Made by a program: the position numbers and the translations under genes. This document shows, piece after piece, positions 1 through 64,000 of a DNA stretch of 64,000 nt (the stretch's first letter is position 1; every line of letters starts with the position of its first letter). The notes under the pieces are model-generated. The model worked only from the letters and a program-made list of their open reading frames with translations. It did no database searches and had not been told where the DNA came from. The DNA is from Mariniblastus sp. (GTDB taxonomy: Bacteria; Planctomycetota; Planctomycetia; Pirellulales; Pirellulaceae), in contig JAQWLH010000156.1 of the NCBI GenBank assembly GCA_029247405.1, positions 1 through 64,000 of the forward strand, in the 5' to 3' direction.

Positions 1-85
1 ACAGTAGCGCGTACTCCACAGTCGTGGCTGCTTCCTCGTCGCGAAAGAAAGGCTTGATGTACCGGTCTGCGAAATGTGAAATCAT
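1..85 (-). CDS. Flp/Fap-type pilin, N-terminal part (cut by window edge)
   Basis: Reading the minus strand from the ATG at 85 gives 28 residues that run off the left edge. They have a short basic/aromatic leader followed by EEAATTVEYALL. This is the processing site and first hydrophobic residues of Flp/Fap (type IVb) pilins, where a TadV-type prepilin peptidase cuts just before a A-T-x-V-E-Y-A-L core. In the family, Flp is a 50-70 residue subunit of a Tad pilus used for adhesion. The rest of the gene and any tad genes would lie outside the window. The 211 bases between this start and the GTPase gene at 297 are presumably its promoter and leader. The identification rests on one short but characteristic motif. 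Confidence 0.7.
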   Translation of the reverse strand, partial: MISHFADRYIKPFFRDEEAATTVEYALL

Positions 86-296
86 TGTTTCAGTCAATTT
101 TCGTTCTAATGACAAGATATAAATGTCTGTTATTAATCACCGAGAAAACATAGGTTGCCAGCTAACGATGCACCCTAGAAACCGCGTTTAAAGTTAAACG
201 CTTGAAATGTAGTTCTTGTGAGGTGCCAACTATGGCTATGGTGACGATTGTACGGGGAAAAAGCTATCTTGCTCGGCTCAAATTCTTGGTTTTCCT

Positions 297-1637
297 TCAG
301 CTATCCTTTTTAGAGCCATGCCGATTCCAATCTAATCGAGTTCGGATTTCATCTTTGAGGTGGTTCACGACGGAATCTTTGTCGGTTTTCGCCAAAATAT
401 CTTTAACGACTGATTTTGCCGAGCCGGTTCCCCATGAGCCGCCCTGCTCAAAATACTTTTTGGCAGACTGCCCAATGATATAAGAACCAAATCCGACGGC
501 TGCTGCCTGCGGAATCAATGTCAGAGCTGTACCAAGGGTCCCCGTTACAAGTTTAAAGAAGCTGGCTCCAACATTTGCGAGTTCGCCCAGTGCGTAAAGG
601 CCCCCTGCGGCACTTATTGATTTGGCTAATCCGCGGGCCTGGCTCATTGAAAACGACAAGCCATAGACCTTCGAGAGGGTCGCGATCATGATTGCGTCGA
701 CCGCCAATCCTCCGACGATATCCAAAAACGGTAATGGATTAGCGGCCACTACCACTGCTTTAGTCGCAGCCATCGTCCAGATTACTTGGTCTGCTTGGCG
801 ATTCCGCATTTCGACTCGAATTGCGGAAATCCGATCACTTTTGTCAGCCGCATACATAGCAGCATTGAGCGCAATCAGCCCAAGTCCTTCTTGTTCGAGA
901 GTTTCCAAAATCAGTGTTTTCAACTCGGCGACATCGGGAGCAGGCTTTCGCCATTGAGTTTTGGTTTCTCCATTGGGCTGCTCAATAATGTATTCGATCT
1001 CACGCGGGTCGGCAGTCGTCATGACAAAGTGGTTGGCTGGAATCAATCCATCGAGTCTTTGTTCGAGCATCGCCGTCAACTGGTTTCGCTCTTCGTGTTG
1101 GTAAAGATCTTGTTTGTTAAACACACAGATGATCGGTTTCTGAACGGCCGCGAGTTCAACTAACGCAGCATATTCGGTGTCGTTCAAATCTGAATCGGTA
1201 ACAAACAGAATCAGATCAGCACGACGGGCGGTGACATCAGCGAGTTGAGCCCGATCAGCCCCACCGACCTCGTTGATTCCTGGAGTGTCAATGATGACGA
1301 TTTCCGACGACTCAAGGCTCTTCAGGCGGTGTCCCGCTCCCTCCCACGCGGTCCCCCAAACCTGTTTTGTCCAGCCGCCTTGGACATCGACTTCGGCGAC
1401 ATCACGGCCAATCAGTGCATTCACAAGCGCTGATTTGCCAGTGCTGATCTCACCAAAGATGACGATTTCGACCCGCCCTTGGGTGATCTTCTCATGCATG
1501 GAGTTGAGCTGTGCAATGTCCTCCTGCAGCTGTTTTTTTTCTTCGTCGGGGCATCTGCGCAGATCCGCCAGTGTTTTTTCCACTGCTTTTATGGCATCTT
1601 GATACTGTGGATCGTGATTGGTTGTGGTTTCTTCCAT
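297..1637 (-). CDS. Era/YcjF-like GTPase with C-terminal DUF697-type membrane domain
   Basis: The 446-residue protein has a P-loop GEISTGKS (62-69), a G3 motif DTPG (117-120) and a G4 motif NKQD (174-177). This is a complete GTP-binding core of the TRAFAC/Era-like class. After residue about 285 come long hydrophobic and glycine/alanine-rich segments typical of the DUF697 (YcjF) membrane-associated region. There is no signal peptide, so the GTPase domain is inferred to be cytoplasmic with the C-terminus in or on the inner membrane. The start lies 3 bases after the stop of the upstream GTPase (1641-3191), so the two are almost certainly co-transcribed and may be translationally coupled. The cellular role of such GTPase pairs is unknown; membrane remodelling or stress functions have been proposed for the family. 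Confidence 0.85.
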   Translation of the reverse strand: MEETTTNHDPQYQDAIKAVEKTLADLRRCPDEEKKQLQEDIAQLNSMHEKITQGRVEIVIFGEISTGKSALVNALIGRDVAEVDVQGGWTKQVWGTAWEGAGHRLKSLESSEIVIIDTPGINEVGGADRAQLADVTARRADLILFVTDSDLNDTEYAALVELAAVQKPIICVFNKQDLYQHEERNQLTAMLEQRLDGLIPANHFVMTTADPREIEYIIEQPNGETKTQWRKPAPDVAELKTLILETLEQEGLGLIALNAAMYAADKSDRISAIRVEMRNRQADQVIWTMAATKAVVVAANPLPFLDIVGGLAVDAIMIATLSKVYGLSFSMSQARGLAKSISAAGGLYALGELANVGASFFKLVTGTLGTALTLIPQAAAVGFGSYIIGQSAKKYFEQGGSWGTGSAKSVVKDILAKTDKDSVVNHLKDEIRTRLDWNRHGSKKDS

Positions 1638-1640
1638 CAG

Positions 1641-3191
1641 TCACTCGTTAAGTTTTTCTCGCGCGGTTTGAACAAGTTTGCGCAGTTCGTCAGCGCTAGT
1701 GACGATGTCCCATTTGCGCCGTGCAAGTCCTGAAAGCCCCCCCTCGGGGGTTTGCATTTCGTCCCGAAAATACTCAATAAAGACAGCGCCAATCCATTTA
1801 GTTATTAAAGCTTGAACTGCACCTTGCAGCACGCCACCTGCAATTGTTCCCGCAAAGGGAATGGTCTTAATTAAGGAGGCGACGACTGCACTGACAGCAA
1901 CGGTGGCACCTTGAGCGCCGAGAACACCGATTAAGTTCTTCCCCATTTCGCTGAGCCATTTGGACGCTGTTTCCAGGTCGATTTTTTGCTGATAAACATC
2001 GGCCAAGTCCATGATCATCTTGGTAGAGATTGCAGAGCCTGCGATTAGGTCAACTACTGGGAACGGACTGACTGCAGCAATGCCACCAGCCCCCCACATG
2101 TATTTATCGACCACATTCCAAGATTTGCGGTCCAGTGACTCTTTTACTCGGCCGCGTGCCTTTTCGACCAGGCCGCGCGACTGCAGAAGCAGGTTCGCCA
2201 TCAGCAAGTCTTTTCCATCTTGGTTGACAATTTGGAGCATCCGCTTGGCGAGCGGATCTATATTGGCTTCGACCGTAACTGTTTCATTGATTTCAGTTCC
2301 GTCTGCCAAAATCTTGCGTCTCATGCGATGCCCCGCTTGGGCCTGTATGCAAACAATATCCTCTTTGCGTACGAAGTCGCCGGTTTGCTCGAAAATTTGA
2401 CCGACAAGTTTTTCTCGGTCGGATTTCGAGTACCAGTCTGATTTGTTAAGGCAAATGATGACGCGTTTTTCCATGTGGCCCAATCGCTCAAGCAGACTAT
2501 GCTCGCTTTCACGAAGGGGGCCATCTACGACAACCAACACTGCGTCAGAGTCTTTGGCGGAGTCAGCTGCAATATTGACGTGATCGGCTCCATCAATTTC
2601 TCCAATCCCAGGAGTGTCAACCAAGATGACTTTATCGATGCCGGGCCAAGCGATTTCATTTCGGTTGACCGTTGTGCCTCCTCGGGCGTCTGTGGCAAAC
2701 ACCTCACGTCCGGCGAGTAGATTCAAGACCGAAGACTTTCCACTAGAGATGGTGCCAAATGCGACAATCTCAAGGGTATGGGATTCTCGTTTTTGCTCAA
2801 TTTCCTTGATCAGTGGATCAAGCTGGGCTCTGAGTTCAAGATTATCATCGGCTTCACTGGCAAGTCGTTCAATCTGATCAATATTCTCTTCGATTTCACT
2901 TTCACGTTGGCCCAGCGATAATTCCGAGGGGTTTTTGTTGCGTCGAAATCTTCGCCGCTTTTTCAAAATCGAGGCGCCCCATAATTTCCACAGAATCCAA
3001 GTCGCGCTGCCCAGCAACAGCATGGCTCCGAAGCCAATGACGACGGCGTAAAGGGTCCCCCAGAACCCGCCCAGCATTTGCGCACGCTCGTAGTAGGTCA
3101 TCAACAGGTTGGGGAGATAAATTAACGCAACGCCAATAAACCCGGCGATGACGAGAAGGAATATTCCGGAAAACGATTTACCGAGTTTCAT
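1641..3191 (-). CDS. Membrane-anchored Era-like GTPase, DUF697-type
   Basis: The 516-residue protein starts with two transmembrane segments (about 8-30 and 43-70) followed by a basic stretch KKRRRFRRNK, which fixes the GTPase domain in the cytoplasm. The GTPase motifs are G1 GTISSGKSS (146-154), G3 DTPG (192-195) and G4 NKSD (249-252). A glycine/alanine-rich hydrophobic C-terminal half resembles DUF697. It is the first gene of a two-gene unit with the 446-residue GTPase just downstream. The two share architecture (GxISxGKS, DTPGI, NKxD, DUF697-like tail) and look like an ancient duplication in which only this copy kept or gained the N-terminal membrane anchor. They may form a hetero-oligomer; that is inference. 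Confidence 0.85.
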   Translation of the reverse strand: MKLGKSFSGIFLLVIAGFIGVALIYLPNLLMTYYERAQMLGGFWGTLYAVVIGFGAMLLLGSATWILWKLWGASILKKRRRFRRNKNPSELSLGQRESEIEENIDQIERLASEADDNLELRAQLDPLIKEIEQKRESHTLEIVAFGTISSGKSSVLNLLAGREVFATDARGGTTVNRNEIAWPGIDKVILVDTPGIGEIDGADHVNIAADSAKDSDAVLVVVDGPLRESEHSLLERLGHMEKRVIICLNKSDWYSKSDREKLVGQIFEQTGDFVRKEDIVCIQAQAGHRMRRKILADGTEINETVTVEANIDPLAKRMLQIVNQDGKDLLMANLLLQSRGLVEKARGRVKESLDRKSWNVVDKYMWGAGGIAAVSPFPVVDLIAGSAISTKMIMDLADVYQQKIDLETASKWLSEMGKNLIGVLGAQGATVAVSAVVASLIKTIPFAGTIAGGVLQGAVQALITKWIGAVFIEYFRDEMQTPEGGLSGLARRKWDIVTSADELRKLVQTAREKLNE

Positions 3192-3664
3192 GCACGTAAG
3201 ATTTCGCTTAGTCTTCGAAAGGGAACTCTGTGAACACCGCTAGATTGGAAACAAATGGGCTTGGGAGATCCGATTCACCCACACCTATTGATAATACCGA
3301 TTTTAACCTTGCGAGCCGTCCGGTCTAAGGACCGTATTCGGTTTCACCGTTAATTTATTTGGTTTCTGTTTAATTTCGATTAAAAGTTTTATCTGCACGC
3401 CCGATTGGAATTGTAGGTCAGGATGTTTTGCAGCCGAAATTTCCACCCTCCATTGTGTTCAGGATTCCAAAGGAATCAGCCTTGGAGTTCTTCGAAAGTT
3501 CCGAACCCTGATACCTTTGAGTGAGTAGAAATACCTAGTTGAGGTCATTATCCAGTTGGAAAACCACAACTTTTCCGGTTAACCCTGCCCTCGCTACCAG
3601 TGTTCCGTGCTGTTGGATAAACTTCACACCTGAATTTTCTTGCCGAATTTACGCTGAGTCAAAA
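3192..3664. other. Divergent intergenic region
   Basis: This 473-base stretch separates the minus-strand GTPase pair from the plus-strand FG-GAP gene. I see no convincing gene. An open frame extends the FG-GAP gene upstream to a TTG at 3539, but its residues lack protein character, and the signal-anchor Met encoded at 3665 matches the N-terminus of the paralog at 13289-15712. The AT-rich part (about 3345-3400) probably holds promoters for both directions. No clear -35/-10 pair stood out. Confidence 0.5.
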
Positions 3665-6082
3665 ATGAAAAACGTGCTGAGCACACTTGCACTGCTTACT
3701 GTCCTGGGGCTAATTGGTTTGGGGGTGTATCAGTATTCTTTGATTTCCAGCGAAGCCGAAAATAAGAGACCACTCAACGAGCAAACTGAAATCGCCGGAA
3801 TGTTAGCTGCCCAAAGGCAGAGAGACGTTTGGCGACTAGAGCATATGGCGTTCCAGGTTGAGCACCAAATCGGGAAACCGTTTGCGGAGGCTTGGGCTAA
3901 TCACGATGTCGATGGAATCAAGAAGTTTCTCGACGGTGATTTTGACTCGTTTATTCCGGTCGATTCAAGTTGGGAAATTCAAACAACTGGAATGACAGAG
4001 GAGAAGGTTCGAGTTACCGGTTCACAACAAGGAGAAGACAAGGATTCGGAAGAGTTTTTAGATTTGATCTTTAGTCCTGTTTTGGGTGTGCAGATCGAGC
4101 AGTCGCAATTTCGCGTGTTGGAAATTAATGAGTTGGGAACCACGGATTGGTACTGCAGGGTAAGGCTCAGCGGTAGCGGGGTTACCGAGGAGGGCGACTA
4201 CAGAACCTATCAAAATGAAGCAGAAATCAGTTTGAGGATTAAAGATAAAGAGATCCTTGGTATCTCTTCGCCGATTAAGAGTTGGGTGACAAAATCAGAG
4301 CTGATACGGACCTGCGAGCAGCAGTTGATGGAAGAGACGACTTCGGCATTCGGGTTAGACCAACTTGGCTTGGCGGATAATTGGAGATCGGGTGCGGCTG
4401 GAACCCGTCAACATCAATTTCAAATGGCCGTTGAAGATTTTGATCTTGATGGTGACTTCGACATTTCAGTCATGACGCTTAATGGAACACGCCACGTGTT
4501 CGCTTACCAAGAGGGTGTCTTCAAAGATGTGACTCAACAATTGGGGATCCCCGATTTTGAAACGAATCCTTTTGGCTCTTCAATTTTTTCGACCGCGTGG
4601 ATCGACTTTGACAATGATGGCTATCCTGATCTCATTTCGGGGATGCGGCTTTATAAAAACGAGGGCGGGGAAAAGTTCACTTTAGTGAAGGGGGCCGGCC
4701 TTTTTTACGATGCGGAAATCATGGGTCTCAATGTTATTGATTTCGACAATGACGGATTTATGGATGTTTACGCGATTTACAAACGTCACTATGGCTTGTC
4801 GGCCCAGTCTGCAGAAGCGAAAAGCGGTGGCATTTCGAATTGGGTTAGCGAGAACGGCGGAGGGAAGATCAACAAACTCTATCGAAACAACGGCGACGGG
4901 ACCTTTACCGACACTTCGGAATTATCAAACGCAACCGGTGGCCCTCGCCACACGCAATCGGCTGTCTGGTTTTTTCATGACCAGGATCACTACCCCGATC
5001 TTTATCTTGCGAATGATATTGGGCCTAATACCTTGCTTTTGAATCGTAACAAAGGCGGCCTTTTCAAAGATGTCTCTGAATCGACGGGGGCTTGCAATCA
5101 CGAATCGAGTATGGCGGTCGCAGCTGGTGATATTGATAACGACGGTAAGACTGATTTGTACGTTTCAAATATGTTTTCTCTCACCGGTAGGCGCGTCGCA
5201 AAGATGCTCGTGCCCGGTGACTATTCCGATTCGGTCTACGAGCAAATCTTAGGGCTCTGTTCGGGCAACCGGTTGTATCGACAATCCGACGGTAAGTATC
5301 AGGACGTTACCCAGCAGGCAGGGGTCGGTGAAGCAGGATGGTCGTGGTCGCCGCTTATGTTTGACCTCGATAGTGATGGCCTATTGGACCTCTATGCAAC
5401 CGCCGGGTTCATGAGTTTTGATAAGAAAGGTTCAGATGGGATCTCAAGCCTCTGGAAAGCGATCGTCACCTTTCCCACGAACCAGTTGAAGAAACTACCG
5501 GTCGTGGGCGAAGTCGATATTGCCGCGGGAGAACTTGCGATGGAGACACCAATCGTTCTTGAAGCGGTTGATCAAAATCTTGGTTCTTTTCAACGCAATC
5601 GGCTTTTCCTGAACACCAACGGCAAACAATTCACAGATGTCTCTGCCGCTTCGGGAGCTGATATCGAGGCCGACGGACGTTCAGTCATCTCGGCGGATTT
5701 GGATGGTGATGGGGCACTGGATCTTTTAGTTGCTTCGTCGGGTGGTGGTGCTCTACGAGCTTTTTCCAATCGAACACCTCAGGGGGATCGCCTCGAGGTT
5801 CGATTGAAGGGCGTGGATTCAAATCGTTTAGGTATTGGTTCACGAATCACCGCTGAGATTGGCGAGAGAACAATCGTTCGCGACATGTTTCTCAATGGTG
5901 GTTTTATGGGAAGTGGGCCGGCGTCTGTCTGGCTCGGCTTGGGGGAGGTGGAAACGATTGATCGACTTTCTGTCCGTTGGACGACCGGTCAAACTCAGGT
6001 TTTCGAAAACGTAGTCGTCAATCGACGCGTTCTTATTGAGGAAGGTGACTCAGAAATTAAAACCCTGAAGGTTTGGGAGTGA
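3665..6082 (+). CDS. FG-GAP/VCBS repeat protein with C-terminal ASPIC/UnbV domain (intact copy)
   Basis: The 805-residue product has an N-terminal signal anchor (MKNVLSTLALL..), a roughly 230-residue lead domain, then several FG-GAP/VCBS repeats recognisable by calcium-loop motifs such as DFDLDGDFDIS, DFDNDGYPDLI, DIDNDGKTDLY and DLDSDGLLDLY. A C-terminal ASPIC/UnbV domain contains NRLGIGSRI and a FMGSGPASVWLGLG segment. FG-GAP repeats fold into extracellular beta-propellers, and planctomycetes encode many such secreted or anchored proteins of unknown function. The start was placed at the ATG at 3665 because the paralog on the minus strand begins identically (MKN-STLA-L). No Shine-Dalgarno precedes it. 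It is followed by a strong GC-rich hairpin at 6088. This copy is uninterrupted at the position where the paralog has UGA. Confidence 0.9.
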   Translation: MKNVLSTLALLTVLGLIGLGVYQYSLISSEAENKRPLNEQTEIAGMLAAQRQRDVWRLEHMAFQVEHQIGKPFAEAWANHDVDGIKKFLDGDFDSFIPVDSSWEIQTTGMTEEKVRVTGSQQGEDKDSEEFLDLIFSPVLGVQIEQSQFRVLEINELGTTDWYCRVRLSGSGVTEEGDYRTYQNEAEISLRIKDKEILGISSPIKSWVTKSELIRTCEQQLMEETTSAFGLDQLGLADNWRSGAAGTRQHQFQMAVEDFDLDGDFDISVMTLNGTRHVFAYQEGVFKDVTQQLGIPDFETNPFGSSIFSTAWIDFDNDGYPDLISGMRLYKNEGGEKFTLVKGAGLFYDAEIMGLNVIDFDNDGFMDVYAIYKRHYGLSAQSAEAKSGGISNWVSENGGGKINKLYRNNGDGTFTDTSELSNATGGPRHTQSAVWFFHDQDHYPDLYLANDIGPNTLLLNRNKGGLFKDVSESTGACNHESSMAVAAGDIDNDGKTDLYVSNMFSLTGRRVAKMLVPGDYSDSVYEQILGLCSGNRLYRQSDGKYQDVTQQAGVGEAGWSWSPLMFDLDSDGLLDLYATAGFMSFDKKGSDGISSLWKAIVTFPTNQLKKLPVVGEVDIAAGELAMETPIVLEAVDQNLGSFQRNRLFLNTNGKQFTDVSAASGADIEADGRSVISADLDGDGALDLLVASSGGGALRAFSNRTPQGDRLEVRLKGVDSNRLGIGSRITAEIGERTIVRDMFLNGGFMGSGPASVWLGLGEVETIDRLSVRWTTGQTQVFENVVVNRRVLIEEGDSEIKTLKVWE

Positions 6083-6087
6083 TTTTG

Positions 6088-6115
6088 GGGGGCTGGTTTT
6101 TTAAAACCGGCCCCC
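6088..6115 (+). terminator. GC-rich hairpin between convergent genes
   Basis: A 13-base 5' arm (6088-6100, GGGGGCTGGTTTT) pairs with AAAACCGGCCCCC (6103-6115), with one G-U pair and a two-base centre. It begins 5 bases after the FG-GAP stop and lies between convergent genes. The usual downstream T-tract is weak, so it could act as a hairpin end-protector or bidirectional terminator. Confidence 0.6.
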
Positions 6116-6238
6116 ACTGAGAGGTCGGTGTGGGCAGGAGTTCGGGACGGCGTCGAAAGATTGAATCGACGCGTGGCCGAGATGAATCGCTTGCACTCTG
6201 CACTTGGCTGCTCTTAAAACATGCGAAGTGGATGGAAA

Positions 6239-7549
6239 TTAACTGATCAATCCATTGAGCAAATTGCCATCACGGACGACCGAGATAGGCCGGCCGATCG
6301 ATGTTTGATACTCTTTGCGATGATCGATGCCAAGTGTTCTGAAAAAGGTTGCGGCAACGTCTTCAGGCTTGATGAGATCATGCTTTGGTCCTGCCGCCTT
6401 TTCGTCGCTTTCACCAATGATTTGGCCGCCATTAACCGGGCCACCGCCCATGAGCATAAACATGCAACGAGGGTAGTGATCCCGCCCACCTTCGGCCGAT
6501 CGGGTGTTGATCTTGGGGGTCCGGCCGAACTCGCCAGAGACATAAACGGTGGTTGAATCAAGCAAGCCTTTTTGTGCCAAACCGTTAAATAGACCCGACA
6601 GCCCTGCGTCAAGCTTGGGAAGTAATGAGGTTGATAACTTGGTAAAGTTGTCAGAATGCGTATCCCATCCGCCTAGCGACACGGTTACGAATTTGACACC
6701 TGATTCGACCAGTCGCGAGGCCAGCAGGCAGCTTTGGCTGAAATCATCTTCCCCAAACAATTGGGTGAAACTGGGCGTCTCCTGACTAACATCGAAAGCC
6801 TTGCGAGCACGTTTGGACGTGATCATATTGAAAGCTTTTTGACTGAATTGATCCAACCCGCTCAGCAGGTCGTCCTGAGATTGGATTGAATCGAAGGTGC
6901 GATCGAGATCTTTTAAGAGGTTTTGACGTCGTTCGATTTCCTCGAGTGAAATTCCATTTCCTAACGAAATGCCGCGAACGTTAAACGGTTGCCCAACACG
7001 AGGCGCGGCATTAGTTTGGAGTGAGGCATACTTAACGCCAAGATGTCCGGGCCCAATTTTTGCTCGCGGAATCGAAACGTAGGTCGGAAGATCTGAGATC
7101 GCCGGCATCTCGCGGGCAACGACACTGCCGTAGGCTGGATAGTCAAGCGAAGGATTGGGGCGGTTGCCAGTAAAGACAAATTGTTGTCCCAACGGATGAG
7201 CACCTAATGCATGCGAAACCCCTCGGACGATGGCGAACTTGTCAGCACACTGCGCCAATTTGGGCAAATGCTCAGAGATTTCAACACCCGGGACGTTCGT
7301 TTTGATCGGTTTAAACTTCCCTCTGAATTCCGATGGTGCATTTGGCTTGAGATCAAAAGTATCTAGGTGAGATGGGCCACCTGGCAATTCAATAAAGATG
7401 GCTGCTTTGGATGAAGCCTTGGGATTCAATTCACCAGCGTCAGCCATTTGTAGGTAGTTGCTCATGGTCAGTCCCGTGGCTGAACCAAGAACACCAACCT
7501 TGATCGCATCTCGACGGGAAATTCCGTCGCACTGTCGATGTCTTGCCAT
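6239..7549 (-). CDS. DUF1501 family protein with Tat signal
   Basis: The 436-residue protein opens with a twin-arginine-type signal (SRRDAIKVGVLGSATGL), so it is probably exported folded. It continues with features typical of DUF1501, a family related to alkaline phosphatases and sulfatases: GGPSHLDTFDLKP, HLPKLAQ, VRGVSHALGAHPLGQ, a GGWDTH segment and a C-terminal GRDHYP. In planctomycetes these proteins are encoded next to DUF1549/DUF1553 cytochrome-type proteins, as here (92 bases after the 7642-10470 gene), and the two presumably work together in the periplasm. The biochemical activity is not established. It is the last gene of the minus-strand operon headed by the ECF sigma factor. Confidence 0.9.
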   Translation of the reverse strand: MARHRQCDGISRRDAIKVGVLGSATGLTMSNYLQMADAGELNPKASSKAAIFIELPGGPSHLDTFDLKPNAPSEFRGKFKPIKTNVPGVEISEHLPKLAQCADKFAIVRGVSHALGAHPLGQQFVFTGNRPNPSLDYPAYGSVVAREMPAISDLPTYVSIPRAKIGPGHLGVKYASLQTNAAPRVGQPFNVRGISLGNGISLEEIERRQNLLKDLDRTFDSIQSQDDLLSGLDQFSQKAFNMITSKRARKAFDVSQETPSFTQLFGEDDFSQSCLLASRLVESGVKFVTVSLGGWDTHSDNFTKLSTSLLPKLDAGLSGLFNGLAQKGLLDSTTVYVSGEFGRTPKINTRSAEGGRDHYPRCMFMLMGGGPVNGGQIIGESDEKAAGPKHDLIKPEDVAATFFRTLGIDHRKEYQTSIGRPISVVRDGNLLNGLIS

Positions 7550-7641
7550 TTTCTTTCCTGTTTAAAAAACGTGAATGGTACTTGGATTGGGCAAACACAA
7601 GTCTTGGAAGTGGACAAGCAATGCCTAGTTTTCAATTTGTC

Positions 7642-10470
7642 CTAATGGTTGACGATAAATTCTTTGGTGTTGACCAATGCCCACATAACCCCAGTTACGC
7701 CATTGATCAAATCTTTGTCACCACGAATGTGAGCTTCGCAGCGAGTGAGTTCAGTTTCGGAGGGAAGCCGGCTAAGGGTTCGCAGATAAGCTTCGGTAAC
7801 GAATTCTCTCAGATTCAGTTCAACCTTCTGTTTTTCCGCCACCGCGATCTTGTCTCGAATGGGCTGGGTTTTTTTTATGGCCTTGTCAATCTGGTTTTGC
7901 ATTTTTTGGGCTTGCCGGTCGTTGCCAGCGGCAACCAGTTTTTGATGATTTTTCTTCATCGAAGAAATTCGTTTCTCTTGACTGGCAAGCTGGCGTTTTT
8001 CTGTGTCAGCAACCGATTTTGCCTGATGTTTCGCGGCCAATTGATTGAGCCAACTGTTCTTTCGCGTAAGCATCAAGTGAATGTCACGGTCGTTTTGCAT
8101 GTAGACCGTTTGGATCAAGCTTGTTTCGTCAGAGCGATCGCAATCGCAACTGCTGGCACGCTCCGAACGACCAAAAACACGAAGTGCAAAGGCAGAGTCG
8201 GTTGCACCCTTCTTTTTATTTCCATAGTTGGTCACCGTCCCGGGGATGGAAATGGCACGTCCTTCGACATCGTTGCGAAATTCGCTGTTCGCCTCGGGGT
8301 TTGAGGCGGCAAACGTTATTGCATCAAAAATGACTTCGGCTGGGAGTCTGCGAGGCAATGCCCGACTGAAATTTCGACGATCGTTAACGTTGGTTTCATT
8401 GGTCACCCAGCTCAACTGATAAGTTCGGCTGTTGGCAATCTCGCGATGCAACCACTTGAGATCAAAGTCTTGCTTGATAAATTCCGTGGCCAAGTAATCA
8501 AGTAGGGCGGCATTGCTCGGTGGATTGGCCATGTTCAAGTCGTCTGCCGGATCCACAATCCCAACTCCAAAATAGTTTTTCCAAACACGATTCACTAACG
8601 CGGTGGCGAAGAATGGATTATCGGGACGGCGCATCCACTCCATGACCGGTACGCGTACGTCTTCGTAGTCAGCTAATTCGACGGTTTCTGCCCCCAAGAG
8701 TCTGGCGTCTTTGACCGTTGGTTTGGGAATGCGCTGGGGCTTTTCGCCTTTTTTCTTTTTTTGTTTTTTACTTGCTTTGACTTTGTTTGAGTATTCTTTG
8801 AGTTCCTCTCGAGTTGGTTTTGGCTCGTGGACCGCCAAGAATCCGTAGGGAGTCGTCTCCCCCTGTTTCATTGCAACCAATAGCTTTTTGCGAAGGTTAC
8901 CTCGGTTCTTGTCTTTGGGGTCGATGTCCAGATTTTCAAGTATTTTTGCGAAGTCGTCTTTATCTTCCTGCGTTCGGCCACCGTTGTAGCTCTGTAACGA
9001 AACACCGGAAAAGAATTTTGAGAATTGCTTGAAATCGTCTTGGCTCCACTGATCAAAGGGATGTTTGTGGCATTGAGCACATTGAATTCGAAGCCCCAAA
9101 AAAGCGTGGGCAAAACTGATCGCCCGAGTGTCACGTGTTTGAAACTCTCGCCGCATCCAGTAGTAAGGCATGGAGTCGGTTTTGGCGTAATCACCTGCTT
9201 GACGGTTTAGCTGGGTCATGCGGTCGCAATAGTCGATATAACGCTCGCCAGGTTGGCGATTGATCCCCGTGACAATTCCTTCGATCATGTCGTCATAAGG
9301 AACATTTTTTTCAACCCGCTGATGGATCCAGTTGTACCACTGGTTGCTTGCGGAGTTGTTGTTGTACGAAATGTTGCGTAACTGCGACGTGTTGTTTTCG
9401 GTCATGTCGCAAAAGAAAGTCGTCCACCAAGCGACGTAGGCGGGTGATTCTAGGAGTTGGTCTATTTTCTTTTTGCGCTTGTCCGGATCTTGACTGGCTA
9501 AAAACTCGCGAATCTCCGCGGAAGTTGGAAGTGTCCCGGTAATGTCAAGAATGACCCGTCGGAGAAACATTGAGTCGTCAGAAAGTGGCGAGGGCTCAAC
9601 CCCCAGCTTGGCCCATTTCTGGGCAACTAATTGGTCGACGCGCGTGGGAGTTTTGAATTTGACTGCCAAATCGGAAGAGCGTTTGGCAATTGGATGAATC
9701 ACAGGAACGGGGACGACGGCGTTGTCATAGGAAACAACGACATGGGTATCCCCCGGTGTCGATTTCGTTGAGACATCTCCTTCTTCGCTAATGATTGCGA
9801 TTGAATCATCGTTGGAATGGAACCGACAAAGGGGGGTGACGTCTTCGATGGTTCCGTCTGCCCAGTGTGCGATTGCCTTCAGTTCAATGCTCTGCTCTGG
9901 ATCAAGAATTTGAATGTCACTTGGTTCAACCACCAAACGATCGAGTTGGTGAATTTTTTCAGGGGTTTTGGCTCCGTTATTAATCCAGGCGGAGAGGAGG
10001 TTAAATTGCCAGCTTCCTTTTTCGTAGCGAAGTCCACCTTCGTGGTTGTCTTCGTCGGTTGGTTTAGTCAGAACGAGGCTCTCTGCCGGGAATTCAAGGT
10101 TGACACGATCGTCTGCCAGAAGTGCTTCGTGATCAGCTTTAAAGTCATACCCGAATAAAGAAAGCTGGAACCCCCCCTGCCCTTGGAATGATCCATGGCA
10201 CGCGCGACCGTTGCAACCAAGACGTCCGAGTAGGGGAGCAACATGCTTCTGGAAATCAGGAGTCTCGTCCTCTGGGATGATTTTGAAGCGATCAATAACA
10301 CTCTTGCTGGCGTTGTTTTTAGCTTCAGAAACCGCGTGGTTCGATAAAGCTCGCTCGGACGCCGTTGGTTCATCCAAACAGCCCATTGCCAAGTTCACGC
10401 TGAGGAATAATGTGGAAATCGAAGCGAGAGCACTGACAATTTGCGTCGCTCTAAAATTACGTAGCTGCAC
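7642..10470 (-). CDS. Planctomycete DUF1549/DUF1553 protein with cytochrome-like and Ig-like domains
   Basis: From the GTG start the product is 942 residues with a signal sequence ending near AMGC, possibly a lipoprotein. A variant heme motif CNGRACH (86-92) lies in a planctomycete-cytochrome (PSCyt1-like) segment. A bacterial Ig-like domain follows (about residues 170-260), then DUF1549 with CAQCHKHPF, and a C-terminal DUF1553. Between the last two is a lysine-rich insertion containing KQKKKKGEKPQR. The start is decided by an AGGAG six bases before the GTG. The open frame extends further upstream to 10707, but that would overlap the preceding gene and bury the signal peptide. The family is thought to be periplasmic, redox-linked or polysaccharide-related, and is normally paired with DUF1501. 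Function is not proven. Confidence 0.88.
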   Translation of the reverse strand: MQLRNFRATQIVSALASISTLFLSVNLAMGCLDEPTASERALSNHAVSEAKNNASKSVIDRFKIIPEDETPDFQKHVAPLLGRLGCNGRACHGSFQGQGGFQLSLFGYDFKADHEALLADDRVNLEFPAESLVLTKPTDEDNHEGGLRYEKGSWQFNLLSAWINNGAKTPEKIHQLDRLVVEPSDIQILDPEQSIELKAIAHWADGTIEDVTPLCRFHSNDDSIAIISEEGDVSTKSTPGDTHVVVSYDNAVVPVPVIHPIAKRSSDLAVKFKTPTRVDQLVAQKWAKLGVEPSPLSDDSMFLRRVILDITGTLPTSAEIREFLASQDPDKRKKKIDQLLESPAYVAWWTTFFCDMTENNTSQLRNISYNNNSASNQWYNWIHQRVEKNVPYDDMIEGIVTGINRQPGERYIDYCDRMTQLNRQAGDYAKTDSMPYYWMRREFQTRDTRAISFAHAFLGLRIQCAQCHKHPFDQWSQDDFKQFSKFFSGVSLQSYNGGRTQEDKDDFAKILENLDIDPKDKNRGNLRKKLLVAMKQGETTPYGFLAVHEPKPTREELKEYSNKVKASKKQKKKKGEKPQRIPKPTVKDARLLGAETVELADYEDVRVPVMEWMRRPDNPFFATALVNRVWKNYFGVGIVDPADDLNMANPPSNAALLDYLATEFIKQDFDLKWLHREIANSRTYQLSWVTNETNVNDRRNFSRALPRRLPAEVIFDAITFAASNPEANSEFRNDVEGRAISIPGTVTNYGNKKKGATDSAFALRVFGRSERASSCDCDRSDETSLIQTVYMQNDRDIHLMLTRKNSWLNQLAAKHQAKSVADTEKRQLASQEKRISSMKKNHQKLVAAGNDRQAQKMQNQIDKAIKKTQPIRDKIAVAEKQKVELNLREFVTEAYLRTLSRLPSETELTRCEAHIRGDKDLINGVTGVMWALVNTKEFIVNH

Positions 10471-10476
10471 TTGATG

Positions 10477-10481
10477 CTCCT
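10477..10481 (-). promoter_or_regulatory. Ribosome binding site deciding a GTG start
   Basis: AGGAG on the minus strand lies six bases upstream of GTG (10470-10468). It is one of the few good Shine-Dalgarno sequences in the window and fixes the start of the DUF1549/1553 gene well inside the longer open frame. Confidence 0.75.
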
Positions 10482-10549
10482 GAATTGTCGGCGTCCGTGG
10501 CAGTCCATCGTCAAGCATGTCTTGGATCACATCCTGATTACTGAACGGC

Positions 10550-11338
10550 CTATTTGTCCGAATCTGATTTCCTCTTTTGCTTGCCCGTTTGATCTGGCTT
10601 CTTGCGGCGAGGATCGGATTTCTTCCTGCTGTTTGTTTTGTCGTTTTGGGCGCTGAAGCGCTTTGAAGTTTTGTCAATTTCTGCCATTCGACGGTTGACC
10701 CATTCAAGCTGGTTGGGTTTGAGTTCGTCTAATTGCGACTGAAGTTTAGCGTATCTTTTTTTCGCTTGTTCGGTGTCAATTAAAAGTTGAGCGAGACGTA
10801 AGTTGGCTTGCTCTTCGATGAGTGGCCGAATCTGGGATCGCAGTTTCGCTTTTTCTTTTTCAGATTTTTTGATGGCCAACTGAGCTGTCAAAAGTTGGAT
10901 TCGTGAGGCAAGAACCCATTGTTCAAGTGAACGCTGGTAGCGAGAAGGTGAATTTCGTTCCATGCCTTGGAGATTTTTGACATTCCTGTCGAGCGTGCGC
11001 AATACAGTTTGATACTGTTGCGGGCGATGTTTTTTGAGTTGGTTGAGCAGTGGGCGAAGTTCTTGATGGTGAGTGTCAACAAACTTCATTAGCTCACCCC
11101 GTCGCTTTGAAGAGATCGGTTGTGGCGGGGTTGGCTTTTTGTCGGTTGCTACTTGAGCCGTCGTTTTGCTGTCGAGAGCTTGCTTAAAAGCCGGTGAGAC
11201 AGGCTTTTTTTGCTTGACGGAGCTCTGTGAGGATTTGAGTCCAGCAACCGGTGGGTTGTCCTGTGAATACGCAAGGTTGACCCAACAGCAGGGCAACCAA
11301 ATTAGTGCAATGATTAGATTTGACGCAAGCAAACGCAT
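10550..11338 (-). CDS. Secreted Lys/Gln-rich coiled-coil protein, unknown function
   Basis: The 262-residue protein has a signal peptide (MRLLASNLIIALIWLPCCWV, cleavage likely after AYS). A Pro/Lys/Gln-rich linker follows, then a mostly helical, highly charged region (about 85-235) likely to be coiled coil, and a very basic tail rich in K, R, D and S. I do not recognise a family. The start codon overlaps the stop of the anti-sigma-like gene by one base (TAATG), so translation is probably coupled. The DUF1549/1553 gene begins 80 bases after its stop. By position it may sense or bind something in the periplasm linked to the sigma/anti-sigma switch; this is inference. Confidence 0.75.
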   Translation of the reverse strand: MRLLASNLIIALIWLPCCWVNLAYSQDNPPVAGLKSSQSSVKQKKPVSPAFKQALDSKTTAQVATDKKPTPPQPISSKRRGELMKFVDTHHQELRPLLNQLKKHRPQQYQTVLRTLDRNVKNLQGMERNSPSRYQRSLEQWVLASRIQLLTAQLAIKKSEKEKAKLRSQIRPLIEEQANLRLAQLLIDTEQAKKRYAKLQSQLDELKPNQLEWVNRRMAEIDKTSKRFSAQNDKTNSRKKSDPRRKKPDQTGKQKRKSDSDK

Positions 11339-11928
11339 TATTCAAACGCCTCCGCTGAGTTTTCTATCTCAGTCAGAGCAACAAACATCCAGTCTTCGGT
11401 TTCTACGGTTTTATCGTCGGCGTCGGTAAAAGCAATCTCGCTGAAGTCATCAAAGAACTCGTCTTCAGCTCGATCTAGCATCAACTCCTCTTTCTCGACA
11501 ACGGTATCGGCCCAAGCAACCGCAAGGTTCGATTCGAAGGTGGCAGCAATGGATCCCGCGTCAGTCACTCCTGAATCGTTGGGTGCCGTGGGGTCACTCA
11601 AGAGACCCCAGCTAATGACGACAAGCAACATCGCGGCAGCGGCCGTAAACAAAATACCGGGGCGTTTCAGCCAAGAGCGAGCGGGCGGGCGTTGAGACAT
11701 GGAAATCTGAATCGTGTGGCTTGATTCAGCCAGTCGCCTACCGGCATAAATGACTTGGGTCTGCTCAACTGCGTCGATTAATGCTTGCTGTGCCGCGGCG
11801 TCAGACGCCAGTCGCGCCTCAAACTCTTCGCGGTCACTCTCCGACAGCTCGTCACTGACGTAACAGAACGCCAACCAATCAAGATCTTGATCACCAACGT
11901 TATTCTGTAGTCGTAATTTGGGATTCAT
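11338..11928 (-). CDS. Anti-sigma-factor-like membrane protein
   Basis: The 196-residue protein has an N-terminal acidic helical domain (DLDWLAFCYVSDELSESDRE) like planctomycete anti-sigma proteins, a single transmembrane segment (about 92-108, ILFTAAAAMLLVVISWGLL), and an acidic C-terminal region that would be periplasmic. The classical zinc motif HxxxCxxC is absent, so if it binds the sigma factor it belongs to a non-zinc class. It follows the ECF sigma gene by 63 bases and overlaps the next gene by one base. Function is inferred from topology and its place directly after the sigma gene. Confidence 0.75.
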   Translation of the reverse strand: MNPKLRLQNNVGDQDLDWLAFCYVSDELSESDREEFEARLASDAAAQQALIDAVEQTQVIYAGRRLAESSHTIQISMSQRPPARSWLKRPGILFTAAAAMLLVVISWGLLSDPTAPNDSGVTDAGSIAATFESNLAVAWADTVVEKEELMLDRAEDEFFDDFSEIAFTDADDKTVETEDWMFVALTEIENSAEAFE

Positions 11929-11991
11929 TTTAATATTCCAAATCTAAATTGAGAGTTTTGGCGGATGCCACGCGGTCCAGCCACTGGGCCG

Positions 11992-12597
11992 CTACTCATC
12001 ATCTGCTGGTTGTAAAATAGGTTTGAGTTTTTTTAAAGCTGCCTGCATTCGAGCTAATACTGTTCCCAAAGGAACATTCAACTCGTCGGCAATCTCTCTG
12101 AATTTCAAGCTTTCGTAGATTCTTTTTTCAACAACAATGCGCTGATTGTCCGGTAGCCGCAATAACGCCTCTCGAACCTGTTTGATGTCTTCTTGTCGGA
12201 TAGCGAAGTAGACTGACTGGCTGAGCCGGTCGTCGGTTCCGCGATCCGCACTTCCTTGCATTTGAACTTTCCAAGCAACTCCTTCGGCATGCTTGCGGCC
12301 AATTGACTCCCGCCTTCGAATCAACATCGCCTCATTGTAAGCAACTCGAAATAGCCAACTTTTAAGTGAGTCCTGCTGTTGAACTGTATGCCCTTTTTCC
12401 AACAGTCTGGCAAAGGTCGTCTGAAGCGCATCGGCCGCCGCCGCCTCATTACGAAGCAAACCGAGCAGGAACCGATTAAGCCCTACGGCATGTTCCTCGT
12501 AGACCAATTTGGCACGTGCCTGATCGAAAGGAGCCGAGGTTGGTTTTGAAGAATCTGAAGTCACATTTTCACCAAAACCAGAGCGCTTCCTGCTCAC
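11992..12597 (-). CDS. ECF-type RNA polymerase sigma factor
   Basis: The 201-residue protein has the two-domain ECF layout. A sigma region 2 lies around 25-95 (DALQTTFARLLEKG and SWLFRVAYNEAMLIRRR). A sigma region 4 sits at the C-terminus (LPDNQRIVVEKRIYESL followed by the helix-turn-helix FREIADELNVPLGTVLARM). It heads an operon with an anti-sigma-like protein, a secreted coiled-coil protein and the DUF1549/1553 and DUF1501 genes. It is therefore likely to control that operon and perhaps itself in response to an extracytoplasmic signal. The region upstream (12598-13288) would hold its promoter. Confidence 0.92.
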   Translation of the reverse strand: MSRKRSGFGENVTSDSSKPTSAPFDQARAKLVYEEHAVGLNRFLLGLLRNEAAAADALQTTFARLLEKGHTVQQQDSLKSWLFRVAYNEAMLIRRRESIGRKHAEGVAWKVQMQGSADRGTDDRLSQSVYFAIRQEDIKQVREALLRLPDNQRIVVEKRIYESLKFREIADELNVPLGTVLARMQAALKKLKPILQPADDE

Positions 12598-13288
12598 AAA
12601 TTAAGACGTTCAAACCCGCGAATTTATTGAAATTTCGTCAAATTGAGTCAAATGATGGGCTTATTATCCAAAAACCACGCGTTTTGAAGATTTTAGTGCC
12701 CTTCAATCCTTTTATCTTACCACCAAAAAGGCTTTCAGGACGATGGCCGATTACATTTCGAAAATGCCGCGATTTCCAAGGTGCAGTGAAGCGCTGCATC
12801 GACTGGATGGTTTTTAGGTTGTTCAAATCGCTCGCTGCCGAGGTAACTAGAGCCATGGACGAGCTCCTGGGTCGTCAAATCTTATCGCCGAATCCCTTCG
12901 GCTCAACGCGGTAGTCTTCCCCCAAAGGTGGGGTGCCTTCTTGTTGAGAACGGCAGGAGTGCGGTTTATTGTTTTTGGGTTACTGATTGGGTCTGTTGGA
13001 AAATCAGCGACTCGTTGGTTGCCAAACTGGGATAGTTCATGAATTTTTGAATCAGAGTGTTATCAAGTTCCCGCGTGGAGTGACTCTTCGAGTTTGCCAA
13101 TTCGCAAACCTGGCTTGAATCGCGCAAGGAGCAAACGCGAAATTCCAACAGTGTCTCGGTAGGAGTTACGCGTTATTAGTTGGGAGGATTAGGTTGCTTC
13201 GTTCGCGCAGGTGCTAAAAATACTGCCACGAATTCGGCCACGAATTGGGCCACGAATTGGTTGCGTAGCAATGGATGATCACCGCCGG
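12598..13288. other. Gene-poor region of about 690 bases
   Basis: No supported gene. Short open frames on both strands have no protein-like character. It contains a small CCCC/GGGG hairpin near 12910-12924 and three tandem copies of a 12-base unit at 13226-13261. It should contain the promoter of the sigma-factor operon at its left end and the 3' end of the broken FG-GAP gene at its right end. Confidence 0.5.
13226..13261. repeat. Three tandem copies of a 12-base unit
   Basis: The unit CCACGAATTSGG occurs at 13226-13237, 13238-13249 and 13250-13261 (last base changed), 27 bases past the end of the broken FG-GAP gene. The function is unknown. It could be a small replication-slippage expansion. 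Confidence 0.7.
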
Positions 13289-15712
13289 CTACCACTTGTG
13301 TAAAACTTCGATTTCGCGGCTATTCTCTCTGATTCGGATACTTTGATTGGCATCAAGATCAGTGAGTTCCTGAGTTTCCCCCGCTGGCCAGCGGATCATC
13401 AGTTTGTCGATTTTTTCTGCTTGACCCAGTCCGATCCAAGCGGCCGCCGGGCCAATGCCCATGAAGCCGTTGGTAGGAAAAAGGTCTCGAACAATCTGCT
13501 TGTCGCCGCAATGAGCCGTCAACCGGGCTCCAATGCCTGGGCGATTTGATTTCACACCTCTGAGCCGAATTTCAATTCGATTATTCTGAAGCAGTTGGTT
13601 GGAAAATACCCGCAGCGATCCGCCACCGGCCGAAGCGACAAGCAGATCCTGCGCACCATCCCGGTCGATGTCACAGCCAATTACCGAGCGTGAATCAGAG
13701 TCAATGTCAGTCGAAGATGCGAATGATCCGTCAATAAATTTTTGTCCGTCGACGTTAATAAATAATTTATTCCGTTCAAAAGCGCTTAAATTCTCGCCTA
13801 ACTCGGGAATCATCAGCGGGTTCTCAACCCAGAATTCCCCTCTTTCTTGATCAACATCACCGATTGCAGGAAGTTTACCCAAACGATCATTCGGAGCTGT
13901 CACGACAGCCCGCCACAAACACGTTCAGCCATCCGGCCTCTCTCTGTCGAAACTCATAAAGCCTGCTGTCGAATATAAATCCAGTAATCCATCACTGTTG
14001 ATATCGAGCATCGTAGGTGCCCAGGCCCAGCCGACTTCGTTCACGCCAGCGTCGACGCTGCGATCCTCGTATTCATTGCCGTTCCAGCAGTACAAACGGT
14101 TGCCTGCACAAGAGCCAAGAATTTGACGATAAACTTCCGGTTCGTAATCCTCTTCGGAGACCATCGCAATAATTCGACGGCCCATCTTGGAAAACATGTT
14201 CGCCACATAAAGATCGGATTGACCATCATTGTTGATATCGCCGGCGACGACTCCCATGCTGGTCGCGAATCCATCCGACCCCGAAGTCGAAGAAACGTCT
14301 TCGAAATAACCTCCATTTTCACGACTCACTAGGAGGGTGTTTTTTCCAAAGTCATTCGCGATGTACAGGTCGGGGTAATGATCATCGTTGTAAAAAAACC
14401 AAGCTGCTGCGTGCGTGTGGCATTTGCCTCCCGAGGCGTCCGTCAGCTCAGTGACATTTGAGAAGGATCCGTCACGGTTGTTTTTAAAGAGCTGGTTTTC
14501 CTTGCCGGTGCCCGACTCGTCGACCCATTTCGCCTGTTGAGGCGATGATTCTGTTTGATGTTGCTTCGATCTGCCAAAAGGTCGTTGGTACAGAACGTAC
14601 AGGTCAAGAAATCCGTCATTGTTAAAGTCAACGACGTTGAGCCCCATTGTTTCCGGGGCAAAAGTCAGATGGGTGTCTGCTGTAATGTCGGAAAATGTTT
14701 TGCCGGCTTCGTTTTTAAAAACTTTGGCCCCTGAAATTAACTCAGGAAAACCATCATTGTCGATGTCGATCCAAGCTGTTGAAAAAATCGCATCTGTATG
14801 GGGCCCCGTTTCAGTCGGGGCTATTCCAAGTTCTTTTGTCACGTCTACGTATTTTCCATCCTGGTACGCGAGAACTTTTCGGGTCTTGTTCAGGGACATA
14901 ACGGCAATGTCAAAGTCATTGTCCAGATCGAAATCTTCAATCGCAATTTGGAAATTGTGCTGGTTCGTTTTCCCTTTTCCTAAGATCCAGTTGTCGTCGA
15001 GTTGGACATTGTCGAGGCCCAGTGCCGAAGTGATCTCGCCCATCAAGGGCTCGGTACAGATTCGAATTGTTTCGTTTTTAATCTTCCAAGACATGATGGC
15101 CGGGATTTCGCCCAGCTGCTCTTCATCTTCGATAACAACAATAACATCGCTTTTCGATTGGTATTGGAGCGACTGGCCAGTGTGGTCCTTACCACTTCCA
15201 GAAAGCAATAGTTCAAGTTGCCAATTCTTATCTCCAAGGTCCGCAATTTTTAGTACTCGAAGTTTTTTTTGATCAATTTTGATATCCTTTAAAGGCATCG
15301 AAATCTGATCGGAAAATTCTTGGAAGTTGGCTGCTTCTCGTAGTTGTTGGTCGGACGGAGTTCTTGTTCGCTGCTCCAGTGGTGGCTGTTGAATACAGTT
15401 CCATTCAATTTCATTTGGGATTTTGAGTATGGGGGAGTCGCGGAAAAAGGTCCGCAGGTGGTCAGTCTTTCGCGAAGCCCAAGCCTTGACAAAAGGTTTG
15501 CAGATCCGGCTTTCGATTTCAAAAGTCATGTGTTCCGCATCCCAAATTACTTTTTGCTTATCTGGGTCAAGCATCCCTTCGATATTTACTTCTGCATTAA
15601 GCGGGCTCGCCAGTTTTTCTCGTTCTTCTGATTGTCTCGAGAGAAGCCAAGTCACGATCGCAATTGCAAAAAAGATGAAAAGCATCGCTAGTGTGCTGAT
15701 GAAATTTTTCAT
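13289..15712 (-). pseudogene. FG-GAP/ASPIC protein gene interrupted by one in-frame UGA
   Basis: This is the paralog of the gene at 3665-6082 (same order: signal anchor MKNFISTLAML, lead domain, FG-GAP/VCBS repeats such as DFDLDNDFDIA, DIDNDGFPELI and DINNDGQSDLY, then ASPIC/UnbV with NRPGIGARL and GFMGIGPAAAWIGLG). A single TGA at 13927-13925 interrupts it after MSFDRERPDG. The same frame then continues with TCLWRAVV and stays open to 13289. In the intact paralog the aligned residues are DG-ISSLWKAIV, so the stop replaces an Ile codon with no frameshift. As annotated, a 595-residue truncated product would lose the last repeats and the ASPIC domain. It is either a nonsense-mutated gene, an assembly error or a read-through gene. 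Upstream ATG at 15718 is also possible. Confidence 0.8.
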
Positions 15713-16138
15713 TTGCATAAGTAAGAAACTTTCTAATTAACACTTGCGAGGGTAGAGGAAGTGACGCGAGCTGATAAAAGTGTGTAATTACCTATACTTT
15801 ACTGCATTTGGGGCCAAGGACAGCTTCATGTTAATTTTGGCGAAAAAATTGCCCCTTGAAGCGAGTTTTTTGGGGTGGTTGTGTTGAGTTTTCGTTTTTC
15901 GCGGTTGCTGCGGTGTGTTCGCAATGTGGTTGTTTGTGTTTTTTTCGGCTCAGACTCCCTTGGTTTGCTAACAATGAATCCGGTTTTGCGGTTCGGCGAT
16001 TGGGAAAAGGGCATCCTCGTGCTTGGCCGTTGCTCTAGACGACCTCTAATTTTGTCGAGCACAGGCTATAATCAGTATTTTGATGACCCTTTTGATGATT
16101 GATTTCCAAAGGGCCCCTGAATTTGGAGCTAAATCGAG
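15713..16138. other. Divergent intergenic region with a candidate promoter
   Basis: About 420 bases lie between the minus-strand FG-GAP gene and the plus-strand permease, with no convincing gene. A TATAAT at 16067-16072 could be a -10 element for the permease (start at 16139), but no good -35 sits 17 bases upstream. A GGAG at 16125-16128 is a reasonable Shine-Dalgarno for the TTG start at 16139. Confidence 0.4.
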
Positions 16139-18016
16139 TTGTTTATCGGTCCTGTTTTTACTCGTGAAGCGGTTGTTGCGCCGCGGCGGTCTCGTCACTA
16201 CATCATGCGGACGGTTTACGCTGTTTCGTTGATGCTCCTAATTTGCACTTCGTGGATGATATTAACGAAGACGCAACAAATCAAAAACGTTGGAGACATG
16301 GCAAGGTTTGGGACGGTTTTGTTTCAGATTCTCGCACCTCTGCAACTGGCGCTGATTTTGTTTTTATCTGCCATTCAAGCGGCTAGTAATATCGCCATTG
16401 AGAAGGACCGCCAGACGCTTATCCTGCTGTTGATGAGTCGATTGACCAACAGCGAATTGGTGCTCGGTAAACTCATGGCGAGCTTACTAAACATCGGTGT
16501 GATGCTCATTGCAAGTTTGCCAATTTTCATGTTGGTTGTTTTGTTTGGTGGAACGTCTTTTGAGCAAGTTGGTTGGACGTTTGCGGTCACGGGCGTGACG
16601 GCGATGGCGGCGGGTAGCCTCGGGGCGATGATTGCCCTTTGGCGTGAAAAGACTTTTCAGACGTTGGCCCTTGTTGCAATGTGTATCGTTTTTTGGCTTG
16701 GTCTTTGGGAGACGGTAGGGCTTTCGGGAGTCGAAATCTTTGGAATTGCAGGTGCTGAAATTGCGGCGGCGACCAGTCCAATTCGCGCTATCATCGCTGC
16801 TAGTCACCCGACCGTTTCATCGACCTGGCCTCAATCAGTTGCGCCCTTTTTGTGTGTCGGATCTGCATTGACCTGCGTGCTCTGTGGTTTGGCAATCATA
16901 AAAGTTCGGCGGTGGAATCCGAGCCGTGATATTCGGAGCGGACAGCAGGATTCGGAAACGCTCGATCAGGGGATTGATATGTTTACGGGCGAAGTCGTTC
17001 TCGGCGCAAAGACGGGCGACTCAACCGCTGCTGCGATTGCCGGGCGTGTTGTTGCGGAAACAGAAAAACTTCGAACGGGGCATGTTGACGACCGAGCACG
17101 TTCAGCAAATCAAAAAAGTCGACGCGTGTGGGATAATCCTGTTCTCTGGCGTGAGACGCGAACCTGGGCGTATGGGAAGAAGATCTTATTCATTCGTTTT
17201 GCGTACTGGTTGCTGGCGGCGTGTGTTTGCTTCGCTGTTTACTCGATGGTCAGTTCTGGGGCGGCAACGCGGGTAACTGCCGAGGCGGGCGTCACGATTC
17301 CCATTGCCGCTCAACCGCTAGCGCCTTTCGTCTTGGTCAGTATTGTGATGGTTAACGCTTTGGCGGTGACTTCCATTACGACCGAACGTGATGGTCGCGC
17401 GCTTGACCTGCTGATGGTAACGGACATTTCCCCCAAAGAATTTTTGTTTGGGAAATTGGGAGGTGTGTTGTTTATTGCTTCCGACATGATCCTGTTACCG
17501 ATCTCAATTTGCGCCTATCTTTGGTTCAGCGAAGTGTTGTCCGGGGAAAACTTCTTGTATTTATGTGTGGGATTGCTCGTCCTTTATATCTTCGTGGCGA
17601 TGTTAGGCATCCATAGTGGGATGTCTTACAACGGAAGTCGCCAAGCGATTGGCGTTAGCCTGGGAACCGTGTTCTTTTTGTTCCTCGGTGTGGTGACGGT
17701 GATGTTCATGATGGTTTCATTCACGGGCAATTTCGAAGCCCAATTGACTCCGTTTTTGGCCTGTATCGTTGGTGGCGCGATCGGGTTGTACGTCGCTTTG
17801 GGCTGGAATACGCCGTCTCCGGCACTTGTTCTGGCGTGTGCCACTTTGCCGATCGCCATGTTTTATTCAATCACGAGTTTGCTGATCGGGAATTTCCTCG
17901 CGGTTTTGTTAGTCGTTTGTTTTACTTACGGATTCGCCACCACCGCGATGATGATTCCGAGATTAAGCGAATTTCTGGTCTCGACCGGACGATCCAAGGC
18001 GGAGGCGGATGTCTAA
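16139..18016 (+). CDS. ABC-2 type transporter permease, two-half
   Basis: The 625-residue integral membrane protein has two similar hydrophobic halves (about 20-280 and 340-620). Each contains the ABC-2/NatB pattern: after the first membrane helices comes a conserved loop (ASNIAIEKDRQTLILLLMS in half 1, TSITTERDGRALDLLMVTD in half 2) that contacts the ATPase in this family. The start is TTG, supported by GGAG ten bases upstream and by the FIGPVFTREAVVAPRR opening usual for such planctomycete permeases. The partner ATP-binding subunit normally adjacent is not in the window. Downstream, 33 bases separate it from the CNNM-like gene, so the three genes probably form one operon. The substrate is unknown. 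Confidence 0.85.
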   Translation: MFIGPVFTREAVVAPRRSRHYIMRTVYAVSLMLLICTSWMILTKTQQIKNVGDMARFGTVLFQILAPLQLALILFLSAIQAASNIAIEKDRQTLILLLMSRLTNSELVLGKLMASLLNIGVMLIASLPIFMLVVLFGGTSFEQVGWTFAVTGVTAMAAGSLGAMIALWREKTFQTLALVAMCIVFWLGLWETVGLSGVEIFGIAGAEIAAATSPIRAIIAASHPTVSSTWPQSVAPFLCVGSALTCVLCGLAIIKVRRWNPSRDIRSGQQDSETLDQGIDMFTGEVVLGAKTGDSTAAAIAGRVVAETEKLRTGHVDDRARSANQKSRRVWDNPVLWRETRTWAYGKKILFIRFAYWLLAACVCFAVYSMVSSGAATRVTAEAGVTIPIAAQPLAPFVLVSIVMVNALAVTSITTERDGRALDLLMVTDISPKEFLFGKLGGVLFIASDMILLPISICAYLWFSEVLSGENFLYLCVGLLVLYIFVAMLGIHSGMSYNGSRQAIGVSLGTVFFLFLGVVTVMFMMVSFTGNFEAQLTPFLACIVGGAIGLYVALGWNTPSPALVLACATLPIAMFYSITSLLIGNFLAVLLVVCFTYGFATTAMMIPRLSEFLVSTGRSKAEADV

Positions 18017-18048
18017 TTTTAAAATTCTGATCGAGTCTCGGATGGCAA

Positions 18049-19323
18049 ATGGGTAGCTTGGTGCATTTGTTGCCTTGGCTTGCCACAATGGTTGCCCTGA
18101 TGGCATGCTCAGGATTTTTCTCTGCCAGTGAAGCGGCTTTGTTCTATCTTCAGCCTCGCGATCGACGCGATATGCGTAACGGAGGCACGGGAGAGAAAGC
18201 CGCGGCGACGTTACTCAAGCAACCTGACCGATTGCTCTCTGCCATCCTGTTTTGGAATTTGGTCATCAACATCGCCTACTTTGCGATGGCCTCGATTGTG
18301 GCAATCCGCATTGAGACAAATACTGAATTCGGAAAAACAGGGGCGGTTTCTTTTGCCGTTTTGGCCTTGCTGGCAATTATTTTTTTCAGCGAGATGTTGC
18401 CCAAGAGCGTTTCGGTGCTCAAGCCACGTCCCTTGGCGGCATTGGTAAGTCTACCTCTAGGGTGGGCGGTTCGATTGGTTGATCCTTTGATGCCGCTCCT
18501 GCAGTGGGTCAACTTGGTTTCCCGCCGATTGATTTGGCCGGGGTTCGAGCCAGAACCGTTTATGGAAGTCAGTGATCTTGAGCGGGCAATTGAACACTCA
18601 GGAAGTGATCCGGCTGTGATCAAGCAGGAACAAGCTGTCCTGCAAAATATCGTTCAACTTTCGACCATTCGAGTTGAAGAGTGGATGCGACCTCGAACGC
18701 AGTTTGCCTCTTATCGTCCCCCGGTCAAGCTTGCTGATCTGAATGGTGCCGTTCCGCCGAGCGGTTACGTGTTAGTAACGGAAACTGATAGCCTCGAAAT
18801 TGAAAAAGCAATCCGGTTGGATAACCAGTATCAATTAGAGGGTGACAATCTTGAAAAGCATGCGGAACCCGTTTTGTATATGCCGTGGTGTGCAACGGTG
18901 GCCGATGCACTCGAAAAGATGTCCCATCGTGACCGAGAGGTTGCTGTCGTTGTCAATGAGTTTGGCGATACGATCGGAATTTTGACGATTGAAGACATAC
19001 TGGAAACCGTGTTTGTCTATTCACCAAGTCGCAGTGCTCGGTTACTTGATATGCCACCTCTCGAGGAAATAGATCGGGATACATACCAAGTCGCTGGGAT
19101 CATGAGCCTCCGGCAACTCTCCAAGCGGCTAGGGCTCGAGATCCCTGAAACTCAAAGTGTTACTGTTGGGGGGGTGATTCAGGAAACGATGCAACGCTTG
19201 GCAGAGCCAGATGATCAGTGCCAATGGGGCCCTTTTGTTTTCCAAGTCATCGAAGCTCCGCAGCGAGGAAGCATGCTGGTCCAAGTGCGAATCTCTGAAC
19301 AACCAGAAGGGAATGAGTCATGA
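18049..19323 (+). CDS. CNNM/CorC-like membrane protein (DUF21 plus CBS domains)
   Basis: The 424-residue protein has an N-terminal DUF21-type membrane domain with the typical opening FFSASEAALFYL, FWNLVINIAYF and EMLPKSVSVLKPR. A linker follows (EWMRPRTQF), then a CBS pair (about 225-330, ending DTIGILTIEDILE) and a C-terminal CorC_HlyC-like domain (QVAGIMSLRQL). Relatives are Mg2+/Co2+ efflux or Na+/Mg2+ exchange proteins of the CNNM/CorB family, once misnamed hemolysins. Its stop overlaps the next start (ATGA at 19320), so it is made together with the second family member. Confidence 0.85.
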   Translation: MGSLVHLLPWLATMVALMACSGFFSASEAALFYLQPRDRRDMRNGGTGEKAAATLLKQPDRLLSAILFWNLVINIAYFAMASIVAIRIETNTEFGKTGAVSFAVLALLAIIFFSEMLPKSVSVLKPRPLAALVSLPLGWAVRLVDPLMPLLQWVNLVSRRLIWPGFEPEPFMEVSDLERAIEHSGSDPAVIKQEQAVLQNIVQLSTIRVEEWMRPRTQFASYRPPVKLADLNGAVPPSGYVLVTETDSLEIEKAIRLDNQYQLEGDNLEKHAEPVLYMPWCATVADALEKMSHRDREVAVVVNEFGDTIGILTIEDILETVFVYSPSRSARLLDMPPLEEIDRDTYQVAGIMSLRQLSKRLGLEIPETQSVTVGGVIQETMQRLAEPDDQCQWGPFVFQVIEAPQRGSMLVQVRISEQPEGNES

Positions 19324-20303
19324 TCATTGCCTTGGTTCTTTTGGTGGTTGGCATTTTTCTGAGTGCTTTTTTCAGCGGATCCGAAACTGGTTTTTATCGG
19401 GCCAGTCGAGTCAGGATTGTGATCGCTGGTTTAGATGGCGACCGCATCTCTGAATACTTGCTCAAGTTGATTAACAATCCAGCTTTGTTTGTTGCGACAA
19501 CGCTGATTGGAAATAACTTCGCGAATTACCTGACCAGCTTGGCAATCGTGCTAATTACTAAAGGTGCGACAGATTCAAATGCGGCTGAAATGCTCGCTCC
19601 GATCATGATGTCTCCGATGTTGTTTGTTTATGGCGAGCTGCTTCCGAAGAATCTCTTTTATCAGTCCCCCAATTCACTACTCCGGCTTGCTGCTCCCGCA
19701 TTTCTGTTATTCACGTGTTTGTTCGCACCGGTTGCCGCAGTGTTATGGGGGATGGGGCGAATGCTCGAATGGGCCTTGGGCGAGTCACCGGACCGTATTC
19801 GATTGACGTTAGCCCGAAAGGAAGTTCAGCAGGTGCTCGAAGAAGGGATGGAAGCAGGGTTGCTTCATCCGACTCAGCGGCATCTTGGTCAGAGCTTTTT
19901 TCTTGTGGCGTCAAAACCAGTCAGTGAGTTTTTCTTGCCCGCATCGAAAGTTCAGCCGATCCATTTGGATTCAACACGCGATCAAGCGTTGAAGTTCGCC
20001 CGCCAAAAACGATACTCCGATCTTGTTGTGTTTGCAGGGACGAGGAAAACAAATCTCGTTGGTTTTGTCAGAACGGTCGATCTGTTGGTCTCGAGTGAAT
20101 CCGTGACGGTCAGAGATGTGTTGCGAGAATTAAAGCAAATTAACTCTTCAGAGCTATTTGGTGAAGCGATCATGCAGATGCAGGCTGATCATGAAACCGT
20201 GAGAAGTGTTGTTGGGCCTGAAGGGAAGCCGGTCGGGATTCTGTTGATCGACCAGCTAACCGATCCATTGCTTAAGGGGCCACTCGGGTCGCTTCAGCGG
20301 TAG
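19320..20303 (+). CDS. Second CNNM/CorC-like membrane protein, short form
   Basis: The 327-residue protein has a DUF21 membrane domain (FFSGSETGFYRASRVR, LIGNNFANYLTSL, YGELLPKNLFYQ). This is followed by a reduced C-terminal region (about 200-320) that resembles a CBS pair (FARQKRYSDLVVFAG, GKPVGILLIDQLT) but lacks a CorC_HlyC tail. It overlaps the preceding family member by four bases, so the pair is likely translated in a fixed ratio and may form a hetero-dimer, since CNNM/CorB proteins are dimers. Ion specificity cannot be read from the sequence. Confidence 0.85.
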   Translation: MIIALVLLVVGIFLSAFFSGSETGFYRASRVRIVIAGLDGDRISEYLLKLINNPALFVATTLIGNNFANYLTSLAIVLITKGATDSNAAEMLAPIMMSPMLFVYGELLPKNLFYQSPNSLLRLAAPAFLLFTCLFAPVAAVLWGMGRMLEWALGESPDRIRLTLARKEVQQVLEEGMEAGLLHPTQRHLGQSFFLVASKPVSEFFLPASKVQPIHLDSTRDQALKFARQKRYSDLVVFAGTRKTNLVGFVRTVDLLVSSESVTVRDVLRELKQINSSELFGEAIMQMQADHETVRSVVGPEGKPVGILLIDQLTDPLLKGPLGSLQR

Positions 20304-20377
20304 CGGGAAGTAAGTCAGCGAGGGTGGATTAGGACGAAGATTTGCGAGCAACTAAGGGGGATGTCAATTTAGCACGA

Positions 20378-20836
20378 CTACTCTTGCTTAAGTTGCTTGA
20401 TGTCAATTGACAGGTTTGGATCCACTAATCCAATCGCACCTCTGCCACTTTTGAAAATCCCATGCTTCGCGTCTTCGAGGGGTTGATCGTTCGGATTCCA
20501 AAAAATTTCCATGGCTTGTCTGGATTTTGGCTCGTTCAGCGGTCTGATCATTCGCATACGCTCTCTGAAATTGGGCTGCCCATCTCAAAACGTCCGCCAG
20601 GAACGGGGACCATCGTGAAGCTGGTTTTTGTTCCTAGTGTTTTGGCTGAGTAGGGAACCATGAATTGGTCCCCCCACGGCAACGAATTGACCCTGGGAAG
20701 GTTGCTGGGTCACCAAGCCCTGGATTGGCGTCCGGGGGGATAGGAGGGAATCGGTTTGTGCGGGTGCAATACTGGGGATGAATGAGACGGCCCATGCAAA
20801 ACTCAAAAATGAGACCGAGGCATAGCTAGATGGCAT
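20378..20836 (-). pseudogene. Remnant of a formylglycine-generating-enzyme (SUMF1) family gene with its core deleted
   Basis: Three pieces of one gene can be read. First, from the ATG at 20836, a signal peptide (SFLSFAWAVSFIPSIAPAQ) and a run to QGQFVAV. Then, after a six-base G run (20675-20670), the next frame gives DQFMVPYSAKT and VPVPGGRFEMGSPISE, the N-terminal hallmark of planctomycete FGE-sulfatase domains. Near 20560 this passes directly into RMIRPLNEP...SGRGAIGLVDPNL, back in the first frame and ending at TAG 20380-20378. That matches the C-terminal tail of the same family. The catalytic core of some 200 residues is missing, so there is both a one-base frameshift and a large internal deletion. 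Intact family members convert sulfatase Cys/Ser to formylglycine or are FGE-like proteins of unknown role. Confidence 0.8.
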
Positions 20837-21121
20837 TGGTGAGTCGTGGGCGATTTAACGAGCGCAGTTGTTGAGCAAGGCTGAAGTGGACTGTTGAGGT
20901 CGACAACGGTGGTTGTTAATCAAAATGGGACGGCATTGATGAAAGGTTCGAAGGCCGTTCTCACGGCACTTCTATGGTGAACTGACTTCTGGATATCCCA
21001 AAAATAGGCTCCGCAGGTGGCGCGTACAGCGGCCCAATGAGCGGGTTGAGCAAGCGGCGGTTCACTGATCAAAACAGGTTAGTGGATTACCCTGTGGGTG
21101 GGGCATCCAATGCACGAAGCT

Positions 21122-21388
21122 CTATGCCTGTTTTGAGTAACCAATCGTCTTGATGATTGACAAAATCTCTTCGTAGGTCACATAACGACGTCGATTGATC
21201 AATTTGTATTGATCAACTGCCTTGGCTAATTCCGCGGCTTCAGGTGAAAGGCTGGCATGGGCGTCCGAAAACTGCCGTCGCTCTTGATTGGGGGAATTGT
21301 TGGATTGGTCACCAGTTCGTCGGTCGACAAATGTTGAAGCATCGAGCTCGGGATTAGCGGAACCAAAAGTTCGGTTTTCAGTAGGCAT
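21122..21388 (-). CDS. Small conserved-looking protein, unknown function
   Basis: From the ATG at 21388 the product is 88 residues. A polar, disordered N-terminal half is followed by a compact helical C-terminal half (AKAVDQYKLINRRRYVTYEE and ILSIIKTIGY). The C-terminal piece has the look of a short conserved domain with a Y-x-x-x-(N/R)RR-x-V/F-T-x-x-E-I-L-x-I-(I/L)-K-x-x-G-Y pattern. I cannot assign a function. The frame stays open up to a TTG at 21466, but the MPTENR start is more credible. It is an isolated gene between the FGE remnant and a TPR gene. Confidence 0.6.
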   Translation of the reverse strand: MPTENRTFGSANPELDASTFVDRRTGDQSNNSPNQERRQFSDAHASLSPEAAELAKAVDQYKLINRRRYVTYEEILSIIKTIGYSKQA

Positions 21389-21757
21389 TTGGGGGTTTCC
21401 AGGAAATTTTGATGAAACAACATCTGAGTAGATGATAAATCGGACTTTGAGCGGGCTTGACCGCAATGGGGAAGGATTTGGGTCGGAACCTAACGATTGA
21501 AATTGCTGGTTGGCGCGGATTAATTCAAATATCCGAATGAGGTAAGCCGGGAGCGGTTTTGTAATGACCGTCAGCGAGTGATCTAGTTAATCCCGTTTTG
21601 GCATTGGGAGTTGGCCTGAGAGGCTCATGGAGGACAAGAGGCGGCTTCAGTGAATCTTTTTGCGTTTGTGCCAGCAAGGGAGAGCAACTTCATATTTGCT
21701 CGGGAGTGCGAACTATTCATTGGCGGGTCAGCGATGAACGCTGGCCAGATGTTCGCG

Positions 21758-22786
21758 CTATCGGTTGATCGAGTTAGACCAGGCAACCCGTTCTTCGGCA
21801 GGCGTCAATTCACTTTCCAATTGCTCGAAAATCTGAAGATTGGGAAAGTTTTGTTTGCCACGAGCTAGGGCAAGCCGTGCTTTGGACAAGTTGTTGGCCA
21901 ATAGCTCGGCTTGACTCAGTTGAACGAAAATCTGACTGGAGGCATTTTTTCTTTCACTCGCTGCTTGGAGCAAGTCAATTGCTGGGCCAATTTGGTCCAG
22001 CTCAATCAGCGCAATACCTTTGGCGATGATCGCTGATTCGGGTTGCTCGTCGTTGGGGTGTTTACTTAGTAGCTGTTCTGCCGCCGAAAGAGCACGAAGC
22101 GGTTTGCCCAAGCGTTGGTAAGTGTCCACGATTTCCAATTGGACATCGGTCAGTTCAGGAGCGTAGCCAAGGGCCCTCTGGAAATCGGCCAGTGCTTGTT
22201 CGTAATTCCCTTTTGATTTGGCGGTCTTTCCACTAAGCGCCCAGGCTGGCGCAAAAAGGTGGTTTGACTCAAGCGCCAGCTCGACCTGACGTCTGGCGGG
22301 TAACCATTGGCCCGCGTCGAGGTACATTTGCCCCAGCTCGACTAGCATTTCCGGGTCACCGTTGGAAAGGTCGGCCGCGATTTGCATTTCAATTATAGAT
22401 CGTTGCCGATCTCCGCTTTGGTGAAGTGCTCGAGCCAAATTGGCACGGACGCGAAAGTCATTTGGGTTTTGCTCGGCCGCACGAGAGAAGAGTCCCCTCG
22501 CTTTATCGAGATGACCGTTTTGAAAAGCCTCCAAGCCATGGTCAGCCCACTGCTTGGGTGAGTAGATATTGGGGGCTGATTTTTGTGTAAATTGTGAAAA
22601 AGTCTGGCAGCCCGAGCAAGCAACCAACAGGCCCAAGAGTAGCAAAAATGAAGTTATAAGACGGTGGCTAACATCAAGGCGGCGGGAATCCCTCGTTTCT
22701 GGATTGAAACTAAAATTGATGCGATGATCAATCCATTGAGTTTCTGAGGGGGGCGGACAAGTGCGCCGTAGGCGACTGGCAACCAT
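21758..22786 (-). CDS. TPR-repeat lipoprotein
   Basis: The 342-residue protein (from the ATG at 22786; the frame continues to a TTG at 22843) has a hydrophobic signal segment ending in LLVACSGC, a probable lipobox. At least five tetratricopeptide repeats follow, with signatures such as HGLEAFQNGHLDKARGLFSR, NLARALHQSGDRQRSI and ALAERKG-like spacing. TPRs mediate protein-protein contacts, and planctomycetes have many outer-surface or periplasmic TPR lipoproteins. The N-terminal extension ahead of the signal segment is unusually long and basic, so the true start is uncertain. No neighbour suggests a partner. Confidence 0.75.
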   Translation of the reverse strand: MVASRLRRTCPPPSETQWIDHRINFSFNPETRDSRRLDVSHRLITSFLLLLGLLVACSGCQTFSQFTQKSAPNIYSPKQWADHGLEAFQNGHLDKARGLFSRAAEQNPNDFRVRANLARALHQSGDRQRSIIEMQIAADLSNGDPEMLVELGQMYLDAGQWLPARRQVELALESNHLFAPAWALSGKTAKSKGNYEQALADFQRALGYAPELTDVQLEIVDTYQRLGKPLRALSAAEQLLSKHPNDEQPESAIIAKGIALIELDQIGPAIDLLQAASERKNASSQIFVQLSQAELLANNLSKARLALARGKQNFPNLQIFEQLESELTPAEERVAWSNSINR

Positions 22787-23065
22787 GCGAAAAGCATGTG
22801 CCCCCAAAAGCGAAGTCAAATTGTGGAATTCACGGCTCAACAAACTGCAGCTTCCTTGCTACGTCCATTTGGCGATTAGGATCTGTCGGCTCAGAACGAG
22901 ACTCTATCAACGACCGCCATCATTTACCATATCGGTACAATCGTCGCTGAGCGATGATCTCTTTTACTCACGTAATGCCAAACTGTACGTAACTCGGTAT
23001 AACTTTGGTTGAGTTTTTTCGTGAATATGGCACAAGACACAAAACGCTAGCAACAGGTCGCCGAG

Positions 23066-23497
23066 ATGACGGCAAAATATGACAAACTTGGGTTGAAGTT
23101 TCTCTATCCTGAGAATTGGAAGCTCATTGATGATTCTGATTCCGAGTCTCCTCACGTGATTACCTTGGAATCGCCCGATGGCAGCTGTATTTGGGCTGTG
23201 CATGTCTATCCCCAAGACGTTGATCGTGACAACATACTGAAGGAAACGTTAGCCTCGATGCAGGAAACTTACGAGGATCTTGAGGTTTCACAAGACGAAA
23301 CCGAATTGGGGGGACGGGAAGCTAAGGGGGTAGAAACGCTTTTTTACTGTCTCGATTTTTTGGTTCGGGCCCAGTTGCATTTCGTTGAGACCGAGGATCA
23401 CCTGCTTTTGTTTTGGACGCAGTCGGAAGATCGTGAGTTTGAAAAGAACGCGCAGGTGTTTAAAGCGATTTCGTTTAGCCTGCTGCAGTCGCTGTAG
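23066..23497 (+). CDS. Small cytoplasmic protein, PsbP/DUF1795-like pattern
   Basis: The 143-residue protein starts MTAKYDKLGLKFLYPENWKL, then alternates strands (HVITLESPDGSCIWAVHVYP) and an amphipathic helix (ILKETLASMQETYEDL). It ends with strands and a final helix (EFEKNAQVFKAISFSLLQSL). The order of secondary structure and the YP-NW opening are like the PsbP/DUF1795 fold, seen in small proteins that describe a peptide followed by an error-like exponent domain. This is pattern recognition only, with no known function. It lacks a signal peptide and stands alone between divergent and convergent neighbours, followed by the hairpin at 23885. Confidence 0.65.
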   Translation: MTAKYDKLGLKFLYPENWKLIDDSDSESPHVITLESPDGSCIWAVHVYPQDVDRDNILKETLASMQETYEDLEVSQDETELGGREAKGVETLFYCLDFLVRAQLHFVETEDHLLLFWTQSEDREFEKNAQVFKAISFSLLQSL

Positions 23498-23884
23498 CAA
23501 CTGGTTTCCTAAACTTGATTGGTGCCAGCGGGTATTTTCTGACGGCCGTTAAGTCTCATGCCCTGAAGTAAGCCCGCAGGAATCCAGCGGAGTTTCAAGA
23601 TTGCACCATTCTACAAGTTGCAATCTTGAAAATTTTACATGGTAGTCCTTACCCAGCCTTCAATTGTTTCTGCGTCGCGCTGTTTTTGCGAATGAAACTC
23701 GGGGTTTTCATCTCCATTCAAATTTAGCATCGTTTGGCACGACAAATGCAGAACTCATGGCAGCCAAGGATGGCTTTGAATCGGCTAAGGAGTACCTGCT
23801 GTGAACCTAAGGTAAATTCATCCACACGATGAGACAATCGCTAACTAAGTACGTAGCAAACGCCAGTTTTTCACAGTCCAAAAC

Positions 23885-23920
23885 GGCTTGTTCGAAATTC
23901 TTTTCGACAGGCCTTTTTTT
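23885..23920 (+). terminator. Intrinsic terminator between convergent genes
   Basis: An arm GGCTTGTTCGAAA (23885-23897) pairs imperfectly with TTTTCGACAGGCC (23901-23913), followed by a run of seven T on the plus strand (23914-23920). It would end plus-strand transcription coming from the 143-residue gene. On the minus strand the same hairpin lies just past the pyk stop but has only a short T run, so it may work in both directions. The 23498-23884 stretch before it holds no gene I can support. Confidence 0.7.
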
Positions 23921-23927
23921 GTTTCAC

Positions 23928-25367
23928 TTATCCGGTTCGAGCGACCAGCACCGAATCGTGAATTCCAGGTGAAACTTCCGTATCGGTCACAATGACAATC
24001 GGATTGCCGGGCTCAAGTTCCGTTTTATCTTTGACCCACTGGTTAATGAAATTCCGTAGCTCAGTCTCTCCAAGCGGTGTCGTACTCATGACTGGAATCA
24101 CTCCCCAAAACAAAGCGAGCCTTCGATAGGTTTTCAGATTGTCCGTCACGCAGACTGTCGGAATGTAGTCGCGTTGTTTTGACTTTAGTAAAGCCGAGCG
24201 TGAACTGGTGCTTGCAATGACAACCATACAGGCTTTGATTCGAGACGCAATTTGTGCGGCTCCAAAAATTACGGCGTCAGAAATGCCCCAGGCTGCATTC
24301 GATGGGTGGGTAGCCACTTGAGTGCCACTGGCGATAAAGGACAGTTCGGTTTCACGCATGATCTTGTTCATCATCGTGACTGATTCGACCGGGTATTCAC
24401 CGATTGCGGTTTCACCAGACAACATACATGCGTCTGCTCCGTCTAGAATTGCGTTGGCGACATCTGTTACTTCGGCCCGAGTCGGTTGTTTCGAGTTGTG
24501 CATGCTTTCAAGCATTTGGGTCGCGACAATCACTGGTTTGCCATGTTGAAGGCACATTTTAATGATGCGTTTTTGAGCGGCGGGGGTTTTCTCAATATCA
24601 ATTTCGACCCCCAAATCACCTCGCGCAACCATGACGCCGTCGGTTGCTCTCACGATTTCATCGAGGTGCTCAAGGGCTTCCCGTTTCTCGATTTTTGAGA
24701 TGACCAAGGCACTACTACCATTATCGGCCAAGAGCTCTTTGAGTTGATTGACTTCGCTTGAATTTCTCACAAAGCTCAGGCTAACAAAATCAACGCCCTG
24801 CCCTGCCGCCCAAATCGCATTGTCGATATCGATTTCACCGAGTGCGGGGATACTCAAGTGTGTTCCAGGAAGGTTAACGCCCTGGCGAGATCGAATTTTG
24901 CCACCATCGATAACCTCGCAAGTTAATTGGTCGGTCTCTTTGAGGTCTACTTTTAAGCGGGCCAGACCATCGGCTAAAACGATTTCATCGCCGACGGCGA
25001 CCTCGTCAATGAGGGTTGAGTAATTGCACGTCAATTCGGCATCGTGGCTTGATTCGATCCCGCGCACAAAACGGACTTTTTCGCCATTTCGAATTTCCAA
25101 TGGATTTTGAGTTAACGTGCCAAGTCGAATTTTTGGGCCGGCTAAATCAACTAGAATACCTGCTGGGAGTTTTGTTTCTGCAGAGGCCTCCCTGATGTTT
25201 TGGATTACGGCGTTGTGCTCATCTCGTTTGCCGTGAGCCATGTTGATGCGGAAAACGTCGACACCAGCCTCAAGTAATTTGACTAGCATTTCTTTCTTCG
25301 AACACGCGGGCCCAACGGTAGCTACAGTTTTGGTTCGCGAGTCTTGAAGTGGTTTGTCGGTTGTCAT
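23928..25367 (-). CDS. pyk: Pyruvate kinase
   Basis: The 479-residue protein catalyses phosphoenolpyruvate + ADP to pyruvate + ATP, the last step of glycolysis, in the cytoplasm. Diagnostic segments occur in the usual order: TKTVATVGPACS at the N-terminus, RINMAHG, GILVDLAGPKIRLG, the active-site segment VISKIEKREAL, MVARGDLGVEI, and VIVATQMLESM with a nearby PTRAEVTDVANAILDGADA. The PK C-terminal domain has AWGISDAVIFGAA. The length is normal for the family. In the nucleotide-binding loop it has the second-Lys-type NMAHG pattern rather than NFSHG, a normal variant in some bacteria. A terminator-like hairpin follows the gene. It is not in an operon with other glycolytic genes, although apgM is also in this window. 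Confidence 0.97.
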   Translation of the reverse strand: MTTDKPLQDSRTKTVATVGPACSKKEMLVKLLEAGVDVFRINMAHGKRDEHNAVIQNIREASAETKLPAGILVDLAGPKIRLGTLTQNPLEIRNGEKVRFVRGIESSHDAELTCNYSTLIDEVAVGDEIVLADGLARLKVDLKETDQLTCEVIDGGKIRSRQGVNLPGTHLSIPALGEIDIDNAIWAAGQGVDFVSLSFVRNSSEVNQLKELLADNGSSALVISKIEKREALEHLDEIVRATDGVMVARGDLGVEIDIEKTPAAQKRIIKMCLQHGKPVIVATQMLESMHNSKQPTRAEVTDVANAILDGADACMLSGETAIGEYPVESVTMMNKIMRETELSFIASGTQVATHPSNAAWGISDAVIFGAAQIASRIKACMVVIASTSSRSALLKSKQRDYIPTVCVTDNLKTYRRLALFWGVIPVMSTTPLGETELRNFINQWVKDKTELEPGNPIVIVTDTEVSPGIHDSVLVARTG

Positions 25368-25665
25368 TTAAATTTTAATTCACTATCAACGGGTTACTTA
25401 AAAAGAGTTTTCTCAAGGCAGTTGCTTGAGATCGTTGCAACGTATTCCTTCAATCAGAAAAGTCTGGCCGTTTGGATCAAAGTGGAAAAAGACGTTTTTC
25501 GCTTTCGACATCCAAAATTGTATTGACCTTAAGTCAGATCGCTACCCGTCCCCGTTGACTTAAGTTGGATTAGAATTTTAGGATTCCTCGCTTTTTAAAA
25601 GCCAAAATAGTTTATGGTTTGTAAGTCGAATCAATTGCCAGCTGGTTTAATTCTTCTTTTTATCA

Positions 25666-26205
25666 ATGAATCTACGTACCAATTATCGAACCATAATCGA
25701 CGGCTACAACCTGATTTTTCAGTGTGGGTTGGAGGGGCGGTCACGCGATTCAATGGCGATTGAACGGGCTCGATCGCGGCTGAATTCAACACTGGCCGGC
25801 TGGCTTGATGAAGACGCCAGGCGACATACCGCAATTGTTTTTGACGCGGAGACGCTTCCCATCAAAGAGGAAGGGAGTGTTTCAGTTAAAAATGAGATGA
25901 CGATCATTTTTGCAGTCGAGTATGACGAAGCTGATACGCTCATTGAGGAGATGATCCAACAGCACTCCAGCCCTAAACAGTTGACGGTTGTTTCAAGTGA
26001 CCATCGAATTCACAAAGCAGCCTTGCGTCGTAAAGCCACTCCCATTGATAGTGATGTCTGGTTCGATTGGGTGGAGCAGGAACGTGTTGCCGGAAGGGCG
26101 TCCCTTCCCCAAGAAGGGGCCGATAAATTAGAGGTGGAAAAAGAGCTGCCGGAGAGTTTCGACGGAATTGATTGGGCTAAGGAGTTCGGAGTTGATGAGC
26201 CCTAA
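25666..26205 (+). CDS. NYN-domain (YacP/Rae1-like) putative ribonuclease
   Basis: The 179-residue protein has the PIN-like NYN fold: a first acidic motif IIDGYNLIFQ, a central strand TAIVFDAE, then EYDEADTLIEEMI and a VVSSDHRIHKAA segment. These bear the conserved Asp residues that bind metal in the family. YacP (Rae1) in Bacillus subtilis is a ribosome-associated mRNA endonuclease, and related planctomycete proteins are annotated only as NYN domain. The C-terminal acidic tail is unlike Rae1. The start at 25666 has no obvious Shine-Dalgarno. It stands alone; the 298 bases upstream are AT-rich and probably hold its promoter and that of pyk. Confidence 0.8.
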   Translation: MNLRTNYRTIIDGYNLIFQCGLEGRSRDSMAIERARSRLNSTLAGWLDEDARRHTAIVFDAETLPIKEEGSVSVKNEMTIIFAVEYDEADTLIEEMIQQHSSPKQLTVVSSDHRIHKAALRRKATPIDSDVWFDWVEQERVAGRASLPQEGADKLEVEKELPESFDGIDWAKEFGVDEP

Positions 26206-26448
26206 AGTAAACTCATTGTGCCACCCAAAAATGTGCGCTCACTGAGTGCAGTAGGCAATGGATGGGAACGTTAAGGATGGTGAGTGCGGCGTTGCGAGCA
26301 AGTGGTGGATTTGATTTTGGGTCGTCAGGTCGATGCTGGATTTAAGTGACTGCGTCGCAGGCCTTCGTCGCCATGCTTTTACTCCACTCGGTTGAAGTGG
26401 CTTTGTCGAGTAACAGGCGAGGCTCGCGACGGTGGCGTCATTTCAGGG

Positions 26449-27036
26449 TTAACGCAAGTCAACTCGATTCAGCCAGCCTCTGGCAAAACGCTCTTGAGTC
26501 GGATCCTTTCGCATCACTTCGATGTAGTGATTGGCTTGCATTAAATTCAACATCTTCAAAAGATAATCTGGCTGATTTTTTTCTAGTTTTAAAAACTGCT
26601 GCATTGCACGAAGTGTCTGATCTCCGAGTCTTCCATCAGTCTTAATGTTGGCGTAGCTCTTTTGATTGCGATTGAGTTGGTTCAAGCTTTCTTGAAGGTA
26701 ACGAATTGATCTGGCAACTCCCTGGTTGACGCCCGTATCAAAAACTTTATTGGCGATATGCTGATCAGGGATTTCATCACCTCGAATGGGGGTCCAGTAC
26801 TTCGCGCGATAAAGGTCTTTCGCCAGCTCAGCAAGTTCATGGCTGTCATTGATTCGCTGTTTGAAGTCTTCGGGGTGATCGCGTTTGAGTTGCTCTACGA
26901 TCTTCCATCCGGGCCATTGGGGGTGGTATTTTCGCGTGACACCTCGATGGGTCTCTCCCCCTTTGTCGACAGGGTCATTTACATATCCACCCTCTCGGAT
27001 TTCAGTTTCGCCGTAGGCGATATCAAAATTTGCCAT
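26449..27036 (-). CDS. Glycoside hydrolase family 108 muramidase (DUF847) with PG-binding domain
   Basis: The 195-residue protein begins with the GH108 lysozyme signature: residues 10-31 contain EGGYVNDPVDKGGET, with the catalytic Glu at 15, followed by the typical G-x-T. A PG_binding_3-like segment follows (FDTGVNQGVARSIRYLQESL and DGRLGDQTLRAMQQFL). Family members cleave peptidoglycan and are best known from phages (such as N4 gp61), gene transfer agents and cell-lysis cassettes. There is no signal peptide, so it would need a holin or secretion system. No phage genes lie next to it; the neighbours are a NYN protein and a secreted coiled-coil protein. It could be a lone domesticated lysin. 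Confidence 0.85.
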   Translation of the reverse strand: MANFDIAYGETEIREGGYVNDPVDKGGETHRGVTRKYHPQWPGWKIVEQLKRDHPEDFKQRINDSHELAELAKDLYRAKYWTPIRGDEIPDQHIANKVFDTGVNQGVARSIRYLQESLNQLNRNQKSYANIKTDGRLGDQTLRAMQQFLKLEKNQPDYLLKMLNLMQANHYIEVMRKDPTQERFARGWLNRVDLR

Positions 27037-27168
27037 TTCTTGAAGCCACTTGAAAAAAATGCCCTGGCCGCAGATTTTTGGTTGCGGGCCACCGGCTTTT
27101 GAATTGCTTTTACGTTGAGTTGGATTGTAATCGTGTTTGGGGACGAATTCATTGTCAACTCAGAATGG

Positions 27169-28509
27169 TTAAAATGATGACCTGTTTTTCTTTAAAGATT
27201 CGAGTTCCTGACGCAGTTGTTCGATTTGAAGGCGAAGCAGTTTCATTTCATCGGGATCCGCTTGGTTTTCAGCATCCAAGGGGGAATCGGCTTGGCGGCC
27301 TCGTTTTTTCAGGCGCTGGTCTTTTTGCTTGGTGGGTAAGGGGTTGGCCCGAGAGCGTGGTTGCTGATTTTGCTTGACGCCTTTTTGGAGCCGAGAAGTA
27401 GAATCCAGATCTTTTCCGTCAGCCCGTTTGGATTTACGAGCGTCTTTGGTTTTCCACTTCATTTCCTGTTCTTGCCGTTCAACGTTGCGTGCCTCTTCGC
27501 TTGAACGTCGCAAATCGTGATTGAACGCTTTTAAACGGTCTGCCTGTGTCTGCTTTTTCTGTTCAATATTTTTAACGATCTGATCGTGTTGCGGGATCTC
27601 AACCACTCGCCCCTGACGTGATTTCGCTGGGTGGGCCGGGCCGCTTGAACGGTTGTCATCAGCCTGAATCGCCTCGATCATTGAATCGATTTGCTGGATT
27701 TGTACAGGCGTTGCATCGTTTCGCTGCCGCAATTGTTTGAGTGCACGAATCCGCGGATCATCGGGCTGGTTCGCTTGCTCAGTGGTTTTTTGAAAATAAG
27801 AATCGGAGATATTTCTGCCGATGTCATCTTTCAGGCGGCCCAAGGTCTGACCCATCTTGCGGGCCTGCATCTCAATTGCTTTTTTTGCCTGAGGGCCATC
27901 AATCGACAAACCGGAAAGTTCATCCAGTGGCTGCTCAATTGCAATGCGAGCGAGCCGTCCCAGCTCATCTAGACTCTCCCAAGGGGCGTCGGAAAAATCG
28001 TTCAGGCCCGTTTCAATGGCTTGGTCAACCAGTTGGCTAACTGGCATTTGCTTGAGCATTATAAGGTTTTGCTCAACCAGTTCTTTGACGTTTTCCGGGC
28101 TGAGTTCCTCAATTTCAAGTGTGGAAGACCAACGCTCTAGATTTCTTTCATAACGCTGGGCCCAAAGATTCCAGGCGTCTTGCTGATCGGCAGCCAGCTG
28201 CTTCATATTATTGTTGAAACGCTGGCCGAACTCCTCCCACTGGTGACCGTATTTTTTGGACCAAGCCTCCAGTTCGCCGGAATTTTGTTCCGCCCATCGT
28301 TCAAGTTGATGACCAATCTTTTCGGAAATAGCTTCGAGCTGTTCGAATAACTCTTCGAGTTCGACGTGCTCACTTCCGCCAGCCAAATCAAGCGGTCTGT
28401 TGACCGCTCGTCGATCTTGGGCAGGGCGCTGTTGGGCTTCTGCATGATTGTCCGTCACAGCAGCATGCAAGACGACCCAAAAGGCGACCATCCATGAGAC
28501 ATTTTTCAC
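27169..28509 (-). CDS. Secreted coiled-coil protein, unknown function
   Basis: The 446-residue protein has a signal peptide (MKNVSWMVAFWVVLHAAVTD, cleavage near AEA). A long, highly charged, mostly helical region follows, rich in Q, E, K and R, with a regular Trp/Tyr spacing around 55-120 (LERWAEQNSGELEAWSKKYG, WEEFGQRFNN, DAWNLWAQRYERNLERW). The C-terminal tail is basic and disordered with a final short helix (LLRLQIEQLRQELESLKK), which is a predicted coiled coil. I recognise no family. It lies upstream of the GH108 gene on the same strand but 132 bases separate them, so co-regulation is only a possibility. Confidence 0.75.
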   Translation of the reverse strand: MKNVSWMVAFWVVLHAAVTDNHAEAQQRPAQDRRAVNRPLDLAGGSEHVELEELFEQLEAISEKIGHQLERWAEQNSGELEAWSKKYGHQWEEFGQRFNNNMKQLAADQQDAWNLWAQRYERNLERWSSTLEIEELSPENVKELVEQNLIMLKQMPVSQLVDQAIETGLNDFSDAPWESLDELGRLARIAIEQPLDELSGLSIDGPQAKKAIEMQARKMGQTLGRLKDDIGRNISDSYFQKTTEQANQPDDPRIRALKQLRQRNDATPVQIQQIDSMIEAIQADDNRSSGPAHPAKSRQGRVVEIPQHDQIVKNIEQKKQTQADRLKAFNHDLRRSSEEARNVERQEQEMKWKTKDARKSKRADGKDLDSTSRLQKGVKQNQQPRSRANPLPTKQKDQRLKKRGRQADSPLDAENQADPDEMKLLRLQIEQLRQELESLKKNRSSF

Positions 28510-28671
28510 GATTCTCGCTCCCAGTGTTTGCGCGTCACATTCCGGGTGCTTGGGCTTATGTTGGTTCTAGTTGAGACAAGTTTTTTCTTGTCGCTAAAAC
28601 TCACAGGGCAGCTTTAGTCTTGAGCGATGAAGTTCATCAGTCCAAGATTTCACTGCAATAAAGCACCCACG

Positions 28672-28691
28672 ACGTTAGTTTGGACTAACGT
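28672..28691. promoter_or_regulatory. Perfect 8-base palindrome, candidate operator
   Basis: ACGTTAGT (28672-28679) and ACTAACGT (28684-28691) are separated by TTGG. The site is 162 bases upstream of the secreted coiled-coil gene at 28509 and downstream of purD. The rest of the 28510-28945 gap holds no gene I can support. The palindrome could be a transcription-factor site or a hairpin. Confidence 0.35.
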
Positions 28692-28945
28692 TAATGTCTC
28701 TTGTTCGCATGACCAGGCGTGATATTTGAATGGATCCTGAAAAAAGAAGAAATGAATTTTGATGGCCGGGGATTTAATGTTGAGCCACTTTCAGAGGCGC
28801 CACATTTCCGGCACGGTAGAGTTGGTCGTTTTTTCAACGGTTGGGGAGCGCCCGATAAATTGGTGGTGCGCTAGGATAAAGCGAGTTGGGGATAGCCAAA
28901 CAGTCCCGAAAGAGCTACTCGCCAAGTATTGCTTCAAGTTGGCTT

Positions 28946-30247
28946 TCAAATTTCCATCGTGATGGCTTTATCGGCGATATCTTTTCGGCACCAAGCTCCG
29001 TCCCAGCGAATGCATTTGACAGCTTTGTAGGCTTGGAGTTTCGCAGCTGCGACGGTTTCACCCAAGGCTGTGACCCCGAGCACACGGCCGCCATTGGTGA
29101 CTGAGTTGCCGTCGCTGTCCAGCTTTGTTCCGGCGTGGAAAACTTTGACATCTTCGAGTTTGGAGGCTTCGTCCAAACCACGAATCAGTCTTCCTTTTTC
29201 GTATTTGCCGGGGTAACCCTCCGAGGCCATAACGACGCAGACGCTTGGTCGTTCGTCCCATTCGAGTGGGCCAATTTCTGACAATCGGCGATCAACGGTT
29301 GCTTCCAGAAGATCAAGGAAGTCGGTTTTTAAACGCATCAAGAGTGGTTGACATTCAGGATCGCCAAATCGAACGTTGTACTCAAGAACTTTGGGGCCTT
29401 GCGGTGTCAGCATCATGCCCGCATAAAGAATTCCTCGGAATGGATTCCGCTGTCGCTTCATTACATGGACTGTTGGAACTAGCACGCTTGATTCAACCCA
29501 GCGCAGAGTTTTTTCATCGATTGATGGCGTTGGGCAATAGGCACCCATCCCGCCTGTATTCGGACCCGCATCTCCATCGTGAGCACGCTTATGATCTTCG
29601 GCTGGTGGAAGGGTTAAGATAGTCTTCCCATCGGTAATGGCCAAAATGCTCGCCTCGATCCCTTGCATTCGGTCTTCAATAATCATGCGATCTCCGGCAT
29701 TTCCAAATTGGCGTTGCCGCGCAATGATGTCGATCGCTTCAAGGGCTTCATCACGTGTTCCACAAACGATGGCTCCTTTTCCTGCGGCAAGTCCATCCGC
29801 TTTGACGACCAGCGGGACATCATTTGGTGTTTCACTGTAACGTTCATTGATAAAACGTTCGGCGATGGAGGCGTCTTTGAACTCGTGAAAATCTGCCGTG
29901 GGAACGTCAGCAGAACGGAGTACGTTTTTGCAAAAAACTTTACTTCCTTCCAGTCTCGCGGCACTTTTACTTGGCCCAAAGACCTTTAATCCTTCTGCTT
30001 CGAAAGCGTCGACGATCCCCTCGCAGAGCGGGATCTCTGGTCCAATAACGCTTAGTCCGATTTGATTCTTCTTGGCGAATTCAATCAATGAAGGGATGTC
30101 GTCACTCGCGATTTCGATGTTTTGTGCATCGACCGCAGTGCCTGCGTTTCCTGACGCGACGTAGACGTTTTTGGAGCGATTGCTCTGAGAGATCTTCCAA
30201 GCAATGGCGTGTTCACGTCCACCGCTTCCTACAACAAGAACGTTCAT
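28946..30247 (-). CDS. purD: Phosphoribosylamine-glycine ligase (GARS)
   Basis: The 433-residue enzyme joins phosphoribosylamine and glycine using ATP to give GAR in purine synthesis. It starts with MNVLVVGSGGREHAIAWK, the fixed N-terminus of PurD, so the open frame reaching 30322 is not used. The ATP-grasp core follows (PLVVKADGLAAGKGAIVC; EDRMQGIEASILAITDGKT; LPPAEDHKRAHDGDAGPNTG). EYNVRFGDPECQPLL carries the metal-binding acidic residues. The C-terminal GARS domain is present. Length and order are normal. It is a single gene in this window with no other pur genes around it. Confidence 0.97.
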   Translation of the reverse strand: MNVLVVGSGGREHAIAWKISQSNRSKNVYVASGNAGTAVDAQNIEIASDDIPSLIEFAKKNQIGLSVIGPEIPLCEGIVDAFEAEGLKVFGPSKSAARLEGSKVFCKNVLRSADVPTADFHEFKDASIAERFINERYSETPNDVPLVVKADGLAAGKGAIVCGTRDEALEAIDIIARQRQFGNAGDRMIIEDRMQGIEASILAITDGKTILTLPPAEDHKRAHDGDAGPNTGGMGAYCPTPSIDEKTLRWVESSVLVPTVHVMKRQRNPFRGILYAGMMLTPQGPKVLEYNVRFGDPECQPLLMRLKTDFLDLLEATVDRRLSEIGPLEWDERPSVCVVMASEGYPGKYEKGRLIRGLDEASKLEDVKVFHAGTKLDSDGNSVTNGGRVLGVTALGETVAAAKLQAYKAVKCIRWDGAWCRKDIADKAITMEI

Positions 30248-30794
30248 AATTCCAGAATCTTTGGTTGGCGTCGTTAGTCGTTGGTCATGAGTTTGGTGGA
30301 AGGTTTCACTCAAACTCAACAATTTTTGCTTAATTTAAAACCAGATTTTAAAGGTTTCGAAAATCAATGACAGGGGCAAAAATCGCCTTCCTCAACACAA
30401 GCATCCTGTTTTTTTCAAGGAACCTCATGTGGTGCGCTGGCTTGGTGAGTGACTTGTTGTGAGGACATATGATTGGATTACTGATTTGCCAATTTGTGTG
30501 ATGTGGCATGGGTTGGCAGACCTTAGCAGATGCGCAGGACGAACGGTTGAGGGTGACTCTCGGGTAAATACATGAATTTTGGTTGGTTTCTGGTCGATTA
30601 AACCCCCGGTTTCCGCGAATGAATTTCCACTACAATAGGAGGGGGTTGAGATGCATCTTACTTAGGGTGCGGTTTAAGGAGGCATGGCTAACTACGATTA
30701 ATCGTCGATAGTCGTTCCGGACGCCCCGTGAGATTGGTGCCCAAAGGGCACCGTTCAAGTTCGACAAACACAATAATTTAATAGCGGATAAATA
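30248..30794. other. Divergent intergenic region, purD and cupredoxin gene
   Basis: About 550 bases with no supported gene. An AGGAGGGGG at about 30639-30647 has no start nearby. Promoters for purD (minus) and the cupredoxin gene (plus) must lie here; I could not pick reliable boxes. Confidence 0.4.
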
Positions 30795-31610
30795 ATGAAG
30801 AAGAATGTATTTAGTAAGTTGGCATTGGTTGGATTTCTCGTCGGCAGTTTCGCTGCTTCGGCTTGCTTTGGCCAAGGTGGCGATTGGGGATCACTTACGG
30901 GGCAAATCGTGATTGACGGAGATGTGCCCAAGATGGCGCCCGAAGATGTCGAGGGGAATCCCGACAAGGCGGCCTGTTTGGTTGACGGTAAAATTCCGGT
31001 GGATGATGGCATTGTTGCCAATGATAAGAAGCAGTTGAGAGACGTTTTTGTCCTCATGTACGTCGGTCGCGGTGCAGCGGTTCCAGAAAAGTTCCATCCT
31101 TCTTATGACGAGACAAAGAAGGTCAAGTTAACTCTGGACAATCAAAAATGCCGCTTTGTGCCCAAATCTGTTTTTGCGAGAACTGGGCAGACATTGATTA
31201 TGAAAAACAGTGACGATGTTGGCCATAATTGCCACATCACGACTTTCCAGCAGGAACATAATATCAACATTCCGGCTGGTAAAGAAATTGAATTAAAACT
31301 TGAGGACACCCCTGATAAAATTCCTGGTGAGGTCCGTTGTGACATTCACAAGTGGATGGATTCAGTTATCTTCATTCGCGATAACCCTTACGTTGCGATC
31401 AGTGACGAAACAGGGAAGTTTAAAATTGAAAACATTCCGGCGGGTGATTGGAAGTTTCAGTTTTGGCACAAGAAGGCCGGTTATCTCAAGACGCTCGAAA
31501 TCAAAGGTTACACGCCCGATCGCCGGGGGTGCATTGAGGCGACGATTGCCAAAGATAAGTCTCTTGATTTGGGTGTTCTAAAACTCCCTGCCGAAGCGTT
31601 TACCAAGTAG
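30795..31610 (+). CDS. Secreted cupredoxin-like protein
   Basis: The 271-residue protein has a signal peptide (VGFLVGSFAASACFGQ) and then a beta-sandwich. The blue-copper ligand pattern is visible: His (VGHNCHITTF, H144 or H147), then after a loop C182-D-I-H185-K-W-M188. That is the Cys-x-x-His-x-x-Met-like arrangement of plastocyanin-type sites. A C-terminal segment (DETGKFKIENIPAGDWKF onward) resembles a carboxypeptidase-regulatory or SpaA-like repeat. Similar planctomycete proteins are often called methylamine utilization protein or plastocyanin domain. The likely role is periplasmic electron transfer or copper binding; the partner is unknown. A small lipoprotein gene follows 163 bases downstream. 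Confidence 0.8.
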   Translation: MKKNVFSKLALVGFLVGSFAASACFGQGGDWGSLTGQIVIDGDVPKMAPEDVEGNPDKAACLVDGKIPVDDGIVANDKKQLRDVFVLMYVGRGAAVPEKFHPSYDETKKVKLTLDNQKCRFVPKSVFARTGQTLIMKNSDDVGHNCHITTFQQEHNINIPAGKEIELKLEDTPDKIPGEVRCDIHKWMDSVIFIRDNPYVAISDETGKFKIENIPAGDWKFQFWHKKAGYLKTLEIKGYTPDRRGCIEATIAKDKSLDLGVLKLPAEAFTK

Positions 31611-31773
31611 CGTTTGTTGAATGAGTTCTCGGCTGCCGCCGTCATCGCAATACCAAGAATATGTTTGGCGATGCCAAGACGAGTCCGTGGATGGCCAGTC
31701 TTTAGAGCTTTCGAAAACATGTTTGGCCTTTTGCAAACCGAGAGACCTGGAGAACTCGATACGATTGGTTCAG

Positions 31774-31920
31774 ATGAAACTTTGTTTTACCCTACTTTTT
31801 GTCGTGGCAATTTTCGCTAGTTCTGGTTGCCATCGTCGTATCCTTGCGCCCGAGTCGACGTACAATCAATCCCATGTTGATCAACTGGATCAAGAAATCA
31901 AAAAGATGGAATGGGACTGA
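31774..31920 (+). CDS. Small lipoprotein of 48 residues
   Basis: From the ATG at 31774 the product is MKLCFTLLFVVAIFASSGCH followed by a short polar tail ending KKMEWD. The hydrophobic core and Cys19 look like a lipoprotein signal, but the -3 residue is Ser rather than Leu, so the lipobox is imperfect. Too short for family assignment. It follows the cupredoxin gene on the same strand. The upstream in-frame sequence from 31621 has no protein character and was left out. Confidence 0.5.
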   Translation: MKLCFTLLFVVAIFASSGCHRRILAPESTYNQSHVDQLDQEIKKMEWD

Positions 31921-32222
31921 TGGCGTCGTGCGGCGTGCCAGGTTGGTTGGGATATAACGGGACGCGATTGCCCCTGGTTGATTGGCTTGCTCGTTATTCC
32001 ACGGGCCCATGTCTGACCAGTTTTGGTTAAACGAAATAGTAGTCGGAGCGATTCAGGTCGAGGCGAGGGCGTTCGAGAGGTTCTTTAAATCTATCCGTTG
32101 GGAATCTCGAATCTCACCTCGCTCTGAAATTACACCAGTTCCTAGGCTTAAAGCCCCACCTCTGACTGATAAGGTCAATGTAAAAGCTTGTGATTAATTG
32201 TCTCGTTGCGTGATCTGGAAGA
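31921..32222. other. Intergenic, convergent
   Basis: About 300 bases between the small lipoprotein gene and the end of the minus-strand sulfatase. No gene or clear terminator was seen. Confidence 0.4.
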
Positions 32223-33941
32223 CTATTTGTTTCGTTTCTTCTTGATTGGCCACTCGACAACTCCGACGTGATCAGCCCACGACTGCCAATTGGCGATCAT
32301 TTCATTGAGTTTGGCTGGATTTGATTCAGCCAGATCCTTTAGCTCCGTTCGGTCGGATTCAATATGATAGAGATGCCATTTTCGAGCCTTGTTGTTTCGG
32401 TAGACCGAGACAATTTTCCAATGTTCATCCCGCAAGGCCAAGTTGCCATGATGTTCAAAACCAAGCGGTTTTGATCGCTTGATCCCATTGCCATTGAAGG
32501 CCTTGGTCAGACTAACGCCTTCCATCGGAGTGATTTTGTTGCCGGAAAATGTTGTCGGATAGCTGGCGTTTGCCACTTGAAGAAAGGTCGGCATCAAGTC
32601 AATCAGGTGGCAGGGGCTGTCGTTGATCGCGTTTGTTTTCGAAATTCCTGCGGGCCAATGCACAATTAGGGGCGAACTGATTCCGCCTTCAAAACCGTCA
32701 TGTTTGTAGCCGCGGAAGGGCGTGTTAGAAACGTTTGCCCAGCCTTTGCCATATCCGATAAATGTGTCCTCCGAGCCAGCTTCGACACCTGGGCCAGTTC
32801 TGACAGCGCGACCGTCTCGGGTCTGCATGGGGGGCCATATTTTCGTTTGAAGTTCATCGGCCGACATAGGTTTATGGCGGCTTTGTTTAATTTTTTCGGC
32901 ATTGGATTTGCGTCCGAAACCTTCTGCGCATCCGCCGTTATCTTGAAGGTAAACGATAATCGTGTTGTCGATGGCATCGTGTTCTTTAACGGCATCAACA
33001 ATCCAGCCGATTCCTTGGTCCATGCGGTCGACCATCGCCGCATAGACCTCCATGTTTCGGACATCCCAGTCCTTGTTGTTGTGGTTTTGCCAATTAAGCT
33101 CCGGGGGCGTCATTTTCCACTCCGGTTTCATCACTCCACACTGGATTGACTTAAGGTAGCGAGCTTCGCGAATTGGATCGAAACCATCATTGTAGACACC
33201 TTGATACTTGGCGATTTCTTGATCCCGGGCGTGCATCGGCCAGTGGGCTGAAGTGTAGGAAACGTACATGAAAAAAGGGTCTTGAGGATTCGTTTTGAAG
33301 TGGTCGTTCACATATTTGACGGCGTTCTCACTGATCGCATCACTGTAGTAGTAGTGCTCAGGTTGATACTCTTTGTCGTTGACCGGTGTGATGAACGTAT
33401 TGTCTCGGCAAAGGGTTGCTGGATCGTAAAAGCTTCCTGCGCCGATGATCGTTCCGTAAAAGCGATCAAAACCTCTTTGGAGAGGCCAGTTTTTGTTGTT
33501 GCCATTAGCTGTAATATGCTTGGTAACGTGCCACTTGCCTGACATGTAGGTCCGATAGCCTGATGGTTTTAAAGCTTCGGCGATCGTGACGCAGTTCTTA
33601 TTGAGATCACCACGATAGCCGTCATGTCCCAGATCGCTCGTCATCAGGCCAACGCCGGCTTGGTGTGAGTAAAGTCCAGTTAACAGCGCAGCTCTGGTCG
33701 GGCAGCATCGTGAGGTATTATAAAATTGCGAGAATCGCACACCGCCTGCAGCTAATTGATCCAAGACTGGGGTTTCGATTTCGCTGCCATAGCATCCAAT
33801 GTCGCTGTAGCCCATGTCGTCGGCCATCACCAGAATAATGTTGGGGCGCGAAGGTTTGGGTGAGTCGTCACCTTGCAGCACAACGCTGCTAAAAAAGCAA
33901 AGTGAAAAGACAAGTGGCAGTAAAGATCTGAGCGTTATCAT
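32223..33941 (-). CDS. Secreted sulfatase (arylsulfatase family)
   Basis: The 572-residue protein has a signal peptide (LLPLVFSLCFFSSVVLQG) and the sulfatase core. Metal-binding NIILVMADDMGYSD sits at 34-47. The active-site motif is C-C80-P-T-R-A-A-L-L-T-G, where Cys80 in C-x-P-x-R would be converted to formylglycine. Further elements are SGKWHVTKH and a C-terminal VYLQDNGGC segment that holds the second metal ligands. It resembles arylsulfatase A-type planctomycete enzymes that cut sulfate from algal polysaccharides. Regulation is not visible. A second sulfatase lies at 55714-57234, and a broken FGE-family gene at 20378-20836. Confidence 0.93.
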   Translation of the reverse strand: MITLRSLLPLVFSLCFFSSVVLQGDDSPKPSRPNIILVMADDMGYSDIGCYGSEIETPVLDQLAAGGVRFSQFYNTSRCCPTRAALLTGLYSHQAGVGLMTSDLGHDGYRGDLNKNCVTIAEALKPSGYRTYMSGKWHVTKHITANGNNKNWPLQRGFDRFYGTIIGAGSFYDPATLCRDNTFITPVNDKEYQPEHYYYSDAISENAVKYVNDHFKTNPQDPFFMYVSYTSAHWPMHARDQEIAKYQGVYNDGFDPIREARYLKSIQCGVMKPEWKMTPPELNWQNHNNKDWDVRNMEVYAAMVDRMDQGIGWIVDAVKEHDAIDNTIIVYLQDNGGCAEGFGRKSNAEKIKQSRHKPMSADELQTKIWPPMQTRDGRAVRTGPGVEAGSEDTFIGYGKGWANVSNTPFRGYKHDGFEGGISSPLIVHWPAGISKTNAINDSPCHLIDLMPTFLQVANASYPTTFSGNKITPMEGVSLTKAFNGNGIKRSKPLGFEHHGNLALRDEHWKIVSVYRNNKARKWHLYHIESDRTELKDLAESNPAKLNEMIANWQSWADHVGVVEWPIKKKRNK

Positions 33942-34492
33942 GGCAGTCCCAATACTCCGGGCCGTGGTTGTTTGTGCTAGTTTTTATAACGAATTTGACT
34001 TTGTAGTTCTAAGTCACTCATGAGAGAGTTTTTTTGCGACAACGGTGAGCCAACTAAATGGCGTGAATCTGGGCCGTCTTGATTTGCAATGAAAGTGCAC
34101 CGCCGAGGTGGCGGGTTGCAGTGTTCACTTTGGCGAGTCCTTCATCGAAGTAATTCAATTTTACGCGTTGCCTTCGATTTGTTGTCGAAGAACAGCCACT
34201 CCCGCGATGAAGGCTGATTAAAATTTTAGCGGGCTGGGAGCTCTCAACTGGTTTTCAGTTTACGCGACATCGCACCTGAAGTCACATTGTCATTTGAGAG
34301 TTTAACCCGTGAAAGATAGATATTGCGTGTAGGTGTCCGCAATAAAGGGGTTCAAACAAGTTTGAAGGAAGATAAATGCCTGCAAACATTGAAATATAAG
34401 TTTGATACCGCATAATGCGGATGCTCTTAAAGCAAGTGGCAGAGTTTCTAGCTCGAACGGAATCTTCATCTGTTTCTCGAAAGTGGTATGTC
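33942..34492. other. Divergent intergenic region
   Basis: About 550 bases with no supported gene. It must hold the promoters of the sulfatase (minus) and the FG-GAP gene (plus). An open frame joins the FG-GAP gene from 34415 but adds no protein-like sequence ahead of the signal peptide. Confidence 0.4.
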
Positions 34493-35968
34493 ATGCTTGA
34501 TTACATGTTTGCAAAACGACTTTGGGATTTGCCAGAATTGCTTTTGTTGAGTCTCTTTCCCGTGTTGATAGTTGGTTTGGTTGGGGTGCCATCATTGCCA
34601 GCTCAAAGTGCCTTTGATGATGTGACTGATTCTGTTGGGCTGACGGGTTTAGGTGGAGGGGTTGCCGCCTGGGGCGATTACAACGGAGACGGTTGGGTTG
34701 ACCTCTACGTCAGTGGGCAGCTGTGGAGAAACGAAAAAGGTAAACGTTTTGATAAAGTCGACGTTGGGTTTTCCGGTCCAGGGATTTGGGGAGATTTCGA
34801 TAACGATGGTCTCCTCGACCTTTTCTGTTGGTCAGGGAAAGGGAAGGTGTTCCGGAACCTTGGCGGTGAGAGCTTTGAGGACATGGGGGATGCTTTTCCG
34901 GATTTGCCAACGCAGGTTAGCTTGGGGGCGACTTGGGGAGATTTCAACTCCGACGGGTTCCTTGATATTTATGTGGGCGGATATGAAGTATGGCCGAGCC
35001 AAGAGTTTCCTGATGTGATTTATCTTAATGAGGGAGGTAAAAGGTTCGTTGAGCATTGGAAGCAGCAGACCATTCGTCGGGCACGTGGGATCACCGCAGC
35101 AGACTACGATCGTGATGGTGATTTGGACATCTATGTTTCTAATTATCGTTTACAACCCAACTCACTTTTGCAGAATGACGGGCAAGCGAATTTTTTAAAT
35201 GTCGCCAAAGAGTTGGGAGTGGACGGGGATGGAGAGCTGGGAGCTTGGGGGCATACAATTGGGTCGGCATGGGGTGATTTTGATAACGACGGAAATTTAG
35301 ATCTTTTCGTCGGTAATTTTTCTCATCCCCCGGCGTATCAGGATCGTCCCGCATTCCTGAAAAATCTTGGAGAGGCGCAAGCATTTAAATTTTCAGACCA
35401 ATCAAAATTGGCTGGTCTTCATTGGCAAGAGTAATATGCTTCACCATCGCTTGCCGATTATGACAACGATGGAAAGTTAGACTTGTTTTTCACTACGGTG
35501 TATAACGGCGATAAAAGTGTTTTGTACCGCAATCTTGGTCAATGGAAATTTCAAGATCAGTCATTGAATAGTAATGTCGACAAGCCCAATACCTATCAGG
35601 CGGCGTGGGCTGATTTCGACAATGACGGCGCTGTGGATCTTGTTAGCGGTGGCCGTCTAATGAAGAATGCAAGATTCAAGAGTGAGACTCATCATTGGCT
35701 GAAGGTTCGATTAAATCCTGGTCCTAATGAAAACGCATACGGGATTGGAGCTTTGGTTGAAATTCAGCTTGGCGACGAAAAATTAATTCGACAAGTCGAG
35801 GGAGGCACAGGCCAGGGAAATCAAAATGACTTGACCCTTCATTTTGGCTTAGGGCAGCACGCTTCCGAAGTCGAGATTCAAGTTTGCTGGCCTGACGGTA
35901 AGACGACGGTTTCTAAATCTAGCGTCGATACAGTTGTTACGATCGGTAAAGCTTTGACTCGAGACTAA
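34493..35968 (+). pseudogene. FG-GAP/ASPIC protein gene interrupted by one in-frame UAA
   Basis: A secreted protein with signal (LLLLSLFPVLIVGLVGVPSL), FG-GAP/VCBS repeats (DYNGDGWVDLY, DFDNDGLLDLF, DFNSDGFLDIY, DYDRDGDLDIY) and a C-terminal ASPIC/UnbV domain (ENAYGIGALVEI, GGTGQGNQNDLTLHFGLG). One TAA at 35432-35434 breaks it after GLHWQE; the same frame continues at once with YASPSLADYDNDGKLDLF to 35968. The repeat pattern runs through the break, so the stop is a point change in an otherwise intact frame (expected a Ser codon by the usual WQES-YASP pattern; that expectation is from memory of the family). Without read-through, the truncated product would lack one repeat and the whole ASPIC domain. 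Confidence 0.78.
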
Positions 35969-36061
35969 TTTCCCCGGTGTATTCTTTACCATCGCAAGAC
36001 AGGGTTAAAGATCCTCGGCTTTTCGCGGTTTAAATGTCGGTAGCGTCGGTGTTGTGCGACA

Positions 36062-36080
36062 TTTTGTCCGCTCGACAAAA
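36062..36080. promoter_or_regulatory. Perfect inverted repeat ahead of the oxidase cluster
   Basis: TTTTGTC (36062-36068) and GACAAAA (36074-36080) flank CGCTC, 47 bases before the start of the cytochrome c gene. No T-tract directly follows, so it looks more like a regulator site than a terminator. The regulator is unknown. Confidence 0.4.
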
Positions 36081-36127
36081 GCACGTTTTTTGCGAGAATA
36101 CCGGAGCATTCTTTTGAGAAGATCGGC

Positions 36128-37432
36128 ATGAACGATGCCTACAATCGGGGCCAACCAGACATTGGAAATTCTTTGTTTCGTAATCTCCCTTATCTAATAT
36201 CGATCGCCGCCTGTTTCTTAATCATACCGGGCTGTGAAAAGTCTCCACCCGTCAATTTTCGTTTCAATGAAGTGGAATGGATCAGGCAGAAGCGAAGCAT
36301 TAGTGCGGAGCTTTTTGACGACCGCTACAAGACTGAAATTGGCACCATTCTGACAACATTGTTCGGAACTCCTGACGAACCCAAGTTCCCTTACTTTCTG
36401 AACGAACAGGCGAAGGAAGTCATCAGTTTCGCAAATCTTGAGATGGCCGCTGGAGCCGTTAAGAGCGACCGGCAGGGTGAGCCGAGGGGGCTTTATCGCG
36501 AGCACTGTGCCCACTGCCATGGAATCACCGGTGACGGAGCTGGACCGACATCGCAAATGCTCAATCCGTATCCGCGAGATTTCCGGCTTTCAAAGTTCAA
36601 GTTCAAGTCGACTCCTCTGCGGCAGCCGCCGACGGATCACGATCTTCGCACGATCCTTAAGAACGGAATCCCCGGCACAGCCATGCCTTCATTTCGTACT
36701 TTGCCTGACGAACAAATCGAGGCATTGGTTCATTACGTCAAGTATTTGACGTTGCGTGGTCAGTTGGAACGTTTTTTAATTTCGGAGGTTGCCGCGCTTG
36801 ATGGGCAGTCAATCATCGACATGAGTCTACTCGCTTCAGCCCAAGAGAGTGAAACGACTGCTGCAAAGGCACGGGAGCAGTTCGAGGAACAAGTGTATTC
36901 CATGATCGGCGTCCCGCTTCAGGAGGACCTTTTACCCAAGTGGATCAATCCTGAGCGAAAAATCTTAAAGGTACCACCCGCTCCGGCGATGTTTCAGGAA
37001 TCCCATGCAGGGCATCAACAGTTCGTTGATGAGGGCCGTAAGTTGTTCTATTCCAAAGCTAACTGCAAGCAATGCCACGGTGAGACGGGTATGGGAGATG
37101 GCCAGCTTGGATTTGATGATTGGACCAACGATTGGTTAAAATCAGCGAACGTGCTTGAGCCGGCTAGTTACGCGGACTTCATTGCGGCGGGGGCTTTGCC
37201 ACCAAGGCAAGTCAAGCCGCGAAATTTGCATCTGTCTGTTTACCGTGGAGGGGGGCATCCCAACGATATCTATCTGCGAGTCGCCAACGGAATTGAAGGA
37301 ACACCGATGCCGGCCTCGACGATCTTGACGACGGAGGAGACCTGGAAAATTGTGGCCTACGTTTTATCCCTGCCTTACCAAGATTCGAAATCGAGCCAAT
37401 CGTCGGTCAGCGAAAAGGGAATTGCTCGATAA
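36128..37432 (+). CDS. Diheme cytochrome c lipoprotein of the oxidase cluster
   Basis: The 434-residue protein has a hydrophobic signal ending IIPGC36, a plausible lipoprotein cleavage site, a helical lead region, and two cytochrome c domains. Heme motif 1 is CAHCH (127-131) with a likely Met ligand in GTAMPSF. Heme motif 2 is CKQCH (313-317) with Met in the C-terminal GTPMPAS. Periplasmic or surface-bound, it is the first gene of the oxidase cluster and would be the obvious electron donor to subunit I, especially since no CuA-bearing subunit II is present. Similar proteins with an EHCxHCHGITGDG opening accompany planctomycete oxidase clusters (from memory). The start at ATG 36128 follows a weak purine-rich stretch. 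Confidence 0.9.
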   Translation: MNDAYNRGQPDIGNSLFRNLPYLISIAACFLIIPGCEKSPPVNFRFNEVEWIRQKRSISAELFDDRYKTEIGTILTTLFGTPDEPKFPYFLNEQAKEVISFANLEMAAGAVKSDRQGEPRGLYREHCAHCHGITGDGAGPTSQMLNPYPRDFRLSKFKFKSTPLRQPPTDHDLRTILKNGIPGTAMPSFRTLPDEQIEALVHYVKYLTLRGQLERFLISEVAALDGQSIIDMSLLASAQESETTAAKAREQFEEQVYSMIGVPLQEDLLPKWINPERKILKVPPAPAMFQESHAGHQQFVDEGRKLFYSKANCKQCHGETGMGDGQLGFDDWTNDWLKSANVLEPASYADFIAAGALPPRQVKPRNLHLSVYRGGGHPNDIYLRVANGIEGTPMPASTILTTEETWKIVAYVLSLPYQDSKSSQSSVSEKGIAR

Positions 37433-37462
37433 CCATGACTCGTTGCTGGAGCATTCTGTTTT

Positions 37463-37681
37463 TTAGCGTCCCGGTTTTGGGGGCATCACCTTTTTGATGG
37501 CGACGTATGGCGTCGGGCCCTCGGGATCTGCTTGGTTGACTGTGAGAGTTTCGACATTTGGTTTGCCGAGTAACATAACGCTGATCTGCCCGGTTTTTTG
37601 TCTGCGGAGACACCGTTGGTCCGTGTGGTCAAGGATGAGTTTGTGAACTTTGATTTTTGAAAATTGGACTCCAAGATTCAT
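37463..37681 (-). CDS. Possible small protein on the opposite strand, inside the oxidase cluster
   Basis: Within the 398-base gap between the cytochrome c gene and subunit I, the minus strand holds a 72-residue frame. Its residues have protein-like composition (QISVMLLGKPNVETLTVNQ, then EGPTPYVAIKKVMPPKPGR). I recognise no family. It may be a real small gene, a fragment of a larger one, or chance. Two other frames overlap the same region, which weakens the case. If real it would interrupt the cluster transcriptionally. Confidence 0.35.
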   Translation of the reverse strand: MNLGVQFSKIKVHKLILDHTDQRCLRRQKTGQISVMLLGKPNVETLTVNQADPEGPTPYVAIKKVMPPKPGR

Positions 37682-37830
37682 TTTAAAAATGTTTGAATGA
37701 CGTCAGCACGACTCTGGTTTGGGATAAAACTCCAACCACGAACGCGGTCTAGTTTCAGAGCGAATGGCCCTGAGCGTAACCGTTGCCGAGGCTAAAAGCT
37801 GAAATTTGATTCAGGTAAAACAAGTCGCAC

Positions 37831-39570
37831 ATGCACCAAACGAACAATAATCGCTCAAAACAAGAACGTCAGAAGGGAAACTTTGTGACCCGGTTTTTGT
37901 TCAGGTTCGTGTTCGCAACCGATCATAAAATCATCGGATTGCAGTTTCTGTTTTCATCAATCATTTGGCTTTTTATTGGGGGCGGGTTGGCGCTCGCAGT
38001 ACGCTGGCAATTGGCCTGGCCATGGTCGGATATGCCGGTTTTTGGACCGATGCTGTTTGCGGATTCAGGAGGGAAGATAACGCCCGAATTCTACAATATG
38101 TTATTTACGATCCACGCCACAATTATGATTTTTTTCGTGGTCATTCCAATGCTATCCGGTGCATTTGGCAACTACCTGATCCCTTTAATGATTGGCGCGG
38201 AGGACATGGCGTTTCCTCGGCTCAATATGCTTAGCTACTGGTTCATGTGGCCAGCTTTTGCTTGCCTAATTATCAGTTTGTTTATGCCTGTCTATGGAGC
38301 CTCTGCGGGTTGGACGCCTTACCCTCCCTTAGGTGTTTTCCTGAGTGACGCGCAGACGATGTGGGTTCTGGCAATTCTATTTGTTAGCGTTTCGTCCATG
38401 TTGGGGGCGATCAATTGTTTGACGACGATCATTCAAATGCGGGCGCCTGGAATGACGATGTTTCGATTGCCGATGACGATTTGGGGTATGTTCATGACGG
38501 CGATTATTCAAGCTTTTGCTCTGCCCGTTCTCACGGCAACCGCTCTGATGCAATGGTCGGATCGTCTCTGGTGTACGGGGTTTTTTCTGCCAGAAAATCT
38601 AGCGATGGATTATGGAGTTGCTGCAAGCGGAGGGGGGCAGGTGCTGTTGTGGCAACACTTGTTCTGGTTCTATTCGCACCCCGCGGTTTACGTCATGATC
38701 CTACCTGCGATGGGCATGGTTTCAGATATGCTTTCTTGCCTATCTCGACAACCGTTGTTTGGCTACAAACCAATGGTTTACTCGATGGCCTCGATCGCTG
38801 GCCTAGGGGTCGTTGTTGGGGGGCAACCCATGTTCATCTCCGGAATGAATCAGACCTTGGCATTGAGTTTTATGGTTTCCACGATGCTGATTGCGTTGCC
38901 AAGTGGCGTGAAAGTTTTCAATTGGATTAGTACGGTTTGGGGAGGGCGACTGTATTTAACAACTTCGATGTTGTTTAGCCTTGGGTTTGTGTTGATGTTT
39001 GTGATCGGGGGATTGTCAGGCCTGGTGATGGCGTTGCCCCCCATAGCTACCATGGTCCACGACACTTTTTACATTGTTGCGCACCTGCATTACATGCTAT
39101 TTGGAAGCAGCTTGCTTGGAGTTTTTGGAGCGATTTATTTTTGGTTTCCCAAGATGTTTGGGCGCATGATGAACGAAAAAGTCGGTAAGCTCCATTTCTT
39201 TCTGACCTTTGTTTTTCTCAATGGCACTTTTTTTCCGATGCATTTTTTGAGCCGCATGCCTCGGCGAATGGCGGATCCGTATATTTCTGAAGCGATGAGG
39301 GATTTGCTGCCGCTCAACCAGTTCATGACAATTTGCGCAATTGGTATGGGATTCACCCAACTTTTATTTCTGGGAAATTTTTTGGGGAGCATGTTTTTCG
39401 GTCGTCGAGCAGAGCGAAATCCCTGGAACTCGAACACGTTGGAATGGGTGACGGCAACCCCGCCGCCGCATGGGAATTTTGAAGCCCAGCCGACGGTTTA
39501 TCGTGGTCCGTATGAGTACAGCTCCCCGGAGATGGAGGAAGATTATTTTCCCCAGACAATTGAAAATTAA
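37831..39570 (+). CDS. coxA: Heme-copper oxidase subunit I, A2-type, with two CuB histidines missing
   Basis: The 579-residue, 12-helix-type membrane protein matches aa3/caa3 subunit I throughout. It has DHKIIGLQFLF, heme a ligand H95 (FTIHATIMIFF), GAFGNYLIPLMIGAEDMAFPR, the A2-type motif YSHPAVY (281-287; CuB ligand H283 and Tyr287), PSGVKVFNW, and VHDTFYIVAHLHYMLFG with H418 (heme a3) and H420 (heme a). In family members the segment after the conserved VY helix reads V-V-W-A-H-H-M-F, and the two adjacent His bind CuB. Here it is V-V-G-G-Q332-P333-M-F (codons GGG GGG CAA CCC, 38818-38829). The reading frame is intact. If accurate, the CuB site has lost two of its three ligands and normal O2 reduction is doubtful. 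It sits in a full maturation operon but without subunit II. Confidence 0.92.
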   Translation: MHQTNNNRSKQERQKGNFVTRFLFRFVFATDHKIIGLQFLFSSIIWLFIGGGLALAVRWQLAWPWSDMPVFGPMLFADSGGKITPEFYNMLFTIHATIMIFFVVIPMLSGAFGNYLIPLMIGAEDMAFPRLNMLSYWFMWPAFACLIISLFMPVYGASAGWTPYPPLGVFLSDAQTMWVLAILFVSVSSMLGAINCLTTIIQMRAPGMTMFRLPMTIWGMFMTAIIQAFALPVLTATALMQWSDRLWCTGFFLPENLAMDYGVAASGGGQVLLWQHLFWFYSHPAVYVMILPAMGMVSDMLSCLSRQPLFGYKPMVYSMASIAGLGVVVGGQPMFISGMNQTLALSFMVSTMLIALPSGVKVFNWISTVWGGRLYLTTSMLFSLGFVLMFVIGGLSGLVMALPPIATMVHDTFYIVAHLHYMLFGSSLLGVFGAIYFWFPKMFGRMMNEKVGKLHFFLTFVFLNGTFFPMHFLSRMPRRMADPYISEAMRDLLPLNQFMTICAIGMGFTQLLFLGNFLGSMFFGRRAERNPWNSNTLEWVTATPPPHGNFEAQPTVYRGPYEYSSPEMEEDYFPQTIEN

Positions 39571-39737
39571 AAAAATACTTCTGCGTTGGAAACCTAAATC
39601 AAAGTCATCCACAAACTTCGTGTTATTTAACGCCGCGACAATCGTTTCCTCGGGTAGGATCTAGTAAGTCAAGCCAAGTTGAAGTTGCGCAACAACCCTC
39701 TTAATGTGGCGAACTAGCTGATTGCAATAAAGATAAA

Positions 39738-40775
39738 ATGACGATAGTCCTCGACAATCCGAACCAGCTTCAGAACCGACAACCGCATCGTGTTGCAGTC
39801 GTATTGGCTCTGGTGGTGTTTCCTTTAATCTGGGTCGGTGGCTTGGTGACGACCTACGATGCGGGGATGGCGGTTCCTGACTGGCCGGGGACTTATGGCT
39901 ACAACATGTTTTTGTATCCCGTCGAAACCTGGCTGTTCGGCCCGTTCGATCTCTTTGTCGAACACGGGCATCGCTTGCTTGGCTCACTTGCGGGAGTGGT
40001 CGCGATTGTCTTGGTGATCACGACGGTTCGGTATGATCCGAGGCGGTCGGTACGCTGGGCTTCGGGGGGACTCTTGTTTTTGGTGAGCCTTCAAGGTTGC
40101 CTTGGTGGGATGCGAGTCCTGCTCGATGCGCGAGTCCTTGCGAAGATTCACGGCTGTCTGGGGCCAGCATTTTTCGCTTTTGTGGTTGGCTTTTGTGCGG
40201 TTACTTCGAGGTGGTGGTTGACCCACGTCAATCCGTTTGAAAACCAGACCAAGCCGATTGCCGGTGCTTCCGGTTTGGCTTACTGGGCGGGGGCCATGTT
40301 GGTGATGAGTTTTGGCCAATTGGTAATTGGTGCGTTTTTAAGGCATATTTCTGTCACTTCGCCGGCTTACGTTTATCAATCATTGGTGGTCCTGCATGTT
40401 TCTGTGGCTGTCTTGTTAATCGTTGGAACTGTTATTCAGTGGTTTATCACGCGAATGCCACGTTTCCGAGGGCTCGGAATTAGAAGTTCGATAAATATTC
40501 TGATGCTGCTGATTTTGCTACAAGTTGGGCTTGGTTTCGGCACTTGGGTGGTCAAATTTGGCTGGCCGGTCTGGTTTTCCGAGCTTGGATTCGCGGCAGC
40601 ATTTGTGGTTGGCGAAAAAACTTTTATTCAAATGAACTTGATCACTGCTCATGTTGCCGTTGGCTCGCTAATATTGGCGTTATGGACTGTGCAGATTCTG
40701 CGGTGCAGAAGAGTACAAGGCGAAAAAATCCAAACAACAAACGCAGATTCGCCTAATATTGTGTCAAACCTTTAA
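39738..40775 (+). CDS. ctaA: Heme A synthase (COX15/CtaA)
   Basis: The 345-residue membrane protein converts heme O to heme A. Family marks include the N-terminal TYDAGMAVPDWPGTYGYN, EHGHRLLGSLAG (first His pair) and KIHGCLGPAFFAFV (next His), with further His in the second half (LVVLHVSVAVLL, LITAHVAVGS). About eight membrane spans are predicted. It is the heme A step for the neighbouring subunit I and is followed 15 bases later by ctaB, which makes its substrate heme O. The 167-base stretch before it has no gene. Confidence 0.93.
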   Translation: MTIVLDNPNQLQNRQPHRVAVVLALVVFPLIWVGGLVTTYDAGMAVPDWPGTYGYNMFLYPVETWLFGPFDLFVEHGHRLLGSLAGVVAIVLVITTVRYDPRRSVRWASGGLLFLVSLQGCLGGMRVLLDARVLAKIHGCLGPAFFAFVVGFCAVTSRWWLTHVNPFENQTKPIAGASGLAYWAGAMLVMSFGQLVIGAFLRHISVTSPAYVYQSLVVLHVSVAVLLIVGTVIQWFITRMPRFRGLGIRSSINILMLLILLQVGLGFGTWVVKFGWPVWFSELGFAAAFVVGEKTFIQMNLITAHVAVGSLILALWTVQILRCRRVQGEKIQTTNADSPNIVSNL

Positions 40776-40790
40776 CGACGAGTTAGTAAA

Positions 40791-41717
40791 ATGTCATCTT
40801 TGACGACCAGTCAAGAAAGTGCAAAAGTGAATTCGGCTCCCCAAGAAAAAACGCGTTTTCAGGCGTACGTAGAGCTGACGAAATTGCGCATCTCGGTAAT
40901 GGTTTTATTGACGTTTGCCGTTGCCGCATTTTTAGCGGCTGCAGAGGCCCAAGTTGGAATAAGTGTCATCTCGTTTCTTGGGGCCCTCGTCGGCATGCTA
41001 GGGGTCGCGTCGAGTGGCAATGCCATGAATATGTACCTTGAAAGATATTCAGATTTTCTGATGCCAAGAACGGCCGGTCGTCCACTGCCCGGCCAAAGAT
41101 TATCTTCGACCGAGGTTGCAACCTTCGGAGCGGTGTCTTTGGGTGTCGGGATGGGGTTTCTCTTAGCTCTTGTCAATTGGGAAACGGCAGCGTGTGGCTT
41201 GGCAAACTGGATTCTGTACGTCTTTATTTACACACCGCTCAAACGAAAAACTCACTTCAATACGGAAGTTGGAGCTGTGGCCGGTGCGATGCCGATTTTG
41301 ATGGGGTCTTTGGCGACCACGCAATCAGTTGGCTTGGTTGGCTGGGCGTTTTTCGGAGTGTTGCTACTTTGGCAATTTCCCCACTTCATGGCAATCGCTT
41401 GGATGTATCGTGACGATTATCGCAAAGGCGGGTTGAAAATGCTTACGGTGACCGAGCCGACGGGGGCGGCGGCGGGGCGGAAGTCTGTGATCACAGCCGT
41501 ATTGTTAATTTTGGTTAGCTTGATCCCAGCTCTGGCAATGTCGCCAGTTCAATTCTGGATTTTTTGTCTCGTCGCGATCCTGCTTGGTGTTTACTACCTC
41601 AAAGCTGCGATTGCCTTTAACGCCTCTCGGACGGAGGTGATCGCTCGTAAGCTGTTACGAGTTTCGATTATCTATTTGCCGCTTTACATGGTTTTGTTGG
41701 TAACGTGTTTGATTTAG
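40791..41717 (+). CDS. ctaB: Heme O synthase (protoheme IX farnesyltransferase)
   Basis: The 308-residue membrane prenyltransferase (UbiA superfamily) adds a farnesyl group to heme B to make heme O. The first Asp-rich-type motif reads NMYLERYSDFLMPRTAGRPLP, with Glu in place of the usual first Asp, a modest change. The second motif is YRDDYRKGGLKMLTV. Other family marks are TKLRISVMVLLTFAV at the N-terminus and WRKR-like LKRKTHFNTEVGAVAGAMP. It lies 15 bases after ctaA, and ctaA/ctaB together supply heme A for the adjacent oxidase subunit I. Confidence 0.93.
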   Translation: MSSLTTSQESAKVNSAPQEKTRFQAYVELTKLRISVMVLLTFAVAAFLAAAEAQVGISVISFLGALVGMLGVASSGNAMNMYLERYSDFLMPRTAGRPLPGQRLSSTEVATFGAVSLGVGMGFLLALVNWETAACGLANWILYVFIYTPLKRKTHFNTEVGAVAGAMPILMGSLATTQSVGLVGWAFFGVLLLWQFPHFMAIAWMYRDDYRKGGLKMLTVTEPTGAAAGRKSVITAVLLILVSLIPALAMSPVQFWIFCLVAILLGVYYLKAAIAFNASRTEVIARKLLRVSIIYLPLYMVLLVTCLI

Positions 41718-41747
41718 TTTTTGACAATTTCGCTTCCATCGAATTCT

Positions 41748-43052
41748 ATGAGCGTGTCGAGAACACAACTTGCTTCTGACCAATCTGGTACACAAGCCGA
41801 CGGTCGTGATTTGAATGACCCCGTTCATCTTGAGTATCAGCCCGCCGTGCCGGTCCCTAACGGAAAGTTGGCTGTCTGGCTGTTTCTCTCAATCGAATTG
41901 ATCTTTTTTACCGCGTTGATCGGGAGTTACATTTTTTTGCGATTCGGCGTGCCGAATGGCAGCTGGCCTTCACCTTACGTCGTGTGGGTCTTTCCCTGGT
42001 TGGGAGCGGTGAACACGTTTGTTTTAATTTGCTCCTCTGTCACCGTTGTATTCGCGGCGAAGGCTGCTCAACGTGATCGGGTGAAGACCTCCAAAAAATG
42101 GTTGGTTCTCGCATTCGTTTTAGGCTGTGTTTTCCTTGGCACCAAGGCTTATGAAGACAGCTCGAAATTTAAGCACGGAATCTATCCGGCGGCTCCTCGA
42201 AGTTTACTTTATGATCGAGCAGATTTGTATTATTTAGTGGCGGTAAAAGCGAGTCTGGATTCGCAAATTAGTGCACTTGGGGCTGCGGAGGCCGAGTCAA
42301 AGTTACTTGAACGTGAAAGCCGTGTGCCCCAATTCAAAACGTCTTTTAATAAGGCAGGCGACAATGAGTTGGAGCGTCTCGAGTTGATCCGCTCTGGGTT
42401 ACTTCGGTGGACTCAAATTAAAGTGAGGCAGGCGGGAAACCCGGAGATGCAGGAGCTGGCACTCGAAAGTCTGGCTCATCAAATCTACCCTCGCGGAAAA
42501 AATGAGCGAGTGAATAACTATCTCGCTGATGAACTGATAGAAACTCAGCAGCTTTTGATTGTTGAAGAAGTTGAGTTAGCTTTGGCAGAAAATAGGGTTC
42601 AAAAACTTCAGCGAGACATTGACGATCTCAACACCAAGTTGTCTCAATTCGGCAACGAGTCCAACCTGGAAGTTCAGCAGGAGCTGGTAGCCAAAACTCA
42701 GGAGGCTACAGAATGTGCAGCCAAGGCGAGTCGAATTGCCGCGAAAGTTTTACCCCTAAGCAATCGTGCCGATGCGATGCAGGAATTTGGTTCTCTGGAG
42801 TCAGGACTGAATGAACATTTTCAACTGCAGCTCCCCATGGTAATCCCCAATGGGAAAACCTGGGCCAGTACTTATTTCCTGCTGACTGGTTTTCACGCGT
42901 TGCATGTGGCTGGAGGGTTGGTTGGGTTTTTGTTCCTGATGCCGATGCGGTTGGGGCGGGGGCGAGCTGGGATTTTAGAAAATGTCGGCTTGTATTGGCA
43001 CTTTGCTGCGATTGTTTGGATCTTTTTGTTTCCTTTGTTGTATCTTTTCTGA
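41748..43052 (+). CDS. Oxidase subunit III with a large inserted coiled-coil domain
   Basis: Both ends match heme-copper oxidase subunit III. Residues 49-75 of the frame read from TTG 41721 ([20 protein letters not shown]) and the following two helices form the first part. The last two helices ([19 protein letters not shown] and [21 protein letters not shown]) form the second. Between them, from about 155 to 375, is a soluble, mostly helical, charged segment ([34 protein letters not shown]) that should be a coiled coil. Ordinary subunit III is about 200 residues; this one is 434 from the ATG at 41748. A TTG at 41721 (four bases after ctaB) would give 443. The insert could bring in a partner or replace a missing subunit; this is inference. 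Confidence 0.85.
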
Positions 43053-43421
43053 TCCATGGACGAAGATGCTCTCAATTCATCCCATGAGAATCGCAGCGGT
43101 ATCTTTAGCGTGGTGTGGCCGAACGGCGTTCGTTTGGAATAGCCAATCCCCCCATGATGGACAGGGAACGGCAAGAATTTGAGGGGATGGACGCGGTTTG
43201 GGTTGCGAACTCAAAGTTATCTAAAAGAGAGTCGAAAAATTGCGCCCGAGGAAAACCATGTGAATACGCCAACCGCAGGAACGGTTAACATAGGTGCCCG
43301 AGGAATATAGATTGTAATAAGGCGGTGCGTGAGCAGTCGCGGTGACGTTGTTTGCGTCTTAGCGACATCGCACGGTCTCCGGAGGACGTTTGGTTTTGTT
43401 TGGTGTAATTAACCGGGACTT
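43053..43421. other. Gap in the oxidase cluster
   Basis: About 370 bases between subunit III and the SCO gene. An ATG at 43056 gives only 28 residues before a stop and lacks the membrane helix expected of a small subunit IV. I found no larger frame with membrane segments, so subunit IV and II are not hidden here. Confidence 0.5.
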
Positions 43422-44663
43422 ATGGGTCCCAATCGGGAAGATGAGATGCGATACGCGATTCCAATAGTTTTGTGGAGCCTTGTAGCCATTGGCTTGGGGT
43501 GGTTTTGGTTTTTCTCCGAAGGCCAAGGCGACGGCGAGGTCAAGAACGGTCCCGTTGTAGGCCAGGCGTCTAACCCAGCGGGAACGGTGATCGACTCCGT
43601 TCCGTGGAAGCATCTCCCGGACGTGGATCCTTTTAAGTTGACAGATCAGAATGGCGATCTGTTTGATAGTTCTGAATTGGTTGGCAAACCGTATGTCGTG
43701 AGTTTTTTCTTTGCCAGTTGCCCCACGTTTTGCCGAGAGCTAAACAACGAACTTGATCGAGTTAATGGTCTTCTTAAAAAAACGGATCTGCGGTTTTTGA
43801 CGATAACTGTTGACCCGGAGAATGATTCGCCTGAGGTATTAAGCAAGTATGCTGAGGGATACGGGGCCGACCGTGACCGCTGGACATTTTTGACGGGGCA
43901 GAAGTACGAACTGGAGCGGATTGGTCAACACATGTTTAATGTGGTGGTGGATCGAGATACTCACACGGATAACATTCTGCTGGTCGATAAATGGGGCCGT
44001 TATCGCGATCGTTTCAAGTGGGATCAGCCGACGGATATGAAACGGTTTCTCGATGTTGCTAGAGAGGTTGCTGCCGAGACCGAACCACCACTAGACGAAA
44101 CTGTCAACACTCGAAATGTGCTGGCGGGGTACGAGTATCCCGACTTGGCCAACGTACCTTGGATTCGGGATTTTCATCTGACCGAGCGAAGCGGAAAAAA
44201 GTTTTTCTCCCGCGATTTGACCGGGGAGGTCTGGATCGCCAATTTCTTTTTTAGTTCATGCCCGGGGATCTGCAAAAAGCAGAATGAATATCTACGGGAT
44301 TTGCAAAAACGTTTAGGCGATAAATGTCCGCGAATTGTGAGTATGACGACGGATCCCACGACGGATACGCCCAGTCGTTTGCAGGAATTTGCCAAGACGT
44401 TAAATGCGGATCCTGAAAAATGGCTGTTTTGTACGGGTAAAAGCCTTTTGGTCAAGCGAATCGGAAGCGAGTTTTTCAAGGCCCACGCCACCGATGGCCA
44501 TCACTCATCGCAACTTTATGTGGTCGATCGTTGGGGGGAAGTTCGCGGCGATTTTGATTGGAGCGATGCGAACCAAGAAATTGAGATGCTCAAACTGGTC
44601 GAGCAGTTGCGTGCAGAAGATCGTCCCCAAAAAACTGTGGCCTCGCCACAGGGTGAACGGTAA
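43422..44663 (+). CDS. Tandem SCO1/SenC protein, membrane-anchored
   Basis: The 413-residue protein has an N-terminal membrane anchor (about 10-31) and two SCO thioredoxin-fold domains. Domain 1 carries the copper motif C100-P-T-F-C104 and H181. Domain 2 carries C280-P-G-I-C284 and a His at 360 or 361 (DGHHSSQLY). SCO proteins deliver copper to CuA on oxidase subunit II or act as thiol oxidoreductases for that site. A tandem in one chain is not the usual single-domain form. Both copper sites look complete, although the cluster shows no CuA subunit and subunit I has lost two CuB ligands. An alternative start is the ATG at 43446 (residue 9), which follows a purine-rich stretch. Confidence 0.9.
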   Translation: MGPNREDEMRYAIPIVLWSLVAIGLGWFWFFSEGQGDGEVKNGPVVGQASNPAGTVIDSVPWKHLPDVDPFKLTDQNGDLFDSSELVGKPYVVSFFFASCPTFCRELNNELDRVNGLLKKTDLRFLTITVDPENDSPEVLSKYAEGYGADRDRWTFLTGQKYELERIGQHMFNVVVDRDTHTDNILLVDKWGRYRDRFKWDQPTDMKRFLDVAREVAAETEPPLDETVNTRNVLAGYEYPDLANVPWIRDFHLTERSGKKFFSRDLTGEVWIANFFFSSCPGICKKQNEYLRDLQKRLGDKCPRIVSMTTDPTTDTPSRLQEFAKTLNADPEKWLFCTGKSLLVKRIGSEFFKAHATDGHHSSQLYVVDRWGEVRGDFDWSDANQEIEMLKLVEQLRAEDRPQKTVASPQGER

Positions 44664-44723
44664 AAAAATGGAGAGGAAGAGGCGGCAATCAAATTGGAAG
44701 CGGACAAAAGTTAGGGCTGACCG

Positions 44724-45284
44724 ATGAGTCATCAAGAGTATCTACAACAACCGGCAAACGTTGCCCTTGGGAAAAAGTTGACCATTGCGACTTGGGTCGT
44801 GACCGTATTGGTCTGGGCCCTGGTGGGGGCGATGCGGCGGCCAGAAAAAATACCCCTCCCAGAGGGGATGAGTCTCAGCTTTCTGCCGGCGGTTCATGCG
44901 TGCTTGAATTCGTTGGTGGCGATTTTTCTTGTGACGGCGTTGGTGACAATTAAGCGAAAAAACGTTCGATTACACAAGCTCGCTATCACCGCAGCTATGA
45001 CCTGCTCGGCGTTGTTTCTGGTTTGTTATGTGGCCTACCACTTCACCACCGAGGAGACGAAGTTCGGAGGAGAAGGCATGATCAAGTCTGTTTATTTGCT
45101 TGTTCTGATCTCACACATCGTCACAGCCGCCTTGAGCTTGCCATTTATCCTTCTGACTTGGATCTACGGATTCACAAATCAATTTCAAAGACATCGGAAA
45201 ATGGCGAAACGGGTGTTTCCTGTTTGGTTATACGTCGCGGTGACGGGTCCAATTTGTTACCTCATGCTTCGCCCCTACTATTAG
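44724..45284 (+). CDS. DUF420 membrane protein (CtaM/YozB-like)
   Basis: The 186-residue protein has about five membrane spans and the DUF420 pattern: LPAVHACLNSLVAIFLV, VRLHKLAITAAMTCSALFLV, YVAYHFTTEETKFGGEG, and SHIVTAALSLPFILLTW. These carry the family's conserved His residues. DUF420 proteins of Firmicutes (CtaM, YozB) are needed for aa3-type oxidase maturation, and here the gene closes the oxidase cluster 60 bases after the SCO gene. The role is transferred from family and context. Confidence 0.85.
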   Translation: MSHQEYLQQPANVALGKKLTIATWVVTVLVWALVGAMRRPEKIPLPEGMSLSFLPAVHACLNSLVAIFLVTALVTIKRKNVRLHKLAITAAMTCSALFLVCYVAYHFTTEETKFGGEGMIKSVYLLVLISHIVTAALSLPFILLTWIYGFTNQFQRHRKMAKRVFPVWLYVAVTGPICYLMLRPYY

Positions 45285-45353
45285 TCTCTGGCGTTTAGCT
45301 CGTTTCAATAATCGAACGGTAGCTCCGAGGGCAACTTCTTGAGAACTGGCTTG

Positions 45354-46568
45354 CTAGTTTTGATGCTTTAAAAAATAAGGCATCAGTTCCCATCCATGAG
45401 GCATCGCGATGTCACTCGCTGCCGCGTTGGCCTCGTGATACTCCTCGTGACCATCGGCCGCGACGCCGGTACCGCAAATTGTGAATGGCACATCTCCATG
45501 TGTATGAGTCTTGGTGCTGAGGTAGGTAGGATGGTCTGGAGAGACGAGTATTCGATACTCCTCACCAGAATCATCTAGGTGCTTGAGGATGGGGGCAACA
45601 ATTTTTTCGTCGATTTCTTCCAGTGATTTGATTTTCTTCTCCATGTCACCTTCGTGAGAAGATTCATCAGGTGCCTCGATATGGACGCAAACGAGGTCGT
45701 ATTTTGCCAACGCTTCGATAGCGCATTCGCCTTTAGATGAATAGTTTGTATCTGTATATCCGGTTGCGCCGGGGGCCTCAATTCGATCCCAGCCAACCAA
45801 TGTCGCTAACCCTCGGAGCAGGTCGACGGCTGTGATCATGGCGCCTGAGATACCGTGAAGCTCTTGGAAGGACTTCAGATTGGGGCGACGCCCCAGCCCC
45901 CAAAGCCAAATATTGGTAGCCGGAAGCTTCTCTTCTTTTGAGCGTTGAAGATTGATTGTGTGTTCGGCAAACCAAGTCGCACTTTGGTTCATTAACTCGC
46001 ACAGCAGGTCGCTTCCCGGTCCCCGTGGGAAATCTTCGGTCACCGTCTTGTCTGTTAGATCATGCGGCGGGGTGGCTCGGGTTTCATCCGAAAAAGGAGC
46101 GGGCGAGTCGTTGGTGGGCCGAAACATTAACAAGTTGCGATAGCTGACACCCGGAATAAACTCGAGACGAGTATCCGTGGTGTTCTTCTGAGCGGTGGCC
46201 AGCAATTCCTTAGCTTCTTCGCTGGTGATGTGTCCAGCGGTAAAACTGGTCATCGTTTGGTCTTGCACTGTGACCAGGTTGCAACGTACGCACCAGTCAT
46301 TATCACCAAGTTTCACGCCTTGGGCCGCCGCTTCTAACGGGGCGCGTCCTGTAAAGTTTTCAATTGGGTTGTAACCCAACAAACTCATGTTGGCGACACT
46401 GCTGCCCGCTGGAAGGTGACTGGGTGTATGGTTCGCCCGACCGACAACGCCTCTTTTGGCGATCTCATCCATCGCCGGCGTGTTGGCAGATTGAAGTGGC
46501 GTTTGGCCTTCGAGTAATTGCTGTGGCTCATCGGCACAGCCATCCGGGATGATGATTACATATTTCAT
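45354..46568 (-). CDS. apgM: 2,3-bisphosphoglycerate-independent phosphoglycerate mutase, ApgM type
   Basis: The 404-residue protein starts MKYVIIIPDGCADEPQQLL, the N-terminus of the archaeal-type cofactor-independent mutases, which interconvert 3- and 2-phosphoglycerate. The metal/phosphate core of the alkaline-phosphatase superfamily is visible: PDGCADEP with the first Asp, AGSSVANMSLLGYNP with the phospho-Ser, VHIEAPDESSHEGDMEKK, and LVSPDHPT with a TKTHTHGDVPFTICG segment. The start was set at 46568. The frame continues upstream to 46640, but only the shorter form matches the family N-terminus. Alone in its orientation next to hom. Confidence 0.93.
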   Translation of the reverse strand: MKYVIIIPDGCADEPQQLLEGQTPLQSANTPAMDEIAKRGVVGRANHTPSHLPAGSSVANMSLLGYNPIENFTGRAPLEAAAQGVKLGDNDWCVRCNLVTVQDQTMTSFTAGHITSEEAKELLATAQKNTTDTRLEFIPGVSYRNLLMFRPTNDSPAPFSDETRATPPHDLTDKTVTEDFPRGPGSDLLCELMNQSATWFAEHTINLQRSKEEKLPATNIWLWGLGRRPNLKSFQELHGISGAMITAVDLLRGLATLVGWDRIEAPGATGYTDTNYSSKGECAIEALAKYDLVCVHIEAPDESSHEGDMEKKIKSLEEIDEKIVAPILKHLDDSGEEYRILVSPDHPTYLSTKTHTHGDVPFTICGTGVAADGHEEYHEANAAASDIAMPHGWELMPYFLKHQN

Positions 46569-46706
46569 AATGGATATTTGACTGCCATGTCGTTGAAAGG
46601 AGGTTGGTTCGCCGGGGAATGGTTTGCGTCTCCGAGACACTACGCTGGACCCTGAGCGATTTGCGACGTGCGGTGGTTGGAGCCATCAACCGATTCGCGT
46701 TATCGC

Positions 46707-48005
46707 CTAGCTCAAGATTCTAAACCGTTCAGGTGTATCGGCAACGGTAGGCATCTCCGCAATCTGCTTCATTGCGGCCTCAGCATCGGACTCTTTTGCC
46801 CGGTGAGTCATGATAATGACAGGGACCGTTTGTTGCTTTTCCGATTGTGCCTCGTGTTGATAAACCGAAGCGATTGAAATTCCGTGTTGTCCGAGTCGCC
46901 CGGTGATTTGGCCCATGACTCCGGGTTGGTCAACGACATCGAATCGCATGTAGAATCGACCTTCGAGGTCTCCCGGGCTGGCAAAATCAACTCGCTTGTG
47001 ATCTTCGGCCCATAGTTCAAGTGTCTTGAACGTGATTCCGGTTCTCCCCACCGCGGTGTCGATCATATCAGCAACCACTGCAGACGCAGTCGGCATTTGT
47101 CCGGCACCCTGGCCATGAAAAAAGACGGGTCCAACGGCATCGCCCAGCACGCTGATTGCATTAAAATTCGCTTGAACCTCCGCTAATGGCTTTCCCGTTT
47201 TGACCATCATTGGAGCGACCATCAACTGAATTCCGGAGTCAAATTGTTTGGCGTAAGCGATCAGTTTGATCCGGTACCCGAGGTGTTTGGCGAAATTCAT
47301 GTCGCACTGCTCAATCGAATCAATTCCTCGTCGAGGAATGTCTGACCAATGCACTCGGGCTCCAAACCCGAGATGTGCGAGAATCGCCAGTTTCTGTGCC
47401 GCGTCAGTACCGTCAACATCCATCGTTGGATCAGCCTCGGCGAGGCCCAATTGCTTTGCATCGGCAAGTGCGGACTCGTAACTCGCGCCTTCAGAATCCA
47501 TTTTGGAAATGATGAAGTTGCTGGTTCCATTGAGGATCGCACGAAGCGAAATAACCTGATTAGCAGATAGGCATTGGCTGATGTTGGAGATGATGGGGAT
47601 CCCACCGGCAACCGAAGCCTCAAAGGCAATCGACCGGCCCAATTGACGCGCACGATCAAAAAGCTCAGGACCGTGCTCAGCCAACAGAGCCTTGTTGGCG
47701 GTCACGACATCTTTTCCACTTTCCAAGATCCTCAGCGTAATGGTTCTGGCCGGTTCGATGCCACCAATCAGCTGTGCGACAACTTTGACCGTTTGGTCAT
47801 CAAGTAGCTTTTGTAAATCATCCGTGAGTAAACCGCCTGGTACCTCAACATCTCTTGGTTTGTTGATGTCTCGAACGACGACATGCGTGAGCCAAAGCGT
47901 TCGACCTGCGTGACGTGCTGTTCTATCGCCGTGGTCAAGCAATAATCTTGCAACTCCTTGGCCTACTGTTCCGAGGCCGACAATCGCAACTCCAGTTTTT
48001 TCCAT
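46707..48005 (-). CDS. hom: Homoserine dehydrogenase
   Basis: The 432-residue enzyme reduces aspartate semialdehyde to homoserine (threonine/methionine route). It starts GVAIVGLGTVGQGVARLLL, the nucleotide-binding GxGxxG. The catalytic core contains VVTANKALLAEHG, FEASVAGGIPIISNI, LNGTSNFIISKM, and AEADPTMDVDGTDAAQKLAILA with the family's active-site Lys/Asp region. The C-terminal ACT domain (about 350-430; FDVVDQPGVMGQITG) suggests feedback control by an amino acid, typically threonine. Length and order are normal. Confidence 0.95.
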   Translation of the reverse strand: MEKTGVAIVGLGTVGQGVARLLLDHGDRTARHAGRTLWLTHVVVRDINKPRDVEVPGGLLTDDLQKLLDDQTVKVVAQLIGGIEPARTITLRILESGKDVVTANKALLAEHGPELFDRARQLGRSIAFEASVAGGIPIISNISQCLSANQVISLRAILNGTSNFIISKMDSEGASYESALADAKQLGLAEADPTMDVDGTDAAQKLAILAHLGFGARVHWSDIPRRGIDSIEQCDMNFAKHLGYRIKLIAYAKQFDSGIQLMVAPMMVKTGKPLAEVQANFNAISVLGDAVGPVFFHGQGAGQMPTASAVVADMIDTAVGRTGITFKTLELWAEDHKRVDFASPGDLEGRFYMRFDVVDQPGVMGQITGRLGQHGISIASVYQHEAQSEKQQTVPVIIMTHRAKESDAEAAMKQIAEMPTVADTPERFRILS

Positions 48006-48421
48006 GATTTACTCTTTTGCTGCGATGAGGCGCCCGTGTTCAGTAGTTTGATTCGTAAAAATACTCACGAAGCATTAGCTCTAAATGTAGATGCAGAGTC
48101 AAAATCACTCAACCGAACTCAATGACGGAACACCCGCTGCAAGCGTCGTTTAAGGACGTAATTCGGTCGATTGACGAGGTTGTTTGAATTTGTGCAAACG
48201 AATCATCAGGGATGGCATGGCAACCGACCGAAAAAAGAGCAACCTCTTGCCGCAGTCTGCAGGGGCTAGAGTCCTGCAAAAGGGGCAAAGGGTCCTTATT
48301 TGATCAAGAATAGACTTGGCGATGAATCCGTCTGTGAGCCACACCGGCCGAAGATTTGTCGTGGGTGATTGACCCCGAGGTCGGGCTCGTTTTCGCTCAA
48401 CAGATAGGAAATTATGCGTAT
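48006..48421. other. Gene-poor intergenic region
   Basis: About 415 bases between hom and the glycosidase gene. Only weak short frames; nothing I can support. Confidence 0.45.
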
Positions 48422-50218
48422 CTACTCAAACCTAATGCCATCGACAAAGAACTCGAGCGGCTGGCCCTGCCCTTCAACGGAAAAGAAGAATCCAGTTTTG
48501 ATACGGCGAAGATCAGCATCTTTTAGGTCAACAGTAATCTGTTGCCATTGATCCGTCAGGGTAATGACGACTTCTTTTTGGGTGGTGTCAAAATACTTTT
48601 TGTCACGGCCCAGCAAGCCGACACCAAATTTAATGGTTTCATTTCCCTTGTCGCCTCTTGCCCAAAACTTGAATGTTTTCGCTCCACTAATATTGTATCC
48701 ACCATCGAGATCTCCCCAGTCGTTGGCGGGGCTTTGCCAGACCACGCCACCCCACGCGTCTTCTCGCTTGTATGAAATCTTCAAGCAGTGGGTGCCGGTT
48801 TTGGGGTTGTCGGCACAACGAGGGTCAAGTGAGATTGCTTCGGCGGATCCCATGAAACCGGAGGCCGCGTAAGGGGCGTTGTCGAATGTGTCCTCGTAAA
48901 CGACAAACGGCAAATCGCTTTTTTGGGCGGGTCGCATTTTGACGTTACCCTCGACATGGATCGGAATATTGGCAGCAGCACCACCACCCTTGCCATCATC
49001 AACATACGCGTAGACGCGATACATCCCACCTGATTCCGGCATCTTGATTTCCGCACTGGTTTTGTCGGCGCTGACGATTTGCTCCTTGAATTCTTCCGGG
49101 GCTGCCTGAACATCTCCGCCGGTTACGTAGCTGGATGATTCAGCAGATAAAACCCATTTGACATGAAGCGGATCAGTCTCTGGATCGAAAGCGTCTAATT
49201 TGAATCGAACAAGTTGATTTTGTTTGACTGAATTGCTGCCCTCAAACGTCAGGGATTTAATTTCCGGACAAAGGTTAGCTGGTTTCTCGCCTGTCCAGAG
49301 CTCAGTCATCGTATCGACAATTGCGGTTCGATTATTGGAGGGCAGCAGCATTCCAAACCAAGTCGCCGTCGCTTCTTGTTTGTGTCCCCATAGAAAAGCA
49401 TAAGACCCTAAGCAGGAGGCATCGGCTTTGAAGGCTTTGTAAGACTGGGCATAGTGTTTGGCTTTTTCTTGGATTAGCGGTTCTTCAATTGCGCCGATGC
49501 TGTTCTTGGGCACTTCCCATGTTCCGACCGGTCCGTATTCAGTGATAATGTAGGGCTTCGTTCCGTTCAGTTCTGAGTACCGTTTGCTGACGCTCGGTGC
49601 CCCGCCGTATGAGTTAATCCCGATGATGTCAACGCTAGGGCAAAATTTATGAATCCCCTCTACCTTGCGTCCGCCAATTTCAGCGATCACGGTCATCACG
49701 GGGTGGTTCGGGTCTTCTTTCTTGATCAGGCTGGCAATGTGTTCGATGTGAGACCAGATCGCGGGGTTAGATCCTTCGCCACCTTCCATCTCATTTCCGA
49801 CGCCCCAGAGTAAAACCGCCGGATGATCTTTGAAGCGACGGACCGTCTTCATTGCAGAGTCAATCTGCTCAGCCATTTCGTCAAAATTTTGATAATTGGT
49901 GCCGTGCCGCTCGTGGCCCAGCCAAATCCCCATCGACACCGAAATTCCTTGGGCGTGGCAGTCGTCCAGAAGTTTTTGGGTAAAGTCTTTTGTGTCCCAA
50001 GTGCGAACCGAATTGGCTCCGGTTTTGGCGAGATCGCCTAACGACCCATCACATCCAACCCCATTGATGTAATACGGTTTGCCATCCCGAACAAGTGACC
50101 ACCCCGTATCGGTCTTGACCAGTTGAGCGCTCGTCGGTTGTTGAGCCCAGCTTGCATCTACTTGAATAAGTGAAAACGGATAAACAACAAACAATAGTGC
50201 AATCAAGATTAATTTCAT
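48422..50218 (-). CDS. Secreted glycosidase, GH2/GH5-like barrel with C-terminal carbohydrate-binding domain
   Basis: The 598-residue protein has a signal peptide (MKLILIALLFVVYPFSLIQV). A TIM-barrel catalytic part spans about 30-320. Its likely acid/base Glu143 is in WGVGNEMEGG, and its likely nucleophile Glu227 is in IITEYGP. Supporting strands are GANSVRTWDT and VDIIGINSYGG. A middle Ig-like domain lies at about 330-430. A C-terminal beta-sandwich like a carbohydrate-binding module (about 455-598) ends QGQPLEFFVDGIRFE. The barrel segments resemble GH2 catalytic domains and glucanosyltransferase-like GH5/GH72 enzymes. The substrate cannot be read from the sequence. Standing alone, it would be a polysaccharide-degrading enzyme in the periplasm or outside. 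Confidence 0.82.
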   Translation of the reverse strand: MKLILIALLFVVYPFSLIQVDASWAQQPTSAQLVKTDTGWSLVRDGKPYYINGVGCDGSLGDLAKTGANSVRTWDTKDFTQKLLDDCHAQGISVSMGIWLGHERHGTNYQNFDEMAEQIDSAMKTVRRFKDHPAVLLWGVGNEMEGGEGSNPAIWSHIEHIASLIKKEDPNHPVMTVIAEIGGRKVEGIHKFCPSVDIIGINSYGGAPSVSKRYSELNGTKPYIITEYGPVGTWEVPKNSIGAIEEPLIQEKAKHYAQSYKAFKADASCLGSYAFLWGHKQEATATWFGMLLPSNNRTAIVDTMTELWTGEKPANLCPEIKSLTFEGSNSVKQNQLVRFKLDAFDPETDPLHVKWVLSAESSSYVTGGDVQAAPEEFKEQIVSADKTSAEIKMPESGGMYRVYAYVDDGKGGGAAANIPIHVEGNVKMRPAQKSDLPFVVYEDTFDNAPYAASGFMGSAEAISLDPRCADNPKTGTHCLKISYKREDAWGGVVWQSPANDWGDLDGGYNISGAKTFKFWARGDKGNETIKFGVGLLGRDKKYFDTTQKEVVITLTDQWQQITVDLKDADLRRIKTGFFFSVEGQGQPLEFFVDGIRFE

Positions 50219-50351
50219 TGGGCTTCGCGTTTGGGTTGCAGCTTACGGTTCTGAATTTAGGAATTGGATTTTATCTCATTATTAGGGGCGCCTAAAGGGC
50301 CATCCGTCAAATGGGCGCCTGGCACTACAGAGGCTTTCGTGCACGAGTTGA

Positions 50352-50627
50352 TGCCAAGATGACAACCGATCTCACCGTTGGAGGCGTGCGGCGGTCATGA
50401 TTGCCGATGCCTTGCATTACGCTCACATGGCCGGAATCGTTCATCGCAATGTAAAGCCTGCCAACGTTTTATTGGAACGGGATCAAAAAGCTTTTTTAAC
50501 TGATTTTGGTTTGGCAAAACGAGAGGTAGCTAATACTAGTTCAGCTCGTTTGGTTGGCACTCCCGCTTACATGAGTCCGGAACAGTCGCGAGGTGAAGGA
50601 CATCGAGTCGTCCGGTGGCTCGAATAA
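50352..50627 (+). pseudogene. Remnant of a serine/threonine protein kinase
   Basis: The frame carries the middle of a eukaryotic-like kinase: RRAAVMIADALHYAHMAGIV, then HRNVKPANVLL, DFGLAK and the activation/P+1 segment VGTPAYMSPEQSRGEGHRV. The N-lobe with the ATP loop and Lys, and everything after helix F, are missing; in the normal place of DGRSDIFSLG the frame gives VRWLE and stops. The catalytic-loop Asp of HRD is Asn (HRN), so even complete it would be inactive. It ends at a stop at 50627. A gene-poor stretch and tRNA-Ser follow. This is debris of a larger planctomycete kinase gene. Confidence 0.8.
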
Positions 50628-51009
50628 TGTTTTTCAGAAAGAGACGAGACGGAATTGCGAGATGCTCCAGCGGCATCGCTGATTGCACACGACGAACTCT
50701 TTGATTCTGACAGAGCCCTGTATCACGGGGCCTGATTGCAAAATAAGATTGGCCGTTGGCACGGAAAAGGAAAAAAACTGAAAAATACCAACCACTTGAT
50801 GAATTCGGAACCATTTTTTGCCGAAATCAAAGATGCGGAGTTAACGCTAGGAGAACTCGAATTGAAATGTCGCCGGAGTGATTTCTGCGGCAAGTATTCC
50901 TGCTGAGATTTGTTGTGTTCGGCTCTTGTCAGGACCAATACGACTTAGTTATAACTATCCCTGCCTAGGAATCAAAAATTTAGGAACAATTCGACACGTT
51001 AAAAAGCGA
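50628..51009. other. Gene-poor stretch between kinase remnant and tRNA-Ser
   Basis: No frame with protein-like character. Together with the truncated kinase upstream it looks like a decayed or recombined stretch next to the tRNA gene. No integrase or direct repeat of the tRNA 3' end was found. Confidence 0.45.
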
Positions 51010-51098
51010 GGACGGATGGCTGAGTCTGGTCGAAGGCACCGGTTTTGAAAACCGGCGACGGGGTAACTCGTCCGGGGGTTCGAATCCCTCTCCGTCCG
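51010..51098 (+). tRNA. tRNA-Ser(UGA)
   Basis: The 89-base gene folds as a class II tRNA. The acceptor stem is GGACGGA (51010-51016) with TCCGTCC (51091-51097). The anticodon stem is CCGGT/ACCGG around the loop TTTGAAA, anticodon TGA, which reads UCA codons. There is a long variable arm and a T-arm with GTTCGAATC. The last transcribed base is G51098 with no encoded CCA. An intrinsic terminator follows within 10 bases. Confidence 0.97.
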
Positions 51099-51105
51099 CT
51101 TTATG

Positions 51106-51139
51106 GGGCCCGAGTATTTAATACTTGAGGCCCTTTTTT
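51106..51139 (+). terminator. Intrinsic terminator after tRNA-Ser
   Basis: A hairpin with an outer GGGCC/GGCCC stem (51106-51110 with 51129-51133) and an inner GAGTAT/ATACTT stem is followed by six T (51134-51139). Its position, 8 bases after the tRNA, makes the function clear. Confidence 0.88.
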
Positions 51140-51635
51140 ATTTTCCTCAAGCAGCATGCTCGTAGTATCGCGCTAAAGAATCTCGGTACAGAATTCGGGG
51201 CGCTGGCGCTTTTTGATTCGTGCGAGTAGTTGCGTGGCCCTACATGATCGGAATCGAATTGTTTGGCTTGCTCAGGGGCAAGCCGTTTTGAGGTTGATCA
51301 AGGGGGGACTCATCCGGATTTTATCTGCTCAGGACTTACATCAGCACGAATGGGTGCTCAGGTGTGGAATCGAAAGGATTGAGCAGGACAGGTCGGAATA
51401 GTTGACTTGCTCTGGTTGGGGAAATTCACGCTGTCGTTGCCTTGCCGATACTCAGTTGCCAAGGAGCTGTGAGTCGGAAATGACTTTGACTGCCTATTCG
51501 ACTTTTCCCAGTTCGTCGACGATTCGATCCACGGTTCCAGTCCTCCCCGATCTCAATCGCCTGTTGGGCAGTTATCGGGCCACCCATTGAAGACCTAGTT
51601 CGTTCAGGTTGAATTGGGAGATCGTTGAGTTGGCG
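51140..51635. other. Gene-poor region
   Basis: About 500 bases between the tRNA terminator and the protease gene end. Frames such as 51213-51401 have no recognisable protein features. Nothing supported. Confidence 0.45.
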
Positions 51636-53054
51636 TTACTTCCAGCGTACTGCTTTGATGTGCTCGCTGATTTCCTGTTTGACTTGAGGCATTGAAAACG
51701 AACGATAAACGCCTGCTGCCGATTGGATATATTGAGTGTTGATACCAACCACCGTTCCGTCATCGGTTATCAGTGGGCCGCCGGAATTTCCTGGATTGAT
51801 TTCCGCGTTGTGTTGGATCCAATGCCGACTTGAGCCTTCTTCCCTGGAGCACAGGCCAACGGTCCCAGAGGTCATAACAAAATCGAATTCACGAGATTTA
51901 AACTGCTTGGAAAGGTCCGAGCGGTCATCCATCGATCGAGCTAAAGCTGCGACATTCTCCTCCTGCGAGTAGGCTACACTGGAGGCCCCTGGGAAACCAA
52001 CGGCACTGACTTCTGTTGCCCGTGCCAAGTCTGCCTCATCACTGAGACGAAATGGCCGTTCAAATTTGTGATCGACTTTCAAGATGGCCAAATCGAGTGA
52101 ACCTGATACGTAAACGATCTCCGCAGAGAGTTTCTCGCCGCCGACAAAGACCCAAACACGTTCTTCAGCATCAAGGTTGTCATTTTTCTTGAGTTTTTGT
52201 TTCCAGGTATCAGTCCTGGAATATTTGACAATCTCTTCCACGACGTGCTTGTTAGTAAGCAAATGTCCGTTTGAAGATACAGCAAACCCAGTTCCACGAC
52301 TAAATGGCACTTCCACGAGATCACCCTCCTCGGTGATGACTCGAAAACCACAAACCACTAATGCCAGTGCCTCTTGAAGTGCGGTCTCATCAGTTGATGA
52401 TGAAATGTAACTGGGAGTGCCAAACATACTTGAAATAAACAAGTAACCAATCAGCAAAATCACTCCACCGGTGACACCAAACCCGGCGAGGGCAAGTGCC
52501 TTTTTCTTGAAGGATCGTTGCTGGCTTGCTGCAACGAGTTTCTGCTCAATCTCTTTCGCTTGGGTGATTTTCTGAGCCGTCGAATCCCATCTTTCGACTA
52601 ATGCTTCAAGCCCATCCAACGTCGGTCGCTGCTCAAAAACAGCTTGCCCCAATTTGATTTGAAGTTCGGAAATTCCGATGGCTAGCTCTTTGGCTTCATT
52701 CGCCTTTTCTTTGTCTCCCGCGATTCCCGATTGGTTGGCAAGATCGAACGATTTTTGCCGCTGCTCCAATTCCCTGATTGTTTCAGCCTCGGAAGGCAAT
52801 TCGACGTTCGCTTGGATGGCTAATGCGCCAATATCTCGAGGGATCCGTTTTTCCAAATTAGTTCTTAGTTTCTTTAGCTCGCTACGAGTCTGAAGAAGTT
52901 GTGTCTGCCGCGCGCCTTCGTCAAGTGCTTCCTTGGACACGTCTTTTAACGTTTGAACGACACCGCCGAGGACATTGGCAACCGTGTTGCCAGCAGATGA
53001 TGTGTTTTGTCCCTCGTCTTTAGACGGCGAGGGTTTTTCAGGGTTTGCGGACAT
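51636..53054 (-). CDS. Membrane-anchored trypsin-like serine protease with cytoplasmic coiled coil
   Basis: From the ATG at 53054 the product is 472 residues. It has no signal peptide. The first ~180 residues are charged and helical (likely coiled coil), then basic SFKKKAL precedes one transmembrane segment (about 187-209, LALAGFGVTGGVILLIGYLF). The C-terminal half is an S1 (DegP/HtrA-like) protease with His270 (LLTNKHVV), Asp321 (SGSLDLAILKV) and Ser424 (INPGNSGGPLITD). No PDZ domain is visible. This topology puts the protease in the periplasm with a cytoplasmic helical arm. The longer frame starting at 53114 is less likely. It is a single gene with a 490-base upstream region. Confidence 0.87.
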   Translation of the reverse strand: MSANPEKPSPSKDEGQNTSSAGNTVANVLGGVVQTLKDVSKEALDEGARQTQLLQTRSELKKLRTNLEKRIPRDIGALAIQANVELPSEAETIRELEQRQKSFDLANQSGIAGDKEKANEAKELAIGISELQIKLGQAVFEQRPTLDGLEALVERWDSTAQKITQAKEIEQKLVAASQQRSFKKKALALAGFGVTGGVILLIGYLFISSMFGTPSYISSSTDETALQEALALVVCGFRVITEEGDLVEVPFSRGTGFAVSSNGHLLTNKHVVEEIVKYSRTDTWKQKLKKNDNLDAEERVWVFVGGEKLSAEIVYVSGSLDLAILKVDHKFERPFRLSDEADLARATEVSAVGFPGASSVAYSQEENVAALARSMDDRSDLSKQFKSREFDFVMTSGTVGLCSREEGSSRHWIQHNAEINPGNSGGPLITDDGTVVGINTQYIQSAAGVYRSFSMPQVKQEISEHIKAVRWK

Positions 53055-53548
53055 CAGGAGAAACCAGCCAGTTGAATTGTAGGAGTTTCGAAATCGACTG
53101 GTGGTTCCATCCACTGGGGCAAATGATAGGTTTCACCAATCACTTATGCTTTAATACTTGCCCAGTTGAAATATTTGTTTTTGGTGGTCCCGAATTGTCG
53201 ACGATTTTAAGTGTTCTCTTTAGTATATCACGCGGGATAGCATGGGTCCAATTAACCCGATGGCTTGGTGGAGTTGAGCAGTCGGTTTTAAATTTTATTT
53301 TGTAAAGGGCGTTCGGAAATAAACCTTTGATATCGAATGTGGTTGCGATGCTTGATCGCGGATAGCGCGGATGGTGTCGTCTAATCCCCTTGGTTGGTTG
53401 GGGAGTTTGATGTTCAGAATTGGAGGGTGGATTGTGTTAAGATTTAGGAACAAATCTATTCACCAAGGAATAGTCCAAAATTGAATTCACTTTTAGAGAA
53501 AATCTTTGGTTTGGTATTTCGAGTGAAACGGAAGGGATTTTCGAATCC
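53055..53548. other. Divergent intergenic region, AT-rich
   Basis: About 490 bases between the protease gene and the plus-strand reductase/dehydratase pair. No gene. Promoters for both directions should be here, with AT-rich stretches around 53300-53480; I could not assign boxes with confidence. Confidence 0.45.
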
Positions 53549-54517
53549 ATGAAGATTGATGTAATTTCTGCGGAAACGGTACAGAATTCGATTTCGATGA
53601 CGCGGGCAATTGAACTGATGCGCGATGCCTATTTGGCTTTAACACGCAAAGAAGTCGACGTGCCTCTCAGGACAACATTGGTCAATGAGAATGGAACGGT
53701 TTTATACAAGCCGGCTTATTCAGATTCAGAAAAAATATTTTGCGCTAAGATCGTCTCCGTGTTTCCCGGTAATGCCAGTCAAGGGCTCGCAGTATGTCCT
53801 GGCGTGATCATTGTGAATTCAGCCGAAACGGGGATGCCGGTTGCGATGGTGGAGGCGGGATACTTGACCGCATTACGTACCGGCGCGGGGACCGGAGTTG
53901 CGACAGATTTATTATCCGCCAGAGATGCCAAGATCGCTGCGTTATTCGGCACTGGTGGGCAGGCTCGTCATCAGTTGGAGGCGATGCTCGCTGTCAGGGA
54001 TCTAGAGACTGTTTTTGTTTTTTCAAAAAAGTCTGAAAATGCTCGCAGGTTTTGTGAAGAGAATCGCGACTTGGTTGGGAATTGCCAGTTGGTTGCCGAC
54101 CCGGATCGCGCGGAACTTAAGCGATGTGAAGTAATCACCACTGCAACGACTAGCCCTACTGCAGTTTTTTCAGATGAAGAGATTTCGGCTAATTGCCATA
54201 TCAATGCGATTGGGGCATTGGGAAAAGATCGCACGGAGCTTAGTCATCAGACCTTGCTTGGCAGTCGGATTTTTGTGGATGAACGAAAGGCCTGTCTGGC
54301 GGAAGCTGGTGAGATTTGTTTAATGCGCAAGGCTGGGTTGCTGCCCGAGGATTTTCGAGTTAAGGAAATTGGCGAGCTACTTGCCAGCGGTCATACTCCA
54401 CCCGTTAGCAAGACCGAGCGGACCATATTTATCTCCGTTGGAAACGCAATACAGGATTTGGTTTGTGTTGCGGAGTTATTGCGAACCTCAAAGCCAACAC
54501 AGACTTTCCAAATCTAA
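53549..54517 (+). CDS. Ornithine cyclodeaminase/mu-crystallin family protein, likely pyrroline-2-carboxylate reductase
   Basis: The 322-residue protein has the OCD/mu-crystallin fold. N-terminal strands precede the substrate-region segment AKIVSVFPGNASQGLAVCPG. A Rossmann core has the nucleotide loop LFGTGGQARHQLEAM and then VFVFSKKSENARRF. TTATTSPTAVFSDEEI and HINAIGALGKDRTEL follow. Family members act as ornithine cyclodeaminase, alanine dehydrogenase, or delta1-pyrroline-2-carboxylate (Pyr2C) reductase. The gene directly ahead of the trans-3-hydroxyproline dehydratase makes the last one most likely: Pyr2C + NAD(P)H to L-proline. The stop lies 34 bases before the TTG start of the dehydratase. 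Confidence 0.85.
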   Translation: MKIDVISAETVQNSISMTRAIELMRDAYLALTRKEVDVPLRTTLVNENGTVLYKPAYSDSEKIFCAKIVSVFPGNASQGLAVCPGVIIVNSAETGMPVAMVEAGYLTALRTGAGTGVATDLLSARDAKIAALFGTGGQARHQLEAMLAVRDLETVFVFSKKSENARRFCEENRDLVGNCQLVADPDRAELKRCEVITTATTSPTAVFSDEEISANCHINAIGALGKDRTELSHQTLLGSRIFVDERKACLAEAGEICLMRKAGLLPEDFRVKEIGELLASGHTPPVSKTERTIFISVGNAIQDLVCVAELLRTSKPTQTFQI

Positions 54518-54551
54518 TCGGGCGTGCCAAAAATGTATTGATTGGATCCCA

Positions 54552-55613
54552 TTGAATACCTACCAAAAAATTCAACAACTGAAAACTTTCTGTCCTCCAG
54601 ATGAATGGCTTACCATCCATACGGTCGATTTACACACCGGTGGCGAGCCTCTTCGTGTCGTTGTCGATGGGTTTCCTGAACTGGTTGGAGGTTCAGTACT
54701 TGAGTATCGGCGATATATGCAGCGCAATTACGATCATTTGAGAACCACTCTGATGTTCGAACCGCGGGGCCATGCCGATATGTATGGCTGCCTACTCCTG
54801 CCGCCCAATGATCCGTCGGGTGATTTCGGCGTCATTTTTTTACATAACGAAGGATACAGCACGATGTGCGGCCATGCGATCATTGCCCTCACCAAGTTGG
54901 CTGTTTGCATGGGGTGGGTGGAGGCAGTAGAAGGTCAAACGCAATTAAAAATCGACGCACCCTGCGGGCGCATCCTTTCTTATTTGACAGTGGAGTCTGG
55001 CGAAGTAAAAGACATTCGATTTCATTGCGTTCCGTCCTTTGTCGTTGACCTCGATCTGAAAATCAATACTCCTTCACTGGGCGAAATCACGTGGGACCTC
55101 GCGTATGGTGGCGCGTTCTATGCGTATGTGGACATGAATAAACACCGGTTCGCTTTTAATCTTCAGGGCGAAAGTTACCGCCGGCTGATTGAAGCTGGGA
55201 AAGAAATTAAGAAGTCGATCCAAGGATCTGGCTTGGAAATCAAACATCCCTATGAGCCCGATCTAGGCTTTCTCTACGGTGTCATTTTTACCGGCGACGC
55301 GTTGACTCAAGATGTCGAGAGCCGAAATGTCTGCGTCTTTGCTGATGGAGAAGTCGATCGAAGTCCAACGGGTTCTGGTGTTTCTGGTCGAATGGCCATC
55401 TGTCATCAACGCGGTGAATTGGGGCTTGGAGAATCGATGTCCATCGAAAGTATTACGGGAAGCGTTTTCACCGGTAAAGTGCATGAGCTTACCCGGTTCG
55501 CGACCTATGACGCTGTCATCCCTGAGGTTTCAGGGAATGCGCATATCGTGGGGATGAATACCCTGGTCATTGACCCAAGTGATCCAATCCAGAATGGATT
55601 CATATTACGTTAG
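54552..55613 (+). CDS. Proline racemase family: trans-3-hydroxy-L-proline dehydratase
   Basis: The 353-residue product starts at TTG (54552); the open frame reaches 54369 inside the previous gene, but only this start gives the family N-terminus (EWLTIHTVDLHTGGEPLR). The first catalytic Cys is in EGYSTMCGHAI. At the second catalytic position the motif reads D-R-S-P-T-G-S-G, where racemases and epimerases have Cys. Thr there marks trans-3-hydroxy-L-proline dehydratases, which remove water to give Pyr2C. Pairing with the upstream reductase gives a two-step route from trans-3-hydroxy-L-proline to L-proline. Such hydroxyproline occurs in collagen-type and algal or sponge proteins, fitting a marine polymer degrader. 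Confidence 0.9.
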   Translation: MNTYQKIQQLKTFCPPDEWLTIHTVDLHTGGEPLRVVVDGFPELVGGSVLEYRRYMQRNYDHLRTTLMFEPRGHADMYGCLLLPPNDPSGDFGVIFLHNEGYSTMCGHAIIALTKLAVCMGWVEAVEGQTQLKIDAPCGRILSYLTVESGEVKDIRFHCVPSFVVDLDLKINTPSLGEITWDLAYGGAFYAYVDMNKHRFAFNLQGESYRRLIEAGKEIKKSIQGSGLEIKHPYEPDLGFLYGVIFTGDALTQDVESRNVCVFADGEVDRSPTGSGVSGRMAICHQRGELGLGESMSIESITGSVFTGKVHELTRFATYDAVIPEVSGNAHIVGMNTLVIDPSDPIQNGFILR

Positions 55614-55713
55614 TCCATTTTTTAATGGAGTTTCAATTTAGGTTGAGGGTCAGGCTACAATGACCGGTCGACAACGAGTCCTCATTTTAAAATCACCATT
55701 TGTTGGGATAGTC

Positions 55714-57234
55714 ATGCTTTGTTCAACCAAATCCGTTTGTTATGCCGTCGCTTCGATTGCGTGGTTGTGTTGCTCGGGAGTCGTTGGTTTAGGGATCGCG
55801 TCGCCAGTAGATTCTGTCGCGGATCGCTCGCAATCGAAGCGGAACATTATATTTGTGCTTAGTGATGATCACAGGTATGACTTCATGAGTTGCGTTGATG
55901 GTTGTCCCAAGTTTTTAAAGACACCTAACATGGATCGGATGGCGTCGGGGGGGGCTTTAATTCAAAATGCCTTCGTCAGTACTTCGCTCTGCTCACCTAG
56001 TCGGGCTTCAATCTTGACAGGGCAATACATGCACCATCACCAAGTGGTTGATAACCAACGGCCGGTGGCAGATGGAACGATCTTTTTTCCGCAGCAGCTT
56101 CAACGGATCGGTTACGAAACTGCTTTTGTGGGGAAATGGCACATGGGGCATGAAGATGACAAGCCCCGCCGCGGATTCGACCATTGGGCTAGTTTTCGGG
56201 GACAAGGATCGTATTTCAATCCGACACTGAACATTAATGGTCAACGGAAAACGATTGAAGGTTACACAACCGATGTGCTGACTGACCAAGCGCTTCAATG
56301 GCTTGAAGAGCGAGATAAGAAAAAATCATTTTGCCTTTATCTGTCGTTCAAGGCCACTCACTATCCGTTCCAACCGGCCCCGCGGAATCGTGGTAAATTC
56401 GCCGATGAGAAGATTGAGTATCCCGAAACAATGGCCAATACCGAACGGAACTATCAAACGCAGCCCCACTGGGTCCGTGAACGTCGGTTCAGTATTCATG
56501 GAGTTGACCATATGGAGACGGGAGCCTTTGATAAAGATCCCGTCCCTGATTTTGATGCGCTCTATCATCAATATGCTGAGTGTGTTTTAGGAATCGATCA
56601 GAACCTGGGACGCGTACTCGATTGGCTCAAAAAAGAGGAGCTCGATAGCAGTACGATCGTGGTGTACATGGGCGATAACGGATTTGAATTGGGTGAGCAC
56701 GGATTTTATGACAAACGAGACGCTTTCGAACACTCAATTCGGGTCCCAATGTTGGCCTACGCCCCAGGCCTGATTCAACCGGGAACCAAAATCAAAAAGT
56801 TGATTCAGAATATTGATATCGCTCCAACTTTGCTTGATATGGCTGGTGCGAATCAGCAGCAGCAAGATGAGATGGAAATGGATGGTCGGTCGTTTCTGCC
56901 ATTACTTCGAGCAGAGGCGATCGATTGGCGAAAGCACATTCTTTATGAGTACCACTGGGAGTGGAACTTTCCCGCCACTCCCACGACGTTTGCAATTCGG
57001 ACGGATCGTTATAAGTACATCTACTACCATGGGGTTTGGGACCACAACGGTTTCTACGATCTGGAAACAGACCCTCTCGAGCGTCATAATTTGATTAATG
57101 TCCCTGCATTCGAGCAGCAAATTAACAAAATGAAGCAACAGCTGTTTACCGAGTTAGATGCCTCGGGTGGATTGGCGATTCCTGCACGGCCTCCCAAGGG
57201 AGAACGTCTTGACCAGCGAAAATTAAAACGCTGA
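55714..57234 (+). CDS. Secreted sulfatase
   Basis: From the ATG at 55714 the product is 506 residues (the frame opens at ATG 55660, which would lengthen the signal region to about 45 residues). Sulfatase signatures are NIIFVLSDDHRYD, the active-site SLCSPSRASILTGQ with Cys111 (longer-start numbering) as formylglycine site, and VGKWHMGHE. MGDNGFELGEHGFYDKRD supplies the last metal and sulfate-binding residues. It differs from the sulfatase at 32223-33941 in motif details and so belongs to another subfamily. The substrate is unknown. A hydroxyproline route lies just upstream, but operon membership is unclear because 100 bases separate them. Confidence 0.92.
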   Translation: MLCSTKSVCYAVASIAWLCCSGVVGLGIASPVDSVADRSQSKRNIIFVLSDDHRYDFMSCVDGCPKFLKTPNMDRMASGGALIQNAFVSTSLCSPSRASILTGQYMHHHQVVDNQRPVADGTIFFPQQLQRIGYETAFVGKWHMGHEDDKPRRGFDHWASFRGQGSYFNPTLNINGQRKTIEGYTTDVLTDQALQWLEERDKKKSFCLYLSFKATHYPFQPAPRNRGKFADEKIEYPETMANTERNYQTQPHWVRERRFSIHGVDHMETGAFDKDPVPDFDALYHQYAECVLGIDQNLGRVLDWLKKEELDSSTIVVYMGDNGFELGEHGFYDKRDAFEHSIRVPMLAYAPGLIQPGTKIKKLIQNIDIAPTLLDMAGANQQQQDEMEMDGRSFLPLLRAEAIDWRKHILYEYHWEWNFPATPTTFAIRTDRYKYIYYHGVWDHNGFYDLETDPLERHNLINVPAFEQQINKMKQQLFTELDASGGLAIPARPPKGERLDQRKLKR

Positions 57235-57311
57235 TTGTTTGAGAAGCGATTGTTTCTGGTTTAAGTTCAAAGTTCGGCATGTCTGCGAGGCGTTGCTGAA
57301 ACGGCCGGCAA

Positions 57312-58445
57312 CTAGTCGTGTTGTTTTTTTGGACTCAAAAACTGTTTGTCAAAAAAGTCTGCTGACATTTTAAAAAGTGATTCGGGTGTGTCGTTTTTGG
57401 CATTCCGAAATCCATGCCCCCCGCCAACCACTTTGTAAAGTTTGCTTGTCACGCGTGACTTGATTAACGCCGAGTGCAACAGTTCGCTTTGGTTGTAGCA
57501 AACCGCCAAGTCGTTACTGCCATGTAAGATCAAGAAAGGGGGAGTCTGGGAGGAGATATATTTGATTGGGTTTGCCAGTTGCGTTTGTGTTGGTACTGTC
57601 TGAATCGCTGCGCCAATGAATCGGGATTCGGGTGAGTCGGCTGCATCATGGTCTATGTTTGATGGAAAGTCATTCATCCTTAAAAAATCGGTTGGTCCAA
57701 ACCAGTCACAAATGGCGTTGGGACGCGAAGAAAAGTTTGCGTTTTCTTCGTGAATCGCGTCCCACTGTTTGACATCGCCCGCGGTACCAAGAAGGGCAAC
57801 CAGATGTCCTCCTGCACTCGAACCCCACGCGCCTACACGCTTGGGGTCCATGCCATACGTTTTCGCATTGGCACGCACCCAGCGTACCGCAGCTTTGCAG
57901 TCAGCGATCGCTGCCGGAAAGGTAGCTTCACCACTAAGCCGATACTCAACAGAAACAAGAATATAGCCGCGTTGAAGCATGGCGAGCGCTTGGCGTGGAT
58001 TGTTTTTTGAGCCGCTTTTCCAGCCGCCGCCATGAATCCACATCACCACTGGCATCGGTTTGCTTGGCTTGGTCTTGGGCGCATACAAATCAAGTTTGAG
58101 TTCGCGACTCTCGATGGTCGCATAAGTGATGTTTGCCGTGAGTTCGATTCCCTCAGGTAATCGTGAACCCTTTTTAGAATCAGGTTGTTTTCTGTTGTTT
58201 CGATGGCGGAGGCGATTACGAAAATCAGAGTCCTCCTGAGGTGAGAGAAAGTCATCCCCGTTAGAATCTACTCGGTCGAACAAGCCTGCTTCAAATCGGG
58301 CGGGAAACTCTTGCCTTGAGACTTTTCCGTCTCCATTGGAATCCCAGGCTTTAAAGGCATCGTGTTGACCTTGTCCTTGTGCATTCAAGCATGTCGTAAT
58401 CGCAGTGGTGGTCAAAGCAAAAATGAAGGCGATATGAGTTCTCAC
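57312..58445 (-). CDS. Secreted EF-hand plus alpha/beta-hydrolase (BD-FAE-like esterase)
   Basis: The 377-residue protein has a signal peptide (AFIFALTTTAITTCLNAQ). Two EF-hand-like loops follow (AWDSNGDGKVSRQEF and RVDSNGDDFLSPQED), then an alpha/beta hydrolase. The hydrolase has the oxyanion segment WIHGGGWKSGS, the nucleophile elbow GSSAGGHLV, ILHGSNDLAV (acid) and GGGHGF (base). This layout matches planctomycete bifunctional/feruloyl-esterase-like hydrolases; EF hands bind calcium. It probably cleaves esters on carbohydrate polymers outside or in the periplasm. It is convergent with the sulfatase and lies downstream of the ThuA gene. Confidence 0.87.
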   Translation of the reverse strand: MRTHIAFIFALTTTAITTCLNAQGQGQHDAFKAWDSNGDGKVSRQEFPARFEAGLFDRVDSNGDDFLSPQEDSDFRNRLRHRNNRKQPDSKKGSRLPEGIELTANITYATIESRELKLDLYAPKTKPSKPMPVVMWIHGGGWKSGSKNNPRQALAMLQRGYILVSVEYRLSGEATFPAAIADCKAAVRWVRANAKTYGMDPKRVGAWGSSAGGHLVALLGTAGDVKQWDAIHEENANFSSRPNAICDWFGPTDFLRMNDFPSNIDHDAADSPESRFIGAAIQTVPTQTQLANPIKYISSQTPPFLILHGSNDLAVCYNQSELLHSALIKSRVTSKLYKVVGGGHGFRNAKNDTPESLFKMSADFFDKQFLSPKKQHD

Positions 58446-58577
58446 GGTTATCTAACTTTCGTCATTATTGGAACTGCTTGGGAATCGCTTTGGCTCGTGG
58501 GGAAAGATGCTGAATCCAAACCGCGCCTTAATATCAAGGAAGCGGTGGTGGAGGATTGAGTGGCAACGGAACGAGTT

Positions 58578-61500
58578 CTATTTCACACTTGCATTTTTGG
58601 GTTGGCGTCGCTGACGCGGTCTCTTGTCGTCAACATTTTCTTTGACCCGGGCATCACTCACTTCGGGCGAGGGGCAGCCATTGGGGGGGACCTTGAGTTT
58701 GGCAGTCCAGAGAATGGCGTTAAGCATCACTTTGCGAAAGTTTTCGTCTTGCCAACTGACGTGGTTGTGTGCGCCGGTGAATCCAAATCCTCGTCCCCCG
58801 CCCGGCCTTTGGTATGCCCAGGCGACGTGTTGTTTCTCGCCCGCCGCGACGGCCTTGCGAACGGCAGCGTTTCCACTTCGTTCACCATCGGGACGCATCA
58901 AAGTTTTTTGGGGAGGAAGGTCAGATAGAATCGGGGTGACGTTCTTAAGGTCTTTCACAAATCGCATGTGGTAATACCACTCGTCATGAACCGTGAACGG
59001 TTCGACTCCATTGGCAATTGGGTGGTCCGGGAAATCTCTGAAATTTGGAGCCCAATGCGGATTTACGGACCAGTTGAGATCACAAAAGCCACCCATCCAT
59101 TCGAGAAATTTTTCACCTGGTTTACCCTTCTCTGCTTCGGTTGCCCAGTGGACCATGACGACCCCGACACCTCGCTTCATTAATGCGTCGAACTCATCTA
59201 GATGTGCATTTAAAACATGACCACGATGACCCGTGCAAAAAATCACGATCGCGGCTGCATCATCAAAAATTGAAAGGTCTTTAGGGTATCCGTAGTGAGG
59301 TACCAGCACGGGTTCAATCTCAAGCCCCGATTTGACCAAAGCGTCGGCAAGGATCATGTTGCCCGCGCGGTGCTCGTGTTCCATCGGACCGTGGCTGGGT
59401 TTACCAGAAATAAACACTACTTTCTTTTTATTCGTGCTGGTTTGCAACTTCGGTTGGGTTGGGGGGGCCTGTTGATTCGTGACAATCTCAACCTTGTTCC
59501 AATAAGCCCACTCATTGGCCCAGTTGTTGGGGCTGTTTTCAATTGATAGTTCGATTGTCTGGCCTGCAAAGAGCGAGAGGTCGATCGTTGCATCGAGCCA
59601 TTCGTTTTTCGCGACAGTTTTTGAGGAAACAAGTCGGTCGGTAAGTATTTGTCCGTTGGCGAAAACCTTTAGTTGCCAGTCGCCATGAGGATGGTGACTA
59701 ACGCGAATATTCAGTTTTGTTTCGCCAATTGAAGGTATTTTTAATTGGCGATAAAGGCTGCTGGGCGTCTTTTTGTCGAGCGGATGTGTTTGAACGGCAA
59801 CCCGGTTCCTGAAGACTTTGTGATGAACTACTCCCCCCTCACCGACATTGCGAACTTTGAATCCAGGAGCCACTTTTTGGAGGGTCCATTGCCACTCGGT
59901 ATTTGACTTCTTGCTCGTCTTGGTCGGTCGGTTGAGGTTGGCTTTGACGTCTCCGGTTACCATTCGACGGGCAACGAATTCTTGCAGTTTGGGGATTTTT
60001 CCATTCAGGACCAGTTTCAACGCCTTGGGTTGGTGGTTAGGAACCATCGGTTCAAGGCCGAACCAATACATGCGAGGTAAATTGTTGTCATCGATATCTT
60101 CGGCGTGCGACACAAGGCCATCCAGTATTGGCCAACGATCCGAAAAGGGTAACCGCTGGACGGCAGAAGCGAGAAAGAGTCGGACGATTTTTGATGAATC
60201 AGATCTGGCCATCTCCTCGAATCGGTCAAGTACATTTCTTGAGATTTTGGCAAGAGGATCTGTCGTTAGTGTGACTTTTGAGTGGCCGGTTCCCGTCGGC
60301 TGAAAAGCATTCACATCGCTTTGATCACAAAGAAACTGAATCGCCCAGCCGCGAACGTAGGGGTCATCGTGACTGAGTAACGGAACAAGTTTCGCTTCCT
60401 CCAGTCCTCCGGTTACTTGAAGCGCCCACAAGGCGCGAAGCCGCTTGGGTGATGTCGCGGCTGTTTCGAACTGGGATCTTAGTTGGCGGTGCACTTGTGC
60501 ATCATTCAGCTTTCCACTGGCAGCTCGGAATTGAAGCAGTGTACGTGCTTGTCTTACATACCAGTCGTTGGAATGGGTTTGTAAATCAACCAGTTTTTTG
60601 TCCGACAAAGCCGCGAGATTGGGGCGCGATATCGGTTCGGCTCCCTCAGGCATGACGCGGTAGATTCTTCCACTATTGGGGAAGTTGATCGAGTTGCCAC
60701 AAACGTCGGTGTCATGCCAATCAAGAATGTAGACCCCTCCCTCGGGGCCAATTTCAATGCTGAATCCAACCCAAGCCATATCGTTGGTCGGCATAAAATC
60801 GTCTCCGTGTTTGCCAATGAAGCTCGATCCGTTTGGCACCATGTAATCTGTGAGCAATGCGTGCTCATGAATATTACACATGAATAGATGGCTTCGGTCG
60901 TTGTAGGGGGCGGGAAACGCATCGGCTAAATAGAATCTCGCCCCTCCGTGGGCAGACAAATGCGTATGGTCGCGAATCGTTTTAATGTCGTCGTAGATGT
61001 ATGGGTTTATGTGAGGTCGGCTTTGTTTGTGATAGACGCCGCCCTGGACGATATGAAACAAGTGCGGGATTACACAGCAGGTTGCAAAGCCTTGGCCGTG
61101 ATCATCAAAGTCAAAGCCCCAGGGGTTGGACAAGCCGCGGGCATGGATTTCAAATTTCTTCCGTGTGGGATGGTATCGCCAAATTCCACCGTCGATGAAT
61201 TGTCGGTCATTTTCCACATCTCCAGGTTTTCCAACCATCGATTGAGTAAAAACACCATGGCATCCATAGAGCCACCCATCGGGGCCCCAAATGAAACTGT
61301 TAAGCGTCTCATGTCGATCGTTGATGCCCCAGCCATCAAGTAAGATTTCGGGTGGACCATCGGGTTTGTCATCGCCGTCAGCATCCGGGATGAAAGTAAG
61401 GTTGGGGGGAGAGCCGACAAAGACTCCACCAAAACCGCAGGCAATTCCAGAGGTGAAAGTGAGGGTGTCTGTGAATGTTTTCTTTTTATCGAAAATGCCA

Positions 61501-61844
61501 TCGCCGTCGGTGTCCTCAAGGATTTGGATTCGACTAACCTGGTCGTCAGTATGTTTTCGACGAGTTTGATAGTTGAAGTTTTCAGCAACCCACATCCGTC
61601 CCTTTGCATCGAAGCAGAATGCGATGGGTTCGGCGATATCTGGTTCGGAAGCGAAAATAGAGACGTCAAATCCAGCGGGGATGGCCATTTTGGCAACGGC
61701 TTCGTGGGGTTTTAAAAATGGTGCGTCGCTCGTGTTGTGCTGTTTTTTGGGCAGCTGGTTTCTATCTTCCTGAGCCGTTGAGTTGACGGAAAAACAAAAC
61801 AAAATTGAAAATGCCGCAAACAACAATATCAAGGGGGAACGCAT
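58578..61844 (-). CDS. PVC-type membrane-bound dehydrogenase with C-terminal ThuA domain
   Basis: From the ATG at 61844 (signal peptide MRSPLILLFAAFSILFCFSV) the product is 1088 residues. The N-terminal beta-propeller dehydrogenase part contains AIPAGFDVSIFASEPDIAEP, DAKGRMWVAENFNY and the loop DTDGDGIFDKKKTF. HEAT-like helical repeats follow (about 410-600), then a beta-sandwich (about 640-790). The C-terminus (about 795-1060) is a ThuA-like amidotransferase fold (VVFISGKPSHGPMEHEHRAG, IFCTGHRGH, HDEWYYHMRF). In relatives the dehydrogenase part is often fused to a heme-binding domain; here that domain is a separate gene just upstream (62024-63262). The frame is open to ATG 62027, overlapping that gene by four bases, but the signal peptide favours 61844. 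Confidence 0.85.
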   Translation of the reverse strand: MRSPLILLFAAFSILFCFSVNSTAQEDRNQLPKKQHNTSDAPFLKPHEAVAKMAIPAGFDVSIFASEPDIAEPIAFCFDAKGRMWVAENFNYQTRRKHTDDQVSRIQILEDTDGDGIFDKKKTFTDTLTFTSGIACGFGGVFVGSPPNLTFIPDADGDDKPDGPPEILLDGWGINDRHETLNSFIWGPDGWLYGCHGVFTQSMVGKPGDVENDRQFIDGGIWRYHPTRKKFEIHARGLSNPWGFDFDDHGQGFATCCVIPHLFHIVQGGVYHKQSRPHINPYIYDDIKTIRDHTHLSAHGGARFYLADAFPAPYNDRSHLFMCNIHEHALLTDYMVPNGSSFIGKHGDDFMPTNDMAWVGFSIEIGPEGGVYILDWHDTDVCGNSINFPNSGRIYRVMPEGAEPISRPNLAALSDKKLVDLQTHSNDWYVRQARTLLQFRAASGKLNDAQVHRQLRSQFETAATSPKRLRALWALQVTGGLEEAKLVPLLSHDDPYVRGWAIQFLCDQSDVNAFQPTGTGHSKVTLTTDPLAKISRNVLDRFEEMARSDSSKIVRLFLASAVQRLPFSDRWPILDGLVSHAEDIDDNNLPRMYWFGLEPMVPNHQPKALKLVLNGKIPKLQEFVARRMVTGDVKANLNRPTKTSKKSNTEWQWTLQKVAPGFKVRNVGEGGVVHHKVFRNRVAVQTHPLDKKTPSSLYRQLKIPSIGETKLNIRVSHHPHGDWQLKVFANGQILTDRLVSSKTVAKNEWLDATIDLSLFAGQTIELSIENSPNNWANEWAYWNKVEIVTNQQAPPTQPKLQTSTNKKKVVFISGKPSHGPMEHEHRAGNMILADALVKSGLEIEPVLVPHYGYPKDLSIFDDAAAIVIFCTGHRGHVLNAHLDEFDALMKRGVGVVMVHWATEAEKGKPGEKFLEWMGGFCDLNWSVNPHWAPNFRDFPDHPIANGVEPFTVHDEWYYHMRFVKDLKNVTPILSDLPPQKTLMRPDGERSGNAAVRKAVAAGEKQHVAWAYQRPGGGRGFGFTGAHNHVSWQDENFRKVMLNAILWTAKLKVPPNGCPSPEVSDARVKENVDDKRPRQRRQPKNASVK

Positions 61845-62023
61845 CGGCTTGTTTTTCTTTGGAGTGAGTTGAATCGAGAGCTTGCACCGAGCGGGGGAAG
61901 AATTCAGCCAAGAACGGGTAGTCTTGGTGGTTTCTTGCATTAGTTTTAGCCGGCCTTGTTTTTCAGGAAACGCCATCGGCAGTAAGTGTTTTTGAGAGGT
62001 GTTGTCGTAACATCGGGGCAACT

Positions 62024-63262
62024 TCATTTGACCAACTCCACTTGTTCGGTGGTTCTTAAATATTTGATCAAGTCGATAACTTGCTGAGGTTTCATTTGAT
62101 CCAACTGACCGTCGGGCATGATGGATTTATCAGAAGTCTTCCTGTTTTCGATGTCTGATTTAGCAATGACGACGCGAGGTTGTTCGGCTGTCTTAAGAAC
62201 AAGCTTTGAGGAGTCTTCTTCTTCGACGACACCATTGATCAATCGGCCATCGACAGTCATCACGGTTACCATTTTGTATCCATCGGGAACGTCGTAGCTC
62301 GGGTCGATACTGTTAAGCAAAATGTAGTCGAGGTTCGCTCGATTCGATCCCGTCAAATCGGGCCCGACTTTTCCACCCGCTCCATAAAGCAAATGGCATG
62401 AAGCGCATGTCTTATTGAAAACCGCTCGCCCTCGTGAAGCGTCTCCATTGGCCAGAGCTGTTGGCGTGAGAAGGTTTTTGTACTTGGTCATTTGTTTTTC
62501 GCGATCAGCTCCAAAGGATTTGAGTTCGCCATAAACCGCATTGAATCGTTTGTAGCCGATCATGTCGCGTAATGAGAGTAAGACATGCACGGGAACGTCT
62601 TCGGTTGCAATGTTGTTGGATTTACAGGCAGCAACCAAAGCTTGGGCATACCGTTTGCGAGTCGCCAAAGTTTCAATGATCGCGCGTTGATGTTCTGCAC
62701 TAAAGTTTTTGTAGCGCTGAATCAGCAACGCAGGTGCGGTCGCGTTTTCGACCATTGCATATCCACGAATTGCGTCCAAGCGTAAATCTGGTTCATCCAA
62801 AAGGGATTCCAGCAAAGAGGACGCTTCTTCGCTTTGCAACGCGAGCAGCGAACGAAGGGCTTCTCGCCTCAATGCAATGTTGGCTGTTTGGTTTTGTAAG
62901 ATTGTCAGCGACACTTTAATCGCCTCGCGATCACCGAAAATTGCTGATAGCTGAACGGCGAGTTCACGAACAGTTGGGCTCGTGCTGGAGTTGAGTTTTT
63001 GGCTGAGTTTCTTCCAACCTCTGGGGAGCGAAACATTTCTTCTACCCTCCAACCCCACCAGCATCCCACGCATGAGGGCGGATTGATGTTCCGGGTTGCC
63101 CGTGCCAGCGATTGTTTCAACAAGCAATTCCATTGCCTCGGTTTCATCAAGCCAGTGGTTTGCATAAGCGGCACGGCTTGAGTGAGTTTGGCAAACGAGA
63201 AACAACAAACTGCAGGCAAAGCAGAGTAGCTTCAAATTAATTTTTGAGAACCTTGTCAACAT
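62024..63262 (-). CDS. HEAT-repeat protein with c-type heme-binding domain (PVC type)
   Basis: The 412-residue protein has a signal peptide (INLKLLCFACSLLFLVCQTH). A helical HEAT-like region (about 35-260) is followed by a cytochrome c domain with CASCH in GRAVFNKTCASCHLLYGAGG. The pattern VGPDLTGSNRANLDYILLNS and a terminal GQLDQMKPQQVIDLIKYL match the Planctomycetes/Verrucomicrobia heme-binding domain usually fused to PVC dehydrogenases. Its stop overlaps an in-frame ATG at 62027, possibly linking translation to the gene after it. It likely passes electrons from the dehydrogenase-like protein. Confidence 0.88.
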   Translation of the reverse strand: MLTRFSKINLKLLCFACSLLFLVCQTHSSRAAYANHWLDETEAMELLVETIAGTGNPEHQSALMRGMLVGLEGRRNVSLPRGWKKLSQKLNSSTSPTVRELAVQLSAIFGDREAIKVSLTILQNQTANIALRREALRSLLALQSEEASSLLESLLDEPDLRLDAIRGYAMVENATAPALLIQRYKNFSAEHQRAIIETLATRKRYAQALVAACKSNNIATEDVPVHVLLSLRDMIGYKRFNAVYGELKSFGADREKQMTKYKNLLTPTALANGDASRGRAVFNKTCASCHLLYGAGGKVGPDLTGSNRANLDYILLNSIDPSYDVPDGYKMVTVMTVDGRLINGVVEEEDSSKLVLKTAEQPRVVIAKSDIENRKTSDKSIMPDGQLDQMKPQQVIDLIKYLRTTEQVELVK

Positions 63263-63353
63263 CAGGAATCCGTAATGGTGTGCAGGTGAGTGAGTTTGTT
63301 TCGAGGGTTAGAAGCTGAGCGAATCCGGGCGTTTAGTTGAATACTGACAGCGC

Positions 63354-64000
63354 TCAAGCGGTGGAGTTTGCTTTCAGAGTGAACTCCGGTAGTTTCACGA
63401 TCTCGCCACCTTTGAGTGATGATTCGTGGGCGCACAGTCCAACACAAGTCCAGTTGGCGCTGGTAACGGCATCAGGAGTGGGGGCTCGATCTTCCATCAA
63501 TGCAGAAATAAATTCATGAACCAGATGAGGGTGAGATCCGCCATGGCCACCCCCCTGAAGAAAGGATAGGTGATCAGCATCATGGATTTCCTGGGGCAAC
63601 GTGAATTTTCGAATGGGTTCAGGAAGAAGCGTTGCAAAATCGGGGATCTCGATTTTTTCTGGAATGTCTGGCTCTGGTTTTTTGGCGGTATGAATGACGT
63701 GGGGTTCATTTTCAACCAGGGTCCACTCAAAGCTTTTCTTGGTGCCGTAAACGTCAAAGCTTTCACGGTACTGACGAGCGACGTCGTAGAGACAGCGCCA
63801 AATGTGCGCCGTTAAATCTGAATCTTTGATTTTGATGTGTGCCGATTGAAGCGCGAACCCATTGTTTGATTTCTTCGCGATGTCGTCACGAACGGTACCG
63901 CTGCCAAAACAACTGACGTATTCGGCCAACCCATCTACCAAACCCAGACAAGGGCTGACGACGTGAGTTGCGTAGTGCATGGGAATCATTTCTTCCCAAT
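63354..64000 (-). CDS. Gfo/Idh/MocA-type oxidoreductase, C-terminal part (cut by window edge)
   Basis: The frame is open through the right edge (W-E-E before the Met at 63989), so at least 215 residues of the C-terminal half are seen. Features of the family's C-terminal domain include PMHYATHVVSPCLGLV and SGTVRDDIAKKSNNGFALQS. FLQGGGHGGSHPHLVHEFIS follows, then the ending NWTCVGLCAHESSLKGG. The NAD-binding N-terminus lies beyond the window. These enzymes oxidise or reduce sugars and cyclitols and are abundant in planctomycetes. It ends 91 bases before the heme-binding gene. Confidence 0.85.
   Translation of the reverse strand, partial: WEEMIPMHYATHVVSPCLGLVDGLAEYVSCFGSGTVRDDIAKKSNNGFALQSAHIKIKDSDLTAHIWRCLYDVARQYRESFDVYGTKKSFEWTLVENEPHVIHTAKKPEPDIPEKIEIPDFATLLPEPIRKFTLPQEIHDADHLSFLQGGGHGGSHPHLVHEFISALMEDRAPTPDAVTSANWTCVGLCAHESSLKGGEIVKLPEFTLKANSTA

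Follow-up and report, generated by a model that had tools for sequence, protein, structure and literature searches.

Subunit III (COX III) of a planctomycete A2-type oxidase carries a helical insert of 220 residues between its third and fourth transmembrane helices (TM3 and TM4). The gene lies in a stretch of 64,000 nucleotides from Mariniblastus sp., hereinafter designated the window. In the reading that we hold to be somewhat better than even, the insert would be a lineage-wide docking insert in the periplasm, and the oxidase of the window itself would be catalytically lost, with its remaining open genes under weaker constraint and a caa3-type oxidase respiring. The loss of CuA and CuB ligands next to intact genes for the membrane subunits is more surprising than the insert itself. 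The genes and remnants of the operon are the following:

36128–37432, + strand: diheme cytochrome c, apparent lipoprotein, neighbour of the oxidase (PF00034/PF13442; same position in orthologues)
37435–37541, + strand: 5' remnant of COX II with a one-base deletion (frameshift) (nhmmer, tblastn)
37550–37630, + strand: probable 3' remnant of COX II (nhmmer E 0.21 alone but colinear; tblastn)
37831–39570, + strand: COX I, A2-type (YSHP), CuB His-His replaced by Gln-Pro (PF00115; orthologue alignment)
38818–38832, + strand: GGQPM replacing the CuB motif WGHHM (orthologue alignment)
39738–40775, + strand: CtaA/COX15 heme a synthase (PF02628)
40791–41717, + strand: CtaB heme o synthase (TIGR01473, above cut-off)
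41721–43052, + strand: COX III with five-transmembrane (5-TM) core, insert-bearing (PF00510; PDB chains CtaE/CyoC; AlphaFold2 core)
42186–42845, + strand: 220-residue helical insert in the loop joining TM3 to TM4, predicted to be periplasmic (spacing, AlphaFold2, orthologues)
43422–44663, + strand: SCO1/SenC copper chaperone, two-domain (PF02630, two stretches)
44724–45284, + strand: DUF420 membrane protein (PF04238)

The COX III open reading frame is 443 residues long. Its true start is probably the ATG at 41748 (Met10), because the aligned start of the orthologues is Met10; the nine preceding residues would then be untranslated. Residues about 47–154 and 376–442 give two separate matches to 5-TM COX III, both in PF00510 (E 1.7e-11, above the cut-off) and in PDB chains, where the sequence matches are to actinobacterial CtaE and E. 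coli CyoC. The core of the AlphaFold2 model superposes on M. smegmatis CtaE (9qef_J) with Z of 21.8 and root-mean-square deviation (RMSD) of 2.3 Å over 179 residues, and on bovine subunit III residues 74–259 with Z of 20.2. Both the family profile and the fold of the transmembrane core thus place the protein in the 5-TM COX III family. It carries the TGxHxxH and ENxGLYWHFxDxVW motifs, with the Asp of WHFVD replaced by Ala. Compared with CtaE and CyoC, the transmembrane core is the same, while the window protein has 220 more residues between TM3 and TM4.

A sequence-only reading of this DNA had proposed such an insert of about 220 residues, and the insert is real. Specifically, the family match is in two pieces, and the spacing from E145 to T389 (the Glu to TGxHxxH) is 243 residues, compared with 23 in most of the 5-TM COX III that the same scan covered in other phyla; the insert therefore amounts to 220 residues (about 156–375). 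AlphaFold2, run on COX III with 28 sequences (mean pLDDT 86), predicts five helices in this block (169–199, 209–237, 241–255, 262–309, and 316–356), with pLDDT mostly 90–98, and a short strand pair at its base. Helices 262–309 and 316–356 form a long antiparallel hairpin. The model of a congeneric orthologue has the same layout with five helices, so that a helical insert is predicted in two proteins. The proposal that the insert is a coiled coil survives only in part: the long hairpin and a modest heptad periodicity over residues 268–347 (p = 0.03) agree with it, whereas the periodicity over the whole insert is weak (p = 0.14). The predicted structure is better described as a helical bundle that includes a long antiparallel hairpin. 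Searched alone against PDB and Pfam, the insert gave weak, chance-like coiled-coil matches and no convincing family, and no second copy was found when it was searched against its own genome. Foldseek and VIA-align matches of the whole COX III model were dominated by the transmembrane core.

In the established topology of bovine subunit III, the loop between TM V and TM VI is on the outer (P) side of the membrane. Because the core aligns to bovine residues 74–259, the insert corresponds to this loop and is predicted by homology to lie on the periplasmic (P) side. The TM2-TM3 loop of COX III is basic, which agrees with a P-side insert by the positive-inside rule. The helices of the model and the bovine homology together support the earlier suggestion that the insert lies on one side of the membrane.

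Relatives of the window carry the insert as well. A COX I search covered 60 genomes, that of the window among them, and most of these carry a window-type oxidase. The insert is present in all 36 COX III proteins of the order that were measured (window included), with 98–393 extra residues and a median of about 210; in the orthologue alignment both of its ends are conserved, unlike the middle. By this comparison of orthologues, the insert is standard for the window-type oxidase across the planctomycete order and is not unique to the window. The largest insert in the order (L065 5785–7572; 393 extra residues) is rich in Glu, Gln, Ala, and Leu. A phylum-wide sample has 0–188 extra residues at the site, with continuous variation, and most COX III of other phyla have no extra residues in the TM3-TM4 loop. 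In the open-access literature we found no description of subunit III insertions, or of decayed oxidases, in planctomycetes. A paper on PVC signatures lists small indels among cytochrome c oxidase proteins; the one protein identified is cbb3-type subunit 1, and none is stated for subunit III.

The same loop is enlarged in other proteins. Two Bacteroidota subunit III proteins have 110 (Lutibacter, L142) and 73 (Flavobacteriia, L126) extra residues there; by inspection these inserts look strand- and turn-rich, whereas that of the window is helical, and they are probably independent of the planctomycete insert. In the COX III of the caa3 operon of the window's own genome (contig C259; L010 2773–3867), the loop is enlarged by about 151 residues. 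Unlike the helical insert of the window, this one reads as two hydrophobic segments and a His/Asp-rich stretch. Judged from these sequences, the TM3-TM4 loop of COX III is an insertion hot spot, and the helical version is characteristic of the planctomycete A2-type oxidase.

We propose that the insert is a lineage-wide, length-variable α-helical domain in the periplasmic TM3-TM4 loop, and that as an arm in the periplasm it would keep subunits I and II close to the diheme cytochrome c of the oxidase itself or to another respiratory complex. Oxidases are known to contact their partners through subunit III. Specifically, the supercomplex of alternative complex III (ACIII) and oxidase in F. johnsoniae has 5-TM subunit III as its contact surface, and CtaE/F makes the contact in M. 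smegmatis (reviewed in PMC8361435). Wherever an insert-bearing planctomycete locus extends far enough, the gene before an unfused COX II encodes a cytochrome c, in most cases a diheme one. On the strength of this neighbouring gene and of the F. johnsoniae contact, a docking-arm role is plausible by analogy, and our best inference is a putative scaffold on which the oxidase would hold its own diheme cytochrome c or a supercomplex partner. A large periplasmic helical arm across the planctomycete order would give a testable idea of how cytochrome c is tied to the oxidase.

The main rival of a docking arm is that the insert is a tolerated loop expansion without a specific partner. Such an expansion would fit the length, which is continuous in the phylum and ranges widely in the order, and the fact that the insert evolves faster than the transmembrane core (dN 0.47 and 0.23, respectively, to the sister L042). 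However, its ends are conserved, the models of two orthologues show helices with high confidence, and at least 98 residues are kept in every measured orthologue of the order, so that we regard a loop without a partner as rather unlikely. The sequence-only reading had also suggested that the insert could stand in for a missing subunit, and the window operon indeed has no intact COX II. This suggestion fails, because orthologues with intact COX II bear inserts of the same size. In addition, the insert is all-helical, and no CuA or haem motif was seen in it. Compensation for subunit II, of which the window keeps a truncated remnant, is barely credible, and we retain the putative docking arm.

In the extracted orthologous loci, within the limits set by contig ends and ORF detection, the gene order is diheme cytochrome c, COX II, COX I, CtaA, CtaB, and COX III, with SCO and DUF420 further on. 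Where the orthologues have COX II between cytochrome c and COX I, about 400 nt are left in the window. The 5' remnant aligns to nucleotides 1–108 of congeneric COX II genes (nhmmer E 1.6e-14 over the 64 kb window), the probable 3' remnant has a match near the 3' end that is weak by itself but colinear (tblastn E from about 2e-5 to about 6e-5 when the search was small), and the CuA domain between them is missing. The operon thus lacks the subunit II with a CuA site that is expected of an active A-family oxygen reductase. The sole COX II domain found in the window genome is that of the caa3 operon; because this genome is a MAG of 302 contigs and 84% complete, there may be an unsampled COX II elsewhere.

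The active site of COX I is also altered; the sequence-only reading of the insert mentions neither this change nor the COX II remnant. WGHHM is found in all aligned orthologues covering the site except one (L061), and its replacement by GGQPM in the window involved several substitutions. Of the three CuB His ligands of an active oxidase, one (in HPAVY) is kept and two are lost. The His ligands of haem a and a3 (FTIHATIM, VAHLHYM), the His and Tyr of HPAVY, and the Lys of VKVFNW are all kept. Compared with A2-type (YSHP) oxidases, the window COX I therefore has the same fold family and all these residues but is without two CuB histidines, and its COX II partner is a remnant. Taken from the genes, the window oxidase is unable to reduce oxygen in the normal way, its CuA domain and two CuB ligands being lost, and the intact caa3 oxidase of contig C259 presumably sustains respiration. 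In the nitric oxide reductase side families eNOR, sNOR, and gNOR, Q, N, or D takes the place of the active-site Tyr (Table A4, PMC8756737); because this Tyr is kept in HPAVY, identity with these families was rejected for COX I.

The damage extends beyond the metal sites. Among the positions at which all other sequences agree, the window has changed 18 of 245 (COX I) and 8 of 60 (COX III); the median of the other sequences is 0. Because dS is saturated in most pairs, branch dN was used instead of dN/dS. Relative to L042, branch dN of the window is 3.0-fold for COX I, 1.7-fold for COX III, and 1.6-fold for cytochrome c, and about 1-fold for CtaB, SCO, and DUF420. In a simulation, the chance that the window's own excess would arise neutrally without a stop is about 0.02. 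Sequencing or assembly errors might account for the loss of CuB and the truncation of COX II in an oxidase that works, and a fragmented, incomplete MAG leaves room for them. However, the flanking genes are intact and evolve at a normal rate, the changes are scattered across both COX I and COX III, and an independent genome shows the same pattern. An origin in such errors is accordingly very improbable.

This second genome (G025) is of the same genus and consists of a single contig of 6.6 Mb. Its diheme cytochrome c gene is followed by a COX I of 592 residues (L061 2621–4399), with no COX II between; the gap holds a weak COX II-like remnant (tblastn E 0.006). COX I has RPAAY for HPAVY, CAHQQ for WGHHM, and VADLH for VAHLH, so that it has substitutions at two CuB ligands and at the haem a3 ligand and retains both low-spin haem a histidines. 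For COX III, insert included, an uninterrupted frame of 426 residues lies next to CtaA, CtaB, and SCO, away from COX I. A relative of this genome, G016, has ordinary COX I and COX II. Because the window groups with L042, and G025 with G016, in the trees of both cytochrome c and COX I, the losses in the window and in G025 are independent. Two further genomes, G010 and G021, looked divergent but were rejected as damaged cases because they retain WGHHM and COX II.

Branch dN of COX I is 0.223 in G025 and 0.035 in G016, which corresponds to about 254 extra non-synonymous changes in G025, whereas that of cytochrome c is equal (0.098 and 0.093). In the simulation, the probability of about 254 neutral changes in COX I without a stop is about 0.0005. 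The COX III of G025 has an excess of about 153 non-synonymous changes. At 142 COX III positions that are invariant in seven others, G025 has changed 41 and the window 18; 13 of these are common to both (hypergeometric P 6e-5), several with the same new residue, and in COX I 18 changed positions are common (P 0.012), the positions in both overlap tests having been chosen after the sequences were seen. These arguments on selection are simple counts and one simulation model.

One explanation of the two cases is a decaying pseudogene cluster caught midway, in which COX I and COX III are unbroken by chance. In its favour are the broken COX II, the loss of many invariant residues from COX I and COX III, the TAG within the COX I of L042, and four congeners that show only a caa3-type oxidase. 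From the last two points, the window-type oxidase is dispensable in the genus, which speaks against a retained role. Decay by itself does not readily account for the open frames of COX I and COX III, given the low neutral chances for the window and for G025 COX I, for the excess of changes in G025 COX III, or for the coincidence of COX III changes in the two genomes. We place it a little short of even. Complete release from constraint is disfavoured because of the shared changed positions and the open frames in both genomes.

The simplest reading is that in the window and G025 the oxygen-reducing role is gone, and COX I and COX III keep part of the old constraint. In the window, COX I, the insert-bearing COX III, and cytochrome c would remain as uninterrupted genes on which constraint has changed and weakened. 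Such partial constraint would mean either slow, partial decay or a retained non-catalytic role. Tentatively, the A2-type oxidase may have become a retained non-catalytic complex at least twice in the genus: COX II and the oxygen-reducing site would have been lost, and another role, for example in electron transfer, structure, or assembly, would have preserved the diheme cytochrome c, the COX III with its arm, and a COX I that still has the low-spin haem a ligands. If this is true and the proteins are made, the oxidases of the window and G025 would be pseudo-oxidases that automatic annotation misreads as working.

The TAG of L042 lies in COX I (7007–8701, − strand), exactly at the codon of the active-site Tyr (HPAV*IMILP), in a locus with intact COX II; it is either a nonsense mutation or a sequencing error. 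In the four congeners, only COX II of the caa3 type was seen.

The presence of two SCO domains in one chain (43422–44663) is shared with congeners. Window positions 30795–31610 and L061 113–916 encode similar-looking secreted proteins with cupredoxin-like His/Cys motifs and no Pfam match, and in G025 this gene is directly upstream of the diheme cytochrome c. The operon is split in G016 (L056, L206) and in G025 (L061, L207): cytochrome c and COX I, together with COX II in G016, are in one place, and CtaA, CtaB, COX III, and SCO are in another.
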